Shown here: positions 1 to 64,000 of the stretch, one piece after another
How positions within the stretch are numbered: the stretch's first letter is position 1
How the letters are laid out: every line of letters starts with the position of its first letter
Source of the DNA: an uncultured Psychrobacter sp.
GTDB lineage: Bacteria > Pseudomonadota > Gammaproteobacteria > Pseudomonadales > Moraxellaceae
DNA: 64,000 nucleotides
Reading direction: 5' to 3'
NCBI GenBank assembly: GCA_947489525.1
Contig: CANLDW010000001.1
Coordinates: 496,001-560,000 of the forward strand
Made by a program: the position numbers and the translations under genes
The notes under the pieces: generated by a model
Databases searched by the model: none
The model's input: only the letters and a program-made list of their open reading frames with translations
What the model was told of the DNA's origin: nothing

Positions 1-1235
1 TCAACTTCACCGCTGCGGGTGCTTTAGTATCCGTTCTCTCGCCTTTATCATTTCAAACCGGGGTAATTATTGCCGGTATTGGGGTGCTCAGTTATACCCT
101 AACCTCAGGCTTTCGCGCCTCTGTTTTTACCGACTTTGCCCAATTGGTTGCCCTTATGGCGATCGGGGTCGTGATTATTCCCGCTGTGCTATTCTCCATG
201 GGTGGCCCGGAAGTTATGGTTAGTGGATTATCCAACTTGACCTTAGAGCAGCAAGACTTCTTCTCATCCGAAGCCTTTTTGCAGCAAGGCGCGCCTTTTT
301 TTGTGGCGGTACTTGCTTATGCTATTGGCAACCAAACCATTACTCAGCGTCTCTTTGCCATTGATAAAACTAAGATTAAAGCTACCTTTGTCACCGCTAC
401 TATCGGCTACGCAGGTATCGTTATCGGTCTTGGTATGATCGGTCTTATGGCGCTAACCATTGGTGTTGAGCCGCTAAATGGTGATATGAATAACCTCATT
501 CCGCAGATGGTCAGTATGTATCTGCATCCGATCTTTATCGCGCTGTTCTTTATCTTAGTCATCGGTTCGCTATCATCGACTGCGGACTCAGACTTATCCG
601 CTTTATCAACCATTATGATGGCGGATGTTTATGCCAAAAACATCGCCAAAAAAGGCGGCGTCAAACCAAAAACCATGATGCTCGTTGGCCGTGGTACGAT
701 GATTGTAGCAACGGCTGCAGGCCTTATCTTTGCCAGCTTTAAGCTCGATATCTTGGTGATGCTGGTATTCGTTGGTGCTCTATGGGGTGCGGTGGTATTC
801 CCGGTAATCGCTAGTGTCTACTGGAACCGCGTGACCAATGTGGCCTTTACCTCAGCAGTTATCGTAGCTTTACTCTTCTTCTGTATTGCTCGCTTTGAGC
901 TGATACCGATCACGGGTATCACTGCCTTATTCTTTGAGGTCATGGCAAGCGTTGGCGCTGCCGTCGTCATCGGACTGATGGTCTTTGGCTTCTTGGGGCG
1001 CAAAGTTGGCTTTGGTGCGGCGCTACTGACGCTGATACTGATGCTTATCTTTGCCACTGGGTTCTTACGTGACTATATGGTGTTAGTCGCCTCGCTGACC
1101 GCTTACGGCGTCAGTACCATCGTCTGTACGATTGTGAGCTTGATGGGCAATGAGCGCTTTGATTTTGATTTAATCAAACAGCGCGTTGGAGACTATGACA
1201 AAAAGGCTAAGGTTCAGCCAGTCACCAAGAGCTAA
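1..1235 (+). CDS. Sodium:solute symporter (SSS family), 5'-truncated by window edge
   Basis: The frame is open from base 3 to the stop at 1235, so the gene begins upstream and about 410 C-terminal residues are visible. They form a multi-pass inner-membrane protein with roughly nine hydrophobic segments. The stretch GNQTITQRLFAID and the later SLSSTADSDLSALSTI match sodium:solute symporters (TC 2.A.21), where the second stretch lies in the helix that helps form the sodium site. These proteins import organic solutes such as amino acids, carboxylates or urea with sodium; the substrate cannot be told here. The GTG at 84 is internal, not the real start. A small membrane-protein gene follows at 1328, as is common for this transporter class. 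Confidence 0.85.
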   Translation, partial: NFTAAGALVSVLSPLSFQTGVIIAGIGVLSYTLTSGFRASVFTDFAQLVALMAIGVVIIPAVLFSMGGPEVMVSGLSNLTLEQQDFFSSEAFLQQGAPFFVAVLAYAIGNQTITQRLFAIDKTKIKATFVTATIGYAGIVIGLGMIGLMALTIGVEPLNGDMNNLIPQMVSMYLHPIFIALFFILVIGSLSSTADSDLSALSTIMMADVYAKNIAKKGGVKPKTMMLVGRGTMIVATAAGLIFASFKLDILVMLVFVGALWGAVVFPVIASVYWNRVTNVAFTSAVIVALLFFCIARFELIPITGITALFFEVMASVGAAVVIGLMVFGFLGRKVGFGAALLTLILMLIFATGFLRDYMVLVASLTAYGVSTIVCTIVSLMGNERFDFDLIKQRVGDYDKKAKVQPVTKS

Positions 1236-1244
1236 CTAAAACCT

Positions 1245-1281
1245 ACCACTAACGTCGTTCATACTATTAAACGTTAGTGGT
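1245..1281 (+). other. Intergenic stem-loop between symporter and small partner gene
   Basis: ACCACTAACGT at 1245-1255 is perfectly complementary to ACGTTAGTGGT at 1271-1281, giving an 11-bp stem with a 15-nt loop. No T-run follows, so it is not a canonical terminator. It may stabilise the upstream mRNA or partly attenuate transcription into the downstream small gene; this role is inferred. Confidence 0.55.
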
Positions 1282-1327
1282 TACTCATACTGTATTAAAC
1301 GTACTTACCATGCTAGGAGGAGACACT

Positions 1328-1462
1328 ATGGATAACACGCTACTCTATGGATTTTATATTTTGATATGGCCTGCTATTACGCTTGGCGTACTCGTACTGA
1401 TCTGTACGGCGACCTACCGCGATATCAAAAGAGCGAAACGCAATGATAAAGACATTGTTTAA
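1328..1462 (+). CDS. Small single-span membrane partner of the symporter, 44 aa
   Basis: A 44-residue protein with one hydrophobic helix (about residues 5-28) and a basic tail (RDIKRAKRNDKD). The start at 1328 is chosen because AGGAGG lies at 1316-1321, 6 nt before the ATG; an upstream GTG in the same frame (1277) lies inside a stem-loop and lacks such a site. Small one-helix proteins encoded directly after SSS-family transporters are annotated as putative transporter small subunits. Co-transcription with the symporter is likely because both lie on the same strand only 92 bp apart. Confidence 0.7.
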   Translation: MDNTLLYGFYILIWPAITLGVLVLICTATYRDIKRAKRNDKDIV

Positions 1463-1511
1463 TGGTGTTTAGCGATAATGGTTTAAAAAGACAAGTTTGC
1501 TAAAAAATGAC

Positions 1512-1539
1512 TTGTAATTTAAATTAATTTTGCTAATAT
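1512..1539 (+). promoter_or_regulatory. Sigma-70-type promoter for tRNA-Cys
   Basis: TTGTAA (1512-1517) and TAATAT (1534-1539) are separated by 16 bp. The predicted start point falls about 8 bp before the mature 5' end of tRNA-Cys at 1554. Assigned from consensus only. Confidence 0.5.
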
Positions 1540-1553
1540 AGTCCACCTTGCTT

Positions 1554-1627
1554 GGCTGGATAGCACAGTGGTTATGCAGCGGATTGCAAATCCGTAGACG
1601 CCGGTTCGATTCCGACTCCAGCCTCCA
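1554..1627 (+). tRNA. tRNA-Cys (anticodon GCA)
   Basis: The acceptor stem GGCTGGA (1554-1560) pairs with TCCAGCC (1617-1623), followed by discriminator T and an encoded CCA (1625-1627). The anticodon arm GGATT-GCA-AATCC gives GCA. The T-arm contains GGTTCGATTCC. U at the discriminator position is typical of tRNA-Cys. Length is 74 nt. Confidence 0.95.
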
Positions 1628-1773
1628 ATTTTTTGCTCAATTAACTAAGATCTGCGTTAATTTTTCTTGCATTATTAACCCAGCAGCTTATAATAGCGAG
1701 CACTTATCTAGCAACCAGACAGTCTATCCACTGGTTAGCTTTTAGATAAAAAAGTATAGATAGCACAAGTTTT

Positions 1774-1860
1774 GCCCGGGTGGTGAAATTGGTAGACACA
1801 AGGGATTTAAAATCCCTCGCTAGTAATAGCGTGCCGGTTCAAGTCCGGCTCCGGGTACCA
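1774..1860 (+). tRNA. tRNA-Leu (anticodon TAA)
   Basis: An 87-nt class II tRNA. The acceptor GCCCGGG pairs with TCCGGGT before A and the encoded CCA (1858-1860). The anticodon stem AGGGA/TCCCT holds the loop TTTAAAA, giving anticodon TAA. The variable arm (CGCTAGTAATAGCG) is long, as expected for leucine tRNAs, and the T-arm has GGTTCAAGTCC. Confidence 0.95.
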
Positions 1861-1867
1861 TTATACG

Positions 1868-1905
1868 AAAACACCGCTAACACTATTGTTGGCGGTGTTT
1901 TTTTG
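1868..1905 (+). terminator. Intrinsic terminator after the tRNA genes
   Basis: ACACCGCTAACA pairs with TGTTGGCGGTGT (12 bp, one G-T pair) around a 4-nt loop and runs directly into seven or more T residues. It ends the tRNA-Leu transcript. Confidence 0.9.
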
Positions 1906-1933
1906 TCTGTTATTTGAAATAAACGATCCAACT

Positions 1934-2860
1934 TTAAGGCAAATACCCATTCGTCGCCGTTATACTCTCCGGAATATCACTCTCCCCTAGCGCTTCTAGC
2001 AAGTTGATCTCAATTGTTCGCGACATAGCGCTAAGCGGTAGCTGATTAGCCTGTAGCCCAAAAGGATCTTCTAGCTCTTCACTCAACACATCCAAACCAA
2101 AGAAAGTATAAGCGATCAGCGCACAAATCAGCGGCGTCGCCCAGCCCAGTGAAGCTACAAGCGCAAAGGGCAATAAAAAACAATATAGATAAGTGGTACG
2201 ATGCACCAGTAACATATAAGCAAAAGGCAGTGGCGTATTGTGAATACGCTCGCAAGCTGCCAACACAATAGTCATAGAGGTTAGGCGCTCATCAATGTTT
2301 TGTACCATGTGATCCGAGAGTAACCCCTGACGCCGAGTGTCGCCAAGCTTTTTACCCAGCAGACGCATCAGATATTCAGGTAAGTTGCGCGCCTCACGCA
2401 TACTGGCATAATACTGTGGCTCTACAAAACGCTCGACATCTTGCCACGGTGAGCTGCCACGCAAGTGATGACGTAGCGCATGAGTAAAAGCAATAGCCAG
2501 CCGAATCATATGCTGCTGGGTCTGCCGACCTAGCTCTTCATCCTCATCGATAAATGATAGCAATTGCCGCGTGAGACTGCGAGTTTCAAAAACCAGTTGA
2601 CCCCACAGGCCTCGAGCCTCCCACCAACGCTGATAACTGGCGTTATTACGAAAGCCCAAAAATAGCGACAAGGCGATGCCGATTAAGGTAAAAGGCGCAG
2701 TGCTGTAGTAAGGAAATGAGTTAGGAATCCAGTGCTGAATAATGGTTATAATCAGACTTAACAAAGTAATGAATAAAATTTGCTGATAAATTTTGGGAAG
2801 GACTGAGCCGCGTAGGGTAAAAAATATTTTTAGAGCATTGGGTTGTTGCCGAACGATCAT
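1934..2860 (-). CDS. Bestrophin-family membrane protein (YneE/UPF0187-like)
   Basis: A 308-residue inner-membrane protein. The N-terminal half has two hydrophobic segments (about residues 25-45 and 54-70) followed by LGFRNNASYQRWWEAR, a hallmark of the bacterial bestrophin/UPF0187 family. A second hydrophobic pair lies near residues 215-245 (HRTTYLYCFLLPFALV). Bacterial bestrophins form pentameric ion channels; a cation role is reported for some bacterial members, but the ion conducted here is unknown. The start at 2860 is backed by AGGAAG five bases upstream. Monocistronic, convergent with the tRNA terminator. Confidence 0.88.
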   Translation of the reverse strand: MIVRQQPNALKIFFTLRGSVLPKIYQQILFITLLSLIITIIQHWIPNSFPYYSTAPFTLIGIALSLFLGFRNNASYQRWWEARGLWGQLVFETRSLTRQLLSFIDEDEELGRQTQQHMIRLAIAFTHALRHHLRGSSPWQDVERFVEPQYYASMREARNLPEYLMRLLGKKLGDTRRQGLLSDHMVQNIDERLTSMTIVLAACERIHNTPLPFAYMLLVHRTTYLYCFLLPFALVASLGWATPLICALIAYTFFGLDVLSEELEDPFGLQANQLPLSAMSRTIEINLLEALGESDIPESITATNGYLP

Positions 2861-3057
2861 GTTAACTTCCTAACCATGAAGAATACTAAGTGCTAATTAC
2901 ATGAAGGTCATGAAATCGACAGTATAATATCAAGATGTTGTACAAGCTGCTATCGATTAATTACAGTCCTTATCGTTTAGTAACTGAGTAGTCGAGTCAG
3001 ACCCTTTAGTTTAATATTTTTAAGCTCGCGTAATAGCACGGCCAATAGAGGATCTAT

Positions 3058-4347
3058 CTATATGTCTTGCCACAGCCCTGCTGTATTAATCCGACTCGCC
3101 TCGATAATAGGATAATCCGAAAAGTCCAGACGATAGCCGCCGCTCGTATCCGTGCTAATCTGGCATCTTGCACCCAGCGGGAAACTTTGTTTTTGGGCAA
3201 TATGACCAAAGCGCATACCGTTGTAGATCGGCAGTCCTGTGATCTCATGTAATTGGCGGATAACGGTTGCGACGTCATAGCGCGCGTCATAGCTGTCCTC
3301 GCCTTGACCCGTGATTGAGCCAAATATAATCGCTTGCTGGTTTTTGAATACTCCAGCTAAGTACAGATCGTAGAGCATACGCTCAATGCGGTAGGTCTGC
3401 TCACCGACGTCTTCTAGGAACACAATGCCGCCATCAACACGCGGCAGATACGGACTACCCGCCAGCGCGGATACGACGCTTAGATTACCGCCCCAAATCG
3501 TCCCAGTAATGGTTTTAGAAGCGCGGGCAAGCACTGTTGGCAGCTGCGGACTGGTGAGATCAGCGCTTTGAATCGTGATCGTCAGGTTGGGATCGGTTAA
3601 GGCGGTGACAAACTGCTGACAGCTGATGCGATCAGGCGAAGCTTTGCCAAACTCGCTATACAGCATCGGCGCGGCAAGCGAACTCATCTGTCCTTGTGCT
3701 AGGAGCGCGCACTGAATGGCAGTGACATCGCTAAAGCCTGTCAGTATCGTACCGCGCTCTGTCATGATACGTCCCAGCGTTTGCCAGTCGATCATGGGGA
3801 GTATACGCATAGCGCCGTAGCCACCGCGCACGCCCATAAGCAGCTTGGGCGCTTTGATCGCCCCTGTGGCTAGATTTTGCAGATCGCTTGCGCGCTGGAT
3901 ATCCGTACCCGCAAAACGTAAATACTGACGATCCACAATCTCAGGGTTGTCGATTTTAAAACCAGCACACGCTAAGCGCTCTAATGCCAACTGATTACGC
4001 GCGTCATTACTACCGACATTTGAGCTGGCAAATAGTCTGGTATCGATAGTAGGTGCAATACAGCGTGCAGTGTAGCGAGTAGGGGCAAGTTGCGGAGGCG
4101 TACTTATTACAGCGACGGGTAGATCATCTTTGGTGAGTGCGCCACTGTCTGTCTGACCAGCTGACTCACTTGCTGCCGCGAGCGCCGGCACTAGACTTGG
4201 CGCTGCGATCAGACCGACACTTGCCGCGCCTATCTTTTGTATAAACGCGCGCCGATTAAGCGTCTGGTCTTTTATTGGCTTATTATCCTGATAACTTGCA
4301 CTGGCTGTCTTTGTCTTTGCTTTCATAGTTGGTGTGATCACGCGCAT
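3058..4347 (-). CDS. LD-carboxypeptidase, peptidase family S66, Tat-exported
   Basis: A 429-residue protein. Residues 31-60 carry NRRAFIQK followed by a hydrophobic run ending ALAAAS, a twin-arginine signal, so the enzyme is probably exported folded to the periplasm. The S66 core follows: GVRGGYGAMR (about 172-181), GFSDVT with the presumed nucleophile Ser206, the LEDVGE region, and FGHIAQ supplying the histidine. S66 LD-carboxypeptidases remove the terminal D-Ala from tetrapeptide muropeptides in murein recycling. Cytoplasmic LdcA normally lacks a signal peptide, so the Tat leader is a notable difference and suggests action on periplasmic murein or another peptide. The start at 4347 is preferred over 4326 because only it has a purine-rich stretch upstream. 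Confidence 0.85.
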   Translation of the reverse strand: MRVITPTMKAKTKTASASYQDNKPIKDQTLNRRAFIQKIGAASVGLIAAPSLVPALAAASESAGQTDSGALTKDDLPVAVISTPPQLAPTRYTARCIAPTIDTRLFASSNVGSNDARNQLALERLACAGFKIDNPEIVDRQYLRFAGTDIQRASDLQNLATGAIKAPKLLMGVRGGYGAMRILPMIDWQTLGRIMTERGTILTGFSDVTAIQCALLAQGQMSSLAAPMLYSEFGKASPDRISCQQFVTALTDPNLTITIQSADLTSPQLPTVLARASKTITGTIWGGNLSVVSALAGSPYLPRVDGGIVFLEDVGEQTYRIERMLYDLYLAGVFKNQQAIIFGSITGQGEDSYDARYDVATVIRQLHEITGLPIYNGMRFGHIAQKQSFPLGARCQISTDTSGGYRLDFSDYPIIEASRINTAGLWQDI

Positions 4348-4546
4348 ATTTTACTCTTATCAATTTGTTGCAAATACGATGAATAGGCATAGGCTTGTGC
4401 GTCCCCTACTCACAGACTTACTTAAAAAACCATACAAATCCATAGTCTGCTGCATTTGGTGCTCACGTCTTCTCTTGTTATAGTATGAGACGATAATTTG
4501 AGTACTAGTTTGATAACAATGTTTATAATAAACAAGGAATACTATA

Positions 4547-4966
4547 ATGGCTAAAGACGAAAAGCGCGAAAAATCATTAATCGATAACATCAAGCTTATC
4601 CTAGGTAAAGAAGACAAAATGCAGGACAAGGTCAAAGACGGCAGCGGACTTGAGCGCTATGCCAAGGATTTGAGCGTACTGCTGAGTTTGGTCAAGGATT
4701 ACTACCAAGGTAACTATCGCGACATTCCGTACAAGACTATCTCTGCGGCAGTAGTCGGTTTACTCTATGTCCTAAACCCTATTGATCTTATTCCTGACTT
4801 TATCCCTTTTATCGGTAAAGTAGACGATGCCTTAGTGCTGAGATTTTGCTTAAAGCTTATCGAAAAAGATCTTAATAAATACAAAGCATGGCAAAGCAAA
4901 CAATCAGGGTCTAATAACAATACTGACAAAATATCAATGCACAAATCAAAGAAAAGCTCAAAGTAA
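4547..4966 (+). CDS. YkvA/DUF1232 family protein
   Basis: A 139-residue protein with an AAGGA site upstream of the ATG. The central region IPYKTISAAVVGLLYVLNP continues into IDLIPDFIPFIGKVDDA, the diagnostic DUF1232 (YkvA) signature, about residues 62-105. The family consists of small proteins with one or two hydrophobic helices and no settled biochemical function. The flanks are charged: a Lys/Glu-rich N-terminus and a Ser/Lys-rich tail. It stands alone, divergent from the LD-carboxypeptidase gene across about 200 bp. Confidence 0.85.
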   Translation: MAKDEKREKSLIDNIKLILGKEDKMQDKVKDGSGLERYAKDLSVLLSLVKDYYQGNYRDIPYKTISAAVVGLLYVLNPIDLIPDFIPFIGKVDDALVLRFCLKLIEKDLNKYKAWQSKQSGSNNNTDKISMHKSKKSSK

Positions 4967-5014
4967 AAAGCGAAGGCTTAACGATTAATCCACCTTTAGT
5001 CTTTTCTTCAACCT

Positions 5015-5040
5015 ACGGTCAATGCTCAAGCATTGGCCGT
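5015..5040. terminator. Hairpin between convergent genes
   Basis: ACGGTCAATGC (5015-5025) pairs with GCATTGGCCGT (5030-5040), 11 bp with one G-T pair and a 4-nt loop. It lies between the converging DUF1232 gene and the 5091 gene. No strong T-run flanks it on either strand, so terminator function is tentative. Confidence 0.45.
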
Positions 5041-5090
5041 ATTACGTTGATATGTCCAAGCTCCATTCACTTGACCGGCGTTGACCAGCT

Positions 5091-5396
5091 TTAATCAGGC
5101 ACGTCGTATCTTGCATTTTCAGGATTAAGGCCAAATGAGTATACAAAAGTGGCAACCAAACTATTGATAATAATAAAAGGTAGATCAATAGCGATGTGAC
5201 CCAGGATGTAGCGACCGATCAGCCATGAAATAATCAGCATAATAATAAAAAACCCTGCCAGATAACCCAATATCGCCGGATGCTTTAGGTTATAAGGCTG
5301 CTCAGGTTTTGGCTGCTTATCAAGAATATAAATGCGAACAGCCCAACCGGCAGCATAAGATAGCCCGCCCAACAGCACATAACTCAAAAAATTCAT
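5091..5396 (-). CDS. Small three-helix membrane protein, unknown
   Basis: A 101-residue protein with three predicted membrane segments: about residues 4-24, 42-65 and 68-90. A short polar loop (DKQPKPEQPYNLKHP) separates the first two. I do not recognise a family. It is followed on the same strand by nothing and preceded by the lipoprotein gene at 5448, only 51 bp upstream, so the two may form a small operon. Confidence 0.6.
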   Translation of the reverse strand: MNFLSYVLLGGLSYAAGWAVRIYILDKQPKPEQPYNLKHPAILGYLAGFFIIMLIISWLIGRYILGHIAIDLPFIIINSLVATFVYSFGLNPENARYDVPD

Positions 5397-5447
5397 AGCA
5401 ACTAACTCTTGGTCAAATATATTATAAAAATCAACGATAGGTTTTTA

Positions 5448-5993
5448 TCAAAGGCTCTGATTGACATTATCGATGACAATATTAGCGTGCGGATTGGCTA
5501 AGATATCGGTATTGATCTCGTCACACTCGACGCGGTATATCGTATTTGCGCCGCGATAAATGTAGGCTAGATACTCGCTATCGAGTAGCGGATCGATGTT
5601 GGCATAGACAGGCTTGACATGTGCCATCACAAGGACGCGATCAGGACGCGCGATGACAGCGTCGACATTGTCAGGGTCTATAGAAAAAAACTTAGGTATC
5701 TGGGCATTGTCTATAACTTCTAAAGGCTCAGCTGTATCCCATACGCGTCCACTACTCGCAGGCTCTTTCATTTGCATCACCCAAGCGCCGTTTTCCTCAC
5801 TGACCTTGATTTGAGCTGGCTCATCAGAGCTGACGGTATAACAGCCTGCAAATACGGATAGATCCGTTTGCGCAGTTAGACTCTCTTCTTCTACTACGAC
5901 GTCATTGTTATCACTACAGCCTACGAGTAGCAACGCACTCATAGTGAGCGCAGTAGTAAGCTCTGGGTAAAAGGCATTTGAGCGTTTGGTCAT
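5448..5993 (-). CDS. Lipoprotein, unknown
   Basis: A 181-residue protein whose N-terminus has a hydrophobic run (about residues 12-25) ending in LLVGC, a lipobox with Cys26 as the likely lipidated residue; the next residues SDNNDVVVEEE are acidic and disordered. The remainder looks like a compact beta-rich domain with no motif I recognise. AGGA lies upstream of the ATG at 5993. It probably sits in the periplasm attached to a membrane. Upstream of and possibly co-transcribed with the small membrane protein at 5091. Confidence 0.65.
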   Translation of the reverse strand: MTKRSNAFYPELTTALTMSALLLVGCSDNNDVVVEEESLTAQTDLSVFAGCYTVSSDEPAQIKVSEENGAWVMQMKEPASSGRVWDTAEPLEVIDNAQIPKFFSIDPDNVDAVIARPDRVLVMAHVKPVYANIDPLLDSEYLAYIYRGANTIYRVECDEINTDILANPHANIVIDNVNQSL

Positions 5994-6099
5994 GATAAGC
6001 TATCCTGAGTCGGAGGAAAATACTGACGAATATATAATGCTAAATTTAAGCGAGTATGAGCTTATATGTTAACAGATAAACGCCCTACGACGCTTTGAG

Positions 6100-6135
6100 A
6101 TTTAGCTCTAAGATGACATTTAGCTCTAAGATAGT
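6100..6135 (+). repeat. Direct repeat, ATTTAGCTCTAAGAT x2
   Basis: The 18-bp unit ATTTAGCTCTAAGATGAC at 6100-6117 is followed immediately by a second copy whose first 15 bp are identical (6118-6132). It lies in the 264-bp gap between the lipoprotein gene and the rnhA-dnaQ fusion. Confidence 0.8.
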
Positions 6136-6257
6136 GTTATTTAGATTTTGTCAGCTAAGAATGTCACGAGCCTGCGCAGATTTGTTATACTCAGGCACTG
6201 CTCTAGGTATCTGTTTGATACCTGCTATATTTTATTTATCTTTTATAAGTGGTTGTT

Positions 6258-7823
6258 ATGTCTGTCATCCCATCTATCTCCAAAAGCAACGCGCTTGACC
6301 CATTAATGGCTAAACCTGCCACCACAGTGGCGTATACTGATGGCGCTTGCAAAGGTAATCCGGGCGCTGGCGGCTGGGGCGCGCACCTGATATTTAGCGA
6401 TGGTCGCACGCAGGATCTGTACGGCGGCGAGGCTAATACCACTAATAACCGTATGGAGCTGATGGGCGCTATTCAAGCCTTGCAGCATAGCCCGTTGGCA
6501 GACAAACTTGAGATCTGGACGGACTCAAGCTATGTCAAAAAAGGCATTACGGAGTGGATTGAGGGCTGGAAGAAAAAAGGCTGGAAAACGGCAAGTAAAA
6601 AGCCCGTCGCCAATCAAGATTTATGGCAACAGCTTGATGCCTTGTGCCAAGACCGAGAGGTCGATTGGCACTGGGTGAAAGGTCATGCTGGACACGCGGG
6701 CAATGAAAAAGCGGACGAGCTTGCCAACCTCGGCGTTACAGGTAGCAGCGCGCCTGTAACCAACGAGGATACCAATCCGGCTAAAAAAAAAGCGCAGCAA
6801 GCAGTCAAAAGCTCTAATATAAACGTGAGTAGTGCTAATGCTGGTTATATTTCGGATGCAAATATCAGTGATGAATCAGCCGGCGAAGCTACAAGCAACG
6901 GCTGGATCGACAATGATCCGCTAGGACTCGATGAGGTGTGGCCTGATGAAACAGATATAAGTACCTCGCACACCAACAACTTATCAATAAATAATCATAG
7001 TACCGTTAATGAGGTAGCCCCTATGCAAGCTGATGCAATTAACAGTGATACGCCTAAGTTTGACGGTGATACCAGCCGCGCTAATCCAAACTTCCAGCCA
7101 CTACTGCCAAAGCCTATTCATCGCTATGAGAGCGATCGTCAGCTGATTATGGATACCGAGACCACAGGGCTTGATGCGCTAAAAGGCGATCGCATCATTG
7201 AGGTGGGTATCGTTGAGATAGTAGGACGTAAGTTCACAGGCGAGAAGCTGCACGTCTACATCAACCCAGAGCGCGGTATGGATGAAGAAGTCATTCGCAT
7301 TCACGGTATCTCTGAAGCGTTTTTGCAAGACAAGCCTACCTTTGATCAGGTGGCACAGCAACTGTACGACTTTATGAATGGTGCTGAGATCATTGCCCAT
7401 AATGCGTCGTTCGATATGAACTTTTTGAATATGGAGTTTAGCAAAGTAGGTCTGAACGACTTTGCCGAGCGGGTGCAAGTGACCGACTCACTCCTTATGG
7501 CAAAGCAGCAGTACCCGGGTCAAAAGAACACCCTAGATGCTTTGGTTCGCCGTCTCAATGTCGGTAAGCAAGACCGTACCTTTCACGGCGCCCTACTCGA
7601 CTCCGAAATCTTAGCAGAGGTTTACCTTGCGATGACTGGCGGGCAGGTGACGCTAGCGATAGAGGAGGATGTACAAACTGATGGTGCGACCTCCGCTCAT
7701 GCCAAGTTTGCCGAGTTAGCCTCGCAGCTAGTGGCCTCAAGCGCTGACGAGAGCGCTCATCACAGCTGGTTTAATAAACTGAGTGCTGATTATCCTGAGA
7801 TTAAGTCTAAGATATTATCTTAA
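6258..7823 (+). CDS. rnhA-dnaQ: Ribonuclease HI fused to DNA polymerase III epsilon (DnaQ) exonuclease
   Basis: A 521-residue two-domain protein. Residues about 20-160 are RNase [13 protein letters not shown] (Asp28), NNRMEL (Glu67), WTDSSY (Asp89) and [15 protein letters not shown] (Asp153 region) give the full D-E-D-D active site, so RNA in RNA:DNA hybrids should be cut. Residues about 161-290 are a low-complexity Ser/Asn/Asp/Ala linker. Residues about 293-465 are a DEDDh exonuclease: MDTETTGLD (Exo I), [12 protein letters not shown] (Exo II) and [15 protein letters not shown] (Exo III), the proofreading subunit of the replicase. In Pseudomonas and many relatives rnhA and dnaQ are adjacent separate genes; here one frame spans both. 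The ATG at 6258 is chosen over GTG 6249; ATG 6306 just before the RNase H fold is also possible. Confidence 0.93.
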
Positions 7824-7930
7824 GACCTGCTGGCTTATTCAAATGTAGCGCTCAAGAGCACTTCGTGGCATACTCTGCTTTTGCTTATTATTCACAAGTT
7901 TTATTTACAATATTTTTGAGGTTCTACTCT

Positions 7931-7960
7931 TTAGCATTGATTTTCTTAGCATTGATTTTC
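7931..7960 (+). repeat. Tandem repeat, 15 bp x2
   Basis: TTAGCATTGATTTTC occurs twice head to tail (7931-7945, 7946-7960) in the 187-bp gap before fimL. Confidence 0.9.
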
Positions 7961-8010
7961 ACTCCTTAGATGATTACTTACAGTCATTAGCCTGTTATGG
8001 ATAAACCACT

Positions 8011-9693
8011 ATGAACCAGTTTGAGCAAATAAAGTTAACGGCACCTACGCTTAGCGTCACTGATTTTAATCTTCCTTCACTACACTTATTGCACGATGAA
8101 ATCATTGTGACTCTAAAAGACACGGAGATTCACTTAAGTGAGTTCAACGATGATAATACTCAAGCGCCACTGCTAATGGACTCCATCACTGTATTAAAGC
8201 AGTTGTCCTACATCTTTAAGCTTATTACGCTAGTAGGGGCTGAAGTGCTGAGCACTTGTATCGTTAATGGTTTACAGCGTCTCTATGATAGCGGCGACAA
8301 CAATGACACCGCTCTCATTATGGATCTATCCGAAGCGATCATGACGCTCGATCGCTACATTGAGTTTGTGCTGCTGACTGAGACCGTAGAGCCGACTTTG
8401 CTACTGCCTATTATTAATAAGCTCAATGCCCATGGAAATGAGGACGCTATACAAGCGGATTACTTCTCAACTTTTGGCAGTAGCAGCGTCGTTATTGCCA
8501 ATCCTGAACAAAACTTTCAGCCCCTAACCGAGCTTGATCTGGATAGAACGCTTTTGACTTATGCGTATCGCAGTGGTCTTGGCGTCGTTCTGACTCATCA
8601 AGATGGCATCATTAGCAGCGATGATCAGCAAAAACTTGATGCCATGAGCGCGGCTTGTGCTACGGTAGCAGCATACACGGATCGGCTGTTTTGGCAAGCA
8701 GCGGCGGCAGCGACAATGGATATTGCAACAGCGCTACCGCTAAATGCCAGCCAAAAGCACACGCTTATCTATGTGGAGCAGCAGTTCAATAGCTATTTGC
8801 CTGTGATGGATACGCGCTTCGCTGACTTAGTAAGTTTTGCTTGCCAGCGTGATAACGAGCAGGCAGTGGCCCTATGTGAACAGTACGCCAAAAACAAGCT
8901 TGAGGACCCACAGCGCGAGCAGATGAAGCGCTTCTTATTTGGCCCTAATCGTGAGCTCACAGATACGCTGAATACCATCATTCAAGCCCAAATTAACAAT
9001 ATAAAAGACGATGTCGACAGCTACGCGCGCGGCGAGTCGCTAAATTCAGTGGAGACGCAAACGGCGCAAATTATTGAAGCGCTCACGACACTGCGCTCAT
9101 CACTGCGACTGCTTGGTCTGTCTGACGCCGCCGCTAGCTTACAAACGGCTGCGGACGCCGTTGCCAATTGGCAAGCGCCCTCGCCAACCGACTTTGATCA
9201 TCTCCTGTTAGCGCTGATGCACGCTGAAAATGCGACGATCTCTATGGCAGAGATGCATACACCAGGGGCGATCTATTTGCCGCTTAATAATCCGCATATC
9301 TCCTTACATCAGCTCAATACGGCTTATGACACGCTTATACAAGAGAGCCGTACTGCCATCGCAAGCGCTGAGCAAGCGATTAATGACTATTTATCTGAGC
9401 CTGAGCGCGATATGCTCAATATCCAAAATATCCCTGAGATGATGCGTCAAGTTGCAGGGGCAGTACGCTTCTTACAGCTGCCAACACCTGCTAGTATGCT
9501 GAGTCAGTTAGCAAACTATATCGAGCAGTGTATTAAAAACGGCAAACGTATAGAAGATGATACGCTAGCGTGCATTGCCGATGTCATTATGGCAGTGGAT
9601 TATCATTTGGACGGCTTTGAGCACAACCGTCCAGTCAGCAAGCAAGCGCTTGATGTCGGTCAGCACAGTCTAAGCCAGCTCCTCGCCGCTTAG
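8011..9693 (+). CDS. fimL: FimL-like type IV pilus/twitching regulator
   Basis: A 560-residue, mostly helical soluble protein. The opening (SLHLLHDEIIVTLKDTEIHLSEF, then LKQLSYIFKLITLVGAEVL) has the heptad pattern of the degenerate HPt-like domains of FimL and the ChpA N-terminus, and the length matches P. aeruginosa FimL. No phospho-accepting histidine motif is visible, as expected for FimL, which scaffolds type IV pilus assembly and cAMP signalling instead of phosphotransfer. Synteny supports the call: nudC follows directly, as fimL-nudC do in Pseudomonas, and the rnhA/dnaQ unit precedes. The family call rests on pattern and context, without an alignment. Confidence 0.72.
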   Translation: MNQFEQIKLTAPTLSVTDFNLPSLHLLHDEIIVTLKDTEIHLSEFNDDNTQAPLLMDSITVLKQLSYIFKLITLVGAEVLSTCIVNGLQRLYDSGDNNDTALIMDLSEAIMTLDRYIEFVLLTETVEPTLLLPIINKLNAHGNEDAIQADYFSTFGSSSVVIANPEQNFQPLTELDLDRTLLTYAYRSGLGVVLTHQDGIISSDDQQKLDAMSAACATVAAYTDRLFWQAAAAATMDIATALPLNASQKHTLIYVEQQFNSYLPVMDTRFADLVSFACQRDNEQAVALCEQYAKNKLEDPQREQMKRFLFGPNRELTDTLNTIIQAQINNIKDDVDSYARGESLNSVETQTAQIIEALTTLRSSLRLLGLSDAAASLQTAADAVANWQAPSPTDFDHLLLALMHAENATISMAEMHTPGAIYLPLNNPHISLHQLNTAYDTLIQESRTAIASAEQAINDYLSEPERDMLNIQNIPEMMRQVAGAVRFLQLPTPASMLSQLANYIEQCIKNGKRIEDDTLACIADVIMAVDYHLDGFEHNRPVSKQALDVGQHSLSQLLAA

Positions 9694-9736
9694 TATTGTA
9701 GGTTCTTAGCATCATAGTTTTTAGCATCGCAGGTTT
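9690..9736 (+). repeat. Degenerate tandem repeat overlapping the fimL stop codon
   Basis: Three 15-16 bp units, TTAGTATTGTAGGTTC, TTAGCATCATAGTTT and TTAGCATCGCAGGTTT, begin at 9690. The first covers the TAG stop of fimL (9691-9693). Confidence 0.65.
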
Positions 9737-9767
9737 AAGATGTCATAATGTTTTAAGACATCTTAAA
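9734..9767 (+). terminator. Stem-loop after fimL
   Basis: TTTAAGATGTC (9734-9744) and GACATCTTAAA (9757-9767) form an 11-bp perfect stem with a 12-nt loop. There is no T-run beyond the stem, so it could also be a stability or processing hairpin. Confidence 0.5.
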
Positions 9768-9873
9768 ATGTGGGTGCAAGAAGGTGAGGGTGCAAGGGCA
9801 TTAGACTACTCGTATCTACTTTATAAATGTTTTGGTTGTTCATCGCTGAAACTCTAAGGATTGCTATACCTTT

Positions 9874-10752
9874 ATGATGACCGCTTTTATTCTGCAAAAA
9901 GATGCTGTGTTGTGCCACTACCACGGTAAAGGGTGGTGGCCGCTGTATATCCCTGTAGAAGATAAAGCCGATGATAACGATGCGCCTATTTATCAAGTTG
10001 GGCGCGTTGCGCTACAGCAAATGCTTCCAATAAGCGAAAAAGAGGATGCAGGAGCTGAACAAGCGGCTTGGGCGCTAACGGACGATTATGCGCGAGCACA
10101 TGATATTGAGCTGCCTGCGCTTGATGATCACCATGCCTTTATTGACTATCGCAAGCTTATCACCACCTTACCCGCTATCCTATCTGATCAACTGAGCCAA
10201 GCTATACAACTACTGCGCTGGCAGGCGGATACTCAGTTTTGTAGTCGCTGCAGTAGTCCTGTGCAGCCTGCTGACTCTGGCGAGCGCGCTATGGTGTGTC
10301 CTGTGTGTCACCTGCGTCAGTACCCACGCGTGCAGCCTTGTATCATTACCGCTATCACGCGTCCCAATCCGCAAACAGGTGCGATGCAGATATTACTTGC
10401 GCACCACCACCGCTACGGCAAACAAAACCTTCCATTACAGTACGGTCTTATAGCAGGCTTTGTCGAAGTTGGTGAGAGCTTAGAGCACGCTGTGGTGCGC
10501 GAGGTGTTTGAGGAGGTCGGTATCGAGTTGTCAGATATCCGCTACGTTAGCAGCCAGCCTTGGCCCTATCCTTCTAATTTGATGCTCGGCTTTGAAGCCG
10601 CTTACGCTCGTGGCACTATCAAAATTCAAGAAAGCGAGCTGTCACATGCTGACTTTTTCGATCTAGCCAATCTGCCTAAAATACCTTTTAAAGGCAGCAT
10701 CGCCTACGAGCTCATTGCCAAAGTCGCTTATGAGTACGGTATCGCTATTTAA
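9874..10752 (+). CDS. nudC: NAD(+)/NADH pyrophosphatase, RNA deNADding Nudix enzyme
   Basis: A 292-residue protein with the full NudC layout: an N-terminal domain (1-120), a zinc ribbon with CSRC and CPVC pairs (about 122-144), and a Nudix box GFVEVGESLEHAVV followed by REVFEEVGI (G-x5-E-x7-REVxEExGI) around residues 195-217. The NudC-specific SQPWPYPSNLM follows, which separates it from other Nudix enzymes. It splits NAD(H) to NMN(H) and AMP and removes NAD caps from RNA. Two ATGs open the frame; the first is used. It lies 180 bp after fimL on the same strand. Confidence 0.94.
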   Translation: MMTAFILQKDAVLCHYHGKGWWPLYIPVEDKADDNDAPIYQVGRVALQQMLPISEKEDAGAEQAAWALTDDYARAHDIELPALDDHHAFIDYRKLITTLPAILSDQLSQAIQLLRWQADTQFCSRCSSPVQPADSGERAMVCPVCHLRQYPRVQPCIITAITRPNPQTGAMQILLAHHHRYGKQNLPLQYGLIAGFVEVGESLEHAVVREVFEEVGIELSDIRYVSSQPWPYPSNLMLGFEAAYARGTIKIQESELSHADFFDLANLPKIPFKGSIAYELIAKVAYEYGIAI

Positions 10753-10837
10753 GTCAGTTTACTTTTATCACTACTACTTTTAGTATAGTAAAAACAAGCA
10801 CATCTATTATATATACCAGCAGATACTAAGGTATGAT

Positions 10838-11689
10838 ATGCAACGCGCTACCCGCCTCACAACGCTACCTATTTTATTTGACACTTTGGGTCTCGATGAC
10901 TTGCCTACTGACGAGCAAGCGATGATTGCGCGTATTGATGCGTGTCTACCGCAAACGCAGTGTGGTCTGTGCGAGCACCCTGATGGCTGTCTGCCCTATG
11001 CAAGCGCCATTGTGATGGATAATGAGCCGTATAATAAATGCGTACCCGGTGGTCAACCAGTTACTGATGCTATCCGTCAAATACTGTTAGACGACAATAA
11101 GGTAGACAATGACGAAGAACCCCTCACAGCGGCGCCTTCACAGTGGCCGGTAGATCCTAGTACGCATCGCCCTACTGAGGTGCGCGCGGTCATTCGCGAA
11201 GATGAGTGCATCGGCTGTACTAAATGTATTCCCGCCTGCCCTGTTGACGCTATCGTCGGTACAGGCAAGCACATGCACACGATCTTCACAGATCTGTGCA
11301 CGGGCTGCGAGCTGTGTATCGCGCCCTGCCCTGTTGATTGTATCGATCTAGTCGCTATTGATCGGCAGCCGACGCCAACCGAGCGCGTACAAGAACAAAA
11401 CGATCTAAGACAACGCTATCATACCCACCTTAATCGGGTCGCCGCGCAGCTGGCAGACACTCGTAATGCCAAGCCCGTCATTAGTATGGTTGAGGCCAAA
11501 CTCAACAACGCCGCTACTCGCACGCTTGACATCAGTGAGGCTGACGCCAAAAACACGATTGCAGCCGCGACCCTACGAAGCAAAATCAAAAAACTACAAA
11601 AGCAGCTTAGTGTACGTCCTAATCCCAAAAAACAAGATGAGCTTAGCGCTTTGCAAACTGAACTTGCTAAGCTTACTCAGTCTCAATAA
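10838..11689 (+). CDS. RnfB/RsxB-like ferredoxin protein without membrane anchor
   Basis: A 283-residue iron-sulfur protein. Residues about 40-85 hold an RnfB-type cluster region, CGLCEHPDGCLPYASAI followed by KCVPGG; the cysteine spacing C-x2-C-x5-C is one residue longer than the usual RnfB C-x2-C-x4-C. Two [4Fe-4S] ferredoxin motifs follow: CIGCTKCIPACP and CTGCELCIAPCP (about 128-175). The C-terminal 100 residues are a charged helical tail with Lys/Ala-rich coiled-coil character. The hydrophobic N-terminal helix of canonical RnfB is absent and no rnfA/C/D/G/E gene is near, so the protein is probably a soluble electron carrier. The gene ends 49 bp before nth on the same strand, suggesting an operon. 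Confidence 0.85.
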   Translation: MQRATRLTTLPILFDTLGLDDLPTDEQAMIARIDACLPQTQCGLCEHPDGCLPYASAIVMDNEPYNKCVPGGQPVTDAIRQILLDDNKVDNDEEPLTAAPSQWPVDPSTHRPTEVRAVIREDECIGCTKCIPACPVDAIVGTGKHMHTIFTDLCTGCELCIAPCPVDCIDLVAIDRQPTPTERVQEQNDLRQRYHTHLNRVAAQLADTRNAKPVISMVEAKLNNAATRTLDISEADAKNTIAAATLRSKIKKLQKQLSVRPNPKKQDELSALQTELAKLTQSQ

Positions 11690-11738
11690 CCTCAAACCCT
11701 AATCGTCAGTAAATAACTTTTAAAAAAGACATCACACT

Positions 11739-12434
11739 ATGAGTAAAACGGTTAAACACAAGACAGCGGACACGCCGCCATCCAGACGTATGCCTAACCC
11801 TAATGTACGTCCCTTCTTTGAGAAACTAGCAGCAACCATTGCTGAACCCGTCTCAGATCTGAATTATAAGACAAACTTTGAGCTACTTATCGCGGTTATT
11901 CTATCAGCGCAGGCGACAGATATTAGCGTTAATATTGCGACCAAACAGCTCTACGCCGTTGCCAATACGCCTGAGACTATACTGGCACTTGGCGAGGAAG
12001 GGTTGAAACCGTACATTAAGAATATCGGACTATACAACGCCAAAGCCAAAAACATCATAAAGACGTGCCGTGACCTTATCGATAAATTTGATAGTACGGT
12101 CCCTGATAACCGTAAAGATCTAGAGTCACTGGCAGGCGTCGGTCGTAAAACAGCCAACGTTGTGCTCAATAGCGGCTTTGGGCAGCCGACTATGGCGGTG
12201 GATACCCATATCTTTCGCGTTGGTAATCGCACCGGTCTTGCGACGGGTAAAAACGTACTCATCGTCGAGCAAAAGCTGGTTGAGCGTATACCGGAGGAGT
12301 TTATGCTCGACGCTCATCACTATCTTATCCTGCATGGCCGCTATACCTGCAAGGCACGCACACCGCAATGTGGCGCTTGTCCAGTCTATGAAGAATGTAT
12401 GTTTAAAGACAAAGCGGCATTTTTGGAGATTTGA
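11739..12434 (+). CDS. nth: Endonuclease III, DNA glycosylase/AP lyase
   Basis: A 231-residue base-excision-repair enzyme, about 20 residues longer than the E. coli protein because of a Lys/Pro-rich N-terminal extension. The helix-hairpin-helix LAGVGRKTANVVLN supplies the catalytic lysine, AVDTHIFRVGNR the catalytic aspartate, and the C-terminal CKARTPQCGACPVYEEC the C-x6-C-x2-C-x5-C ligands of the [4Fe-4S] cluster. It removes oxidised pyrimidines and nicks the abasic site. It follows the RnfB-like ferredoxin; in many gammaproteobacteria nth is the last gene of the rnf operon, and here only the rnfB-like gene remains beside it. Confidence 0.96.
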   Translation: MSKTVKHKTADTPPSRRMPNPNVRPFFEKLAATIAEPVSDLNYKTNFELLIAVILSAQATDISVNIATKQLYAVANTPETILALGEEGLKPYIKNIGLYNAKAKNIIKTCRDLIDKFDSTVPDNRKDLESLAGVGRKTANVVLNSGFGQPTMAVDTHIFRVGNRTGLATGKNVLIVEQKLVERIPEEFMLDAHHYLILHGRYTCKARTPQCGACPVYEECMFKDKAAFLEI

Positions 12435-12576
12435 CTCCTTATGAAATAGTTCTAGTTATTCCTGACGATTACCAATATATGGATACAGAGCTGATTGACT
12501 GGCTTAAGAATGCGATAAATACACATGTAGCCTAATTGACAGCACTCTTATTATGAATAAAACAAGATGCCAAAAA

Positions 12577-12641
12577 TGAGCGTTTGCTCACTCTAGCTTT
12601 GGGTCAAGCAGTCACTTGACAGTACGAGCAAGCGCTAGAGT
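12577..12641 (+). promoter_or_regulatory. Structured element upstream of metK (possible leader or nth terminator)
   Basis: Several inverted repeats are packed in 65 nt. TGAGC/GCTCA (12577-12581, 12586-12590) make a small hairpin; ACTCTAGC (12590-12597) pairs with GCTAGAGT (12634-12641); inside that, GTCAAG (12603-12608) pairs with CTTGAC (12615-12620). GTTTGCTC (12582-12589) can alternatively pair with GAGCAAGC (12626-12633), excluding the first hairpin. TTTT overlaps the 3' end of the outer stem (12641-12644). It lies about 128 bp before metK and could be the nth terminator, a metK leader, or both. It does not match a SAM riboswitch that I can recognise. Confidence 0.4.
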
Positions 12642-12768
12642 TTTAAGCGAATTCACGGTAAGATAGACTCATTTTTTGGCTGCATTTTATCTTTTTTTTA
12701 AATTTTCACCTCTGATACTTTTAACGACTGCTCTTATTTGACAGTCCCTGCAATTAAGCGATCCTTTT

Positions 12769-13935
12769 ATGCGTGAATACAACTTATTTACCTCAGAATC
12801 TGTTAGCGAAGGTCACCCTGATAAAATGGCGGACCAAATATCTGACGCCCTACTTGACGCTATATTACGCGAAGACCTGCATGCTCGCGTCGCTTGTGAG
12901 ACCTTGGTTAAGACGGGCGCGGTTGTCTTAGCAGGCGAGATCACTACGACAGCTAATATCGATATTGAGCGTATCGTACGCGACACGGTTAACGGTATTG
13001 GCTATCACCACTCAGACTTAGGTTTTGATGGTGAGACCTGCGCGGTGATTAATATGATTGGTAAGCAGTCGCCAGAGATCGCGCAAGGCGTTGATCGTAG
13101 TAGCCCTGAGGAGCAAGGCGCAGGGGATCAGGGTCTTATGTTCGGTTATGCGAGTAATGAGACGGAAGTCTTAATGCCAGCGCCTATTGAATACGCGCAC
13201 CGGTTGATGGAGCGTCAATCTGATCTGCGCCGCTCAGGCACACTACCTTGGCTGCGTCCCGATGCTAAGGCTCAAGTAACGCTCAGATACGACGGCAACC
13301 AGCCTGCTGCTATCGATGCTGTCGTACTATCGACTCAGCACGACCCTAGTATCAGCCAAAGCGATCTGTTCGAGGCGGTCATGGAGTCGATTGTCAAACA
13401 AGTACTGCCCGCAGACTTGCTGCATGCCGATACGCGCTACCATATCAACCCAACAGGTAAGTTCGTCATCGGTGGCCCAGTAGGTGATGCCGGTCTTACA
13501 GGCCGTAAAATTATCGTTGACACCTACGGCGGTATGGCGCGTCACGGCGGCGGCGCCTTTAGTGGTAAGGATCCCTCAAAGGTGGATCGCAGCGCCGCTT
13601 ATGCCGTGCGTTACGTTGCCAAAAATATTGTCGCAGCAGGTCTTGCTGAGCGCTGTGAAGTCCAAGTCAGCTACGCCATTGGCGTTGCCGAACCGACGTC
13701 AATCTCGGTTAATACCTTTGGCACCAGCAGTATCAGTAACAGCGAGATCATCCGCCTGATTCGTACTCATTTTGATTTGCGCCCTTATGGCATCACTCGT
13801 ATGCTAAACTTATTACAGCCCATGTATCAGCAAACGGCAACTTTTGGTCACTTTGGCCGCGCAGGTTCTGAGACTGCATTTACGTGGGAGAAGACCGACA
13901 AAGCTGATATTCTAAAAGCGGATGCGGGTCTATAG
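12769..13935 (+). CDS. metK: S-adenosylmethionine synthase
   Basis: A 388-residue enzyme, the usual length. It makes S-adenosylmethionine from methionine and ATP. Visible signatures are [15 protein letters not shown] (ATP and metal site near the N-terminus), [12 protein letters not shown] (methionine-binding loop, MetK signature 1) and [19 protein letters not shown] (glycine-rich P-loop-like signature 2). The C-terminus carries the RPYGI and FGHFGR motifs. The gap from nth is 334 bp: besides the structured element it holds only a weak 34-codon open stretch. The DUF3144 gene follows 32 bp downstream. Confidence 0.97.
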
Positions 13936-13967
13936 TTCATACTTACTTAATACAATAGGAGTCGCTT

Positions 13968-14390
13968 ATGTCTCAGAATAATATGCCAAACGATAACCCT
14001 GATAGTGATCTTGATAACTCTACTAGCACTAATGATAAAAGCCCTATGAATACAGACAGTATCGATAGCGCTGATGTCGAGATTACCCCAGAGATGCAAG
14101 CGTTTTATCAGCGGGCGGATACCATCATTAGCGTTGCTAATAGTCAGCTTGGTGAAAACGCGCATTCTGGGCAAGTTGGTGCGTCATTATTATACGCAGC
14201 AGCACGTTACAGTGCGTCAGTGGCGTCGATTGGCTTTGTCAAAGGCGACGACTTTGCCAAAGAAAAAGAGGACATCATTGAGTTTTATGTCAAGCAGTAC
14301 CGCCAGATGCTAAGCGATAACCTGACGGATTACGCGCAAAACTTCGATAAATACGTGCAGCTTAATAAAAGTGGCAATACTGACGAGTAG
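13968..14390 (+). CDS. DUF3144 family protein
   Basis: A 140-residue protein with a strong AGGAG site upstream of the ATG. The first 40 residues are Asn/Asp/Ser-rich and disordered. Residues about 42-130 (MQAFYQRADTIISVANSQ, then GASLLYAAARYSASVASIG) match the DUF3144 fold, a small helical family common in marine and Moraxellaceae gammaproteobacteria with no known function. It probably shares a transcript with metK and ends at the terminator at 14451. Confidence 0.8.
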   Translation: MSQNNMPNDNPDSDLDNSTSTNDKSPMNTDSIDSADVEITPEMQAFYQRADTIISVANSQLGENAHSGQVGASLLYAAARYSASVASIGFVKGDDFAKEKEDIIEFYVKQYRQMLSDNLTDYAQNFDKYVQLNKSGNTDE

Positions 14391-14450
14391 CTTTTGGTAT
14401 GTATTATTCGCTATGTTAGTTAAAGTTTTAATTTTTATCATTAAACAAGA

Positions 14451-14480
14451 AAACCCCAGCTTTTCATAAGCTGGGGTTTA
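14451..14480. terminator. Bidirectional intrinsic terminator
   Basis: AAACCCCAGCTT and AAGCTGGGGTTT form a 12-bp stem around a short TTCAT loop. It lies between the DUF3144 gene and the convergent BCCT gene and can serve both strands. Confidence 0.85.
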
Positions 14481-14511
14481 TATTTATGCGAACGCATTTA
14501 GCTAAAAGACA

Positions 14512-16170
14512 TTAGTCACCCGTTTTGACAATGATATCAGGTGGGCCTTTGAGCAGCTCTTCATCACGGAATTCATTGGCTGAGTTATGTTCTGCTGACT
14601 CTTCGGTGATAAACCACTGCTGCTGGCGATAAAGAATTAAGCGATCTCGGCTTAGACCACGTAGTAGCGAGTACATCATAATCACAATCACGATAGCAAA
14701 CGGAAAACCTGAGACAATTGACGCCGCTTGTAGCGCACTTAGACCACCTGCTGCTAGCAATACCGCTGCAATAACCCCTTCTGTTCCCGCCCAGAACAGA
14801 CGCTGAATCTTTGGTGGATCCGTATCGCCGCCCGAGGTTAGCATATCAATAACAAAACTGGCTGAATCCGATGAGGTCACAAACCATAGAACAATCATAA
14901 CCACGATCAATAGATTGACCGCTGATGTCAATGGATAAGACTCCATAAGCTTAAAAATAGCGCTACCGGTATCCGCTTGTACCGCTTCGATAAGACCTGG
15001 GCTAACAATAGCAGGATCTGCTGCCGCCATAAGCTCTAAGTGAACCGCTGAACCCCCAAAAGCGGTAAACCATAAGAACAAGATCGTAATCGGAATCAGT
15101 AGTACACCGAGGATAAACTCGCGAATCGTACGACCGCGCGAGATACGTGCGACGAATACGCCCACAAAGGGTGACCAGCTAATCCACCATGCCCAATAAA
15201 ATATCGTCCATGACGACTGCCAGTTTTCCTCGCCTTGGTAAGACTCTGTCCACATACCAAGTGGGATGACCTGATGCAGATAATTACCGATATTCTCAAT
15301 AAAGCTATTAAAAATAAACTGTGTTGGTCCTAATATAATCACAAAGCTCAGTAGGACGACTGTGAATAAGATATTAACATCACTTAGACGTTTGATACCT
15401 TTATCCAAACCCATGAACAAGGATAAACCTGCAAGTACCGTGATAAAGGCAATTAACATAATCTGAACCGCGATCGTATTAGGTATACCAAACAAGGTCT
15501 CAAGACCTGAGTTGATCTGTAACACGCCTAGACCAAGCGTAGTCACTACCCCAAACATAGTTCCGAATACGGCGAGTGTATCGACCGTATGACCCCAGCC
15601 GCCATAGATTTTTTTACCCAGTAGCGGATAAAGCGTTGAGCGAATAGCGAGTGGTAGACCGCGGCGATAGTGGAAGTAAGCGAGCGCTAGAGCCACCATG
15701 CCATAAACCGCCCAAACGTGCAGACCGTAATGCAAGAATGATATATTCATAGCCAGCTTTGCCGCTTCGATCGTTTGCGCCTCGCCCAAAGGTGGCGCCA
15801 TAAAGTGATATAGCGGCTCCGCTGTACCCCAATATAGCAAACCAATACCGATACCTGCAGAGAACAGCATACCGATCCAAGAGATCAAATTATATTCAGG
15901 TGCCTCCGTCTGATGACCCAGCCTAATATCCCCGTAACGGCTAAAGATCATGTAAATACTCATGACTAAAGCTAAGTTGACAACGACAATAAAGAACCAG
16001 CCAAAGCGTACCGACACGAATGCCTTGGCTTCGTTAAATATCAGCTCTGCCTGCGCGTTAAAGAAAGCACCAAATATAATGAACGCAATAATCAATATTG
16101 CTGAGGTCAAAAATACAGGCTTACTGACCCGCGGAAATGGGCCCAGTCTGCCTACCTTTACATGATCCAT
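14512..16170 (-). CDS. BCCT-family transporter (betaine/carnitine/choline), copy 1
   Basis: A 552-residue, twelve-helix inner-membrane protein. WTIFYWAWWISWSPFVG followed by ARISRGRTIREF is the classic BCCT signature, with the aromatic substrate box in the Trp-rich helix. BCCT carriers import quaternary ammonium compounds such as glycine betaine or choline with sodium or protons, mainly for osmotic and cold tolerance. It begins MDHVKVGRLGPFPRV, almost identical to the next gene, showing a duplication. The C-terminal cytoplasmic tail (about 40 residues) is much shorter than that of E. coli BetT. It is monocistronic, separated from copy 2 by about 205 bp containing a terminator. Confidence 0.92.
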   Translation of the reverse strand: MDHVKVGRLGPFPRVSKPVFLTSAILIIAFIIFGAFFNAQAELIFNEAKAFVSVRFGWFFIVVVNLALVMSIYMIFSRYGDIRLGHQTEAPEYNLISWIGMLFSAGIGIGLLYWGTAEPLYHFMAPPLGEAQTIEAAKLAMNISFLHYGLHVWAVYGMVALALAYFHYRRGLPLAIRSTLYPLLGKKIYGGWGHTVDTLAVFGTMFGVVTTLGLGVLQINSGLETLFGIPNTIAVQIMLIAFITVLAGLSLFMGLDKGIKRLSDVNILFTVVLLSFVIILGPTQFIFNSFIENIGNYLHQVIPLGMWTESYQGEENWQSSWTIFYWAWWISWSPFVGVFVARISRGRTIREFILGVLLIPITILFLWFTAFGGSAVHLELMAAADPAIVSPGLIEAVQADTGSAIFKLMESYPLTSAVNLLIVVMIVLWFVTSSDSASFVIDMLTSGGDTDPPKIQRLFWAGTEGVIAAVLLAAGGLSALQAASIVSGFPFAIVIVIMMYSLLRGLSRDRLILYRQQQWFITEESAEHNSANEFRDEELLKGPPDIIVKTGD

Positions 16171-16321
16171 AGGTATTCCAAAGATTAAAATTGCGTCACC
16201 ATAACAAGATATGGTCTATTTATCAAACACAGCATCAAACATACAGTCTTTAATATATAGAAACAGGAGTGATAAATTCAAGTTTAGTTATGTTTAATGC
16301 AATAATCTAGACCCAATAAAA

Positions 16322-16353
16322 AAACCCTCAAACTATAAATAATTTGAGGGTTT
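16322..16353 (-). terminator. Intrinsic terminator of BCCT copy 2
   Basis: AAACCCTCAAA (16322-16332) pairs with TTTGAGGGTTT (16343-16353). Read on the minus strand the stem runs into a T-tract (plus-strand AATAAAAAAA). It separates the two BCCT genes transcriptionally. Confidence 0.88.
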
Positions 16354-16375
16354 GATAAGTACAGAAGCCTACTAA

Positions 16376-18025
16376 TTAATCACCTTTAACAATCTTCGGT
16401 GGGCCTGGCAGTAGCTCTTCATCAACGAACTCGTTCGCTGTATTATGATCCACTGATTCTGCAGTAATGTATCTTTGCTGCGCGCGATATAAGATCAAAC
16501 GATCTCGACCCAAGCCCCGCCATAACGCATACATCATGACAAATATTACAATTGCAAAGGGTAGACCTGCAACGATAGCAGCGGCTTGTAGTGCGGCTAG
16601 TCCACCTGCTGCTAGTAAGATAGCGGCAATTAAACCCTGCATAACAGCCCAAAACAACCGCTGAATCTTTGGCGGATTGGTATCACCCCCAGCAGTCAAC
16701 ATGTCAATAACAAAACTTGCTGAATCGGATGAGGTCACAAACCACAGGACAATCATAATAACGATCAAAAAGGTGATCGGCTTGGTCAACGGATAGTACT
16801 CCACTAACTTAAAGATTGCGCTACCCGTATCCGCTTGCACCGCCTCCACTAACCCTGGACTGCCTATCAAGGGATCAAGAGCTGCCAGTAGCTCCATATG
16901 GATGGCCACACCGCCAAATGTGGTAAACCAAAAGAACAAAATGGTCATAGGAATAAGAAGGACGCCCAATACAAACTCGCGGATAGTACGACCACGGCTG
17001 ATACGCGCGATAAACACGCCGACAAAAGGTGCCCAGCTTACCCACCACGCCCAATAAAATATTGTCCAACTCGCCTGCCAGTCCGTACCACTGTACGACT
17101 CACCCCAGAAGCTTAAAGCAACAGCAGAGGATAAATAGTTACCGATATTTTCAAAGAAGCTATCAAAGATAAAAAGGGTTGGCCCTAAAATCACCATAAA
17201 GGTAAGTAAGACCCCAGTCATACCCATGTTAATATCGCTTAAGCGTTTAATCCCTTTATCAAGGCCAAGCATAAGTGAGCCGCAAGCGAGCGCAGTGACA
17301 AAAGCGATCGTAATAAATTGTACGGTCAGGCTATTTGGGATACCAAATAAATTCTCAAGACCCGAGTTGATCTGCATCACCCCTAAACCTAACGAGGTCA
17401 CTACCCCAAACATCGTTCCAAACACCGCCAAGACATCGACCGTATGACCCCAGCCGCCATAGATTCTACGACCGAGAATAGGATATAGCGTTGAGCGAAT
17501 CGAAAGCGGTAGACCGCGCCTAAAGTGAAAATAGGCCAGCGCTAATGCAACAATGGTATAGATTGCCCAAGCATGTAGACCCCAATGCAAGAATGAGATA
17601 TTCATTGCTTCTTTTGCAGCTTCAATACTCTGAGGCTCTGCAAGTGGCGGCGCCATAAAGTGATACAGGGGCTCAGCGGTACCCCAATAGACAAGTCCAA
17701 TACCTATGCCTGCTGAAAACAGCATACCAATCCACGAGAACAGCGGATATTGAGCTTCCTCTGTCTGTTTTCCAAGGCGGATATCACCGTAGCGGCTCGC
17801 TGCCAAATAAATACAAAAGGCTAGCGCGACATTCATCAAGACAATGAAGAACCAACCAAAGTTAGTGGTAATAAAACTTTGCAAAAAACTAAACAGTGCT
17901 CCTGCAGTCTCAGTAAAGAACGTACCAAATATGATAAAACCGACAATCAAAATGCCCGACGTGATGAAGACGGGTTTATTCACCCGTGGAAACGGGCCCA
18001 ATCTTTCAACCTTTACATGATCCAT
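16376..18025 (-). CDS. BCCT-family transporter, copy 2
   Basis: A 549-residue paralogue of the neighbouring gene with the same N-terminus (MDHVKVERLGPFPRV) and the same BCCT signature (WTIFYWAWWVSWAPFVG, then ARISRGRTIREF). The two diverge mostly in periplasmic loops, helices 1-2 and the central region, the pattern of an old tandem duplication followed by specialisation. A change at the signature (SWSPF in copy 1, SWAPF here) is close to the substrate path and may alter specificity; that is inference. An AGGAGG-like stretch lies upstream of the start on the minus strand (plus-strand 18047-18052), rather far from the ATG. Confidence 0.92.
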   Translation of the reverse strand: MDHVKVERLGPFPRVNKPVFITSGILIVGFIIFGTFFTETAGALFSFLQSFITTNFGWFFIVLMNVALAFCIYLAASRYGDIRLGKQTEEAQYPLFSWIGMLFSAGIGIGLVYWGTAEPLYHFMAPPLAEPQSIEAAKEAMNISFLHWGLHAWAIYTIVALALAYFHFRRGLPLSIRSTLYPILGRRIYGGWGHTVDVLAVFGTMFGVVTSLGLGVMQINSGLENLFGIPNSLTVQFITIAFVTALACGSLMLGLDKGIKRLSDINMGMTGVLLTFMVILGPTLFIFDSFFENIGNYLSSAVALSFWGESYSGTDWQASWTIFYWAWWVSWAPFVGVFIARISRGRTIREFVLGVLLIPMTILFFWFTTFGGVAIHMELLAALDPLIGSPGLVEAVQADTGSAIFKLVEYYPLTKPITFLIVIMIVLWFVTSSDSASFVIDMLTAGGDTNPPKIQRLFWAVMQGLIAAILLAAGGLAALQAAAIVAGLPFAIVIFVMMYALWRGLGRDRLILYRAQQRYITAESVDHNTANEFVDEELLPGPPKIVKGD

Positions 18026-18176
18026 CTAGGTAACAGCCTCATTTTTTAGGAGGTCATACTCTACCAAAATAACCATTGCTTATCAAACAATTACATATGT
18101 TAACTTAATAGGAATACGTAGACATTAAGAGTAAATAATCAACAATGACTGCGCCTGATGCAGACGCCTTATGTGG

Positions 18177-19439
18177 TTATTGCGATACTAGCTTTAACAA
18201 GCGGCCATTATCACCATCTTCTAATACAAAAACTTCACCATTAACGGCCAATACACTGCGTATCCGTTCACTCATATCGTAGCGATAGCGCTCTGTGGCT
18301 TGATTATTATTCATAGCGACAACGATAAGCGCCTTAGATGATAAGCCGCCGATTAATGCATTGTCCTGCCACGACGGAAAGTCGTTGCGACTGCCAGCAG
18401 AGTAAATGCTCATTGACGATGGCGATATGACAGGCGTCCAGCTCACCTCAGGAGCATCAAACTCTGGACGGGTATCATGATCGGGTATATCGGTACCTGA
18501 ATAGTTGCGTCCGTTCGAAACGATAGGCCAGCCATAGTTATTGCCTCGAGTAATTAAGTTAAACTCATCGCCGCCGCGCGGACCCATTTCATGCTCCCAC
18601 AGTTGACCTTTATAAAATGCCATGCCGAGCACGTTGCGATGACCGATGCTCCAAAACTGCGACTGCACAGCGCCGGGTGTGGTAAAAAAAGGATTGTCTC
18701 TGGGGATAGAACCATCAGGATAGAGCCTAATGATCTTGCCTAGATTGACGCTCATATCCTGTGCTGGATCCTTTTTTTGTCTATCGCCTGAGCTGATATA
18801 CAAATACTGACCATCAGGGGAGAATAGCAAGCGATGACTATAGTGCCCTTGACCTTTGACTTTGGGGGTCTGCTCCCAAATGGATGTAATGTTTTGCAGA
18901 CGCGGTGATTTTGTGTCTGCTCCTGTAAGCGTTGCCTTAATCACTTTAGCACCATAAGTATTGCCAGCGCCTGCCTCAGCATAGCTTAAATAGACGGTAT
19001 TGCTTTGAGCAAAGTCTGGCGCGATGATAATATCGCCCAAGCCGCCCTGCCCGCCGTACCCTACTGTCGGTACGCCTGCTACTGCTGTTTTGGTACCTGT
19101 TTCAGTATCGACAATCAACAGCTCACCTGTCTTTTGGGTAACTAGGAGTTTTTTGGTCGTATTTGTTGGTGTTAGTAACGCAGTCATTGCCCATGGCTCG
19201 TTAAAACTAGCGATCGTTTCAGTCGTAAAGGTGGGCTTGACCTCTGTTTGCGATGGATTACTGACTCCGTTTGTCGACTGCCGAGCATCTGCATTACTAT
19301 TATTGGCTTCATAGACTATGGCTTCTCGCTCTGACGTCGCTGTTGTTGAACTAGAGCAAGCAACAGTACTGGTTAAGAGCGCTGCAATCGTCAGCGGTAC
19401 AGCAATAGTGCTGTGCATGGCATTACGAGTATTTATCAT
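18177..19439 (-). CDS. PQQ-type aldose/sugar dehydrogenase lipoprotein (YliI-like)
   Basis: About 420 residues. A hydrophobic signal ends in LTSTVAC, a lipobox, so the enzyme is probably a periplasmic lipoprotein. The six-bladed soluble quinoprotein glucose dehydrogenase fold is shown by GYGGQGGLGDI, SPDGQYLYISSGDR, GHRNVLGMAF, EHEMGPRGGDEFNL and NGRNYSG. Members such as E. coli YliI oxidise aldoses using PQQ. Start: AAGG abuts the first ATG (19448), leaving no spacing, whereas the ATG at 19439 has a usable spacing, so 19439 is preferred. No PQQ biosynthesis gene is in the window. Confidence 0.87.
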   Translation of the reverse strand: MINTRNAMHSTIAVPLTIAALLTSTVACSSSTTATSEREAIVYEANNSNADARQSTNGVSNPSQTEVKPTFTTETIASFNEPWAMTALLTPTNTTKKLLVTQKTGELLIVDTETGTKTAVAGVPTVGYGGQGGLGDIIIAPDFAQSNTVYLSYAEAGAGNTYGAKVIKATLTGADTKSPRLQNITSIWEQTPKVKGQGHYSHRLLFSPDGQYLYISSGDRQKKDPAQDMSVNLGKIIRLYPDGSIPRDNPFFTTPGAVQSQFWSIGHRNVLGMAFYKGQLWEHEMGPRGGDEFNLITRGNNYGWPIVSNGRNYSGTDIPDHDTRPEFDAPEVSWTPVISPSSMSIYSAGSRNDFPSWQDNALIGGLSSKALIVVAMNNNQATERYRYDMSERIRSVLAVNGEVFVLEDGDNGRLLKLVSQ

Positions 19440-19517
19440 AACTGTCATCCTTTACTTTGGCTTGTTTACACTATAGCAAATGCCATTGTTCAAAATAAGT
19501 CTTTATTAAGTAATAAA

Positions 19518-19551
19518 AAACCCCTAATCTATCGGAATAGATTAGGGGTTT
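19518..19551 (-). terminator. Intrinsic terminator of clpB
   Basis: AAACCCCTAATCTAT and ATAGATTAGGGGTTT form a 15-bp perfect stem with loop CGGA, followed on the minus strand by TTTTTT. It lies just after clpB. Confidence 0.92.
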
Positions 19552-19564
19552 GTCGTTATACTAC

Positions 19565-19624
19565 TTATACATCAATAGACTTAGTTATACATCAATAGAC
19601 TTAGTTATACATCAATAGACTTAG
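19565..19624 (-). repeat. Perfect tandem repeat, 20 bp x3, over the clpB stop codon
   Basis: TTATACATCAATAGACTTAG is repeated exactly three times (19565-19584, 19585-19604, 19605-19624). The third copy contains the clpB stop codon (19621-19623 on the complement). Confidence 0.97.
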
Positions 19625-22218
19625 CTAACGTCAAGCTTACCAAAGATGAGATTATCGTTATCATCGACTTCAACTTTGATAATATCGCCTGCGACAAAAT
19701 CACCTGCCAACAGTCTAAGCGAGAGCGGGTTTTCGATCTCTTGCTGAATGGCGCGTTTGAGCGGACGTGCGCCGTATACCGGATCATAACCAACTGCAAC
19801 TAGCTTATTCATCGCATCATGTGACAGTTCGATATCAAGCTCACGTTCGTGTAAGCGCTGACGCAAACGATCAATCTGAATCTCAGCAATACCTGCCATC
19901 TGCGCCATACCAAGCGGATGAAAGACCACAATCTCATCAATACGGTTGACGAACTCAGGACGGAAGTGCTGACCAACCGACTCCATAACCTCGGACTTGA
20001 TGTCCTCATAGCTCTCACCTACCATCTCTTGGATCTTATGCGAGCCTAAGTTACTGGTCATAATGATAACCGTGTTTTTAAAGTCAACCACCCGCCCTTG
20101 CGAGTCCGTTAAGCGTCCATCGTCCAACACTTGCAGTAAGATATTAAAGACATCAGGATGCGCTTTTTCGACCTCATCAAACAAGATAACGCTATAAGGC
20201 TTACGGCGTACCGCTTCGGTAAGCGTACCGCCTTCCTCGTAACCCACGTATCCTGGAGGCGCGCCGACAAGACGGCTCACGCTGTGCTTCTCCATGTACT
20301 CGCTCATATCAATGCGTACAATAGCGTCCTCACTATCAAACAAGAAGTTCGCCAGCGACTTGGTCAGCTCAGTCTTACCAACACCCGTAGGTCCTAAGAA
20401 CAAGAACGAACCTGAGGGGCGGTTAGGGTCAGATAGCCCTGCTCGGCTACGGCGTACTGCATTAGCCACTGCTTCAACGGCTTCATCTTGACCAATGACG
20501 CGCTCATGCAGCTTATCTTCCATTGCGATCATTTTTTCGCGGTCGCCTTGCATCATCTTACTAACAGGGATACCTGTAGCCGCCGCAACCACTTCAGCGA
20601 TCTCATTATCCGTCACTTTGTTACGTAGTAGTTTGACGTCAGTAGGTTCACCTGTTTGTTCTTTTTGTTCTGCAAGATCGGACTCACTAATACGGCGCTC
20701 AAGCTGCGGTATGGTCTCGTATTGTAGCTTACTCATGGTCTCATAATCGCCCTCGCGGCTGGCTTTATCATAAGCAATGCGCGCTTTATCCAGCTCATCT
20801 TTAAGCTGTTTACTGCCTTCAACGAGTGCTTTTTCTGCCTGCCAAATCTCATTGAGATCGGCAAGCTCTCTTTCAAGCTCATCAATTTGTCCATCGAGCA
20901 CTTTAAGCTCAGCTTGCGCGCCTGCGTCCTCTTCGCTTTTAAGTACTTCGCGCTGCATCTTCAGCTGTATTAGACGGCTATCAAGCTTACCTAGAGCTTC
21001 AGGTTTGCTATCCATCTCCATACGTAGACGACTAGCGGCTTCATCTACTAAGTCAATCGCTTTGTCCGGCAGTTTACGATCCGTGATATAGCGATGGCTC
21101 ATGCGTGCAGCAGCAATGATGGCGCTGTCTTGAATATCAACACCGTGATGTAACTCATAGCGATCTTTGAGACCGCGCAAGATCGCGATGGTGTCCTCAA
21201 CACTAGGCTCATCGACGAGTACTTTTTGGAATCGGCGCTCAAGTGCGGCGTCCTTTTCGATGTACTGGCGATACTCATCAAGCGTCGTCGCACCAACGCA
21301 GTGCAGCTCGCCGCGCGCGAGTGCTGGTTTTAGCATGTTACCAGCATCCATCGCGCCCTCAGATTTGCCCGCGCCAACCATCGTATGCAGCTCATCGATA
21401 AACAAAATGACATTACCTTCTTGCTTAGCAAGATCGCTGAGCACAGCTTTGAGACGCTCTTCGAACTCACCACGGAACTTAGCACCAGCAATCAGAGCGC
21501 CTAAATCCAGTGATAGCACTTCTTTGTTACGTAAACCTTCGGGAACGTCTTTGTTGACGATTTTCTGCGCCAGTCCTTCAACGATAGCGGTCTTACCAAC
21601 ACCCGGCTCACCGATCAGTACAGGATTATTTTTGGTACGGCGCGAGAGCACCTGAATAGTACGGCGAATCTCTTCATCACGGCCAATCACTGGATCAAGC
21701 TTACCCAGCTCAGCTTGTTCTGTTAGGTTAATCGTGTACTTGTTGAGCGCATCACGCTGATCTTCGGCGTTTTGATTATCTACCGTATCATCACCGCGTA
21801 GCTGCTCGATGACTGCTTTTAGCTTGTCAGCAGTAACGCCAGCACTTTCAAATATCTTTTTGGTCTCACCTTGTTCAGCTAACGCCAGTAGCACCCATTC
21901 AGTGGCAATAAAATCATCGCCTTCCTTTTGTGCTTGGCGATCCGCTAAGTTTAATATTTTGACCGAATCAGGGTTAAGGTTGACATCCCCTGTTGGATTG
22001 CTGATCGTCGCTTGATTATCTAATGCTTTAGCCACGCCATTTTTAAGCGCTGGGATAGAAGCGCCCGCTTGCTGGCAGATGGATAAATTTGCTTCATCTT
22101 GCAGCAAGGTTGCAAGCAGATGTACAGGCGCAATACCGGTATGATCCCGGCCAATTGCCAAACTCTGCGCTTCAGATATGGCAGTCTGCAATTTTTGTGT
22201 AAATTTTTCGAATCTCAT
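19621..22218 (-). CDS. clpB: ATP-dependent disaggregase ClpB
   Basis: An 865-residue hexameric AAA+ chaperone of standard length. In order: the Clp N domain (1-150), the first AAA module with [13 protein letters not shown] and the Walker [15 protein letters not shown], a long coiled-coil middle domain (about 410-525, rich in Glu/Lys/Leu, with QLERRISES), and the second AAA module with [13 protein letters not shown] and [14 protein letters not shown]. The coiled-coil insert separates it from ClpA. With DnaK it rescues aggregated proteins after heat or freezing stress. AGGAG precedes the ATG, and a heat-shock-type promoter lies about 80-110 bp upstream. Confidence 0.97.
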
Positions 22219-22298
22219 AGGAGTATCCTTTTAGTCTGAATAATAAGCCGCGCCTTTTATTATTATGTAATAGCAGCGCAGCCGTTGCGTTGCTATCT

Positions 22299-22327
22299 AT
22301 ATAAGGTATAGCGTCTTTTATTTCAAG
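22299..22327 (-). promoter_or_regulatory. Sigma-32-like promoter of clpB
   Basis: On the minus strand CTTGAA (22322-22327) is followed after 15 bp by CCTTATAT (22299-22306), close to the heat-shock consensus CTTGAAA / CCCCATNT. The remaining clpB-ldt gap (to 22603) shows nothing else I can support. Confidence 0.55.
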
Positions 22328-22603
22328 CTATAAATTTTATGTCAATAGAGGATAATGACTTATTAGTATAATCAATAAGATAGCTGGAGAATTTTCTAAT
22401 TTTGGTTTGGTTGCTATTTGATATATCCCATGTCAACAGTAATGGTATCAAATATGAATAAGGCCTGACGGTAATGTTTTCAATAAGAGGACACTACAAT
22501 AACGCTGAATATTCATTTAAAACGTCTGATAAAAAAACTAAAGAAGGTTAAAACAGTAGCGATAAGAGCTAACAGCCAGACATAATGCAGACTTACTTTA
22601 AGT

Positions 22604-23161
22604 TTATTCAATGATTTCAATCGGTGTACCAACAGCGACGGCACTCATGATCTCATTCATCTCGGGGTTGCTCACGGCAATGCAACCATCCGTCCAATCG
22701 CGCCGCTGATTGAGCCATGCTAGATGCTCATAGCCATTCATCTGCCCATGAATCATAATATCGCCGCCGGGACTCACGCCGCGCTTTTTTGCCTGTGCGA
22801 TATCAGCAGCATTAGGATAGCTGATGTGAATGGAGCGATAAGCAATGGAGTTCTCATTTTTATAATCTAGCGTATATGTGCCCACAGGGGTGCGCTCATC
22901 GCCTTCTTGCTGTTTGTGTCCGATAGGATTATCGCCAAGCGCAATAGTATAAGTCTTTATGACCGTATCGCCACTGAGCAACTGTAGAACACGCTCAGAC
23001 TTATCGACAAAGACCTTATCAATAGTCACGTCAATGGGCATGGCACTGCTGGCAGGGTTAGTTGTCGCAAGCGCTTGCATAGCTATGATAAAAGAACCGC
23101 TTAACGCAATGATGATAAAAAACCAGTAGCGGGTTTTGAGAGGTTGTAAAGACAATGACAT
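22604..23161 (-). CDS. L,D-transpeptidase (YkuD domain), exported
   Basis: A 185-residue protein with an N-terminal hydrophobic signal (about 13-32, ending MQALATT). The YkuD domain carries IMIHGQMNGYEHLAWL (conserved His) and DWTDGCIAVSN with the catalytic Cys, matching the HG...S/T-x-G-C-h-R/A-h-x-N pattern; an alanine takes the usual arginine place after the Cys. These enzymes make 3-3 crosslinks in murein or attach lipoproteins to it. No LysM or other binding domain is present, so this is a minimal version. Single gene, convergent with nothing nearby. Confidence 0.88.
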   Translation of the reverse strand: MSLSLQPLKTRYWFFIIIALSGSFIIAMQALATTNPASSAMPIDVTIDKVFVDKSERVLQLLSGDTVIKTYTIALGDNPIGHKQQEGDERTPVGTYTLDYKNENSIAYRSIHISYPNAADIAQAKKRGVSPGGDIMIHGQMNGYEHLAWLNQRRDWTDGCIAVSNPEMNEIMSAVAVGTPIEIIE

Positions 23162-23261
23162 GGCTGTTGCCGCTTATTGAGAATGAATGATCTCAAAAGT
23201 AGCAAAAAACCATGTCAAAGGGGGTACAGAATTTGTGAATTGTGTGTGTAAACTAACATCG

Positions 23262-24036
23262 TTACACCATGCGAATAGCACCATCTAAGCGAATCACTTC
23301 ACCGTTTAGGTAAGCGTTATCAATAATGTGGGTCACCAGCTTAGCAAATTCATCAGGTATACCTAAACGCTTCGGATAAGGGACAGCTGACTCTAGCTCA
23401 TTACGCGCTTTTTCAGGTAAGCTTTGCATCATAGGCGTTGCAAATACACCTGGCGCAATGGTCATTACGCGAATACCGTGACGAGTCAACTCGCGCGCCA
23501 ATGGCAACATCATCCCAACCACGCCTGCTTTAGACGACGCATAACTGGCTTGCCCTACTTGTCCATCAAATGCTGCGATAGAGGCCGTATTAATAATGAT
23601 ACCGTTATCGGCGTTTTGCGCGCTTTCAGGACTGGCATCAGCTGCCACGCGCTTAGCAATACTTGCTGCAACTAAGCGTGCCACATTGAATGAGCCAACT
23701 AGATTAATAGTAACACCGCGCGTAAACTCATCAAGATCAGCAGGATTATTCTCACGGTCTAATAGCTTTTGTACGACTCCAATGCCAGCGCAGTTAACTG
23801 ACCCTTGGATACTGCCAAACTCGTTTTCAGCCATAGCGACTGCTGTTTGTACATCGTCGCCGCTCGTGACATCACAGCGTACAAAACGAGCATGAGCACC
23901 CAGCTCTTTTTCTAGCGTCTGCATTCAGATCGGCGATGATGACATTGCCGCCTTGCTTGGTAATAGCACGCACTACCGCTTCCCCTAGTCCTGATGCGCC
24001 GCCTGTAACCAAAAAGCTATTTCCCTGTACTTGCAT
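23262..24036 (-). pseudogene. Short-chain dehydrogenase (3-hydroxyacyl-CoA dehydrogenase type II-like), frameshifted
   Basis: Two overlapping frames encode one SDR protein. From the ATG at 24036 the frame reads MQVQGNSFLVTGGASGLGE, the Rossmann TGxxxGxG start, then VIIADLN, and then loses the family sequence near 23925. The other frame, open from 23924 to the stop at 23262, continues with the expected LEKELGAHARFVRCDV, VNCAGIG, the catalytic Ser region NTASIAAF, and YASSKAG (Tyr/Lys). The span of 775 bp is 258 codons plus one base, so one extra base (or two missing) breaks the frame. Family members use NAD to oxidise 3-hydroxyacyl-CoA. No homopolymer lies at the break. It is a true mutation or a sequencing error; the product as read lacks the NAD-binding half. 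Confidence 0.82.
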
Positions 24037-24132
24037 AGTATTCCCTTAATCCTTGTAGCTTAAAGATCGTAATTTAAGATATGAGCACATTATTCTACTG
24101 TTTTTTTTCGGACAATACCGCTTTTTTTGACG

Positions 24133-25317
24133 TTAGGCTAGACGCTCATCACGTAAACGGTTTAAAAACCCAAGCAAAGCTTTTTCCTCTACGCTTTGAT
24201 ACGCTCTAGTGCGGCCACGGCGCGCTTGTTTGTATGGCTCATAAAACTCGCTGGCTAAAAACTTCTCAATAATAATCGGATGAATGTAGGAGGCGCGGCA
24301 CACGCTTGGTGTATTGCCAAGATCGTCAGCCACATCCTTAACCATATCTGTGACCAGCTGCTGTCTAAGCTTACTGTCAGGCTCGCTTGCCAATATCTCC
24401 TCGCCTGCTGCGATATGTAGTTCGTCATAAAGATAGCTTGCTGCCAGCACACTTGCCATCCACGTCCGAAAGTCCTTGGCGCTGTATAGACGACTTACGC
24501 ACTCCGCCTCTTTATCCGTGTTATGTGTACTAGTATCAGCGCATAAGTGCTCGCGCAAATAATCATTGATATCGCCGCTATCGACCACTTGCTTATCGCC
24601 ATTTTCATCCAAGTATTTAAATATCTGATAACCTGGTAGCTCAGAACACGCTTGCACGATGTCAATCAAACGCTCATCTTGCAACTCGATATGATGCTCC
24701 TTAGCACTTTTACCGACGAAGTCAAAAGCCAAACCGTCCTCAGTCTCACTGACGTGTTTACTGCGTAGCGTGCTTAGACCATAGCTCTTATTCAACTTAG
24801 CGTAGCGGCTATTGCCAATACGGATCAAGGTGGTCTCGAGCAGTTTAACTACCGCTGCCAATACATTGGCGCGCGAGAGTGGCTCAGCCTCTAAATCTTG
24901 TTCGACCTGCGCGCGCAAGTTAGGCAGGGCGGTCGCAAAGCCGATAATCGCATCAAATTTTGCCTGATCGCGGACGCTATCCCATAGCGGATGATAGAGA
25001 TACTGCTTGCGCGACTTGTCATCACGACCCGTCGATTGCAGATGGCCTTTGTCATCCTTACATATCCAGACCTCAGTCCACATCGGCGGAATGACCAGCT
25101 CCTTAAAACGTTTGCGCAGCGCTTTATCCTTGACCGTCTTGCCTGCTTCATCTCGATAAGTAAAGCCGCGCCCCCAACGCACACGAGTATAACCTGGCTC
25201 ATCATCACTGACATAGCGCAGTTTGGCGCGCTTGGCTAGGCGCTCATAATCGTGGCGCAGATCATAACTGATCTTATCGGTGTTTTGCTCAGTGTTTTTC
25301 TCAGTGGTAGTCACCAT
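24133..25317 (-). CDS. DNA topoisomerase IB (poxvirus-like)
   Basis: About 394 residues from the ATG at 25317, with start codons further upstream possible (25413). The N-terminal domain holds PGYTRVRWGRGFTYRD and IPPMWTEVWIC, typical of bacterial type IB enzymes. The catalytic domain includes TLRSKHVSE, the KDFRTWMASVLAA helix (basic/His region) and CRASYIHPII, whose Tyr is the presumed nucleophile joining the DNA 3' end. It relaxes supercoils of both signs without ATP. Bacterial TopIB genes are scattered in distribution and absent from E. coli. Confidence 0.9.
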   Translation of the reverse strand: MVTTTEKNTEQNTDKISYDLRHDYERLAKRAKLRYVSDDEPGYTRVRWGRGFTYRDEAGKTVKDKALRKRFKELVIPPMWTEVWICKDDKGHLQSTGRDDKSRKQYLYHPLWDSVRDQAKFDAIIGFATALPNLRAQVEQDLEAEPLSRANVLAAVVKLLETTLIRIGNSRYAKLNKSYGLSTLRSKHVSETEDGLAFDFVGKSAKEHHIELQDERLIDIVQACSELPGYQIFKYLDENGDKQVVDSGDINDYLREHLCADTSTHNTDKEAECVSRLYSAKDFRTWMASVLAASYLYDELHIAAGEEILASEPDSKLRQQLVTDMVKDVADDLGNTPSVCRASYIHPIIIEKFLASEFYEPYKQARRGRTRAYQSVEEKALLGFLNRLRDERLA

Positions 25318-25495
25318 CGGTTCGCAGACCCTTATCATTACGTTATGGTTAAGTATAATCTGGGTTTTAGCATAGGTGATATTACCCAATTTTGCTGTTT
25401 GCTTGACGCGCAAAATGTGTAATGCTGTGTAAAAGTGGCTTGTAAATTCACTTTAGATATAAAACCCAATTCATTAAGCCTGCGAGTAAAAACAT

Positions 25496-25951
25496 ATGCC
25501 TAAAAGTAATACCGTGCACGTAACACCATTAGCAAAGACCGATCACGATACGTGGTTCGACTTGTGGCAAAAATATTTGACCTTTTATCAGACTGAGTTG
25601 CCGATGAGTACTACCAAGCACACGTGGCAAAACTTACACAATAGCGAAGTCCCTATTTATGGCTTTGGGGCGTGGCTGGACAATCAGCTGGTCGGTATCG
25701 TCCATGTGCTGCTACATCCAAGCACATGGAGCGAGACGGCATCATGCTATTTGCATGATTTGTACGTCGCTAAAGAAGTACGTGGTCAAGGTGTAGGACG
25801 AGCGCTTATTGAAGAGGTATATGAGTTTGCACGTACAAAGGACTGCAACCGTGTCTACTGGACGACTCAAGAAGGCAATACTACCTCTCGTTTACTTTAT
25901 GACACACTGGCAACCAAAACCGATATGATTCAATATCGCAAGAATATATAG
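25496..25951 (+). CDS. GNAT-family N-acetyltransferase
   Basis: A 151-residue single-domain acetyltransferase. LHDLYVAKEVRGQGVGRALIEEV is the acetyl-CoA-binding motif A (V-x-x-x-x-R-G-x-G-x-G/A), at about residues 84-106, and the later NRVYWTTQEGNTTSRLLYD is motif B. The substrate is unknown; the best resemblance is to the general GCN5-like group acting on small amines or amino acids. Divergent from the topoisomerase gene. Confidence 0.85.
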   Translation: MPKSNTVHVTPLAKTDHDTWFDLWQKYLTFYQTELPMSTTKHTWQNLHNSEVPIYGFGAWLDNQLVGIVHVLLHPSTWSETASCYLHDLYVAKEVRGQGVGRALIEEVYEFARTKDCNRVYWTTQEGNTTSRLLYDTLATKTDMIQYRKNI

Positions 25952-25991
25952 TCTGCAACCTAGTTATTTGTTCGAGCAATTAAAGCAAAAA

Positions 25992-26018
25992 AAACGCTAA
26001 GCATCACACTTAGCGTTT
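25992..26018. terminator. Bidirectional terminator, GNAT/ppnP
   Basis: AAACGCTAAG and CTTAGCGTTT form a 10-bp perfect stem with a 7-nt loop. A-rich and T-rich flanks allow use on both strands between the convergent genes. Confidence 0.88.
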
Positions 26019-26042
26019 ATTCATTTTTTATACCTGCATCCT

Positions 26043-26327
26043 TTACTTACCATAAGTGCATAAATAGGCAGTCTCGACGTCGACTTTTACTTGAAATTTT
26101 TGATTGGCTTCGATAGTGAAGTTTTGACCCGCCTCAAACGTTTGCCAGTCATCGCTATCTGGCAGCTTAACAGTCATGGCACCGCTAACTACTCTCATAG
26201 TCTCAAACTCGCTGGTGCCAAACTCGTACTCACCGATCTCCATAACGCCAACGGTGGCAGGTTTCGTTGTCGTTTGAAAGGCGATGGAGGTGACTTTATT
26301 ATCAAAATATTGATTAACGCTTGGCAT
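26043..26327 (-). CDS. ppnP: Pyrimidine/purine nucleoside phosphorylase (DUF1255)
   Basis: A 94-residue cupin, the standard length. [37 protein letters not shown] and [20 protein letters not shown] are the PpnP/YaiE landmarks. The family phosphorolyses many nucleosides to free base and ribose 1-phosphate. It sits 61 bp downstream of prfB on the same strand and may be read through from it. Confidence 0.92.
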
Positions 26328-26388
26328 AAATTATCCTTAAATAAATTAATGAGTAAGATTTAGATTTGGTACTTTATGAATTTTACTA

Positions 26389-27484
26389 TTACAATCCTGC
26401 TTTAAGACTGGCTTCGATAAATTGATCCAGATCGCCGTCAAGCACTGCACCTGTGTTAAAGGTCTCAACGCCTGTACGCAAGTCTTTGATACGGGAGTCA
26501 TCGAGTACGTAGGAGCGGATCTGACTACCCCAGCCGACGTCGGACTTATTATCTTCCACCGCTTGCTGCGATTCCATACGCTTTTGCATCTCCAGCTCAT
26601 ATAATTTAGCGCGCAGCATTTTCATCGCTGTCGCCTTATTACCGTGCTGGCTACGCTCGTTTTGACAGGTGACCACCACCCCGCTTGGCTCATGAGTGAT
26701 ACGTACCGCAGAGTCTGTGGTATTAACGTGCTGACCGCCTGCCCCTGACGAGCGATACGTATCGATACGTAGATCAGCAGGATTGATATCGATCTCGATA
26801 TCATCGTCAATCTCAGGCGAGACAAAAATCGCCGCAAACGAGGTATGACGACCGTTATTGCTATCGAATGGCGACTTGCGTACTAGGCGATGTACGCCAA
26901 TCTCAGTACGTAGCCAGCCAAAGGCATAGTCGCCTTTGATCTCAATAGTCGCAGACTTAATACCTGCAACGCTGCCGGAGGAGACTTCGATCACCTCAAC
27001 CTTAAAACCGTGCGCCTCTGCCCAGCGCGTATACATACGCAGCAGCATCTCTGCCCAGTCCTGTGCTTCGGTACCGCCACTGCCTGATTGTACATCGAGG
27101 TAGCAGTTATTGGCGTCCATCTCACCACTAAACATCCGGCGAAACTCCAAATCAGCCACACGTTTTTCGGCGTTATCAAGCTCGCTTTGCACGTCTTTGA
27201 GTAAGGACTCGTCCTCAGCTTCAACCGCCAGCTCAAGCATGGCAGCAGCATCCTCTAACGTATTCTCCAAAGAGACGACGACATCGATGACACCATCAAG
27301 CTGGCTTTTTTCTTTACTAATCTTGGTCGCGCGCTCGGTGTCGTTCCAGATATCAGGGTTTTCTAACTCTAAATTGACTTCTTCTAAGCGCTCTTTTTTG
27401 CCGTCAACGTCAAAGATACCTCCGCAGGTCCTGTCCGCGCATCGATAAGTCTTTGATTTGTTCTTGGTAGGGATTGATTTCCAT
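26389..27484 (-). CDS. prfB: Peptide chain release factor 2, with programmed +1 frameshift
   Basis: RF2 of 364 residues read as complement(join(26389..27411, 27413..27484)). It opens at 27484 with [20 protein letters not shown], meets an in-frame TGA after 24 codons, and continues after skipping T27412 with [12 protein letters not shown]. Domains: an N-terminal helical region, the stop-codon-reading SPF tripeptide in [15 protein letters not shown], and the catalytic GGQ in [16 protein letters not shown]. It releases peptides at TGA and TAA. A longer open frame from 27537 without the shift is an artefact that starts in the adjacent repeat element. The start codon lies only 31 bp from a MITE-like insertion. 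Confidence 0.96.
27409..27422 (-). promoter_or_regulatory. prfB programmed frameshift site
   Basis: On the minus strand the sequence is GAGGTATCTTTGAC: an internal Shine-Dalgarno-like AGG, then CTT followed by TGA and C. Low RF2 makes ribosomes pause at TGA and slip +1 on CTTT. This is the classical autoregulation of RF2. Confidence 0.95.
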
Positions 27485-27515
27485 AAAGTATCTCGTAATT
27501 TGTCATTATTAAAAA

Positions 27516-27807
27516 TTAGGGCGTGTTGAACATTCATAAATGAGCACTGCTGATCGCTAAAATTGTTTCAGACAAGGCGCAAGTCGATGATAATGTGAAC
27601 ACCTTAGCAAGACTTGCAACACAGTATGGAGCAATTTTAGCATCAGCCCCTCTTATTAAGTATTAAATTACTGGGGACAGGACTATTTTTTGACGCTGCT
27701 GTGATAAAAATAGACGCTTAGAATGACTAAACTTACTCTTTTTATCTGTGCATCGTCTAAAAAATAGTCTCTGTCAGTGCCATGATCGAATGTTCAACAC
27801 GCCCTAA
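27516..27807. mobile_element. MITE-like element, copy 1 (292 bp)
   Basis: Ends are perfect 20-bp inverted repeats, TTAGGGCGTGTTGAACATTC and its complement. A TA dinucleotide borders the GGG/CCC at both ends, so a TA target duplication is possible. No transposase frame is inside. Two internal inverted repeats exist: GCTAAAATTG with CAATTTTAGC, and GACAGGACTATTTTTT with AAAAAATAGTCtCTGTC. A related 271-bp copy lies at 54456. It fills most of the 355-bp gap between prfB and the HAD gene and would form part of the prfB upstream region. Confidence 0.85.
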
Positions 27808-27839
27808 TAACGAAGGTTTAATGATTGTCCTAAATGGGC

Positions 27840-28541
27840 CTAAATTGACCAATCTTCAACTGCCCAGCGATGTGCCAAAGCGTGCGCGTGCAGTGCCTTG
27901 TCAGGCGAGACGCAAACGGCAACGTCTGCCCACTCAAGCAGTGGAATGTCGTTTTTGGAGTCCGAGTAGGCATAGGTTTTCTCAAAGCTTACGCCTTCGG
28001 CCTTGCGCTTATCAAGCCACTTATTAAGATGATAAAGCTTACCTTCTTTAAAATTGGGCTTGTCTCTTAGCTTACCTGTATAGCGATCATCTGCAACCTC
28101 AAGCGGCGTTGCTAGCACGTTAGCCGCTTCAATATCGAAACGCTCAGCAATCGCGGAGACGATAAAATCATTGGTCGCCGAGATAATAACTACGTCGTGA
28201 CCTAGATTGAGATGATCACGCAGTACGGTTAGTGCTTTCGGACGTATGTGCGGCTCAATCTCAGACTTAATATAGTCCTCACGCAGCGCGCATAAACGCG
28301 CCATCGGCAGACTACTCAAAAACTGAGCCACAAACTCATTGTACTCAGTCGCATCAAGTGTCCCTTCAATATAGTCTTGATAGAACTTTTGATTGGCAGT
28401 GCGATATTCGGCTTCGTCGACGAGACCATGCTTGACGATGTACTCGCCCCATAGGTAGTCGCTGTCGACATCGAGCAGTGTATGATCAAGATCAAATAGT
28501 GCCAATTCTTTTTTTTGCTGCGTCTTTTGCTCTTTGGGCAT
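27840..28541 (-). CDS. HAD-superfamily IB hydrolase (SerB-like phosphatase)
   Basis: A 233-residue phosphatase. ALFDLDHTLLD gives the nucleophile Asp17 and acid/base Asp19; VIISATNDFIV is motif II; the lysine in the KEGKLYHLNKWLDKRK region is motif III; and AYSDSKNDIPLLEWAD supplies the metal-binding acids of motif IV. The helical cap between motifs I and II marks subfamily IB, which includes phosphoserine phosphatase and related phosphomonoesterases. Substrate unknown. Confidence 0.87.
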   Translation of the reverse strand: MPKEQKTQQKKELALFDLDHTLLDVDSDYLWGEYIVKHGLVDEAEYRTANQKFYQDYIEGTLDATEYNEFVAQFLSSLPMARLCALREDYIKSEIEPHIRPKALTVLRDHLNLGHDVVIISATNDFIVSAIAERFDIEAANVLATPLEVADDRYTGKLRDKPNFKEGKLYHLNKWLDKRKAEGVSFEKTYAYSDSKNDIPLLEWADVAVCVSPDKALHAHALAHRWAVEDWSI

Positions 28542-28713
28542 AATAAAACCTTATAAGGTTGCATAGCGATCATGTTTTATTGAAGATTAATTTTATAGTA
28601 CGATATTTAGCAGTTGCGTATATCTTGCGTCGCACACCTCGTTATTAAAGCCGCTACTTAAATTAAAAATAAGACCCAAAAGCTTGAGTCCTATTAAAAA
28701 ATAGCCGTAGGTT

Positions 28714-29250
28714 TTATTCAGGCGCTTCAATCTTAGTCAGACCCGTTTTGAACTTCTGACAGCGCTGGGCATAGTGCAGCGCTGAAAATGTCAGCATCGC
28801 GGCTTGCTCATCACTTAATGTTTTGACGACTTTGGCGGGCGCGCCCACCACCAAAGAATTATCTGGTATCACTGTCCCTTCAGTCACCAGCGCCTTGGCA
28901 CCTACGATACAGTTTTTGCCGATTTTAGCTTTATTAAGCACTACTGCACCGATACCGATCAGGCTATTGTCACCAACCTCACAGCCATGCAGCATCGCTA
29001 AATGTCCGATCGTTACGTATTTACCGATGTTTACCTCAATACCGTCATCAGTATGAATCACGCTGTTTTCTTGTACATTGCTATAGTCGCCGATATGGAT
29101 ACGCTCATTATCACCGCGAATCACAGCGCCAAACCAAACGCTGGCTTGATGACCTAAATACACATCGCCGATTACCCGCGCGGTGTCCGCAATCCAACCG
29201 TTAAAGGGACTAGCAAATTCAGGGGTTTTGTCTAAATACTTATAAATCAT
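28714..29250 (-). CDS. Gamma-carbonic-anhydrase-like hexapeptide protein (YrdA/PaaY type)
   Basis: A 178-residue left-handed beta-helix protein. Repeats of the I-G-x-x-x-x type run through residues 15-140 (VIGDVYLGHQASVWFGAVIRGD onward). Three histidines placed for zinc binding are present: SVIHTDDG, TIGHLAMLHG. The trimeric family includes gamma carbonic anhydrases and the thioesterase-like PaaY; no pathway neighbour resolves which applies. Confidence 0.88.
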   Translation of the reverse strand: MIYKYLDKTPEFASPFNGWIADTARVIGDVYLGHQASVWFGAVIRGDNERIHIGDYSNVQENSVIHTDDGIEVNIGKYVTIGHLAMLHGCEVGDNSLIGIGAVVLNKAKIGKNCIVGAKALVTEGTVIPDNSLVVGAPAKVVKTLSDEQAAMLTFSALHYAQRCQKFKTGLTKIEAPE

Positions 29251-29473
29251 CGTCTATCCTTAGAGATTGTATTATTTTGGGTCAAGGCTAAAAAAGCATT
29301 TTATAGTTATGTCACCAGATTGTTATTACACAATGAAGGCATTGCATAAGAGGGCACTACATAAGATAGTTACGGCACCAGTGTCTTTATAGTACAATTG
29401 CGCCAAAATATTTTGTCGAAAAGCGATCATAGCATTTTCGTCTGCTTAGCAAAACTATCTTAGGGAATACGCC

Positions 29474-30025
29474 ATGCGCGCTATCTGTTTTATGCCTGCT
29501 ACCCGTTTGGTAACGATCGCGGTATTATCCAGTGCTTGTATCGTCAGTCCTGCCTATGCTGATATTGAGACCGCAGGAGACGTCGTCGCTGTTGCTATTC
29601 CAGCGATAGCTTACGGTAGCACGTATTATAAAAACGACAAAGCAGGTCGGCAGCAATTTTATTATGGCTTTGGTACCAATGTGGCTACGACGCTCGCTAT
29701 AAAAGCGGTCGTAGATAAAGAGCGGCCTGATAACAGTGATGATGACTCCTTTCCCTCAGGTCATACCTCGGTCGCCTTTCAAGGCGCAAGCTTTATTCAC
29801 AAACGCTATGGTCTGGAGTCCAGTATCCCTGCGTATATTGGCGCAGGTTTTGTCGGTTATAGCCGTATAGAGGCAGATAAGCACGACATCGGCGATGTAT
29901 TAGCAGGCGCAGCCTTGGGCGTTGCTAGCAGTATGTACTTTACCAAAAGCTATGATGATCAGCTCCACGTTGCTACCACTTTATCACCTGAGTATTACGG
30001 ACTTACTGTGCATTACGAATTTTAA
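29474..30025 (+). CDS. PAP2-family phosphatase, exported
   Basis: A 183-residue protein with a signal peptide ending SPAYAD at about residue 30. The three PAP2 motifs are complete: KAVVDKERP (K-x6-RP), SFPSGHTS (PSGH at 94-97) and YSRIEADKHDIGDVLAG (SR-x5-H-x3-D). PAP2 enzymes dephosphorylate lipid phosphates such as undecaprenyl pyrophosphate or phosphatidylglycerophosphate, or small soluble phosphates. With the active site predicted in the periplasm and few transmembrane helices, it may be a periplasmic or outer-membrane-facing version. Confidence 0.87.
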   Translation: MRAICFMPATRLVTIAVLSSACIVSPAYADIETAGDVVAVAIPAIAYGSTYYKNDKAGRQQFYYGFGTNVATTLAIKAVVDKERPDNSDDDSFPSGHTSVAFQGASFIHKRYGLESSIPAYIGAGFVGYSRIEADKHDIGDVLAGAALGVASSMYFTKSYDDQLHVATTLSPEYYGLTVHYEF

Positions 30026-30212
30026 AATTTCATTTATTTTGATAGCCTTTGTTATAAATATCTAGTACACTATGTAAAATCTGTGCCTAAGCGAGCGGAC
30101 ATGATGTAAGTTACTCTTCACCACCCAGTGAACCCAGTATCTTTTCATCTATTAGTCCCCTCGCTTTTTTGTGGAAAATTTTTGCCTTTACCTCTTTATT
30201 TCTGTTTGCCTG

Positions 30213-30240
30213 CAGCTTTTGTAGGCTACAAGATAAGCTG
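30213..30240 (+). other. Stem-loop upstream of carA
   Basis: CAGCTTTTGTAG (30213-30224) pairs with CTACAA and AAGCTG (30226-30240) with a 3-nt bulge. It lies 65 bp before the carA start and may be part of a leader. The rest of the 279-bp gap shows nothing clear. Confidence 0.4.
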
Positions 30241-30304
30241 AAAAAGTGCGCTTTATTTGATGCAAAATAGGCACAGCACCCACTAACAACAGCGGAGGCT
30301 ATCC

Positions 30305-31555
30305 TTGAATTCATCGACCCAAGTACAAGCAATTTTGGCATTAGCAGATGGTACAATCTTTCGCGGTATAAGTATCGGCAGCAGCGGTCATCGCGTCGGT
30401 GAAGTGGTGTTCAACACAGCCATGACAGGCTATCAAGAAATATTGACCGATCCAAGCTACTCGCGCCAACTCGTCACTCTAACTTACCCCCATATCGGTA
30501 ATACTGGCACCAACAGCGAGGATACCGAATCAGGCAATATCGATTTTAAGCATCAAGTATGGGCCGAAGGTCTGATCATCCGCGATGCTACTATGGTCAC
30601 CTCAAACTTCCGTAACTCCGAATCCCTCACTGACTACCTAAAACGCAATGATACTGTTGCTATCGCTGAGATAGACACGCGCCAGCTGACGCGCTTATTA
30701 CGTGACAAAGGCGTACAAAACGGTTGCATCATGACGGCTTCTAATGGCGAGACCATTACTACGGACGATGAGCAACAAGCGATCAAATTAGCGCAAGACT
30801 TCGCGGGTCTCAAGGGCATGGATCTGGCAAAAGAAGCCTCGCATCCAGAAGGCTTTGAGTGGACAGCAGGCACGTGGGAATTATCCGATACCTTACTCAA
30901 TCGTGACGCGGTCGGTAGCCACGATAGCGGTACGGGCGGGTTCTATAAGCAGCTGGGCACGCACATTGAGCACAAATACAACGTCGTCGCCTACGACTTT
31001 GGCACTAAAACCAATATCCTGCGTATGCTGGTCGATATCGGCGCGCATGTCACGGTTGTACCCGCGCAAACGCCTATCGAAGAAGTGCTGGCGATGAACC
31101 CTGATGGCATCTTCTTATCTAACGGTCCTGGTGATCCAGCGGCCTGCGACTACGCTATCGATAGCGTGCGTCATATCATCGAAGAGACGGACATTCCTAC
31201 CTTTGGGATTTGCTTAGGTCATCAATTACTTGGACTTGCCAGCGGCGCAGATACGGTGAAAATGAAGTTTGGTCACCACGGCGCGAATCATCCGGTGCAA
31301 GATTTGGATACCGGCGTGGTCATGATTACCAGTCAAAACCACGGTTTCGCTGTTGATGAAGATAGCTTGCCTGACAATATTAAAGTCACCCACCGCTCAT
31401 TGTTTGATGGTACTAACCAAGGTATTGAACTGACCAATAAGCCGGTGTTTAGCTTCCAAGGTCATCCCGAAGCCAGCCCCGGCCCGCATGACGCCGCTGA
31501 GCTGTTTGCCAAGTTTGCGCAGATGATGGATAAGTCGAAAAAGGCAAAGGTTTAA
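30305..31555 (+). CDS. carA: Carbamoyl-phosphate synthase small (glutaminase) subunit
   Basis: A 416-residue subunit. The start is a TTG at 30305: CGGAGG at 30293-30298 sits 6 nt before it, and the family core ([13 protein letters not shown]) begins only a few residues later. The N-terminal domain precedes a class I glutamine amidotransferase domain with [12 protein letters not shown] (nucleophile Cys) and [16 protein letters not shown] (His/Glu). It feeds ammonia from glutamine to CarB for carbamoyl phosphate used in arginine and pyrimidine synthesis. Unusually, carB does not follow directly: an unrelated gene is inserted. Confidence 0.96.
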
Positions 31556-31558
31556 TTG

Positions 31559-32383
31559 ATGAAAAGTAATAACTCTAAGTCTTATATTTATTTATCAAGT
31601 CGTACTGTTGTTACTTTTATTGTCTGCATTGGAACTACTCAATCTGCTTTTGCGGTAACTTGTCAGCAAGTAGATGACAAACTAGCCGCTTCTTATCAGT
31701 CAATCGTTGACAACTCTCACTATTCTGGTGAATTTAATGACTCTAAGTTTAATAGCGCCCATGCAAATTTTGACAACGCTTTAGTTCAGTATGTCAAATT
31801 GTCTGATAGTCTTTCTTGTGGTCTAAGTAAAGCTCAGAATGCAGGTGTTAGTGTAGTCACTTCAACTGATAATAAGCTTCGCGCTATATCTTGGGACATG
31901 ATGACTGGCGGTACGTTACGTGAGTTTACTGGTTTGATTCAGTACCAAGGTAGTCGTTCTTATAAAACCAAGTTTGATATTCTTAATGAAGATGTTATAA
32001 GCCTGAATACTATAATAATACCTGATAGCAGTGATAACTCTACTACCAATCATCGTACTTTATACCTCATGAGTGGATTTTCTGTTGGCTCAAGCATTAT
32101 GCATGGACAAAATGTTCATATATACGAAATAGCTAATAATGGTCTTAACCAACCAAATTTAATTCAAACAGCTTCACGAAAGACCAATTATCTTGGATTT
32201 GGTTATGATGCGAGCTCGTTGAACGAAAATATGAGCTCTCCGCTAATAAAGATTGATAGCTCTGAAAAAAGCATCACTTTCCCTATCATTATTAATACTA
32301 AAACCTATCCGTTTGGGAAGGTTACTAATCGCTCAATTAAATATAGGTATGAAAACAAGTTTTTTAGAAAGGTCATACCTTAG
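31559..32383 (+). CDS. Secreted protein of unknown function between carA and carB
   Basis: About 274 residues beginning four bases after the carA stop. Residues 1-32 are a signal peptide (SSRTVVTFIVCIGTTQSAFA), predicting export. The mature part has two cysteines (VTCQQVD and LSCGLSK) that could pair, a conserved-looking WDMMTGGTLREFTGLIQY core, and an Asn/Ser-rich C-terminal half. I recognise no family. Codon choice is clearly more A/T-rich than in carA and carB (many AAT, AAA, TTA, TCT codons), which suggests later acquisition. Its translation may be coupled to carA, and it ends 75 bp before carB. Confidence 0.7.
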   Translation: MKSNNSKSYIYLSSRTVVTFIVCIGTTQSAFAVTCQQVDDKLAASYQSIVDNSHYSGEFNDSKFNSAHANFDNALVQYVKLSDSLSCGLSKAQNAGVSVVTSTDNKLRAISWDMMTGGTLREFTGLIQYQGSRSYKTKFDILNEDVISLNTIIIPDSSDNSTTNHRTLYLMSGFSVGSSIMHGQNVHIYEIANNGLNQPNLIQTASRKTNYLGFGYDASSLNENMSSPLIKIDSSEKSITFPIIINTKTYPFGKVTNRSIKYRYENKFFRKVIP

Positions 32384-32458
32384 TATGAATGCCTTGAGTT
32401 TTAGTCTAAAAAAGATTTAATCATCTATCATTCACCCGCCAAAATAGGACATATCTAA

Positions 32459-35400
32459 ATGCCAAAACGTACCGACATAAAAAGCATTCTTATCATTGGC
32501 GCAGGCCCTATCGTCATCGGTCAAGCGTGCGAGTTTGACTATTCAGGGGCGCAGGCGTGTAAGGCCCTTCGCGAAGAAGGCTACCGCGTTATCTTAGTCA
32601 ACTCAAACCCAGCGACCATCATGACTGATCCTGTCATGGCGGACGCCACTTACATCGAGCCTATCACGTGGCAGACGGTTGAACAAATCATTGATAAAGA
32701 GCGACCCGATGCTATCTTGCCTACTATGGGCGGGCAAACAGCGCTTAACTGTGCGCTTGATCTCGATAAGCATGGCGTGCTCAAAAAGTATAACTGTGAG
32801 CTGATTGGCGCGACCAAAGACGCCATTGAGATGGCAGAGGATCGCGATTTATTCGACCAAGCGATGAAGCGTATCGGGCTTGAATGTCCGCGTGCAGAAG
32901 TCGCGGAAACGATGGAAGAAGCCTTTGCCACTCAAGAAAAGATGGGCTACCCCTGTATCATTCGCCCCTCATTTACTATGGGCGGCTCAGGTGGCGGTAT
33001 TGCCTATAACCGCGAAGAGTTCATTGAGATCTGCGAGCGCGGTTTTGACTTATCACCGACGCATCAGCTCTTGATTGATGAGTCCTTAATTGGCTGGAAA
33101 GAGTACGAGACCGAAGTCGTGCGTGATAAAAACGACAACTGCATCATCGTCTGTACCATTGAGAACCTTGACCCTATGGGCGTACATACGGGTGACTCCA
33201 TCACCGTAGCTCCAGCGCAAACCTTGACGGATAAAGAATATCAGATCATGCGTAACGCCTCGTTAGCGGTACTACGCGAGATCGGGGTCGAGACTGGCGG
33301 TTCAAACGTGCAGTTCGGTATCAACCCAAAAACAGGACGCATGGTCGTCATTGAGATGAACCCACGCGTATCGCGTTCATCAGCGCTGGCCTCCAAAGCG
33401 ACAGGTTTTCCAATTGCCAAAATCGCCGCTAAATTAGCCGTTGGTTATACTTTAGATGAGCTCCAAAACGATATCACAGGTGGTAAGACACCGGCCAGCT
33501 TTGAGCCGACACTTGATTATGTGGTCACCAAAATTCCAAGATTTAACTTTGAGAAGTTCCCGCAGGCGGACAACATTTTGTCAACGCAGATGAAGTCAGT
33601 GGGCGAAGTCATGGCGATTGGTCGTAACTTCCAAGAGTCGATGCAAAAGGCACTGCGCGGTCTAGAGACTGGCGCGGACGGTTTTGATGAACAGATCGAC
33701 TTATCCAAAGTCACTCCGGACAAAGCGCGTAGCGAGATTACCAATCGTCTAACGGTTCCGACGCCTGAGCGTATCTTTTATATCGGTGACGCTTTTCGTA
33801 TTGGTATGAGCGTTGATGAGGTGTTCAAATTCACCAATATTGATCCTTGGTTCTTGGTACAGATTGAAGACATCATCAACACCGAAACCCAAGTACGTGC
33901 GCTCGGCTTTGGCGGTCTAAACGAGAACAATCTGCGTCAACTCAAGCGTAAAGGCTTGTCTGACTTGCGTTTGGCTAAGCTGCTTGGCGTCTCACAAAAG
34001 CAGCTGCGTAAAAAGCGCTGGGACTTAGGTATCCATCCGGTTTATAAACGTGTCGATACCGCTGCTGCTGAGTTTGCGACCAGTACTGCGTATATGTACT
34101 CAAGTTATGACAGCGAGTGCGAGGCCAATCCCACTGATAAGAAAAAAATCATGGTCATCGGCGGCGGGCCTAACCGTATTGGTCAAGGCATTGAGTTTGA
34201 CTACTGCTGTGTCCACGCCGCGCTTGCTATGCGCGCAGACGGTTACGAGACTATTATGGTCAACTGTAACCCTGAGACGGTATCGACCGATTACGACACC
34301 TCTGATCGTCTGTACTTTGAGCCGATTACTTTAGAAGACGTACTTGAGATCGTCCGTGTCGAGCAGCCTGACGGTGTCATCGTACAGTTCGGTGGTCAAA
34401 CGCCGTTGAAACTTGCACGCGCGCTTGAATCCGCTGGCGTTAACATCATTGGCACAAGCCCAGATGCGATTGACCGCGCCGAAGACCGTGAGCGCTTTCA
34501 ACACATGATTGGGCAGCTTAATTTAACACAGCCCTCGAACGCTTTAGCAACCAGCTTAGAAGATGGACTGGTCAAGGCGAGCGATGTTGGTTATCCCTTA
34601 GTCGTGCGCCCCTCTTATGTACTCGGCGGCCGCGCCATGGAGATCGTCTACAACGAAGATGAGCTTAAGCACTACTTGCGTACTGCGGTACAAGCATCGA
34701 ATGAAGCGCCTGTACTACTCGATCGCTTCTTAGATGATGCTATCGAAGTCGATGTGGACTGTGTCTGTGACGGTACCGATGTGGTGATCGGCGGTATCAT
34801 GCAACATATCGAACAAGCCGGCGTCCACTCTGGGGACTCGGCGTGCTCATTACCGCCCTACTCGCTATCTGACGAGCTGTGCGATGTCATGCGCGCGCAA
34901 ACGGTTGCGATGGCAAAGGAGCTGGGGGTCGTAGGTCTTATGAACGTCCAGTTTGCGGTCAAAGGTGAGACCGTTTATATTCTTGAGGTTAATCCACGCG
35001 CCGCGCGTACCGTTCCCTTTGTCTCAAAGTGTATCGGCACCTCGCTGGCACAAGTTGCAGCGCGCTGTATGGCAGGTACTTCCCTAAAAGACCAAGGCTT
35101 TACCCAAGAGATTGTGCCATCGTTTTTTGCAGTTAAAGAGTCGGTGTTTCCCTTTGCTAAGTTCCCGGGCGTTGATCCTATCTTGAGTCCTGAGATGAAA
35201 TCAACTGGTGAGGTCATGGGCGTGGGTAAGAGCTTTGGCGAAGCCTTTTACAAAGCTGTCATCGGTAGTAACGAGCGCTTGCCAGGTCTACCAACGGCAG
35301 GTGAGACTAAGACGGTCTTTATCTCAGTGCGCGATAGTGATAAAGCGCAAATCGTACCGATTGCACGCCAGCTCGTTGACTATGGTTTTAATATCGTCGC

Positions 35401-35713
35401 TACCACAGGTACGCTCGAGGTACTGACAGAAGCAGGTATTGAGTCCAAACAAATCAATAAAGTGACTGAAGGTCGCCCGCATATCGTGGATGCGGTTAAA
35501 AACGGTAAGATTGATATCATTATCAATACTACTGAGGGCAAACAGGCGCAGGAAGACTCTTTTTCTATTCGTCGCAGCGCGCTACAAGCAAAGGTGTTCT
35601 ATGTTACAACCTTGGGCGCAGCTGATGCGGTATGTAAATCTTATGGTATCAAGCTGCCGTTTGAGGTATACAAACTGCAAGACTTACACGCGCAAACAAA
35701 CCCTATGGATTAG
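32459..35713 (+). CDS. carB: Carbamoyl-phosphate synthase large subunit
   Basis: A 1084-residue enzyme with two homologous ATP-grasp halves: the first starting [21 protein letters not shown] and the second [21 protein letters not shown] at about residue 560. [14 protein letters not shown] and [15 protein letters not shown] are the two ATP-grasp glycine loops, and [18 protein letters not shown] and [15 protein letters not shown] the metal-binding strands. The last 150 residues form the MGS-like allosteric domain bound by UMP and ornithine in E. coli. AGGA lies before the ATG. The carA-to-carB distance of 903 bp is abnormal. Confidence 0.97.
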
Positions 35714-35791
35714 CTCTATTGACTTAGTCTAATAATTTAAGTAGATTAGACATAACAATAGCGCTTATTTACAACGGCTTATAACGATTAC

Positions 35792-35826
35792 AAAAGCATA
35801 GTGGCAATACTGCGACTATGCTTTTT
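35792..35826 (+). terminator. Terminator after carB
   Basis: AAAGCATAGT (35793-35802) pairs with ACTATGCTTT (35815-35824) and the stem runs on into T residues. Confidence 0.82.
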
Positions 35827-35867
35827 ATTACGTAGGCCGCCGCGCTTCTCATTAAAAACGACTCAAG

Positions 35868-35961
35868 TACAGATACAAAGATAGTAAACGTCGTTATAAC
35901 CTAAGTCGTTGGTATCTGTATTTTTCGCAACAACATTAGCACCATCTCATTTGAGGTGGTG
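35868..35961 (+). promoter_or_regulatory. Two hairpins upstream of greA (leader/attenuator candidates)
   Basis: TACAGATAC (35868-35876) pairs with GTATCTGTA (35912-35920), followed by TTTTT, which resembles a long-loop terminator. CACCATCTC (35940-35948) then pairs with GAGGTGGTG (35953-35961) just before the greA ribosome site (AAGGA, 35977-35981). They may form a greA leader that limits expression; this is inferred. Confidence 0.4.
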
Positions 35962-35987
35962 TGCTGTTATTGGTTTAAGGAAAAAAC

Positions 35988-36464
35988 ATGCAACGTTACC
36001 CTATGACTCCACAAGGACATGCCGCTCTAGAGAGTGAGCTTAAACAACTAAAGAGTGTCGAGCGTCCTCGTATTACTGCCTCTATCGCTGAAGCACGCGA
36101 GCACGGCGATCTTAAAGAAAACGCTGAGTATCATGCAGCGCGTGAGCAGCAAGGCTTTTGTGAAGCGCGTATTCGTGATATTGAAGCCAAACTTGGCGGC
36201 GCGCAGGTGATTGATCCTAGCACATTACCTAAAGAGGGTCGCGTCGTCTTTGGTGTCACTGTCGTGATCGAAAACATGGATACCGAAGAGGAAAAGCGCT
36301 ATCAGATCGTCGGTGACGATGAAGCGGACTTTAAGGCAGGTAAAATCTCTGTCAACTCGCCTATCGCACGCGGTCTTATTGGCAAGTCAGAGGGCGATGA
36401 AGCCCGTATCGAGACGCCAAAAGGCACAGTTGAATATGAGATTATGCAAGTGATTTACGACTGA
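35988..36464 (+). CDS. greA: Transcription elongation factor GreA
   Basis: A 158-residue factor of normal length. The N-terminal coiled coil (residues 10-75) contains [31 protein letters not shown], whose tip acids (Asp/Glu around GDLKENAEY) position the catalytic magnesium in RNA polymerase. The C-terminal globular domain includes [12 protein letters not shown] and [16 protein letters not shown]. It restarts backtracked polymerase by RNA cleavage. It stands alone behind carB with its own terminator. Confidence 0.96.
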
Positions 36465-36499
36465 TCGTTGAAACATTTGCTCTTGATGAATTGATGGTC

Positions 36500-36548
36500 G
36501 CCTTTGATTTCTCTTTGTGAGGGATCAAAGGCTTTTTTATGTCTGCAT
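36500..36548 (+). terminator. Intrinsic terminator of greA
   Basis: GCCTTTGAT (36500-36508) pairs with ATCAAAGGC (36534-36542), followed by TTTTTT. Confidence 0.88.
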
Positions 36549-36699
36549 CCCATGCGGTATCGTCTGTTTCAGCGCTACCTTACCACTGAAATTACACAAT
36601 GCTACTGTTTTAAGGGCTCAGCTTTGACACATAATCAATGGGATATCTTGCATCGTTGTACTTATAGGATGGCAAGCCACTACTGCTAAGGGACTCATC

Positions 36700-37542
36700 A
36701 TGATCATCAGTGCCACTCTTAAAACATCTAAAGCATCGTCTTTTTGTGCTAATACTACCGGCTATAGGCGATTAGGCGTTGCCGTGAGTATCGCGTCCGC
36801 TCTACTGGTAGTAAACCATGCAAACGCCGCCGCTGAGATTACCATCAATCAAAGCGCAACGGGCAGTACCACAGTCGTTGAGCAGTACGCCGATGGCAAA
36901 ACTGCTGTCATTACGTCCTCACCGAACAGTATCACTATGCAAGATAATAGACCTATATCAGTGACTGGAGCTGCAAGTAATACGCGTTATCTTCCCTCTC
37001 AAGGCACTGTGAGCGTCACCTCAATGCCAGTAAACACGCGCGGCACTACTCAAAGAGTCGATGTGATCGCCGTGCCAACAACGTTAGTGGCACCGACGCT
37101 AATCACTAACACGCCGCCAATAACAAGCCAAGTCATTACCTTAGATCGTTTGCAATTGACGCCTACTTTTAGCACCTCTGATATCGTTAGTGCCAATACT
37201 AAGGTAATGAAAATCTTAAAGGACAGTAGTGGTCGCGATATAGCAGTGCCAGCACACAGTATCAAATCCGGTGATATTATTGAGTATCATACCACTTACA
37301 CCAGTGCCCAGCCTGTGAGCGACGTTGACGCCACCGTAGCGTTTCCAAATGGCGTCAAACTGGTGTCTTTAAACAGTCCTCTGCCAACTATGGCAAGCGT
37401 AGACGGTGACCGCTATCAGGCGCTACCTCAAGCAACTGGCAATACAGCGCTACAAGACAACTATTCTGGTCTACGCTGGAATTTGGCCAATATCAATGCC
37501 AATATGCCTAAGACAGTTGTCATTCGTGCTCAGGTTGAGTAG
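36700..37542 (+). CDS. Exported protein with Thr/Ser-rich middle and DUF11-like tail, unknown
   Basis: A 280-residue protein. A long n-region precedes the hydrophobic stretch VAVSIASALLVVNHANA, a signal peptide ending at about residue 44. The middle (45-160) is Thr/Ser/Val-rich and low in aromatic residues. The last 110 residues (SIKSGDIIEYHTTYTSAQPVSDVDATVAFPNGV and WNLANINAN) resemble the DUF11-type beta-sandwich repeats found in surface proteins. No catalytic motif is seen. It could be periplasmic or surface-attached. Flanked by its own terminator. Confidence 0.6.
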   Translation: MIISATLKTSKASSFCANTTGYRRLGVAVSIASALLVVNHANAAAEITINQSATGSTTVVEQYADGKTAVITSSPNSITMQDNRPISVTGAASNTRYLPSQGTVSVTSMPVNTRGTTQRVDVIAVPTTLVAPTLITNTPPITSQVITLDRLQLTPTFSTSDIVSANTKVMKILKDSSGRDIAVPAHSIKSGDIIEYHTTYTSAQPVSDVDATVAFPNGVKLVSLNSPLPTMASVDGDRYQALPQATGNTALQDNYSGLRWNLANINANMPKTVVIRAQVE

Positions 37543-37580
37543 TTTGATGTCATCCGTCTTAATTTAAGTTTACGTCTTTA

Positions 37581-37613
37581 AAAGCTTTATTAAATTTTAA
37601 TAAGGCTTTTTTT
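37581..37613 (+). terminator. Terminator of the exported-protein gene
   Basis: AAGCTTTATTAAA pairs with TTTAATAAGGCTT (one G-T pair) with a tiny loop, followed by TTTTT. Confidence 0.85.
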
Positions 37614-37730
37614 ATGTCTAATAAGCGACAACCGTTGTCGTCCACCATCTACAGATTGCTAGTATTTACAAAGACTTACCTCTAATTTTGGTAAAATAGT
37701 TGCCTATTAACGGATTGGTAATTCCCACTT

Positions 37731-38999
37731 ATGGCAACGATCAATTACGACAGATTACAAGGTAAACTTAATATTTTAGCTGATGCGGCAAAGTATGATG
37801 TCTCATGCTCGTCATCAGCAGGAACCCGCAAAAACCAAGGCGGCGGACTCGGTAATGCCTCTGCCACCGGTATTTGTCATAGCTATACCGAAGATGGTCG
37901 CTGCGTTAGTCTTTTGAAGATATTATTGACTAACCACTGTATCTACGACTGCGCTTATTGTACGTCGCGCAAAAGTAATGACACACCGCGCGCTGCGTTC
38001 AGCGTCGAAGAAGTCGTCGATCTCACCATGCAATTTTATCGCCGTAATTATATCGAAGGGCTGTTTTTAAGCTCTGGTATTTTTAAGAGTGGCGACTATA
38101 CGATGGAGCGATTGGTTGAAGTCGCTAAGATCCTGCGCACCCGCGAGCGCTTCAACGGTTATATTCATCTCAAGACTATTCCGGGTGCTTCAAAAGAGCT
38201 GTTACTAGAAGCCGGTCTCTACGCCGATCGTCTTAGCGTCAATATCGAGATTCCGACTAAGTCAGGTCTTGCCTTGCTGGCGCCTGAGAAGTCACACGAT
38301 GAGCTAAAGTCACCAATGGAGACGGTAAAAACAGAGATCATTACCATTCGTGAGAGCCGTAAAACGCACAAAAAAGCCCCAAAATTTACGCCAGCGGGTC
38401 AAACCAGTCAGATGATCGTTGGTGCTAGCAACGAGACGGATCTACAAGTGATTCAGTTATCGAGCCACTTTTATAAAGAGTACGACCTCAAGCGGGTTTA
38501 TTACTCAGGTTATGTGCCAATGCTCTCTGACAGCCGCCTGCCAGCGATAGGTACACCTGTGCCTATGGTACGCGAAAACCGCCTGTATCAGGCCGATTGG
38601 CTGATGCGCTTTTATGGCTTTGGCGCGCACGAGATCGTTGAGCCAGAATCGCCATTTTTGGATTTGGACTGCGACCCCAAGCTCGCTTGGGCGATTCGTC
38701 ACCGCGAGCACTTCCCCGTCAACATTCAGACGGCAAGTTACGAGATGATCTTGCGTATTCCGGGGGTTGGGGTAAAGACGGCGAAGAAAATCGTCAAAGC
38801 CCGTAAGTTCAATCAGCTAACTTTGCAGCATCTCAAAAAGATGGGCGCGGCAGTCAACCGTGCCAAGTACTTTATTGCCACTACAGGCAAAAATGAGCAC
38901 CTATCGCATCTAACGCGCGTTAACTTTCGTCAGTATGTACTCGCGCAAACACAAACCAAGTTTAAAGATCAACGCAGTGGGCAATTGGCTTTATTTTAA
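37731..38999 (+). CDS. Putative DNA modification/repair radical SAM protein (TIGR03916 type)
   Basis: A 422-residue protein. The radical-SAM cluster motif CIYDCAYC (Cys70, Cys74, Cys77, C-x3-C-x2-C) follows an unusual Cys-bearing N-terminus (DVSCSSSAGTRK). The barrel includes GLFLSSGIF and HLKTIPGA. A C-terminal helix-hairpin-helix, LRIPGVGVKTAKKIVKARKF, indicates DNA binding. The family is predicted, not proven, to repair or modify DNA. The next gene starts 11 bp later and encodes the usual partner, so the two form an operon. Confidence 0.9.
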   Translation: MATINYDRLQGKLNILADAAKYDVSCSSSAGTRKNQGGGLGNASATGICHSYTEDGRCVSLLKILLTNHCIYDCAYCTSRKSNDTPRAAFSVEEVVDLTMQFYRRNYIEGLFLSSGIFKSGDYTMERLVEVAKILRTRERFNGYIHLKTIPGASKELLLEAGLYADRLSVNIEIPTKSGLALLAPEKSHDELKSPMETVKTEIITIRESRKTHKKAPKFTPAGQTSQMIVGASNETDLQVIQLSSHFYKEYDLKRVYYSGYVPMLSDSRLPAIGTPVPMVRENRLYQADWLMRFYGFGAHEIVEPESPFLDLDCDPKLAWAIRHREHFPVNIQTASYEMILRIPGVGVKTAKKIVKARKFNQLTLQHLKKMGAAVNRAKYFIATTGKNEHLSHLTRVNFRQYVLAQTQTKFKDQRSGQLALF

Positions 39000-39010
39000 A
39001 GGGAGCGATA

Positions 39011-39895
39011 GTGTCACAACTTGCTGAAAATCGGTCTGATGCTTTAGGTCAGCTTACGCCTAGTAACTCTATTGGAATCGTCCTTTATGAACCAAGCTTT
39101 GAGGGTTGGCTCAGTGCGGTGTACTATGTTTATGACAATCAGTTGCAAAATAATGACGCGCTGCAGCTGATAGCGCACGATCGCTATATTCCTTCGCTAA
39201 TCGCTGAAGCCTTCCCTGTTAGAGTTGATGATGACAATGCCGAGCGTGTACTCACTAAGCTAAACCAACGCTTTGGGCGCTCTGGTATGCGCCAATTGTT
39301 ATGGGGGTTTTTGTCTGAAAAGGATGATATTGGTACGACGCTATTTCAAATCGTGAAATATGCACTGGATTATCCTGAGCGCGATACGTTACAAGATTTA
39401 GGGAATCTCAACGTCTTGGAGCTGGCGCAAACAGTCAAATCCGTACACCGCGAAAAGCATCGTATGGAGGCCTTTGTGCGCTTTGAGCATACGACCGATG
39501 ATATTTATTTTGCGCGTATTGAACCTGACTTTAATGTACTGCCTATCATTGGCGAGCACTTTCGGCAACGTTATCAAGATCAGCACTGGGCCATTTATGA
39601 CCTCGTTCGCGGTTATGGTATCTATTATGATAAAAGCAAAAGTGCCCCTAATCGCCCCGCTGCCCTACAAACGATCACCGATGTTGATGATGCCGTACTA
39701 CGCAATCCTGCTAGCGTCCATAGCGCGGATGAACAGCGCTATCAAAGATTTTGGCAGGGCTACTTTACTAACGTCAATATCAGTGAGCGTAAAAACACCC
39801 GCTTGCATCGACAACATATGCCGCAGCGCTACTGGAAATACTTGAGCGAAAAACAAGTCCTACCTAATGCTGAGCACCTACAAAAGCGTCGTTAA
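39011..39895 (+). CDS. TIGR03915-type putative DNA metabolism protein (partner of the radical SAM gene)
   Basis: A 294-residue protein starting after GGGAGCG at a GTG or nearby codon. The opening GIVLYEPSFEGWLSAVYYVYD is the hallmark of this family, which in other bacteria lies beside, or is fused to, a uracil-DNA-glycosylase-like domain (DUF4130). Residues about 150-260 (RFEHTTDDIYFARIEPDFNVLPIIGEHF and YDLVRGYGIYYDK) match the DUF4130 part. No enzymatic residues are established for the family. Tightly linked (11 bp) to the radical SAM gene. Confidence 0.85.
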   Translation: MSQLAENRSDALGQLTPSNSIGIVLYEPSFEGWLSAVYYVYDNQLQNNDALQLIAHDRYIPSLIAEAFPVRVDDDNAERVLTKLNQRFGRSGMRQLLWGFLSEKDDIGTTLFQIVKYALDYPERDTLQDLGNLNVLELAQTVKSVHREKHRMEAFVRFEHTTDDIYFARIEPDFNVLPIIGEHFRQRYQDQHWAIYDLVRGYGIYYDKSKSAPNRPAALQTITDVDDAVLRNPASVHSADEQRYQRFWQGYFTNVNISERKNTRLHRQHMPQRYWKYLSEKQVLPNAEHLQKRR

Positions 39896-40004
39896 CCTCA
39901 AATAGTCACCAGTGTATCCACATCTTGGTAGTTGAGTTTTTAGTGTTTATATCCGACAATAGCAGCTTGTCATTCTTTACGCTTTACGGATATTCTTTGC
40001 TTTT

Positions 40005-40032
40005 ATGATAGTGATTCTATGATAGTGATGCG
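40005..40032 (+). repeat. Tandem repeat at the glycosyltransferase start codon, 14 bp x2
   Basis: ATGATAGTGATTCT (40005-40018) is followed by ATGATAGTGATGCG (40019-40032), 11 of 14 bases identical in register. The second copy contains the annotated start; the first ATG runs into TGA after four codons. Confidence 0.75.
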
Positions 40033-41371
40033 CCTACTCTCCTCCTTAAAACACGATGAATCCGAACGCGGTATTTTTCATCTTGGGCGCGCGCTGGTAA
40101 AAAACGGTCATACCTCCATCATTATCTCCAGTGCAGACAGTGATAATGATCTTGTTAAGCGTTTGGAGCGCGATGGCAACTTGTACCATCAGCTGCATAT
40201 GAACAAAAAATCGTGGATATCACTTTTGCAGATCGCACCTTTGCGTCATCTTATTGAAAAATATCAACCCGATGTTATTCATGTGCATTCGCGTACCCCG
40301 GCTTGGATACTGCATTTAGCGCTGCGCCGTATTAAGGTTAAACGCCTACCTAAACTGGTCTCAACCATGTATGGGTTTTATCCTATTAATAAATACTCAC
40401 AAGCGCTGCTTAATGTCGATACGGTTATTACCGTATCTGATAGTGTCACGGATTATCTTATTAAAGGACTGCGCCGCGCTGATATCGATACCAAAAACCC
40501 TAAAGTTATTAAGCGTATTTATCGCGGCGTTGATACGCGTCGTTACCCTTATCGGCATAACCCTTCCGTATATTGGCTACGTCACACTTTTGCTGAGTAT
40601 CCTGAGCTTGAACACAAAAAATGGCTGGTATTTCCAACCGTTATTGGCAGTGAGTATGGTCAAGAGTGGCTCATTGACATTTTAGGTAACCTACAAGAAG
40701 AGTTCCCGCTTATACATGCCATTATCATGGACGATGACTTTCGAGATGGCGATGTGGCGCATCAAGACTTTCGTCAACGCACCCATGCCTTAGGTTTAGC
40801 GGAGCGTATTACTTATGTCGGCAGTAAACGCAACGATATGCGTGAGTGGTTATCGGCGGCTAATATTGTCATGGCACTTGCCAATCAGCCTGAGTCTATC
40901 GGTATCAATGCCTTGCAAGCGATTCATCTGGGTACGCCTGTCATCGGTTGGGATCAAGCAGCGTTCAGTGAAATACTACGACCTTTATACCCGCAAGGGT
41001 TGGTCAAAGAGTACAGTGCGCGCGCACTTTGTAAAGCCGTTAAAAACCAGTTAGAGAGTGTCACACGCCCTGAGATGACAAATGAATTTACTATGCGTGA
41101 GATGATTGCAGAGACTATGAACGTCTACCAACAACACTATGATCAAACGCTTATGGAAGCACAAATGCTGACCGATATCGCTGCGGTGCAGCGAGGTAAA
41201 AAGCATCTTAAACCTACAAACCAAGCTTCAGAGAAGATAGATAAGCACTCCAATATACATCACGTTCACAAACGTAAAACCGATAGTGGTCTAGCTAACC
41301 CTGCTATTGTTCCGCTATCAAGAGATGTCATCAATAAACCTTTACCATCTGAGTCTATTGACAAACAATAG
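40019..41371 (+). CDS. Glycosyltransferase family 4-like protein
   Basis: A 450-residue GT-B glycosyltransferase. The N-terminal acceptor domain (RGIFHLGRALVKNGHTSIII, DVIHVHSRTPAW) is followed by a donor domain with KWLVFPTVIGSEYGQEWLI and the nucleotide-sugar region PESIGINALQAIHLGTPVIGW, the E-x7-E type site. The last 60 residues are a polar Lys/His-rich tail. It probably adds sugar to lipopolysaccharide or another surface glycan; no linked sugar gene is in the window. The ATG at 40019 lacks a clear ribosome site, and ATG 40028 is an alternative start. Confidence 0.82.
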   Translation: MIVMRLLSSLKHDESERGIFHLGRALVKNGHTSIIISSADSDNDLVKRLERDGNLYHQLHMNKKSWISLLQIAPLRHLIEKYQPDVIHVHSRTPAWILHLALRRIKVKRLPKLVSTMYGFYPINKYSQALLNVDTVITVSDSVTDYLIKGLRRADIDTKNPKVIKRIYRGVDTRRYPYRHNPSVYWLRHTFAEYPELEHKKWLVFPTVIGSEYGQEWLIDILGNLQEEFPLIHAIIMDDDFRDGDVAHQDFRQRTHALGLAERITYVGSKRNDMREWLSAANIVMALANQPESIGINALQAIHLGTPVIGWDQAAFSEILRPLYPQGLVKEYSARALCKAVKNQLESVTRPEMTNEFTMREMIAETMNVYQQHYDQTLMEAQMLTDIAAVQRGKKHLKPTNQASEKIDKHSNIHHVHKRKTDSGLANPAIVPLSRDVINKPLPSESIDKQ

Positions 41372-41606
41372 CTTTGGTAGCAGTTAGTAAGTAACTGGTA
41401 GTAGGCAAGATTCGTCTAGGCAAACAACCAGTCTATTCAACATATATCTGTTAATAGGTTTATTTTAATCGGTTATTTGCATATAAGAATCCGTATCGTA
41501 TGTTATATTATCAGCACGAGTACGTAGGCAATTTCTGCTTACCCTCTAGTTATCATTATAAATCCTATAACATAACTAAAAATGGAATTTAACCCAAGGA
41601 ACAATT

Positions 41607-42980
41607 ATGAGTGATTATCAAGTTACTAACCCCGCCACTGGCGAGATCGAGGCCACCTACCCTACCGCTACCGAACAAGACGTTCAACAAGCCATTGAAA
41701 AAGCAGAGAATGCCTATAAGGATTGGCGTCAGACTTCTTTTGCAGAGCGTAGCAAAATACTACATAAAGTCGCTGATATCTATGATGAGCGTCAAGACGA
41801 GCTGGCAGAGATTATCGCCAAAGAGATGGGTAAGCCAATTACCCAAGGTAAAGGTGAGCTGAGCTTAGTAGCGCAAATTTATCGTTATTATGCTGATAAT
41901 GCTGAACAGCAACTCGCGCCGAACAAGATCGATGTCGATAATGGTTCTGCTTTAGTAGAGAAGTTTCCTGTAGGCGTATTATTCGGTATCATGCCGTGGA
42001 ACTATCCGCACTATCAAGTAGCGCGCTTTTTTGCACCAAATGCGATGGCGGGTAACACTATTATCTTAAAGCACGCACCGCAGTGTCCGCAGACTGCTGA
42101 AGTTATCGCCGAGATGCTTACCGATGCTGGTCTCCCAGAAGGCGTCTACAACAACATCTATGCAACCAATGAGCAAGCTTCTACTATCATTCATGACAAG
42201 CGCGTCCAAGGTGTCTCTTTAACAGGCTCTGAGCGCGCGGGTGCAGCGGTCGCTAAAGAAGCTGGTAGCGCACTGAAAAAAGTCGTACTTGAGCTTGGTG
42301 GTTCAGATCCTTTCATCGTCGCTGAAGACGCTGATATTGAGCAAGCGGTCAAAAACGCAATTACAGGACGCTTTGGTAATACAGGACAAGCCTGTAACGC
42401 GGCCAAGCGTATGATCGTCGTTGAATCTGTCTATGATAAATTCGTGCAAGGCTTTACCGATGCTGTCAAAAATATCAGCCCTGCTGATCCAATGGACGCG
42501 CAAACCTTTATCGGTCCACTATCTTCCAAAAGTGCTGCAGTTAACCTACAAAAGCAGTTGGATAGCGCGGTACAAGCGGGCGCCACTGTCCTAGTTGAAG
42601 GCGGTATGGTCAAGGACAAGCCAGGTGCTTGGTTTGCTCCTGCGGTACTCGCTGACGTTGATGAGTCTATGGATGTCTACCGCGAAGAGCTGTTTGGCCC
42701 TGTAGCTGTGGTATACAAAGCCAAAGATATTGAAAACGCCATTAAGATTGCCAACGATGTGCCCTTTGGTTTAGGCGCTTCTATTCAGACGCAAGATAAC
42801 AACCTTGCCAATCAAATCGCAGAAAAACTAGAAGTCGGTATGGTCACTATCAACGCCCCTTCTGGTACTGAAGCTAATACGCCATTTGGCGGTGTTAAGC
42901 GCTCAGGCTTTGGCCGTGAGCTGGGCAACCTTGGTATCACTGAGTTCTTAAACTATAAGCTCATTCGTGATATGTCTTAA
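41607..42980 (+). CDS. Aldehyde dehydrogenase, succinate-semialdehyde type (Sad/YneI-like)
   Basis: A 457-residue enzyme, the short form characteristic of Sad/YneI. VVLELGGSDPF holds the catalytic Glu and NTGQACNAAKR the catalytic Cys; FGIMPWNYPHYQVARFF is the cofactor-site motif. YneI-type enzymes oxidise succinate semialdehyde with NAD; the clustered GabD-like gene at 46161 is a different subfamily, so the two are not redundant copies. AAGGA precedes the ATG. The 235-bp gap upstream shows nothing I can assign. Confidence 0.87.
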   Translation: MSDYQVTNPATGEIEATYPTATEQDVQQAIEKAENAYKDWRQTSFAERSKILHKVADIYDERQDELAEIIAKEMGKPITQGKGELSLVAQIYRYYADNAEQQLAPNKIDVDNGSALVEKFPVGVLFGIMPWNYPHYQVARFFAPNAMAGNTIILKHAPQCPQTAEVIAEMLTDAGLPEGVYNNIYATNEQASTIIHDKRVQGVSLTGSERAGAAVAKEAGSALKKVVLELGGSDPFIVAEDADIEQAVKNAITGRFGNTGQACNAAKRMIVVESVYDKFVQGFTDAVKNISPADPMDAQTFIGPLSSKSAAVNLQKQLDSAVQAGATVLVEGGMVKDKPGAWFAPAVLADVDESMDVYREELFGPVAVVYKAKDIENAIKIANDVPFGLGASIQTQDNNLANQIAEKLEVGMVTINAPSGTEANTPFGGVKRSGFGRELGNLGITEFLNYKLIRDMS

Positions 42981-43016
42981 TAATCCGTCCAACTCGTAGC
43001 ATAAGTTACGTCTAAC

Positions 43017-43047
43017 AAAAAGCCTAACATCTAGTGTTAGGCTTTTT
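43017..43047. terminator. Terminator of the 41607 aldehyde dehydrogenase gene, possibly shared with the permease gene
   Basis: AAAAAGCCTAACA and TGTTAGGCTTTTT form a 13-bp stem with loop TCTAG. A and T runs on both sides permit use in both directions between the convergent genes. Confidence 0.92.
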
Positions 43048-43050
43048 GTC

Positions 43051-43077
43051 GTTAGTGTTTAGTGTTTAGCGTTTAGG
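43051..43077 (-). repeat. Heptanucleotide tandem repeat over the permease stop codon
   Basis: GTTAGT, GTTTAGT, GTTTAGC and GTTTAGG run head to tail. The permease stop (43066-43068 on the complement) is inside the array. Confidence 0.75.
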
Positions 43078-44508
43078 AGGATTATCTGACAACCACTGCT
43101 GATTGATCACCTTAAGCTCACGCAGCTCTTCTGCCATTACTATCTTGCTCTTACCTGGGTTTTTGAACGACTCATAAGCAAAGAAGATAACTCCTAATAT
43201 TGTCCAGCCAATAAATATCGACCACTCGATACCACTGAGTGCGGATGGCATACCGGGTAGATACAACACAAACAACCCCAGACTCAAAACAATAGTGATA
43301 ACCCCGACGAGTTTACCAGCAGGAATTCTAAATGGGCGCACCATATCAGGCTCACGATAACGCAGTGCCAAAAATGACACCGCGACTAAGGTGTAAGCAA
43401 TCACAACCCCAAAGCCACCTGCGGTCACGATCCAGACCAGCATCTTGCGACCGAATAGCGGTGCTAAGGTCGCCAGACCACCAATTAATAAAATCGCATT
43501 AACTGGGGTATGATGCTTAGGATGCAACTTACTCAAGAACGCAGGCAGCATATGAGTTTTGGACATTGCATATAGTAGGCGACTGCCACCGATCAAAAAC
43601 GCATTCCAGCTCGACATGATACCGAGCACGCCACCGATCACGAGTAAAATACCCGCCCACTTACCCTGCCACGCGCTCTCCATCGCATCAGCGGTACCTA
43701 GCGTAGAGGTTTCTGCTATTACCATTGGTAACGTTACCCCTACGCTCCAGATCACAGCAATGTACCACGCCACTGCAACAATAAGCGCAACGATCAAGAA
43801 CTTACCGATACTGGGACGCTTTAAATCTATCTCCTCAGCTGCCTGCGGTATGACATCAAAACCGACAAACATAAAAGGTACCATCACGATCACCGCCATA
43901 ATACCGCCAACCCCACCGACAAATGCAGGTGATAACTGAGTATCTGTGGTCTCAGGATTAAACAATAGCGCTCCAATAAATAGAAGAACGCCAACGAGCA
44001 AAATACCAGCCACTGCTATTTTTTGAAACCAAGCACTAACTTCCATACCACGCGTATTGAGCCATGTCACCAAAATTGAGCCTGCCATGCCGACCCCTGC
44101 CCACGTCGCGTACACATCCCAGCCTGCCACATTCCACAAATAGCCTTGATTATAATTAGGAATCAGATACTCAACGACTGTGGGTAATGCAACCGCTTCA
44201 AAAGCGACGACGGATAGATATCCAAATAACATACTCCACGAACAGATAAACGACATATTAACGCCTAAGGCGCGATGCGTGTAAGTATGCTCACCGCCAG
44301 TTATTGGCATTGATGAGGTCAGCTCCGCGTAAGTCACGCCAATCATGACAACAGCAAGACCACCGATCAAAAACGCAGTAATAGCGCCCCAAGTCCCAGC
44401 CGAAACCACCCAGCCACTAGCTAAAACGACCCAGCCCCAGCCCACCATAGCGCCGAATGCTAAGGCAATAATATCAATAACACCTAACGACTTTTTCATT
44501 ACAGACAT
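43066..44508 (-). CDS. APC-family amino acid permease
   Basis: A 480-residue, twelve-helix inner-membrane transporter. The consensus start of APC permeases follows the ATG: LGVIDIIALAFGAMVGWGWVV, with the unwound helix 1 GxG-type loop. FMFVGFDVIPQAAEEIDL is the helix 6/7 signature. The ATG at 44508 is chosen because AAGGAG lies six bases upstream, whereas 44526 has none. It lies next to the aminotransferase and dehydrogenase of an omega-amino acid pathway, so uptake of GABA, 5-aminovalerate or a related amine is likely, but this is inferred from context. Confidence 0.86.
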   Translation of the reverse strand: MSVMKKSLGVIDIIALAFGAMVGWGWVVLASGWVVSAGTWGAITAFLIGGLAVVMIGVTYAELTSSMPITGGEHTYTHRALGVNMSFICSWSMLFGYLSVVAFEAVALPTVVEYLIPNYNQGYLWNVAGWDVYATWAGVGMAGSILVTWLNTRGMEVSAWFQKIAVAGILLVGVLLFIGALLFNPETTDTQLSPAFVGGVGGIMAVIVMVPFMFVGFDVIPQAAEEIDLKRPSIGKFLIVALIVAVAWYIAVIWSVGVTLPMVIAETSTLGTADAMESAWQGKWAGILLVIGGVLGIMSSWNAFLIGGSRLLYAMSKTHMLPAFLSKLHPKHHTPVNAILLIGGLATLAPLFGRKMLVWIVTAGGFGVVIAYTLVAVSFLALRYREPDMVRPFRIPAGKLVGVITIVLSLGLFVLYLPGMPSALSGIEWSIFIGWTILGVIFFAYESFKNPGKSKIVMAEELRELKVINQQWLSDNPPKR

Positions 44509-44707
44509 AATGCTCTCCTTGTCCATTATCTATAAAACGGTTTATAGCTTTATAGACACTGCGATAGTCCTTATCGCTTCTACTACTTTTGGGTACTCAC
44601 ATCACAAGTGACTGATTACCATAGGGTGTATGCATATCTTGCACTTACCAAAATCAACACAGATGTTTTGCGGTGACGTTTTGTTATCGATGTTCAGCAA
44701 GCCAAGT

Positions 44708-44744
44708 GATCAAGACAGGACAATCAAGATGAGACAGTCAAGAT
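44708..44744 (-). repeat. Degenerate 14-bp tandem repeat over the aminotransferase stop codon
   Basis: ATCAAGACAGGACA, ATCAAGATGAGACA and GTCAAGATG lie head to tail. The gabT/davT stop (44724-44726, complement) is inside the second unit. Confidence 0.65.
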
Positions 44745-46049
44745 GTTCTCTATAATATTTAGACCCTCTTGTAGTACGTCATCTTCAACGGTTAGAGGTA
44801 CCATCACGCGAATAGCATTGCCATACATACCGCACGAGGCAAGTAGTAAACCCTGTTCAAACGCTTTTTGTTTAAGATTGGCTGTCCCCGCAGCATCCGG
44901 TTTACCGTCACTATCGATCAAATCAAAAGCTAACATGGCGCCTTTATAACGGATATGGCCGATACTATTAAGGTTTAAACCTTTTAAAAACGCAGCAATC
45001 TTGTCACCGATCTGTTTACTTCGTGCAAGCAAGTTCTCCTCTTCAATGACTTCTATTACTGCTAAAGCGGCCACGCAAGCGAGCGGATTACCAGAATACG
45101 TACCACCCAAGCCGCCCACTTGCGGGGCATCCATGATATCAGCACGGCCGATGACAGCGGAGATAGGATAACCGCCTGCTAAGCTCTTCGCGCTAGTCAT
45201 TAGGTCAGGCTCAACGCCGAGTTGCTCGCCAGCAAATAGAGTCCCAGTTCTAGCAAAACCACACTGGACTTCATCAAAGATCAAGACAATGCCATGCTCA
45301 TCACAGATGGTACGTAGCGCCTTGGCAAACGAGGGTGTGACTTGGTGAAAACCGCCCTCACCTTGTACGGGCTCGATAATCATCGCCGCTACTTCACTTG
45401 GGTCGATATCCGCTTGGAAAATCATCTCGAGACTATGAAGAGCTTGCGCTTCGGTGACGTTTAGCTCTTCTGCTGGAAACAGCGCATGAAACACAGGACC
45501 TGGCATCGGGCCGAAGTTCTTCTTATAAGGCAATACCTTACCCGTCAGGCTCATGCACATCAGCGTACGACCGTGCCAGCCGCCAACGAAGGAGATAACA
45601 CCCGGGCGACCCGTTTTAGCGCGAGCAATCTTGATGGAATTTTCAACCGCTTCGGCACCTGTAGTCAAAAACAACGCTTTTTTAGTACCACTGATAGGTG
45701 CTTTTTCGCATAATTTTTCAGCCAGCTCAACATAGCATTCATAATTGATCATCTGTGCGGCGGTATGAGTGAACTTATCGACCTGTTCGTGTACACGCTG
45801 CGTAATTTTGGGATGGCTATGACCAGTATTAAGCACCGAGATGCCGCCGACAAAATCGATGTAGCGATTGCCTTCAACATCCCATACCTCGGAGTTTTTA
45901 GCTCTTGCAGCAAAAACAGGGAAAGCCACACCAAGCCCAGTCGGCAATACCGCTTTGCGGCGCGCCAATAAAGACTCATTGCTGCTGGTACTGTTACGTG
46001 TGTGGTTTTCAGCTTGTGCGTTGCTACGGTGTGCGGTGGTTGTTGTCAT
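44724..46049 (-). CDS. gabT: 4-aminobutyrate / 5-aminovalerate aminotransferase
   Basis: A 441-residue class III PLP aminotransferase. It contains the N-terminal YIDFVGGISVLNTGHSHP, TTGAEAVENSIKIARA, the cofactor Asp in LIFDEVQCGFARTG, and the Schiff-base lysine in TSAKSLAGGYP. The enzyme moves the omega-amino group to 2-oxoglutarate, giving succinate semialdehyde from GABA or glutarate semialdehyde from 5-aminovalerate. The ATG at 46049 has AAGGA seven bases upstream; an extra 18 codons upstream lack one. Because glutaryl-CoA dehydrogenase is encoded 4 kb away, a DavT role is at least as likely as GabT. Confidence 0.9.
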   Translation of the reverse strand: MTTTTAHRSNAQAENHTRNSTSSNESLLARRKAVLPTGLGVAFPVFAARAKNSEVWDVEGNRYIDFVGGISVLNTGHSHPKITQRVHEQVDKFTHTAAQMINYECYVELAEKLCEKAPISGTKKALFLTTGAEAVENSIKIARAKTGRPGVISFVGGWHGRTLMCMSLTGKVLPYKKNFGPMPGPVFHALFPAEELNVTEAQALHSLEMIFQADIDPSEVAAMIIEPVQGEGGFHQVTPSFAKALRTICDEHGIVLIFDEVQCGFARTGTLFAGEQLGVEPDLMTSAKSLAGGYPISAVIGRADIMDAPQVGGLGGTYSGNPLACVAALAVIEVIEEENLLARSKQIGDKIAAFLKGLNLNSIGHIRYKGAMLAFDLIDSDGKPDAAGTANLKQKAFEQGLLLASCGMYGNAIRVMVPLTVEDDVLQEGLNIIENILTVSS

Positions 46050-46160
46050 CAGAAGATCCTTTTCTTTAGTAGCGTTTTTAATTGATAACGATTTTATGGT
46101 CAATAACTTAGGTTTGACGGCTTAAATATTGAAAGACTTAGAAGTTCTAAGCATTAGGTA

Positions 46161-47627
46161 TTAGCTGATATCTGAGCACCAGTATTTAGTAACTACGTAC
46201 TCTTCGATACCGTATTTTGAGCCTTCACGGCCAAAACCTGACTGCTTAACGCCGCCAAAAGGCGCCACCTCAGTTGAGATGAGACCCGTGTTGTGTCCGA
46301 CAATACCGTACTCAAGCCCTTCGGTGACGCGCCAAGAACGCGCGTAATCACTGCAATAAAAGTAGGCGGCTAGACCGTAGATAGTATCGTTAGCAAGGCG
46401 TAGCGCTTCCTCTTCGTCATCAAAAGTAAATATAGTAGCAATGGGACCGAATATTTCCTCATGGGCAATATCCATATCTTTGGTCAAATCGGTGATGACC
46501 GTCGGGTTATAAACGAGTTCTGCAGCTTTGTTCGTACTGCCGCCTGCAATAAGCTTGGCACCTTTATCTAACGCATCTTTTAGCAGTGCTTGTACTTTTT
46601 CTAAGCCTTTTTTATTGATCAAAGGTCCAATATCGACCTCTTCGTTCATACCATTACCCACATTAAGTTCAGCGACTTTTTTGACAAAAACATCTAAAAA
46701 CTTATCTTTGATACTGTTTTGTACGTAGACACGATTAGCGCAGACACAGGTCTGACCTGCATTACGAAACTTGGAGGCAATAAGGCCATCAGCGGCAGCT
46801 TCTAAATCCGCATCGTCAAAGACAATAAACGGGGCGTTACCACCCAGCTCAAGCGATAGCTTTTTAATAGTCGGTGCGCACTGCGCCATTAAGGTACGAC
46901 CCACCTCGGTAGAACCAGTAAAGGAGAGTTTTTTGATACGCGCATCACCTGTCAATATCTCACCGATAATGGAGGATTTGCCAGTGACCACCTGAATGAC
47001 GCCTGCTGGAATACCGGCTTGCTCTGCTAACACGCCAAGCGCAAGCGCAGAGAACGGCGTCTCGGTAGCAGGCTTGATAATAATAGTACATCCTGCTGCT
47101 AGCGCTGGACCGACTTTGCGCGTAATCATGGCAGCAGGAAAGTTCCACGGTGTAATCGCGGCACATACCCCGACAGGATGCTTTAAGATAACGTGGCGAA
47201 GGTTGGCCTTAGTAGCAGGAATCACATCACCATAAACGCGCTTACCTTCTTCCGCGAACCAGCGGATAAAGCTGTTGGCATAACCGATCTCACCGCGCGA
47301 TTCTGTCAAAGGCTTGCCTTGTTCAGCAGTCATCAGCACCGCTAAATCCTCGCGATTGTCATCGATCAGATCTGCCCACTTTTGCATGAGCTCGCTGCGC
47401 TCTTGCGGCGTCTTTGCCGCCCATGAAGCTTGTACTTGATCGGCATAAGCTACAGCGTCTTTAACATCTTGTTTGGTTAGGCTTGGTACCTTACCTATGA
47501 CCTCGCCATTAAAAGGATTAGTAACCTCAATGTTTGCACCATCGCTTGACTCATGCCAATCGCCTTTGATGAGGCACTGCTGCTTTAGTAAGTCTGAATT
47601 TGATAACTCAAATGAAGGTTGCGACAT
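46161..47627 (-). CDS. gabD: NAD(P)-dependent succinate/glutarate semialdehyde dehydrogenase
   Basis: A 488-residue aldehyde dehydrogenase of the GabD/DavD subfamily. KLSLELGGNAPFIVFDDADLE carries the catalytic Glu, and GQTCVCANRVYVQ the catalytic Cys followed by a second Cys, as in GabD enzymes with a redox-sensitive cysteine pair. AAITPWNFPAAMITRK is the cofactor motif. It oxidises succinate semialdehyde or glutarate semialdehyde. It lies 111 bp upstream of the aminotransferase on the same strand, likely one operon with it and the permease. Confidence 0.92.
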   Translation of the reverse strand: MSQPSFELSNSDLLKQQCLIKGDWHESSDGANIEVTNPFNGEVIGKVPSLTKQDVKDAVAYADQVQASWAAKTPQERSELMQKWADLIDDNREDLAVLMTAEQGKPLTESRGEIGYANSFIRWFAEEGKRVYGDVIPATKANLRHVILKHPVGVCAAITPWNFPAAMITRKVGPALAAGCTIIIKPATETPFSALALGVLAEQAGIPAGVIQVVTGKSSIIGEILTGDARIKKLSFTGSTEVGRTLMAQCAPTIKKLSLELGGNAPFIVFDDADLEAAADGLIASKFRNAGQTCVCANRVYVQNSIKDKFLDVFVKKVAELNVGNGMNEEVDIGPLINKKGLEKVQALLKDALDKGAKLIAGGSTNKAAELVYNPTVITDLTKDMDIAHEEIFGPIATIFTFDDEEEALRLANDTIYGLAAYFYCSDYARSWRVTEGLEYGIVGHNTGLISTEVAPFGGVKQSGFGREGSKYGIEEYVVTKYWCSDIS

Positions 47628-47782
47628 AGTGATATTCCTTATTCATTAAAATGTGATAAATAAATACCTGATAATTTTTGTATAACTACTTAAATTGTCA
47701 GTTCGTAATTTTTAATATATAGATAGTAGGTTCTAAGACTTGTTATCCACAGTCACGCTTATATATTGCGAAAATATTTATT

Positions 47783-47798
47783 GTTCAATATACTGAAC
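47783..47798. promoter_or_regulatory. Palindromic operator candidate for the IclR regulator
   Basis: GTTCA-ATATAC-TGAAC is a perfect 5-bp inverted repeat with a 6-bp spacer in the 338-bp divergent gap between gabD and the iclR-type gene. Its form fits an IclR-family site. The rest of this gap is A/T-rich with no other clear element. Confidence 0.5.
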
Positions 47799-47965
47799 GT
47801 TTATTCTATATGTGAGACATCATTATAGGAATGATAAGTTAGCTTTTGCAACCCTTATTACTTATTTTGCGACCATATAAAGGTTTGCTTATAGGGCTAC
47901 ATTGATAACCCTTTATTATCGTTTCACTCTACTTCTACTCCTACACTTCTATTTATAGGTCACTT

Positions 47966-48736
47966 ATGAGCGCGATTGCCGTCCCTGCATTAGATAAAAC
48001 CTTTCGTATTTTGGACTTAATCACTGCAAGTGCTCAGCCTTTGAGTGCGGCTCATATAGCAAAACGTTTAGACTTACCGCGTAGCTCAACGCATAATATT
48101 TTGCAAAGCCTGCTCGATAAGCACGTCATCTATAAAGATGCTGAAAACCGCTTTTATTTAGGGTCTTACTTGCTCTACTGGGCAGGTAAGTACGAGCAGC
48201 AGCAAGGTATCATCCAGTTATTTAAAGAGCTGATTATGCAGTATCCTGTGCTCCTACAGCATACGGTGACACTATCTAAGCTTGATATAGGCGAGGTCGT
48301 GTTTTTGGCTTGTCATGAGTCGCCTGCACCCCTAGGCTTTACATTTCGTGCCGGCGTGCGCGTCCCTGCCGTGTTTTCGGCAACGGGTAAAGCGATGCTC
48401 TCGACCTTATCATTGCCAACGATTAAAACTTTGTATAAAAACGTTTTTCCTACACCGCTAACCCCAAATGGTGTCAGTACCTTTGACGCCTTGTCTGCTG
48501 AGCTACAAGCTATTAATAACAGCCGCATCTCTCTTGATGATGGACAACTGCGTGAGGGTATGTACTGCTTGGGCACTTATATTCGCAATGCATCAGGACA
48601 AGCTTTTGCAGGGATGGCGGTCAGCTTTTTGCAAGCAGAATATGAGTGCAGACGCGATGACGTCAGTGCAGCGCTTATTGAGCTTGCCCAGCAAATTGAG
48701 CAACGTTTGGGGTTTATTAGCGCTCAAACGGCATAA
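47966..48736 (+). CDS. IclR-family transcriptional regulator (of the gab/dav genes)
   Basis: A 256-residue regulator. Residues about 8-68 are the winged helix-turn-helix (ALDKTFRILDLI, LSAAHIAKRLDLPRSSTHNILQSL). The C-terminal effector domain runs from about 80 and includes FRAGVRVPAVFSATGKAML and LDDGQLREGMYCLGTYIRN. IclR regulators bind small acids or semialdehydes and usually sit opposite the genes they control, here gabD/gabT divergently across 338 bp. A palindrome at 47783 may be its site. Confidence 0.9.
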   Translation: MSAIAVPALDKTFRILDLITASAQPLSAAHIAKRLDLPRSSTHNILQSLLDKHVIYKDAENRFYLGSYLLYWAGKYEQQQGIIQLFKELIMQYPVLLQHTVTLSKLDIGEVVFLACHESPAPLGFTFRAGVRVPAVFSATGKAMLSTLSLPTIKTLYKNVFPTPLTPNGVSTFDALSAELQAINNSRISLDDGQLREGMYCLGTYIRNASGQAFAGMAVSFLQAEYECRRDDVSAALIELAQQIEQRLGFISAQTA

Positions 48737-48754
48737 TGTGCTGAATAAATTTCC

Positions 48755-49987
48755 TTATACAATATCATCAGCCTTAAGCTTAGCAATCATCTCACTATCG
48801 TATCCTAAATTTGCTAAGGTCTCATCGGTATGCTCGCTCAAGCTTGGCGGCGGCGTACGATAACTGACAGAGGACTCAGAGAGTTTAATCGGATTACCCA
48901 GCGCTCTGACCGGACTGCCCTGCTCGCTAAAATCAACGATCATCTCCCGCGCCTTGACTTGCGGCATCGCTAGCGCCTCGCTGATATTATTGATCGGCCC
49001 ACAAGGAATGCCTGCTTTATTTAGCGCGTCGAGCCAGTAAGCGCGCGTCTGCTCAGCAAATCTGTCGGCCAGCCAATCACAGAGCAATTTACGATTCTCA
49101 ACGCGCGCAGGATTGGTCGCAAAACGCTTGTTTTCGTGCCAATCGACCTCTAGAACCTGACAGAGTCTGACAAATTGCTGATCATTGCCGCAGGCCAAGA
49201 TAAAGTGCTGCTCGCCGGCTCCGGCAAATACTTGGTAAGGCACAATATTGGGATGCTGGTTACCAAGCCTTGGGGGTACGTTGCCTGATGCCAGATGATT
49301 CATGCCGACGTTTGCTAGCATCGCCAAAGCACTATCTAATAGCGCCACATCCACGTGTTGCCCGCGTCCAGTACGCTGACGAGCAATCAATGCTGCTTGA
49401 ATACCGATTGTTAATTGCAGTCCTGCAAACAAATCCACCACTGCCACACCCACTTTATGCGGCTCGCCGTCGCTGGGACCGGTGATACTCATCAGCCCCG
49501 ATAATCCTTGAATAATATAATCATAACCCGGACGTCTCGCATCAGGACCGGTTTGACCAAAACCCGTTAGCGAGGCATAAATCAAACGCGGATTATCCTC
49601 TTTTAGACTATCGTAATCCAAACCGTATTTCTCAAGCCCGCCAACCTTAAAGTTCTCCACCAAAATATCGCTATCGGCAGCAAGCTGTTTGATAATGTCT
49701 TGACCCGCTTCAGTAGTGATATCTACCGTTAGAGATTTTTTATTACGGTTAATGGTCGCATAATAAGCTGAAGTACCATCATCAAAGGCTGGCGGCGCCC
49801 AGTGCCGAGTCTCATCACCGATACGCGGACGCTCAATTTTAATCACCTCTGCGCCTAGATCCGCTAGTACTTGTGTTGCAGAAGGCCCTGCCAGCACTCT
49901 GGATAAATCCAGCACTTTAATGCCATGTAGCGCGCCTTGTTTATCATTTTCGTTGTTATTACTATTATTAACGTCTACGTTATCCAT
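48755..49987 (-). CDS. Family III CoA-transferase (probable glutarate CoA-transferase)
   Basis: A 410-residue CaiB/BaiF-type enzyme. Signatures: LSRVLAGPSATQVLADLGAEVIKIE near the N-terminus, SGLMSITGPSDGEPHKVGVAVVDLFAG with the catalytic Asp, and LANVGMNHLASGNVPPRLGNQHPN. Family III enzymes pass CoA between acids through an aspartyl-CoA thioester. It sits 141 bp downstream of glutaryl-CoA dehydrogenase on the same strand, so succinyl-CoA:glutarate CoA transfer, making glutaryl-CoA, is the probable job (inferred from linkage; the same pairing occurs in Pseudomonas). Confidence 0.87.
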   Translation of the reverse strand: MDNVDVNNSNNNENDKQGALHGIKVLDLSRVLAGPSATQVLADLGAEVIKIERPRIGDETRHWAPPAFDDGTSAYYATINRNKKSLTVDITTEAGQDIIKQLAADSDILVENFKVGGLEKYGLDYDSLKEDNPRLIYASLTGFGQTGPDARRPGYDYIIQGLSGLMSITGPSDGEPHKVGVAVVDLFAGLQLTIGIQAALIARQRTGRGQHVDVALLDSALAMLANVGMNHLASGNVPPRLGNQHPNIVPYQVFAGAGEQHFILACGNDQQFVRLCQVLEVDWHENKRFATNPARVENRKLLCDWLADRFAEQTRAYWLDALNKAGIPCGPINNISEALAMPQVKAREMIVDFSEQGSPVRALGNPIKLSESSVSYRTPPPSLSEHTDETLANLGYDSEMIAKLKADDIV

Positions 49988-50056
49988 GATATTCTCTTTA
50001 TTCTAAGCTTTTTTTATTCTGCTCATACCGATCGGTTTTGTGGTATCTCAAAACTG

Positions 50057-50106
50057 AAAAACGCACGCTAGTATTAAGCCTATAACAGCCGAACTCTAGC
50101 GTGCGT
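50057..50106 (-). terminator. Terminator/attenuator after gcdH
   Basis: ACGCACGCTAG (50061-50071) pairs with CTAGCGTGCGT (50096-50106); on the minus strand TTTTTC follows. It sits between gcdH and the CoA-transferase gene, so it may reduce read-through into the latter. Confidence 0.8.
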
Positions 50107-50128
50107 CATTTTGAAGTATTAAACCGAT

Positions 50129-51331
50129 CTAAAAGAACGCTTGAATACCCGTCTGCGCGCGACCTAAGATTAAGGCATGAATGTCGTGCGTGCCTTCATA
50201 AGTATTGACCGCTTCTAAGTTCATGACGTGACGGATGATATGAAACTCATCGGAGATACCGTTACCGCCGTGCATATCACGCGCCACGCGGGCGATATCT
50301 AAGGCTTTACCGCAGTTGTTACGTTTGATTAGCGATATCATCTCAGGGGCAGCGTTATTCTCATCCATCAAACGACCAACGCGCAGTGCGGCTTGCAGGC
50401 CAAGAGCAATCTCAGTTTGCATATTGGCAAGCTTTAGCTGCACCAATTGCGTCGCTGCAAGTGGACGACCAAACTGTTTGCGATCTAAAGTATATTGACG
50501 CGCTGCCTTCCAGCAAAACTCCGCCGCCCCCATCGAACCCCAAGCGATACCGTAGCGCGCTTTATTCAGGCATCCAAAAGGACCTTTTAGACCGCGAATA
50601 TCTGGAAAAGCGTTGACTTCTGGCACAAATACCTTGTCCATCACAATCTCGCCCGTGATCGAGGCACGTAATGAGAACTTGCCTTCAATCTTTGGCGCTG
50701 ACAAGCCTTTCATGCTTTTATCTAAGATAAAACCGCGTATCTTATCTTCGTCATCTTTGGCCCATACCACGAACACGTCTGCGATGGGACTGTTGGTGAT
50801 CCACATCTTATTACCGGTCAGCTCATAACCGCCATCAATGCTACGTGCGCGCGTTGACATAGAGGCAGGATCTGATCCTGAATCAGGTTCGGTCAGACCA
50901 AAGCATCCAACGTATTCACCTGTGGCCAGCTTCGGTAGATACTTCTCGCGCTGCTCTTCGGTGCCATACTCGTAGATGGGATGCATCACAAGGCTTGACT
51001 GCACACTCATCGCCGAGCGGTAACCTGAATCGACCGCTTCAATCTCACGTGCTAGCAACCCATAGGCAACGTGTGATAAACCCGCGCAGCCATAGCCTTC
51101 GATAGTCACGCCAAGCAGACCCATCTCGCCCATCTGGCGCATGATGTTACGATCAAAGTTCTCATGGCGATTCGCCTCTACTATCCCAGGCATGAGCTCT
51201 TTTTGAAAAAACTGGTGGGCTGAATCACTGACCATACGCTCTTCGTCAGTGAGCTGGTCACGTAATAACAACGGATCTTCCCAATCAAAGCTTGGGCTAG
51301 AGGTCGTGCGGGTATTGGTAATCGGGGCCAT
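50129..51331 (-). CDS. gcdH: Glutaryl-CoA dehydrogenase
   Basis: A 400-residue acyl-CoA dehydrogenase. [16 protein letters not shown] and [18 protein letters not shown] are the two ACD signatures; [20 protein letters not shown] holds the catalytic Glu that abstracts the alpha proton. [18 protein letters not shown] and [26 protein letters not shown] match GcdH in place of short- or medium-chain ACDs. It oxidises and decarboxylates glutaryl-CoA to crotonyl-CoA, the end step of lysine/5-aminovalerate breakdown, passing electrons to ETF. Confidence 0.94.
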
Positions 51332-51534
51332 GTCGTACTCCTTGACTTGTATAATCGGTGCTATAAATTGATGGTCTAACGGTGCTGTTTGTCAAAAGCT
51401 AGTTCATGATAACTGCTTCATAGCTGCTTCTTGACAATATTGTTCCGCTGTGCAAAACTAAGTTTCATAATATAAAACTATTTAAACAGAATACACCGCT
51501 GCTGTAAACCTTTACTTGGATATCTGATCATAAA

Positions 51535-52362
51535 ATGACAAAACACACTTCTACTGCTAGCTCCTTACTAGAGCAAATGAATACCACATTGCAGCAAAGC
51601 AAAGCTGAAGAGGATCGTCAATTTGTCACCGCACTTGGACGTGGTTTGGCTTTATTAGCGGCTTTTGAAAACGACGATCAGTTAAGTCATCAGCAGTTGG
51701 TGCAGATGAGCGACCTACCTAAAGCAACCGTTACGCGGCTAATTTATACCCTAAGTACGCTTGGTTTTTTACGCACCACAGCGCAGGGTCAGTATCAGCT
51801 TGGTAGTAGTGCCGTCCGTTTGAGCGCGGCGGCTTGGAGTCGCCATGATATCGTGGCTTACGCTGAACCTTTGCTACGCCAGTTTGCCCTTAATAACGAG
51901 GTTTCGGTCAATTTAGCCAAAGAGATCGAGGGCGAGATGCGCTACTTGGCTTGCTCTCGTAGCCCTGCCCGACTGTCCGTCAACCTGCAAGTCGGTTCGG
52001 CAGTTCCAGTGGCTGATACGGCCATCGGGCGGGCTTTTTATGCGGCGAGCTTATCTACTCAGCAAGCATTTATTGACGCTAACCTGCAAGAACACTTGGC
52101 TGAAGATGACTATCAGCAAGCGCAAACGATGCTCATTAAGGCAGAAAAATACTATAAAGCGCATGGCTATACCCTATCCGATGGCGAGTTCTCTCCTGAT
52201 ATCTTAGCGGTTGCGGTTGGGGTGCTTGATGTCACTACTGGAAGGTATGAATACTCGCTCAATGCCAGCGTGCCAAGGGCGAATTGGGATGCGGATGAGT
52301 ATGCAGGGATGATTGTGCCGAAGTTGCAGGCGTTGGCTGAGCGGATTGGGCGTGGGGGTTAG
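51535..52362 (+). CDS. IclR-family regulator (of gcdH region)
   Basis: A 275-residue regulator. After a 28-residue polar N-terminus comes the winged helix (FVTALGRGLALLAAFEN, LSHQQLVQMSDLPKATVTRLIYTL). The effector domain (VNLQVGSAVPVADTAIGRAFYAA, YTLSDGEFSPDILAVAVGV) is of the PcaR/PobR-like branch that binds aromatic or dicarboxylic acids. Divergent from gcdH across 203 bp, so it probably controls gcdH and the CoA-transferase gene. The related P. aeruginosa gcdH region uses a LysR regulator (GcdR) instead. Confidence 0.88.
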   Translation: MTKHTSTASSLLEQMNTTLQQSKAEEDRQFVTALGRGLALLAAFENDDQLSHQQLVQMSDLPKATVTRLIYTLSTLGFLRTTAQGQYQLGSSAVRLSAAAWSRHDIVAYAEPLLRQFALNNEVSVNLAKEIEGEMRYLACSRSPARLSVNLQVGSAVPVADTAIGRAFYAASLSTQQAFIDANLQEHLAEDDYQQAQTMLIKAEKYYKAHGYTLSDGEFSPDILAVAVGVLDVTTGRYEYSLNASVPRANWDADEYAGMIVPKLQALAERIGRGG

Positions 52363-52594
52363 AGGGATCATCCCAACTTAACAAACCTCCAGCCAAACTT
52401 CATTGAATACTTACGTAATCGCTCGCTATCATTGGGAGTTTTAGCTTATCTTGTGAATGAGCATATAGATAGCACACCGTTACTTAACTCTCATTTAGCC
52501 ATGATATTATCAACGTATAATGCCTATGAGCTTAGTTATGCGCCTTTTTTGTCATAACATCTTATCGTCATACCGTTTCACTGTTGAGTGTTTT

Positions 52595-54400
52595 ATGCCC
52601 CAGTCTCGTACCAATCTCAATCCTGAACCCAAAACTAGCACACCTTACTTAATGGGCGTATTGTTACGCTACAGTACTTTTGCTGGCGCTATATTATTAT
52701 TATTAGCCGGTATATTGCTCGGTAACTGGTGGCTTATCATCATCGGTGGTTTACTCGTCGCTTTGGGTATTTACGATCTTATTCAGTCTAAGCACGCTAT
52801 CTTGAGTAACTATCCTATTGCCGGTCATATTCGCTATGTGCTTGAGGACTTTCGCCCTGAGATTCGTCAGTATCTGCTTGAAGACGATAAAGAGCAAGTC
52901 CCGTTTTCGCGCCAGCAGCGCGCACTCGTGTATCAGCGCGCCAAAAATGTCAGTGATACCAATGCCTTTGGTACGCTTAACGACCTATACAAACATGGCA
53001 AAGAGTGGTTTTTGCAATCTGCGGTCAGTGCACCGCTAAAGAGCAAAGACTTTCGTATCACGGTTGGTAATGATCACTGTAAGCAGCCCCACGACATGTC
53101 GGTATTTAATATCTCGGCGATGAGCTTTGGGAGTCTGTCCGCTAATGCCATCATGGCGCTTAACCAAGGCGCAAAAATGGGCGGCTTTACCCATGATACT
53201 GGCGAGGGTGCGATCAGTCCCTACCACCGTAAGTTTGGCGGTGATCTGATTTGGGAGATCGGCACCGGCTACTTTGGTTGTCGTCATGATGATGGTAGCT
53301 TTAATGCTAAATCCTTCGCCGAAAAAGCCATCGATCCACAAGTCAAAATGATTGAGATTAAACTCTCGCAAGGCGCTAAGCCCGGTAAGGGCGGCGTACT
53401 GCCTCTTGAGAAGATCACCCAAGAGATTGCCGATACTCGCCAGATTCCTATGAAAGAAGACTGCGTGTCGCCAGCTTCACACACTGCTTTTAGCACACCG
53501 CGCGAGCTGGTTGCCTTTTGGCAGCAGCTACGTGAGTTGTCAGGCGGTAAGCCGGTTGGCTTCAAGCTTTGTGTTGGACAGCCGTGGCAATTTATGGCGA
53601 TTGTCAAAGCCATGATCGAAGCCGATAATTATCCTGATTTTATCGTTGTTGATGGTGCTGAGGGCGGCACAGGAGCGGCGCCGGTTGAGTTCATGGATAA
53701 TGTCGGTATGCCGATGGTCGATGGGTTTTTGGTAGTGCATAATACCTTAGTTGGCGCAGGCATTCGTGACAAAATTAAGGTGGGCGTCAGTGGTAAGATC
53801 GTTTCAGGATTTGATATTGCGCGGATGATTGCGCTCGGTGCTGATTGGTGCAATTCGGCGCGTGGCTTTATGTTCGCGGTTGGCTGTATTCAGTCGCGCT
53901 CATGCCACACCAATACTTGCCCTACTGGCGTCGCCACTCAAGACCCTTATCGCCAAAAAGCGCTTGATGTGCCGAGCAAAGCTGAGCGCGTCGCAAGCTT
54001 CCACAAAAACACCCTTAAGTCCCTTGCTACTATCGTTGGCGCAGTAGGGCTTGAGCACCCAAGCCAGCTCCAGCCCTATCATATCGCTCGTCGCCTTGAC
54101 GATGGACAGATCAAGCTCTTATCTAAGTTCTTTTATTTCACTGATGAGAATGCACTGCTTGAGAACCGTGCCCGCGCTGATATCTTTAATCAAATGTGGG
54201 TCATGGCAGATCCGGAGACCTTTTTACCTAATAACGATGCACTTATCGCCTATAACAAGGACTCACGTGATAGAGGTAAAAAGACCAACGCACCAACTGA
54301 GCAGACAGCTAACGACGAGTACAATACGTTGACTCATGGCGGTAGCATGATTGGCAATGTGAATCATACGTTTCGCGATTTGCCTGAACCCTCAAATTAA
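52595..54400 (+). CDS. FMN-binding glutamate-synthase-domain membrane protein
   Basis: A 601-residue protein from the ATG at 52595 (a longer frame opens at 52520 with 25 extra codons and no ribosome site). Two hydrophobic segments (about 27-47, 50-68) anchor it to the membrane. The rest is the FMN-barrel of glutamate synthase: MSFGSLSANAIMALNQGA, DTGEGAISPYHRKFGGDLIWEIGTGYFG, GAEGGTGAAP, and CIQSRSCHTNTCPTGVATQ, the [3Fe-4S] cysteine set. The glutaminase domain and the C-terminal GXGXG domain of GltB are missing, so it is a stand-alone synthase-like flavoprotein of unknown substrate, possibly acting with ferredoxin. Confidence 0.88.
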   Translation: MPQSRTNLNPEPKTSTPYLMGVLLRYSTFAGAILLLLAGILLGNWWLIIIGGLLVALGIYDLIQSKHAILSNYPIAGHIRYVLEDFRPEIRQYLLEDDKEQVPFSRQQRALVYQRAKNVSDTNAFGTLNDLYKHGKEWFLQSAVSAPLKSKDFRITVGNDHCKQPHDMSVFNISAMSFGSLSANAIMALNQGAKMGGFTHDTGEGAISPYHRKFGGDLIWEIGTGYFGCRHDDGSFNAKSFAEKAIDPQVKMIEIKLSQGAKPGKGGVLPLEKITQEIADTRQIPMKEDCVSPASHTAFSTPRELVAFWQQLRELSGGKPVGFKLCVGQPWQFMAIVKAMIEADNYPDFIVVDGAEGGTGAAPVEFMDNVGMPMVDGFLVVHNTLVGAGIRDKIKVGVSGKIVSGFDIARMIALGADWCNSARGFMFAVGCIQSRSCHTNTCPTGVATQDPYRQKALDVPSKAERVASFHKNTLKSLATIVGAVGLEHPSQLQPYHIARRLDDGQIKLLSKFFYFTDENALLENRARADIFNQMWVMADPETFLPNNDALIAYNKDSRDRGKKTNAPTEQTANDEYNTLTHGGSMIGNVNHTFRDLPEPSN

Positions 54401-54455
54401 GCACTCTACTCGCGTTTTAGAGGTCTATCATAGCTCAATGATATTTAACTAAAAC

Positions 54456-54726
54456 TTAGGGCGTGTTGAACATTCACAAATGCGCACTGCTGATAGCTAA
54501 AATAGTTCTAGTCTAAGTGAAAATTGCAGGTAATGCTCATTGCATTGGCTAGATTTTCACAACGACTAGGGCGATTTTAGCATCAGCCTGCAAGGACAGG
54601 ACTCTTTTTTGCTGCTTTATTGATAAAAACTGACATATAGAATGACTATATTTACAATTTTTATCTGCAAATCGCCTAAAAAATAGTCTCTGTCAGTGCC
54701 AAGGTCGAATGTTCAACACGCCCTAA
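54456..54726. mobile_element. MITE-like element, copy 2 (271 bp)
   Basis: Same 20-bp inverted ends as copy 1 (TTAGGGCGTGTTGAACATTC). It shares the right part (AAAAAATAGTCTCTGTCAG) and the internal GACAGGACT and TTTTAGCATCAGC blocks, but the left interior (about 54510-54570) differs. No ORF inside. It fills most of the 359-bp gap between the glutamate-synthase-like gene and the glycosidase gene. Confidence 0.85.
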
Positions 54727-54759
54727 TGCTCACAGACAATTATAGAAGATACGCTATCA

Positions 54760-55599
54760 ATGCCATGTTTTGTGCCTGCTCCCTTTACTAAGATAGCATC
54801 TGCGCTTGTGTCTGTAATGGCTTTGAGCCTAGCAGGTTGTCAGCCTAGTCCAGCTGAGAGTAAAGACGTAACAGCACAAAGCTGGTCGTGCCAGACAAAA
54901 AGTACGCCGTTTTCTTATAGCGCCTGTCAGGTTAGTACAACCGCATTAGCAAGCGATCGTTACGCTCTAGAGTTATTCTGGCAGTCGCCCTCAAACGCGC
55001 AGCCTCTTCTTACCTTTGACAGTCTAATCGATACCTTGCCAGACACCCAAAGTCTGGCTTTTGCGATGAATGCGGGTATGTACAACGACCGCTACGCGCC
55101 GATTGGTTATACAATAATAGAAGGTGAAGAGATACGCGCACTCAATCTAAAAGAAGGTGGCGGTAATTTTCATTTGTTGCCTAATGGTGTGCTGTGGTGG
55201 GATAAGTCAGGCAATGTGCAGATTACCGAAAGTCATGCTTTAAATGAGCAGTTAACAATAGGACAAGCGCAGCCTTGGTATGCGACGCAGTCAGGACCGA
55301 TGCTGGTAATAGACGGCCAAATCCATCCTGAATTTAATCCCGATAGTACCTCACTCAAGTTTCGTAATGGCGCTGGGATCTGTCGTGATGGGCACATAAC
55401 CTTCGTCAATAGCGAGGAGCCTGTCAGCTTTTACGATTTTGCCGCGCTATTTAAAGACGATTTGCATTGTCCTAATGCGTTGTTTTTGGATGGCGGAATT
55501 GCTTCAGCGCTTTATGCACCCAGCATCGATAAGCATGATAAAAAAGAGATGGGCGTAATGGTAGGATTGGTCGAAAAAAAAATAGTCGCTTTCAAATGA
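54760..55599 (+). CDS. Phosphodiester glycosidase-family lipoprotein (NAGPA-like)
   Basis: A 279-residue protein. A signal peptide ends in LSLAGC, a lipobox. The phosphodiester glycosidase domain (DUF2233) follows: FAMNAGMYNDRYAPIGYTI, NLKEGGGNFHLLPNGVLWW and NALFLDGGIASALYAP, with the conserved N-A-G-M-Y and D-G-G landmarks. Relatives remove covering sugars from phosphodiester-linked glycans; bacterial substrates are unknown. It begins 33 bp after the MITE copy 2, so its promoter may lie in or beyond that element. Confidence 0.87.
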   Translation: MPCFVPAPFTKIASALVSVMALSLAGCQPSPAESKDVTAQSWSCQTKSTPFSYSACQVSTTALASDRYALELFWQSPSNAQPLLTFDSLIDTLPDTQSLAFAMNAGMYNDRYAPIGYTIIEGEEIRALNLKEGGGNFHLLPNGVLWWDKSGNVQITESHALNEQLTIGQAQPWYATQSGPMLVIDGQIHPEFNPDSTSLKFRNGAGICRDGHITFVNSEEPVSFYDFAALFKDDLHCPNALFLDGGIASALYAPSIDKHDKKEMGVMVGLVEKKIVAFK

Positions 55600-55627
55600 A
55601 AACGACTATAATTTTAATCCCTGAGTA

Positions 55628-56851
55628 TTAACGCGCCAAATAGTCGGTCATCTCTTCAACACCGTGGAGCGTCATGGGATACATGTGATCATCAAAGATC
55701 TTTTTGATCTCCATAATAGTTTGCGTGTACTGCCAATAGCTTGGCTCCTCAGGGTTTAGCCAAGCGACTTTGTCAAAGTGATTGAGTACGCGCTTAAGCC
55801 AAACAATACCTGCTTCGTTGTTCATATACTCCACGCTGCCGCCGACAGTCATCAGCTCGTATGGCGACATGGAAGCGTCACCGACAAAAATCACGCGGTA
55901 CTCGCGGCCGTATTTATTAAGCAGCTCATAGGTTGGCAGACGCGCGCTGTGTCGCCGATTATTATCGGGCCAGACATAATCGTACAGACAGTTGTGGAAG
56001 TAAAAGAAATCTAAGGTTTTAAACTCGTTTTTGGCTGCTGAAAACAGCTTCTCAAGCGCATTGACATGAATATCCATACTACCGCCGATATCGAACAGCA
56101 TCAGTACTTTGACGCGGTTACGGCGCTCAGGCTGCATATGAATATCGAGTATGCCCTTTTTGGCGGTACGCTTGATAGTCTCGTGAATATCAAGCTCATC
56201 AGCGCTACCCGTACGGGCAAATTGGCGCAAGTTACGTAGAGCCATCTGAATCTGCCGCGTTCCCAACTGCTTATCGTCATCGAGGTTACGATATTTGCGC
56301 TGCTCCCAGACCTTAGCTGCACTGCGCTTACGCGACTCACCGCCCACGCGCACGCCTTCAGGATGATCGCCGTATGCACCAAAGGGAGAAGTGCCGCCTG
56401 TGCCGACCCACTTATTGCCACCTTGATGCCGCTCTTTTTGCTCGTTGAGACGCTCTTCTAGCGCCTTCATCAACTCCTCAAGCGAGTCATATCTATCGAG
56501 CAGGCGGCGCTGCTCATCGGTTAAATTTTTGGGATCAAGCTTAAGATCCAGCCACTCTTGCGGAATATCAGTAAGCTTGGCTAACAGCTCATCAATATCT
56601 AAGCTATCAACACCATCGAAATAATCTGCCATCGCCCGATCAAATTTATCAAAATGACGCTCATCTTTGACCATACATAAGCGTATCAAGCGATACATAT
56701 CCTCACGCGTCGCAAACGTTTGCAGCTCAGGGTCTTCTGGATGGGGCTGCATCATCAGACCATGAGTCAGTGCCGCATTTAGATCAAGCAGCTCGCGGGT
56801 GCTGACGGGTACGCCATAAGTACGCAAGGTATAGAATAGTTTTATGAACAT
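55628..56851 (-). CDS. VWA-domain protein (CoxE-like), partner of MoxR
   Basis: A 407-residue protein. The N-terminal 200 residues are helical and charged (RELLDLNAALTHGL, RYDSLEELMKALEERLNEQKE, a coiled coil). The von Willebrand A domain starts near 240: VLMLFDIGGSMDIHV has the MIDAS as D-x-G-x-S, where classical MIDAS has D-x-S-x-S. Such DVGGSM-type sites are usual in this subgroup. It lies 93 bp downstream of the MoxR ATPase gene, the normal MoxR-VWA pairing used for assembly or metal insertion of an enzyme not identified here. Confidence 0.86.
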   Translation of the reverse strand: MFIKLFYTLRTYGVPVSTRELLDLNAALTHGLMMQPHPEDPELQTFATREDMYRLIRLCMVKDERHFDKFDRAMADYFDGVDSLDIDELLAKLTDIPQEWLDLKLDPKNLTDEQRRLLDRYDSLEELMKALEERLNEQKERHQGGNKWVGTGGTSPFGAYGDHPEGVRVGGESRKRSAAKVWEQRKYRNLDDDKQLGTRQIQMALRNLRQFARTGSADELDIHETIKRTAKKGILDIHMQPERRNRVKVLMLFDIGGSMDIHVNALEKLFSAAKNEFKTLDFFYFHNCLYDYVWPDNNRRHSARLPTYELLNKYGREYRVIFVGDASMSPYELMTVGGSVEYMNNEAGIVWLKRVLNHFDKVAWLNPEEPSYWQYTQTIMEIKKIFDDHMYPMTLHGVEEMTDYLAR

Positions 56852-56944
56852 AAGAGACTCTTAGCCGATGACATCACACGTGACACTTAAGGGCGCAGCA
56901 GCGATAAAGGTATCACTGCGGCGTATAGATAGCTTATATAAGAT

Positions 56945-57808
56945 CTAACGACGCATCATATTAGCAAAGCGCTGCAATAAAGTGACATCCGCTTCGTTTT
57001 TGAGTAAGGCGCCGTATAGCGGCGGAATCGACTTCTCGCCGCGTAGGTTCTCCTCTAGCTCCTCTTGTGCCAAATCATCAGCGAGCAGTAGCGTCAGCCA
57101 ATCGACCAGCTCTGAGGTTGACGGTAGCTTTTTGAGACCTTGTACACTACGTAGTTTATAAAAGACATCTAGAGCATCGTTAACGAGCTTTTCTTGGATA
57201 TTAGGAAAGTGCACATCGATGATTTGACGCATGGTCTGCTCTTCAGGGAAGTCGATGTAATGAAAAAAGCAGCGGCGCAAAAAGGCGTCGGGCAGCTCTT
57301 TTTCATTGTTGGAAGTGATAATCACCACAGGGCGCTGGGCAGCCGTAATGGTCTCGCCCGTCTCGTAGACATAGAACGACATCTTATCAAGCTCGTGCAA
57401 TAAGTCATTAGGGAACTCGATGTCGGCTTTATCGATTTCATCGATTAGGAGCACACTGCGCTCAGTACTGGTAAAGGCATCCCAGAGTTTACCGGGCTTG
57501 ATATAGTTGCCGATCTCATAGACCTTGTCATCACCTAACTGCGAGTCACGCAAGCGCGAAACCGCGTCGTACTCGTACAATCCTTGCTCCGCTTTAGTCG
57601 TTGATTTAACGTGCCACGTAATCAGCGGCATACCTAAGCTTTGCGCCACCTCCTCTGCCAGCAAGGTTTTACCTGTACCCGGCTCACCTTTTATTAATAA
57701 AGGCTTTTGTAGCGTCATCGCTGCATTTACCGCCAGTTGCAGATCATCAGTAGCGATATAGCTATCTGTGCCTGTGAAGCTCTTTTCAGTATTGTTCGTT
57801 GTGGTCAT
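56945..57808 (-). CDS. MoxR-family AAA+ ATPase
   Basis: A 287-residue ATPase. GEPGTGKTLLAEEVA is Walker A, VLLIDEIDKADIEF Walker B, and ITSNNEKELPDAFLRRCFFHYIDFP the sensor 1 / arginine-finger region. The gene belongs to the MoxR group that pairs with VWA proteins and acts as a chaperone for metalloenzyme or complex maturation. It precedes the VWA gene on the same strand. The 292-bp gap upstream holds a terminator and repeats only. Confidence 0.9.
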   Translation of the reverse strand: MTTTNNTEKSFTGTDSYIATDDLQLAVNAAMTLQKPLLIKGEPGTGKTLLAEEVAQSLGMPLITWHVKSTTKAEQGLYEYDAVSRLRDSQLGDDKVYEIGNYIKPGKLWDAFTSTERSVLLIDEIDKADIEFPNDLLHELDKMSFYVYETGETITAAQRPVVIITSNNEKELPDAFLRRCFFHYIDFPEEQTMRQIIDVHFPNIQEKLVNDALDVFYKLRSVQGLKKLPSTSELVDWLTLLLADDLAQEELEENLRGEKSIPPLYGALLKNEADVTLLQRFANMMRR

Positions 57809-57993
57809 AGTGCAAGTCTCAGTTTTGTTATGTGGTCAATCGATATTTTAAATGACTATAAATATTAAAGATGACTATAAAAGGGCTAGCTTACAAATTA
57901 GAGTAGCACAGCTCGGCTTGACACTGAAATACTCATGCGTTCGTTGTTCGATGTCTAAAGCACTTATTAAATTTATCCAAAGCTTACCAATAT

Positions 57994-58034
57994 GGCACAA
58001 AAAAAGACACGCTCAAGGTGTCTTTTTTTGTGCC
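57994..58034. terminator. Strong hairpin terminator
   Basis: GGCACAAAAAAAGACAC and GTGTCTTTTTTTGTGCC form a 17-bp perfect stem with a 7-nt loop. It is downstream of the membrane-protein gene at 58101 on the minus strand. Confidence 0.88.
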
Positions 58035-58049
58035 ACTGTTCAAGATTTT

Positions 58050-58091
58050 ATGTTTAAGGTTCTATGTTTAAAATTCTATGCTCAAAGTTCT
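58050..58091 (-). repeat. Tandem repeat, 14 bp x3, at the end of the 58101 gene
   Basis: ATGTTTAAGGTTCT, ATGTTTAAAATTCT and ATGCTCAAAGTTCT run head to tail, ending 9 bp beyond the stop codon of the minus-strand gene. Confidence 0.8.
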
Positions 58092-58100
58092 AAGATATGA

Positions 58101-58697
58101 CTAGCGGTCTTTATTTAGTACATCGCTCTTTTTGGACTTGACTAGCTTAGGCTCGCTTGTCGTGCCTAAACTTGGCTCTTTTGGCTGACCAGCTAAGTAG
58201 TTGCCGCTTGCCAGCTGCATATTGGCTTGCGTGTCCTCAGCGGTACGGCTACGCGCCTTATCTAAGCTCGACTCAAACGCGCCGCGTATAAGCTGCCAGA
58301 CAAAACCGACGAACAACCCAACAACTAATAGAACGAGAATCGGTAGCAAATTTGAGATAGCGCCCGCAGTGTCTTTCATCATAATCGCATAGACGACGCT
58401 GACATTAGCGGGAGCAATAATACTGGGGTCACTCAGCGCTGTACCGGGAGCGAACAAGATTGCGAACAATACCATCCAGCTGATACCGCCAAGAGGACGC
58501 GGTAACACGCGTGCCACCAATACCCAGAGTATCAGTACTAAAACTGATAGCCCGATATAAGCGTACATCGGCAGATCCGCTGGGGGTACATCTTTGACCA
58601 GTTGGCTCCACCAGATAATGATCTCGCCTAGGATCTCACTGACCGCTTCTAGTGGTAGATATTTTAGTATGCTTCTTAACCAGTCCATGCGTGTCAC
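58101..58697 (-). CDS. Inner-membrane protein, unknown
   Basis: A 198-residue protein with three hydrophobic segments (about 44-64, 68-83, 113-137) and a cytoplasmic polar tail rich in Lys/Ser/Glu (FESSLDKARSRTAEDTQ). No family is recognised. Its C-terminal tail with repeated K-S-K and Q-x-x-S patterns looks disordered. It may be co-transcribed with YcgL, 126 bp upstream. Confidence 0.55.
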   Translation of the reverse strand: MTRMDWLRSILKYLPLEAVSEILGEIIIWWSQLVKDVPPADLPMYAYIGLSVLVLILWVLVARVLPRPLGGISWMVLFAILFAPGTALSDPSIIAPANVSVVYAIMMKDTAGAISNLLPILVLLVVGLFVGFVWQLIRGAFESSLDKARSRTAEDTQANMQLASGNYLAGQPKEPSLGTTSEPKLVKSKKSDVLNKDR

Positions 58698-58717
58698 TTA
58701 CCTGCTGTAATGAAGGG

Positions 58718-58771
58718 CGCTATTATGTATAAAGCTATGATGTATGACGCTATTATGTATAAAGCTATGAT
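58718..58771 (-). repeat. Tandem repeat, 30-bp period, 1.8 copies
   Basis: A 30-bp unit beginning CGCTATTATGTATAAAGCTA at 58718-58747 recurs for 24 bp at 58748-58771, upstream of the 58101 gene and downstream of ycgL. Confidence 0.88.
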
Positions 58772-58823
58772 AAGCTCATAGCCTACGTCTATTATAAATG
58801 AGCGACGGCGCAAAACAAACCGC

Positions 58824-59144
58824 TTAATCGTACTTATTATCCTGCGCCTCACGTGCACGCATCTCAGCTTGACGGCGCATGACGTCTTGCGGTGGCATCT
58901 GTACAAAGTAGCCTTGCGACTTGAGCTTGGCTATAACCTCATCCTTGTCGGCGCGAGCCAGCTTTTCGGTAGCATCTAAATCCAGATGCATCACAAACTT
59001 ACTGGTACCAAGCGTCGCTCGAAAGTCTTTAGGCAGTACGCCAAGCCAGTCCTTAATCTCGTCGGTATCATCAGGATAGTCAGGGCGGGCAATATAGACG
59101 TACATATCGCTGTGTTTAGTGAACTTGTAAATATCGCAGTGCAT
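58824..59144 (-). CDS. ycgL: YcgL-domain protein
   Basis: A 106-residue protein. MHCDIYKFTKHSDMYVYIA, LGVLPKDFRATLGTSKFVMHLDL and KLKSQGYFVQMPPQD are the YcgL (UPF0745) signatures: a compact alpha/beta fold conserved in gammaproteobacteria, without a proven function. The C-terminus (DVMRRQAEMRAREAQDN) is an extra charged helix. Confidence 0.88.
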   Translation of the reverse strand: MHCDIYKFTKHSDMYVYIARPDYPDDTDEIKDWLGVLPKDFRATLGTSKFVMHLDLDATEKLARADKDEVIAKLKSQGYFVQMPPQDVMRRQAEMRAREAQDNKYD

Positions 59145-59320
59145 ACGGGTTACCTATTCTTATTTGAATCTATTGATAGTCAATCTTGTGTGTAGCCTAG
59201 CATAGTTTAGCGCGCTTTGAGTAGGCGCTTTGCCGTAGCATAAGTGTTACCAAATTATTGACTTTAATCTTGGTTGCGACTTGTAAAATGGCGGTGAACC
59301 TTTCATAATAAAAGCGTTTT

Positions 59321-59446
59321 TTCAGGAGAGAGTCTGTAGTTTATCTTACAGTAGCCAGTTCCATTATCCGCTACTTTATAGATCCAAGCTATCATGACCA
59401 CCGAAGGCGCATCCACCCTGCCAATCGCTCAGGTAAAAGGACTGAA
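59321..59446 (+). promoter_or_regulatory. Glycine riboswitch, aptamer 1
   Basis: P1 is TTCAG (59321-59325) with CTGAA (59442-59446). The core GGAGAG, ACCGAAGGCGC and AATCGCTCAGGTAAAAGGAC match the glycine aptamer consensus. It is the first of two aptamers upstream of gcvT. Confidence 0.88.
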
Positions 59447-59519
59447 AAACACATGTCAATATTGTTTATGGTTATGATGCTTATTTGCCTCTGAAACCTT
59501 CAAACATAAGGCATAACAA
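59447..59519 (+). other. 73-nt structured linker between glycine aptamers
   Basis: A 73-nt stretch separates the two aptamers. GTTATG/CATAAC (59471-59476, 59512-59517) and CTTAT/ATAAG (59480-59484, 59506-59510) can form an extended hairpin inside it. Known tandem switches usually have a short linker. Confidence 0.65.
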
Positions 59520-59636
59520 ATCTGGAGAGCGGTACTAGCGGACGACGCTTTACCCACCGAAGGGGAGAAAATACAAGATGCCGACATGAGTACAACGGCA
59601 TATTTCGTATTGAAAATCTCAGGTCACAGGACAGAT
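59520..59636 (+). promoter_or_regulatory. Glycine riboswitch, aptamer 2
   Basis: P1 is ATCTG (59520-59524) with CAGAT (59632-59636). CTGGAGAGCGG, CACCGAAGGGGAGAAA and AATCTCAGGTCACAGGAC are consensus blocks. Downstream, GACAGCTGTGTC before TTTTTTT (59689-59695) may form the expression platform: a terminator opened when glycine is bound, giving more gcv expression. Confidence 0.88.
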
Positions 59637-59798
59637 AGGGCTCAGGTTTAGATGGATCTTTAGGGTCTGTTTGGCCGACAGCTGTGTCTTTTTTTGCGCC
59701 GCCCTTTGTAGTAGTCTTGCTATATATACTGCTACTTAGACTCTTCTCGCAACTTTAGTGAATTCTGATATTTATCAGCGCTCACACAAGGATTTGTT

Positions 59799-60998
59799 AT
59801 GACCAATACCTCTACTCAAAATACTCAAAACCCTTCTAATAACGATGCCGTTCAGCAAACGCCGCAGCGCACGCCTCTTTATCAGTCTCATGTCGATAGT
59901 GATGGCAAATTGGTAGACTTTTCAGGATGGGAGCTGCCTATCCATTACGGCTCACAAATCGAAGAGCATGACGCCGTGCGCCGTGACGCGGGGATGTTTG
60001 ACGTCTCGCATATGGTCATTACTGATGTACACGGGGCTGATAGCAAAGCTTGGCTACAAAAGCTGCTGGCGAACGATGTTGCCAAACTCAAAACCGTCGG
60101 TAAGGCACTATACTCTCCTATGCTCAACGAGCAAGGCGGCGTCATTGATGATCTAATTGTCTACTTGATGAATGAAGATGCCACGCAGTATCGTATCGTC
60201 TCAAATGCGGCGACTCGCGACAAAGATCTAGCCCAGTTTCAAAAAGTCGCCACAGATTTTGAAGTGACGATTACTGAGCGACCTGAGCTTGCCATGCTTG
60301 CCGTTCAAGGCCCAAAAGCGGTTGCAAAACTTGCAGCAGCAAAGCCTGCATGGTTACAAATTTTATCTGATCTTAAGCCTTTTGTTGGGGCTGATCTAAG
60401 CGCTATTGAAGGTGCAGATTGGTTCGTCGCACGTACGGGCTATACCGGTGAAGACGGCGTTGAAGTCATTATGCATGGCATTGATGCGCCAGCGTTTTTT
60501 GAGTTATTAAAAGCCAGTGGCGTTAAACCCGCTGGTCTTGGCGCTCGTGACACGCTACGTATGGAAGCGGGTATGAACCTCTATGGTCACGATATGGATG
60601 AGACTATTAGCCCGTACGAATGTAACATGGGCTGGACATTGGCACTCAAAGACGAGCGCGACTTCGTTGGCCGTGACGCTTTAGTGAGTCAGCGCAAGCA
60701 AGCCAAAGACAACAACACTGCGATGAAGCAAGTGGGGCTATTATTAACCAGCCGCGGTGTGTTACGTGAAGGCATGACTGTGACCATTAACCAAGGTACA
60801 GATCATGAGCAGACGGGCATTATCACTAGTGGTACGTTCTCCCCTAGCCTTAAGCACTCCATCGCTATTGCGCGCGTACCAGCAAACGTATCCGATAATG
60901 ACACCGTACAGATCGATCTACGCGGTAAAGGTAAGTTTGTCGATGTGCGGGTGATCAAGCTACCCTTTGTTCGTAATGGTGAGGCGCAGTTTGACTAA
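59799..60998 (+). CDS. gcvT: Aminomethyltransferase, glycine cleavage T protein
   Basis: A 399-residue folate-dependent T protein with an unusually long Thr/Asn/Gln-rich N-terminus (about 25 residues before [15 protein letters not shown]). [42 protein letters not shown] and [21 protein letters not shown] are the family landmarks; the Asp near residue 120 region starts the methylene transfer. It passes the aminomethyl group from lipoyl-GcvH to tetrahydrofolate. First gene under the glycine riboswitch. Confidence 0.96.
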
Positions 60999-61080
60999 AG
61001 TATTGCGCTCAGTAAAACTGCATGAACTGTGCACTGTTAAAACACGACTTTATTAATAAGTCATCACTTTTGATCCATCT

Positions 61081-61100
61081 TTTTTATACCTTTTTATACC
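61081..61100 (+). repeat. Tandem repeat, 10 bp x2, before gcvH
   Basis: TTTTTATACC occurs twice head to tail, ending directly at the AGGAGAG ribosome site of gcvH. Confidence 0.9.
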
Positions 61101-61112
61101 TAGGAGAGCACT

Positions 61113-61493
61113 ATGAGTCATATCCCAGCAGAACTAAAATACGTCGCCAGTCACGAATGGCTACGCCTAGAAGACGACGGTACGATCACTGTCGGTATCA
61201 CCGATCACGCGCAGGACTTATTAGGCGATGTGGTATTCGTCGAGCTGCCAGAGGTTGGTGATACGATCACTGTCGATGATGAGATCTCAGTGGTAGAATC
61301 GGTAAAAGCCGCTTCTGACGTCTACGCGCCTATCTCAGGCGAGATCGTAGCTATCAACGAAAGCTTAGAGGACGATCCTGAAATCATTAACTCAGATCCA
61401 TATGGTGATGGTTGGTTCTTTAGAATAAAGCCTGACAACATGGATGACTATGAGGCACTTATGAGTGCAGATGAGTACGAAAACGAGATATAA
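61113..61493 (+). CDS. gcvH: Glycine cleavage H protein
   Basis: A 126-residue lipoyl carrier of standard length. [14 protein letters not shown] contains Lys65, the lipoylation site; [36 protein letters not shown] is the family core. It shuttles the aminomethyl group between GcvP and GcvT. AGGAG lies upstream of the ATG. It is 114 bp after gcvT. Confidence 0.97.
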
Positions 61494-61531
61494 GCTTAGT
61501 TTTATATCCTTTTATATAAATCTTAAACGCT

Positions 61532-61559
61532 ACAGATACTGGTAATCACTGGTATCTGT
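61532..61559 (+). other. Hairpin between gcvH and the nitroreductase gene
   Basis: ACAGATAC (61532-61539) and GTATCTGT (61552-61559) form an 8-bp stem with a 12-nt loop. No T-run follows, so it may only dampen read-through. Confidence 0.45.
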
Positions 61560-61688
61560 CTCCATTATTAATACTGAACACGAACTGCTGGGCTAATTGC
61601 CTGAACGGTGCTTTTGTTTATAATATTTACAACTCAGTTTTATCCTTTGTGTTAATCGCGCCTTTAAATACGACCACCAATCATCAGC

Positions 61689-62459
61689 ATGGATCACACT
61701 ATGAGCTCTCAACCTGCAAATCAAGACTCTCTAGCTACTCCGACCCATACACCGCAGCTACAAGCGTTTCGTGAGGTGGTAGAATCGCGACGCTCAGTAC
61801 GCCGCTTCACTGACACCCCGATACCTGATGAGGTCATGGCGGACTGTTTGCGTCTGGCAATGCTAGCGCCTAACTCTAGCAATTTGCAGCCGTGGGAGTT
61901 CTATGTCATTGATAGCAGTGATAAGCGTCAACGCGCTGTCAAAAACTGCATGAATCAAAATGCTGCTAAGACCTCGACTCGTCTGATCGCGGTGGTCGCC
62001 CGCACGGATAACTGGCACGATCACGCGCAGCAAATACTGCGTGAGTACCCAGATAAGCCTGTACCCAAAAAGGTTAAAGACTACTACAACAAGATGGTTA
62101 CCTTGGACTTTTTGCGTGGTCCTGCAAATGTAATCTCCGCTGCTAAATGGGGTGCTATCAAAGTATTTAGAGGCGTCAAAGGGCCGATCAAATCTCCTTA
62201 CTATACCTTTGATGATGTCAAAAACTGGGCGACCAATAATGCAGCGCTTGCGGCTGAAAACTTGATGCTCGCCTTGCGTGCTTACGGCTTTGACAGCTGT
62301 CCTATGGGCGGCTTTGATGAGCCTGCTATGAAGCGTCTACTTGATCTGAGCGACGATCATCACATTGTGATGATGATCGGTGCAGGCGAGCGAGCGGACA
62401 ATGGCATTTATAATAGCCAGTTTCGCTTTGAGCAAGAACAGCTCGTCCATTACGTTTAA
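61689..62459 (+). CDS. Nitroreductase-family oxidoreductase
   Basis: A 256-residue flavoprotein. ESRRSVRRFTDTPIPDEVMADCL, APNSSNLQPWEFYVID and NAALAAENLMLALRAYGFDSCPMGGFDE are the nitroreductase (NfsB/FRP-like) FMN-site motifs. Members reduce nitro groups, quinones or enones with NAD(P)H. Two ATGs open the frame (61689, 61701); the first is used. It lies inside the glycine cleavage locus, between gcvH and gcvP on the same strand, an uncommon position; any link with glycine use is unknown. Confidence 0.88.
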   Translation: MDHTMSSQPANQDSLATPTHTPQLQAFREVVESRRSVRRFTDTPIPDEVMADCLRLAMLAPNSSNLQPWEFYVIDSSDKRQRAVKNCMNQNAAKTSTRLIAVVARTDNWHDHAQQILREYPDKPVPKKVKDYYNKMVTLDFLRGPANVISAAKWGAIKVFRGVKGPIKSPYYTFDDVKNWATNNAALAAENLMLALRAYGFDSCPMGGFDEPAMKRLLDLSDDHHIVMMIGAGERADNGIYNSQFRFEQEQLVHYV

Positions 62460-62587
62460 CTTGTTCTGTTCGTACTTGTCTTTTATAGCTCAGCGTGCTC
62501 ATCGCCCTATCATAAAGCACGCTTATCGCTACATTTATATTGCGCCCCTAATGGCGCTACTATTTATCACCTTGCTAAAGGATTGTT

Positions 62588-64000
62588 ATGACTACCTCAC
62601 AAAACCCGACGCTCGATACCTTTGACGGTTTATTTAACGAAGCGGAGTTTGTTTATCGCCATTTAGGCTCTAACGAAACCAAGCAAGCGGACTTGCTAAG
62701 CGCTATCGGTTACGATGATATGGTAAGCTTTATCAATGATACGGTTCCCGAGCCGGTGCGCTTAAATAAAGATTTAGACCTGCCGCCTGCTATGAGTGAA
62801 CATGCCGCTTTAGCTAAGCTACGCGCGATGGCAGATGACATTACCGTTAATAAAAGCTATATCGGTCAAGGCTACTCCCCGGTGCGTATGCCAGCGGTCA
62901 TCCAGCGTAACGTACTCGAAAACCCGGGCTGGTACACCGCTTATACCCCTTATCAAGCTGAGATTGCTCAGGGTCGCTTAGAGGCGTTACTAAACTTCCA
63001 GCAAGTCTGTATTGATCTCACCGGACTTGAGATGGCAGGTGCTTCACTACTTGATGAAGCAACCGCTGCCGCCGAAGCGATGGCGATGTCCAAGCGCGTG
63101 AGCAAAAGTAAATCAAGCCAGTACTTCGTTGATGAGCGCGTCTATCCGCAAACGCTTGATGTCATTCATACCCGTGCCAAGTACTTTGGTTGGGAGGTTG
63201 TCGTTGGTGATTTTGACTTAGCCAAATCGGGCGATTACTTCGGGGCGTTGTTTCAATACGTGGGACAAGAGGGCGATGTTAAAGACTTAACGGACGTTAT
63301 CAGCGCGGTAAAAAAGAACAAGACTTACGTCAGCGTGGCAAGCGACATCATGAGCTTGGTACTACTAAAATCGCCTGCCGATATGGGCGCCGATGTCGCT
63401 CTAGGTAGTACGCAGCGCTTCGGTATCCCGATGGGTTTTGGTGGTCCGCACGCCGCCTACTTTGCGTTTTCGGACAAAGCCAAACGCTCAGCGCCGGGTC
63501 GTATCATTGGCGTGTCAAAAGACGCTGAGGGCAATACTGCGCTGCGTATGGCACTACAAACGCGCGAGCAGCACATCCGCCGCGAAAAAGCCAACTCCAA
63601 CATTTGTACCTCGCAAGTACTGCTTGCTAATCTCGCGGGTATGTACGCCGTTTATCATGGCCCAAGCGGGGTCAAACGCATTGCAACGCGCATCCATGCC
63701 TTTGCAACTGCCTTTGCCAATGTCATCGAACAAAACAAGGACAACGACACGTCTTTGAGCGTTGTTCACAAGCAATTCTTTGATACTGTCGTTGTGGACT
63801 GCGGCTCAGAGAAGCTTGCCACCCAAATCTTTGAAAACGCGGATAACGTCGGCTACAACTTATGGCGTCTAGGCACGGATAAGCTGGCGGTTGCCTTTAG
63901 CGAGACGAGCGATGAGGCGGACTTTAAAGTCTTAACACAGCTGTTCGTTAGCAAAGCGCATCAATTGCCGACCAAGGCGAGTATTTCGCTCGATAGCGCG
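62588..64000 (+). CDS. gcvP: Glycine dehydrogenase (decarboxylating), P protein, 3'-truncated by window edge
   Basis: The frame is open from 62588 to the last base (471 codons visible of a protein normally about 950). It starts MTTSQNPTLDTFDGLFNEAEF and contains FVYRHLGSNETKQADLL, IGQGYSPVRMPAVIQRNVLENPGWYTAYTPYQAEIAQGRLEALLNFQ and QRFGIPMGFGGPHAAYFAF, all typical of the GcvP N-terminal half. The PLP lysine lies beyond the window. It decarboxylates glycine and passes the aminomethyl group to GcvH. Confidence 0.95.
   Translation, partial: MTTSQNPTLDTFDGLFNEAEFVYRHLGSNETKQADLLSAIGYDDMVSFINDTVPEPVRLNKDLDLPPAMSEHAALAKLRAMADDITVNKSYIGQGYSPVRMPAVIQRNVLENPGWYTAYTPYQAEIAQGRLEALLNFQQVCIDLTGLEMAGASLLDEATAAAEAMAMSKRVSKSKSSQYFVDERVYPQTLDVIHTRAKYFGWEVVVGDFDLAKSGDYFGALFQYVGQEGDVKDLTDVISAVKKNKTYVSVASDIMSLVLLKSPADMGADVALGSTQRFGIPMGFGGPHAAYFAFSDKAKRSAPGRIIGVSKDAEGNTALRMALQTREQHIRREKANSNICTSQVLLANLAGMYAVYHGPSGVKRIATRIHAFATAFANVIEQNKDNDTSLSVVHKQFFDTVVVDCGSEKLATQIFENADNVGYNLWRLGTDKLAVAFSETSDEADFKVLTQLFVSKAHQLPTKASISLDSA

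Follow-up and report, generated by a model that had tools for sequence, protein, structure and literature searches.

A new MITE family with a conserved two-hairpin fold, inserted in the leader region of prfB in one Psychrobacter lineage

Analysis of a 64,000-nucleotide stretch of Psychrobacter DNA (the window) revealed a transposase-less element at positions 27517–27806, with perfect inverted ends and a TA on both sides, located 31 bp 5′ of the release factor gene prfB. The element is a new family within a known kind, the MITEs, and is inserted in the prfB leader region. We propose, with a probability of about 0.82, that an IS5-family transposase acting in trans carries members of this family into TA dinucleotides, and that one copy entered the gap between a phosphatase gene and prfB in the strain's own lineage.

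The extent of the element, both TA dinucleotides included, was delimited using the inverted ends, the other genome copies and folding; it is assigned to the minus strand, which is the sense strand of prfB and gives the more stable consensus fold. The body runs from 27519 to 27804 between the TA at 27517–27518 on the prfB side and the TA at 27805–27806 on the far side. Its terminal inverted repeats, identified by end matching and pattern counts, are GGGCGTGTTGAACATTC at 27519–27535 (plus strand) and the perfect complement at 27788–27804 (minus strand), and the complementarity is 100% over the 21 nt of 27515–27535 and 27788–27808. The initial annotation had placed the element at 27516–27807; the element itself stands, but the outermost T and A of that range are flanking bases. 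Allowing up to three mismatches, the window has four occurrences of the end GGGCGTGTTGAACATTC, compared with 0.11 expected; allowing up to two, the genome has 21, compared with 0 for a reversed control pattern. No transposase-like ORF is present in the element according to the ORF list of the window, and the ORFs that reach into it extend from neighbouring frames. The RNA of the element is predicted to fold with −120.5 kcal/mol (z = −12), a value equalled by none of 200 shuffles.

On one side of the element, prfB (RF2; 26389–27484, minus strand) begins with a start codon whose A is at 27484, as counted on the sequence, and contains an in-frame TGA at 27410–27412, after which the main frame follows. 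This frame matches TIGR00020 with 511 bits (cut-off 370), and the TGA lies within CTTTGA, which we take to be the known RF2 frameshift site. The leader that remains between element and prfB (27485–27516, minus strand) lacks an AGGA core within the 18 nt that precede the start codon. On the other side, 33 bp away, lies the nearest upstream gene (27840–28541), which is on the same minus strand as prfB and was assigned to the HAD-IB family phosphatases by profile matches: TIGR01490 scores 125 bits, above its cut-off of 98, whereas a histidinol-phosphatase model reaches 245 bits, below its cut-off of 280. The original description of a short, MITE-like element with perfect ends and no transposase ORF, situated 31 bp upstream of prfB and between this gene and its nearest upstream neighbour, is thereby borne out.

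The own genome (2.99 Mb, 17 contigs) contains nine full-length copies with identities of 100, 95, 93, 90, 87, 73, 73, 71 and 67%, plus partial ones. A second full copy in the window, approximately 73% identical, lies at 54457–54725 between two plus-strand ORFs; another (L007 1508–1776, own genome C5) precedes the parE start (TIGR01055) by 26 bp, and a third (L003) is separated by 133 bp from a phosphoribosylanthranilate isomerase gene downstream of it. Within the genus, 88 of 105 genomes, the own genome included, have a match at E ≤ 0.001 when up to seven candidates per genome are scored, and some of these matches cover an end only (for example G002 at 4e-4). With two candidates scored per genome, 118/348 genomes of the bacterial family to which the genus belongs also match; 30 of these are outside the genus and match mostly weakly, and the out-of-genus copy in G258 is a full 269-bp two-hairpin element. 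Plasmid matches were found in three Psychrobacter records and one Acinetobacter record, at 45 nt each, and the two examined are 66-bp miniature derivatives. Minimal derivatives, 57 and 66 bp long, consist of little beyond both ends (L274 131–188; L158 and L159), and in some copies (L268, L272 and L220) the linker that joins the hairpins contains an additional palindromic insert. A separate one-hairpin family was considered and dropped, as several half-length BLAST matches turned out to be full two-hairpin elements when read. The family is therefore short, has terminal inverted repeats, lacks a transposase gene and exists in many dispersed copies, all of which are features of MITEs. A search of open-licence papers found no description of it.

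Two further MITE features, duplication of the target and an autonomous partner with the same ends, were found in relatives. An insertion sequence whose 18-nt ends, TAGGGCGTGTTGAACATT, match those of the element is 863 bp long counting both TAs in all 13 copies read (13/13), one of which has 1-nt end variants; an insertion sequence with the element's ends is present in plasmid pYP14c as well as in relatives. The partner transposase belongs to the IS5 family (NF033580, 255 bits, cut-off 110; matches to PF01609 and PF13340), and at least 26 genomes contain a near full-length match to it at 83% identity or more. All six regions with transposases that are 77–95% identical have at least one of these ends, and three of the six have both. 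Other IS5-like transposases were rejected as partner, with all ten regions that encode 36–54% identical transposases (10/10) devoid of these ends. In G066, an empty site is identical to the joined flanks of a family copy at 124/124 positions and has one TA; at empty sites in G050 and G010, 123 letters align to 123 at 95 and 91%, respectively, while the counterpart site of G009 needs one extra letter and that of G029 is shorter. The TA is doubled on insertion, because the uninterrupted counterparts of two family sites carry a single TA, and these single TAs, together with the same-ended IS5-family insertion sequence in relatives, indicate that the family moves. For the prfB copy and the own copies L004 and L002, whose flanks are too diverged, no exact empty site was found among the sampled relatives, and both TAs at prfB are presumed to represent a target duplication by analogy with the other family sites.

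Over approximately 30 nt, the right end of this insertion sequence agrees with one end of the element. When the two cores were compared, the score was 18 and the mean of the shuffles was higher, at about 20, and the idea that the interior stems from this insertion sequence was rejected. Descent of the element from this insertion sequence stays putative, since only the ends and these 30 or so nucleotides at one end match. The own genome has no match to the partner transposase at E ≤ 1e-10, and the element therefore looks stranded here; a profile search of the same genome gave no PF13340 match either. The prfB copy would have arrived by means of the IS5-family transposase and is probably now immobile in its own genome.

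The prfB gene was found in 104 of the 105 genomes, own included, and its upstream side could be read in 101 of the 104 others (G082 gave no match, and G075 and G096 gave fragments only). No element was detected upstream of prfB in these 101 species, either with the end pattern or in a BLAST search with the complete element; G078 offers 33 bp at this position and is uninformative, leaving 100 species with a readable stretch. A partial copy in G054 lies approximately 1.1 kb past the 3′ end of prfB, outside the gap. The prfB upstream gap of some relatives, such as L057, L059, L062, L083 and L102, contains different repeats or palindromes, among them a GGCGTAGGCTGGGTTTTTAACCCAGC unit, and the gap therefore seems tolerant of insertions. 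The initial annotation had named one outcome that would speak against mobility, namely the same sequence at this site in all relatives and no copies elsewhere, and the reverse is observed: the site is empty of the element in 100 species and copies are found elsewhere. The intergenic position would also suit a conserved, non-mobile intergenic sequence, but nothing further was found in favour of such a reading, and copies at many sites, the empty sites and the lack of the element before prfB in 100 other species make it extremely improbable, and we regard it as refuted.

The element had also been suggested to carry an outward promoter, and such a promoter could drive prfB in place of a lost conserved box. 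A promoter-like box within four mismatches of CAATCTCATTTAAAATAGCG precedes prfB in 70/101 relatives (exactly in 41), typically 41–42 bp from the start codon, whereas it is not recognizable upstream of prfB in the own strain, where the best score is reached by 33% of shuffles. MITEs of other bacteria are described as carrying outward promoters in the portions of PMC10969869 and PMC6382973 available to us. However, a promoter consensus scan in and beside the element gave no sigma-70-like site towards prfB and one site on the other strand, compared with 1.3 expected by chance. This negative is weak, as the scan is insensitive: applied as a control to a relative's conserved box, which is promoter-like by eye, it gave no hits. 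In addition, 31/101 relatives also lack the box and none of them carries the element there, so loss of the box need not follow insertion and cannot be tied to it. An outward promoter supplied by the element is therefore unlikely, and the suggestion found no backing in the scan; a prfB promoter in or beyond the element, as first proposed, is consistent with the data. The AGGA ribosome-binding core is found before prfB in 90/101 relatives, compared with none in the last 18 nt of the own leader.

The most interesting part of the element family is the conservation of its two hairpins, together with their inversions. Of 58 oriented copies, 49 were aligned after nine had been dropped as copies of already represented sites (L051, L201, L210, L211, L212, L213, L215, L218 and L224), and the alignment revealed a consensus fold of 81 pairs that comprises a closing stem formed by the ends and two hairpins, with 96.8% of cells paired. 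In the prfB copy, folding and alignment place hairpin 1, the first in the prfB-sense direction, at 27677–27774 (hand-mapped from columns 37–149) and hairpin 2 at 27550–27646 (mapped from columns 214–377), both on the minus strand. Two internal inverted repeats had been expected at the outset and are indeed present, but rather than being nested in each other they stand side by side within the stem made by the ends. Two-sided changes occur in 35/81 pairs (shuffle mean 16.5) and in 184 cells (shuffle mean 41.4), and all five covariation measures lie above all 500 shuffles, a comparison that is inflated by the relatedness of the copies. When the structure is slid along the alignment, pairing falls to 38.8–47.8%, although the unshifted structure is favoured here because it was derived from the same alignment. 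Several pairs, such as 80–122 and 89–112, occur as three or four Watson–Crick types, for which repeated double changes are needed. The fold is unusually well preserved in the element family, with two side-by-side hairpins. Weak strand tests gave 29 G–U against 19 A–C cells in 43 strand-symmetric pairs (G–U forbidden); four further interior positions gave 44 and 4, respectively, with 35 from one position.

The hairpins are also subject to inversion. At a first shared site, where 15 copies were taken and 14 aligned (the flank of L215 was not found), hairpin 1 has one orientation in 12/14 species; in G023 and G058, its interior is the exact reverse complement (88/88 letters with the arms), as is seen when L275 and L276 are compared with L211. 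At a second shared site, the whole element is inverted in G020 relative to eight other species (1/9), as seen for L189 compared with L198, L201 and L053; the sequences were read for G052, G092, G008 and G020, and the orientation of the other five was taken from match strands.

Three explanations of this conservation were weighed. Selection for a host RNA function in messages, which would make the hairpins a domesticated structured RNA, could account for strong pairing conservation across 49 copies from many species and for the strand preference of the fold: the consensus reaches −65.4 kcal/mol on the prfB-sense strand but −48.2 kcal/mol on the other, and 34/49 single copies fold better on the former. 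Such a function is nevertheless improbable, given that the nine own copies are in mixed orientation to their neighbours, that, measured against one of their number, the shared-site copies in 12/14 species show 0–4 differing positions, so that in-place compensation is not visible, and that the other two carry the inverted hairpin. Moreover, Rfam gave no match over the gathering score, and two weak hits far below it are taken as chance. Pairing could instead be maintained at the DNA level, by template switching or recombination within palindromes. The inverted hairpin 1 interiors in G023 and G058 are a direct sign of hairpin-level rearrangement, the inversion of the whole element in G020 points the same way, and two-sided changes could come from template-switch correction of imperfect palindromes; on the other hand, inversion leaves standard pairs unchanged and does not itself create two-sided changes, and several pairs have three or four Watson–Crick types. 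We regard this as a real possibility, to which we give somewhat less than even odds. A more tentative idea, which we consider rather doubtful, is that the element is a mobile structured nucleic acid whose hairpins are selected as RNA or single-stranded DNA that is active in the life cycle of the element.

Comparison with known systems was based on the available portions of published descriptions. MITEAba12 of Acinetobacter (113 bp, ends GGCTTTGTTGCACAAA, 9-bp target duplication, partner ISAba12; PMC6382973) is similarly a small, transposase-less element of the Moraxellaceae with insertion-sequence similarity confined to its ends and proposed mobilization in trans. In contrast, the prfB-site element is approximately 290 bp long, has GGGCGTGTTGAACATTC ends, a TA target, another IS5-family partner and two conserved hairpins; going by the portion of that description at hand, its ends, length and target set it apart, and identity with MITEAba12 was rejected. 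Correia elements of Neisseria (CREE/NEMIS), for which RNase III cleavage, promoters and inversion are reported, share with it TA as the most common target, locations near genes, stable folds and inversion (PMC10969869 and PMC9330008, in part). Going by these partial descriptions, their ends differ, and the promoter and RNase III evidence belongs to the Correia side. QMITE2 of Coxiella burnetii has a comparable transcript folding energy (about −113 as printed) but differs in its target duplication of 7–9 bp and its ends of 23–29 bp, according to the excerpt of PMC10969869.

A mechanism is proposed where the IS5-family transposase would insert the MITE in trans at TA dinucleotides, and one copy would thus have entered the gap between the HAD-IB phosphatase gene and prfB in the own lineage. 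The prfB copy is probably transcribed: a transcript of the upstream gene, or a promoter at 27807–27840, would read through it and place a self-closed double hairpin of approximately 290 nt before the 31-nt prfB leader. If it is read through, the element would most likely serve not as a promoter but as a site of RNase III-type processing or as a passive insulator. Our tentative view is that the element is transcribed and forms a double hairpin, closed on itself, between prfB and the upstream gene, and that its effect would be modest at most.

A MITE landing before a gene is a familiar kind of event; here, the leader of an essential gene has been rebuilt in one lineage, and a MITE family and its likely insertion-sequence partner are identified across most sampled species of one genus. 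If the element is indeed a mobile structured nucleic acid, each insertion would supply a message leader with a prefabricated double-hairpin module that can occasionally invert, and the recipient leader in this case would be that of an essential, self-regulated release factor. The dozens of copies provide a natural set with which to separate RNA selection from palindrome repair in DNA.
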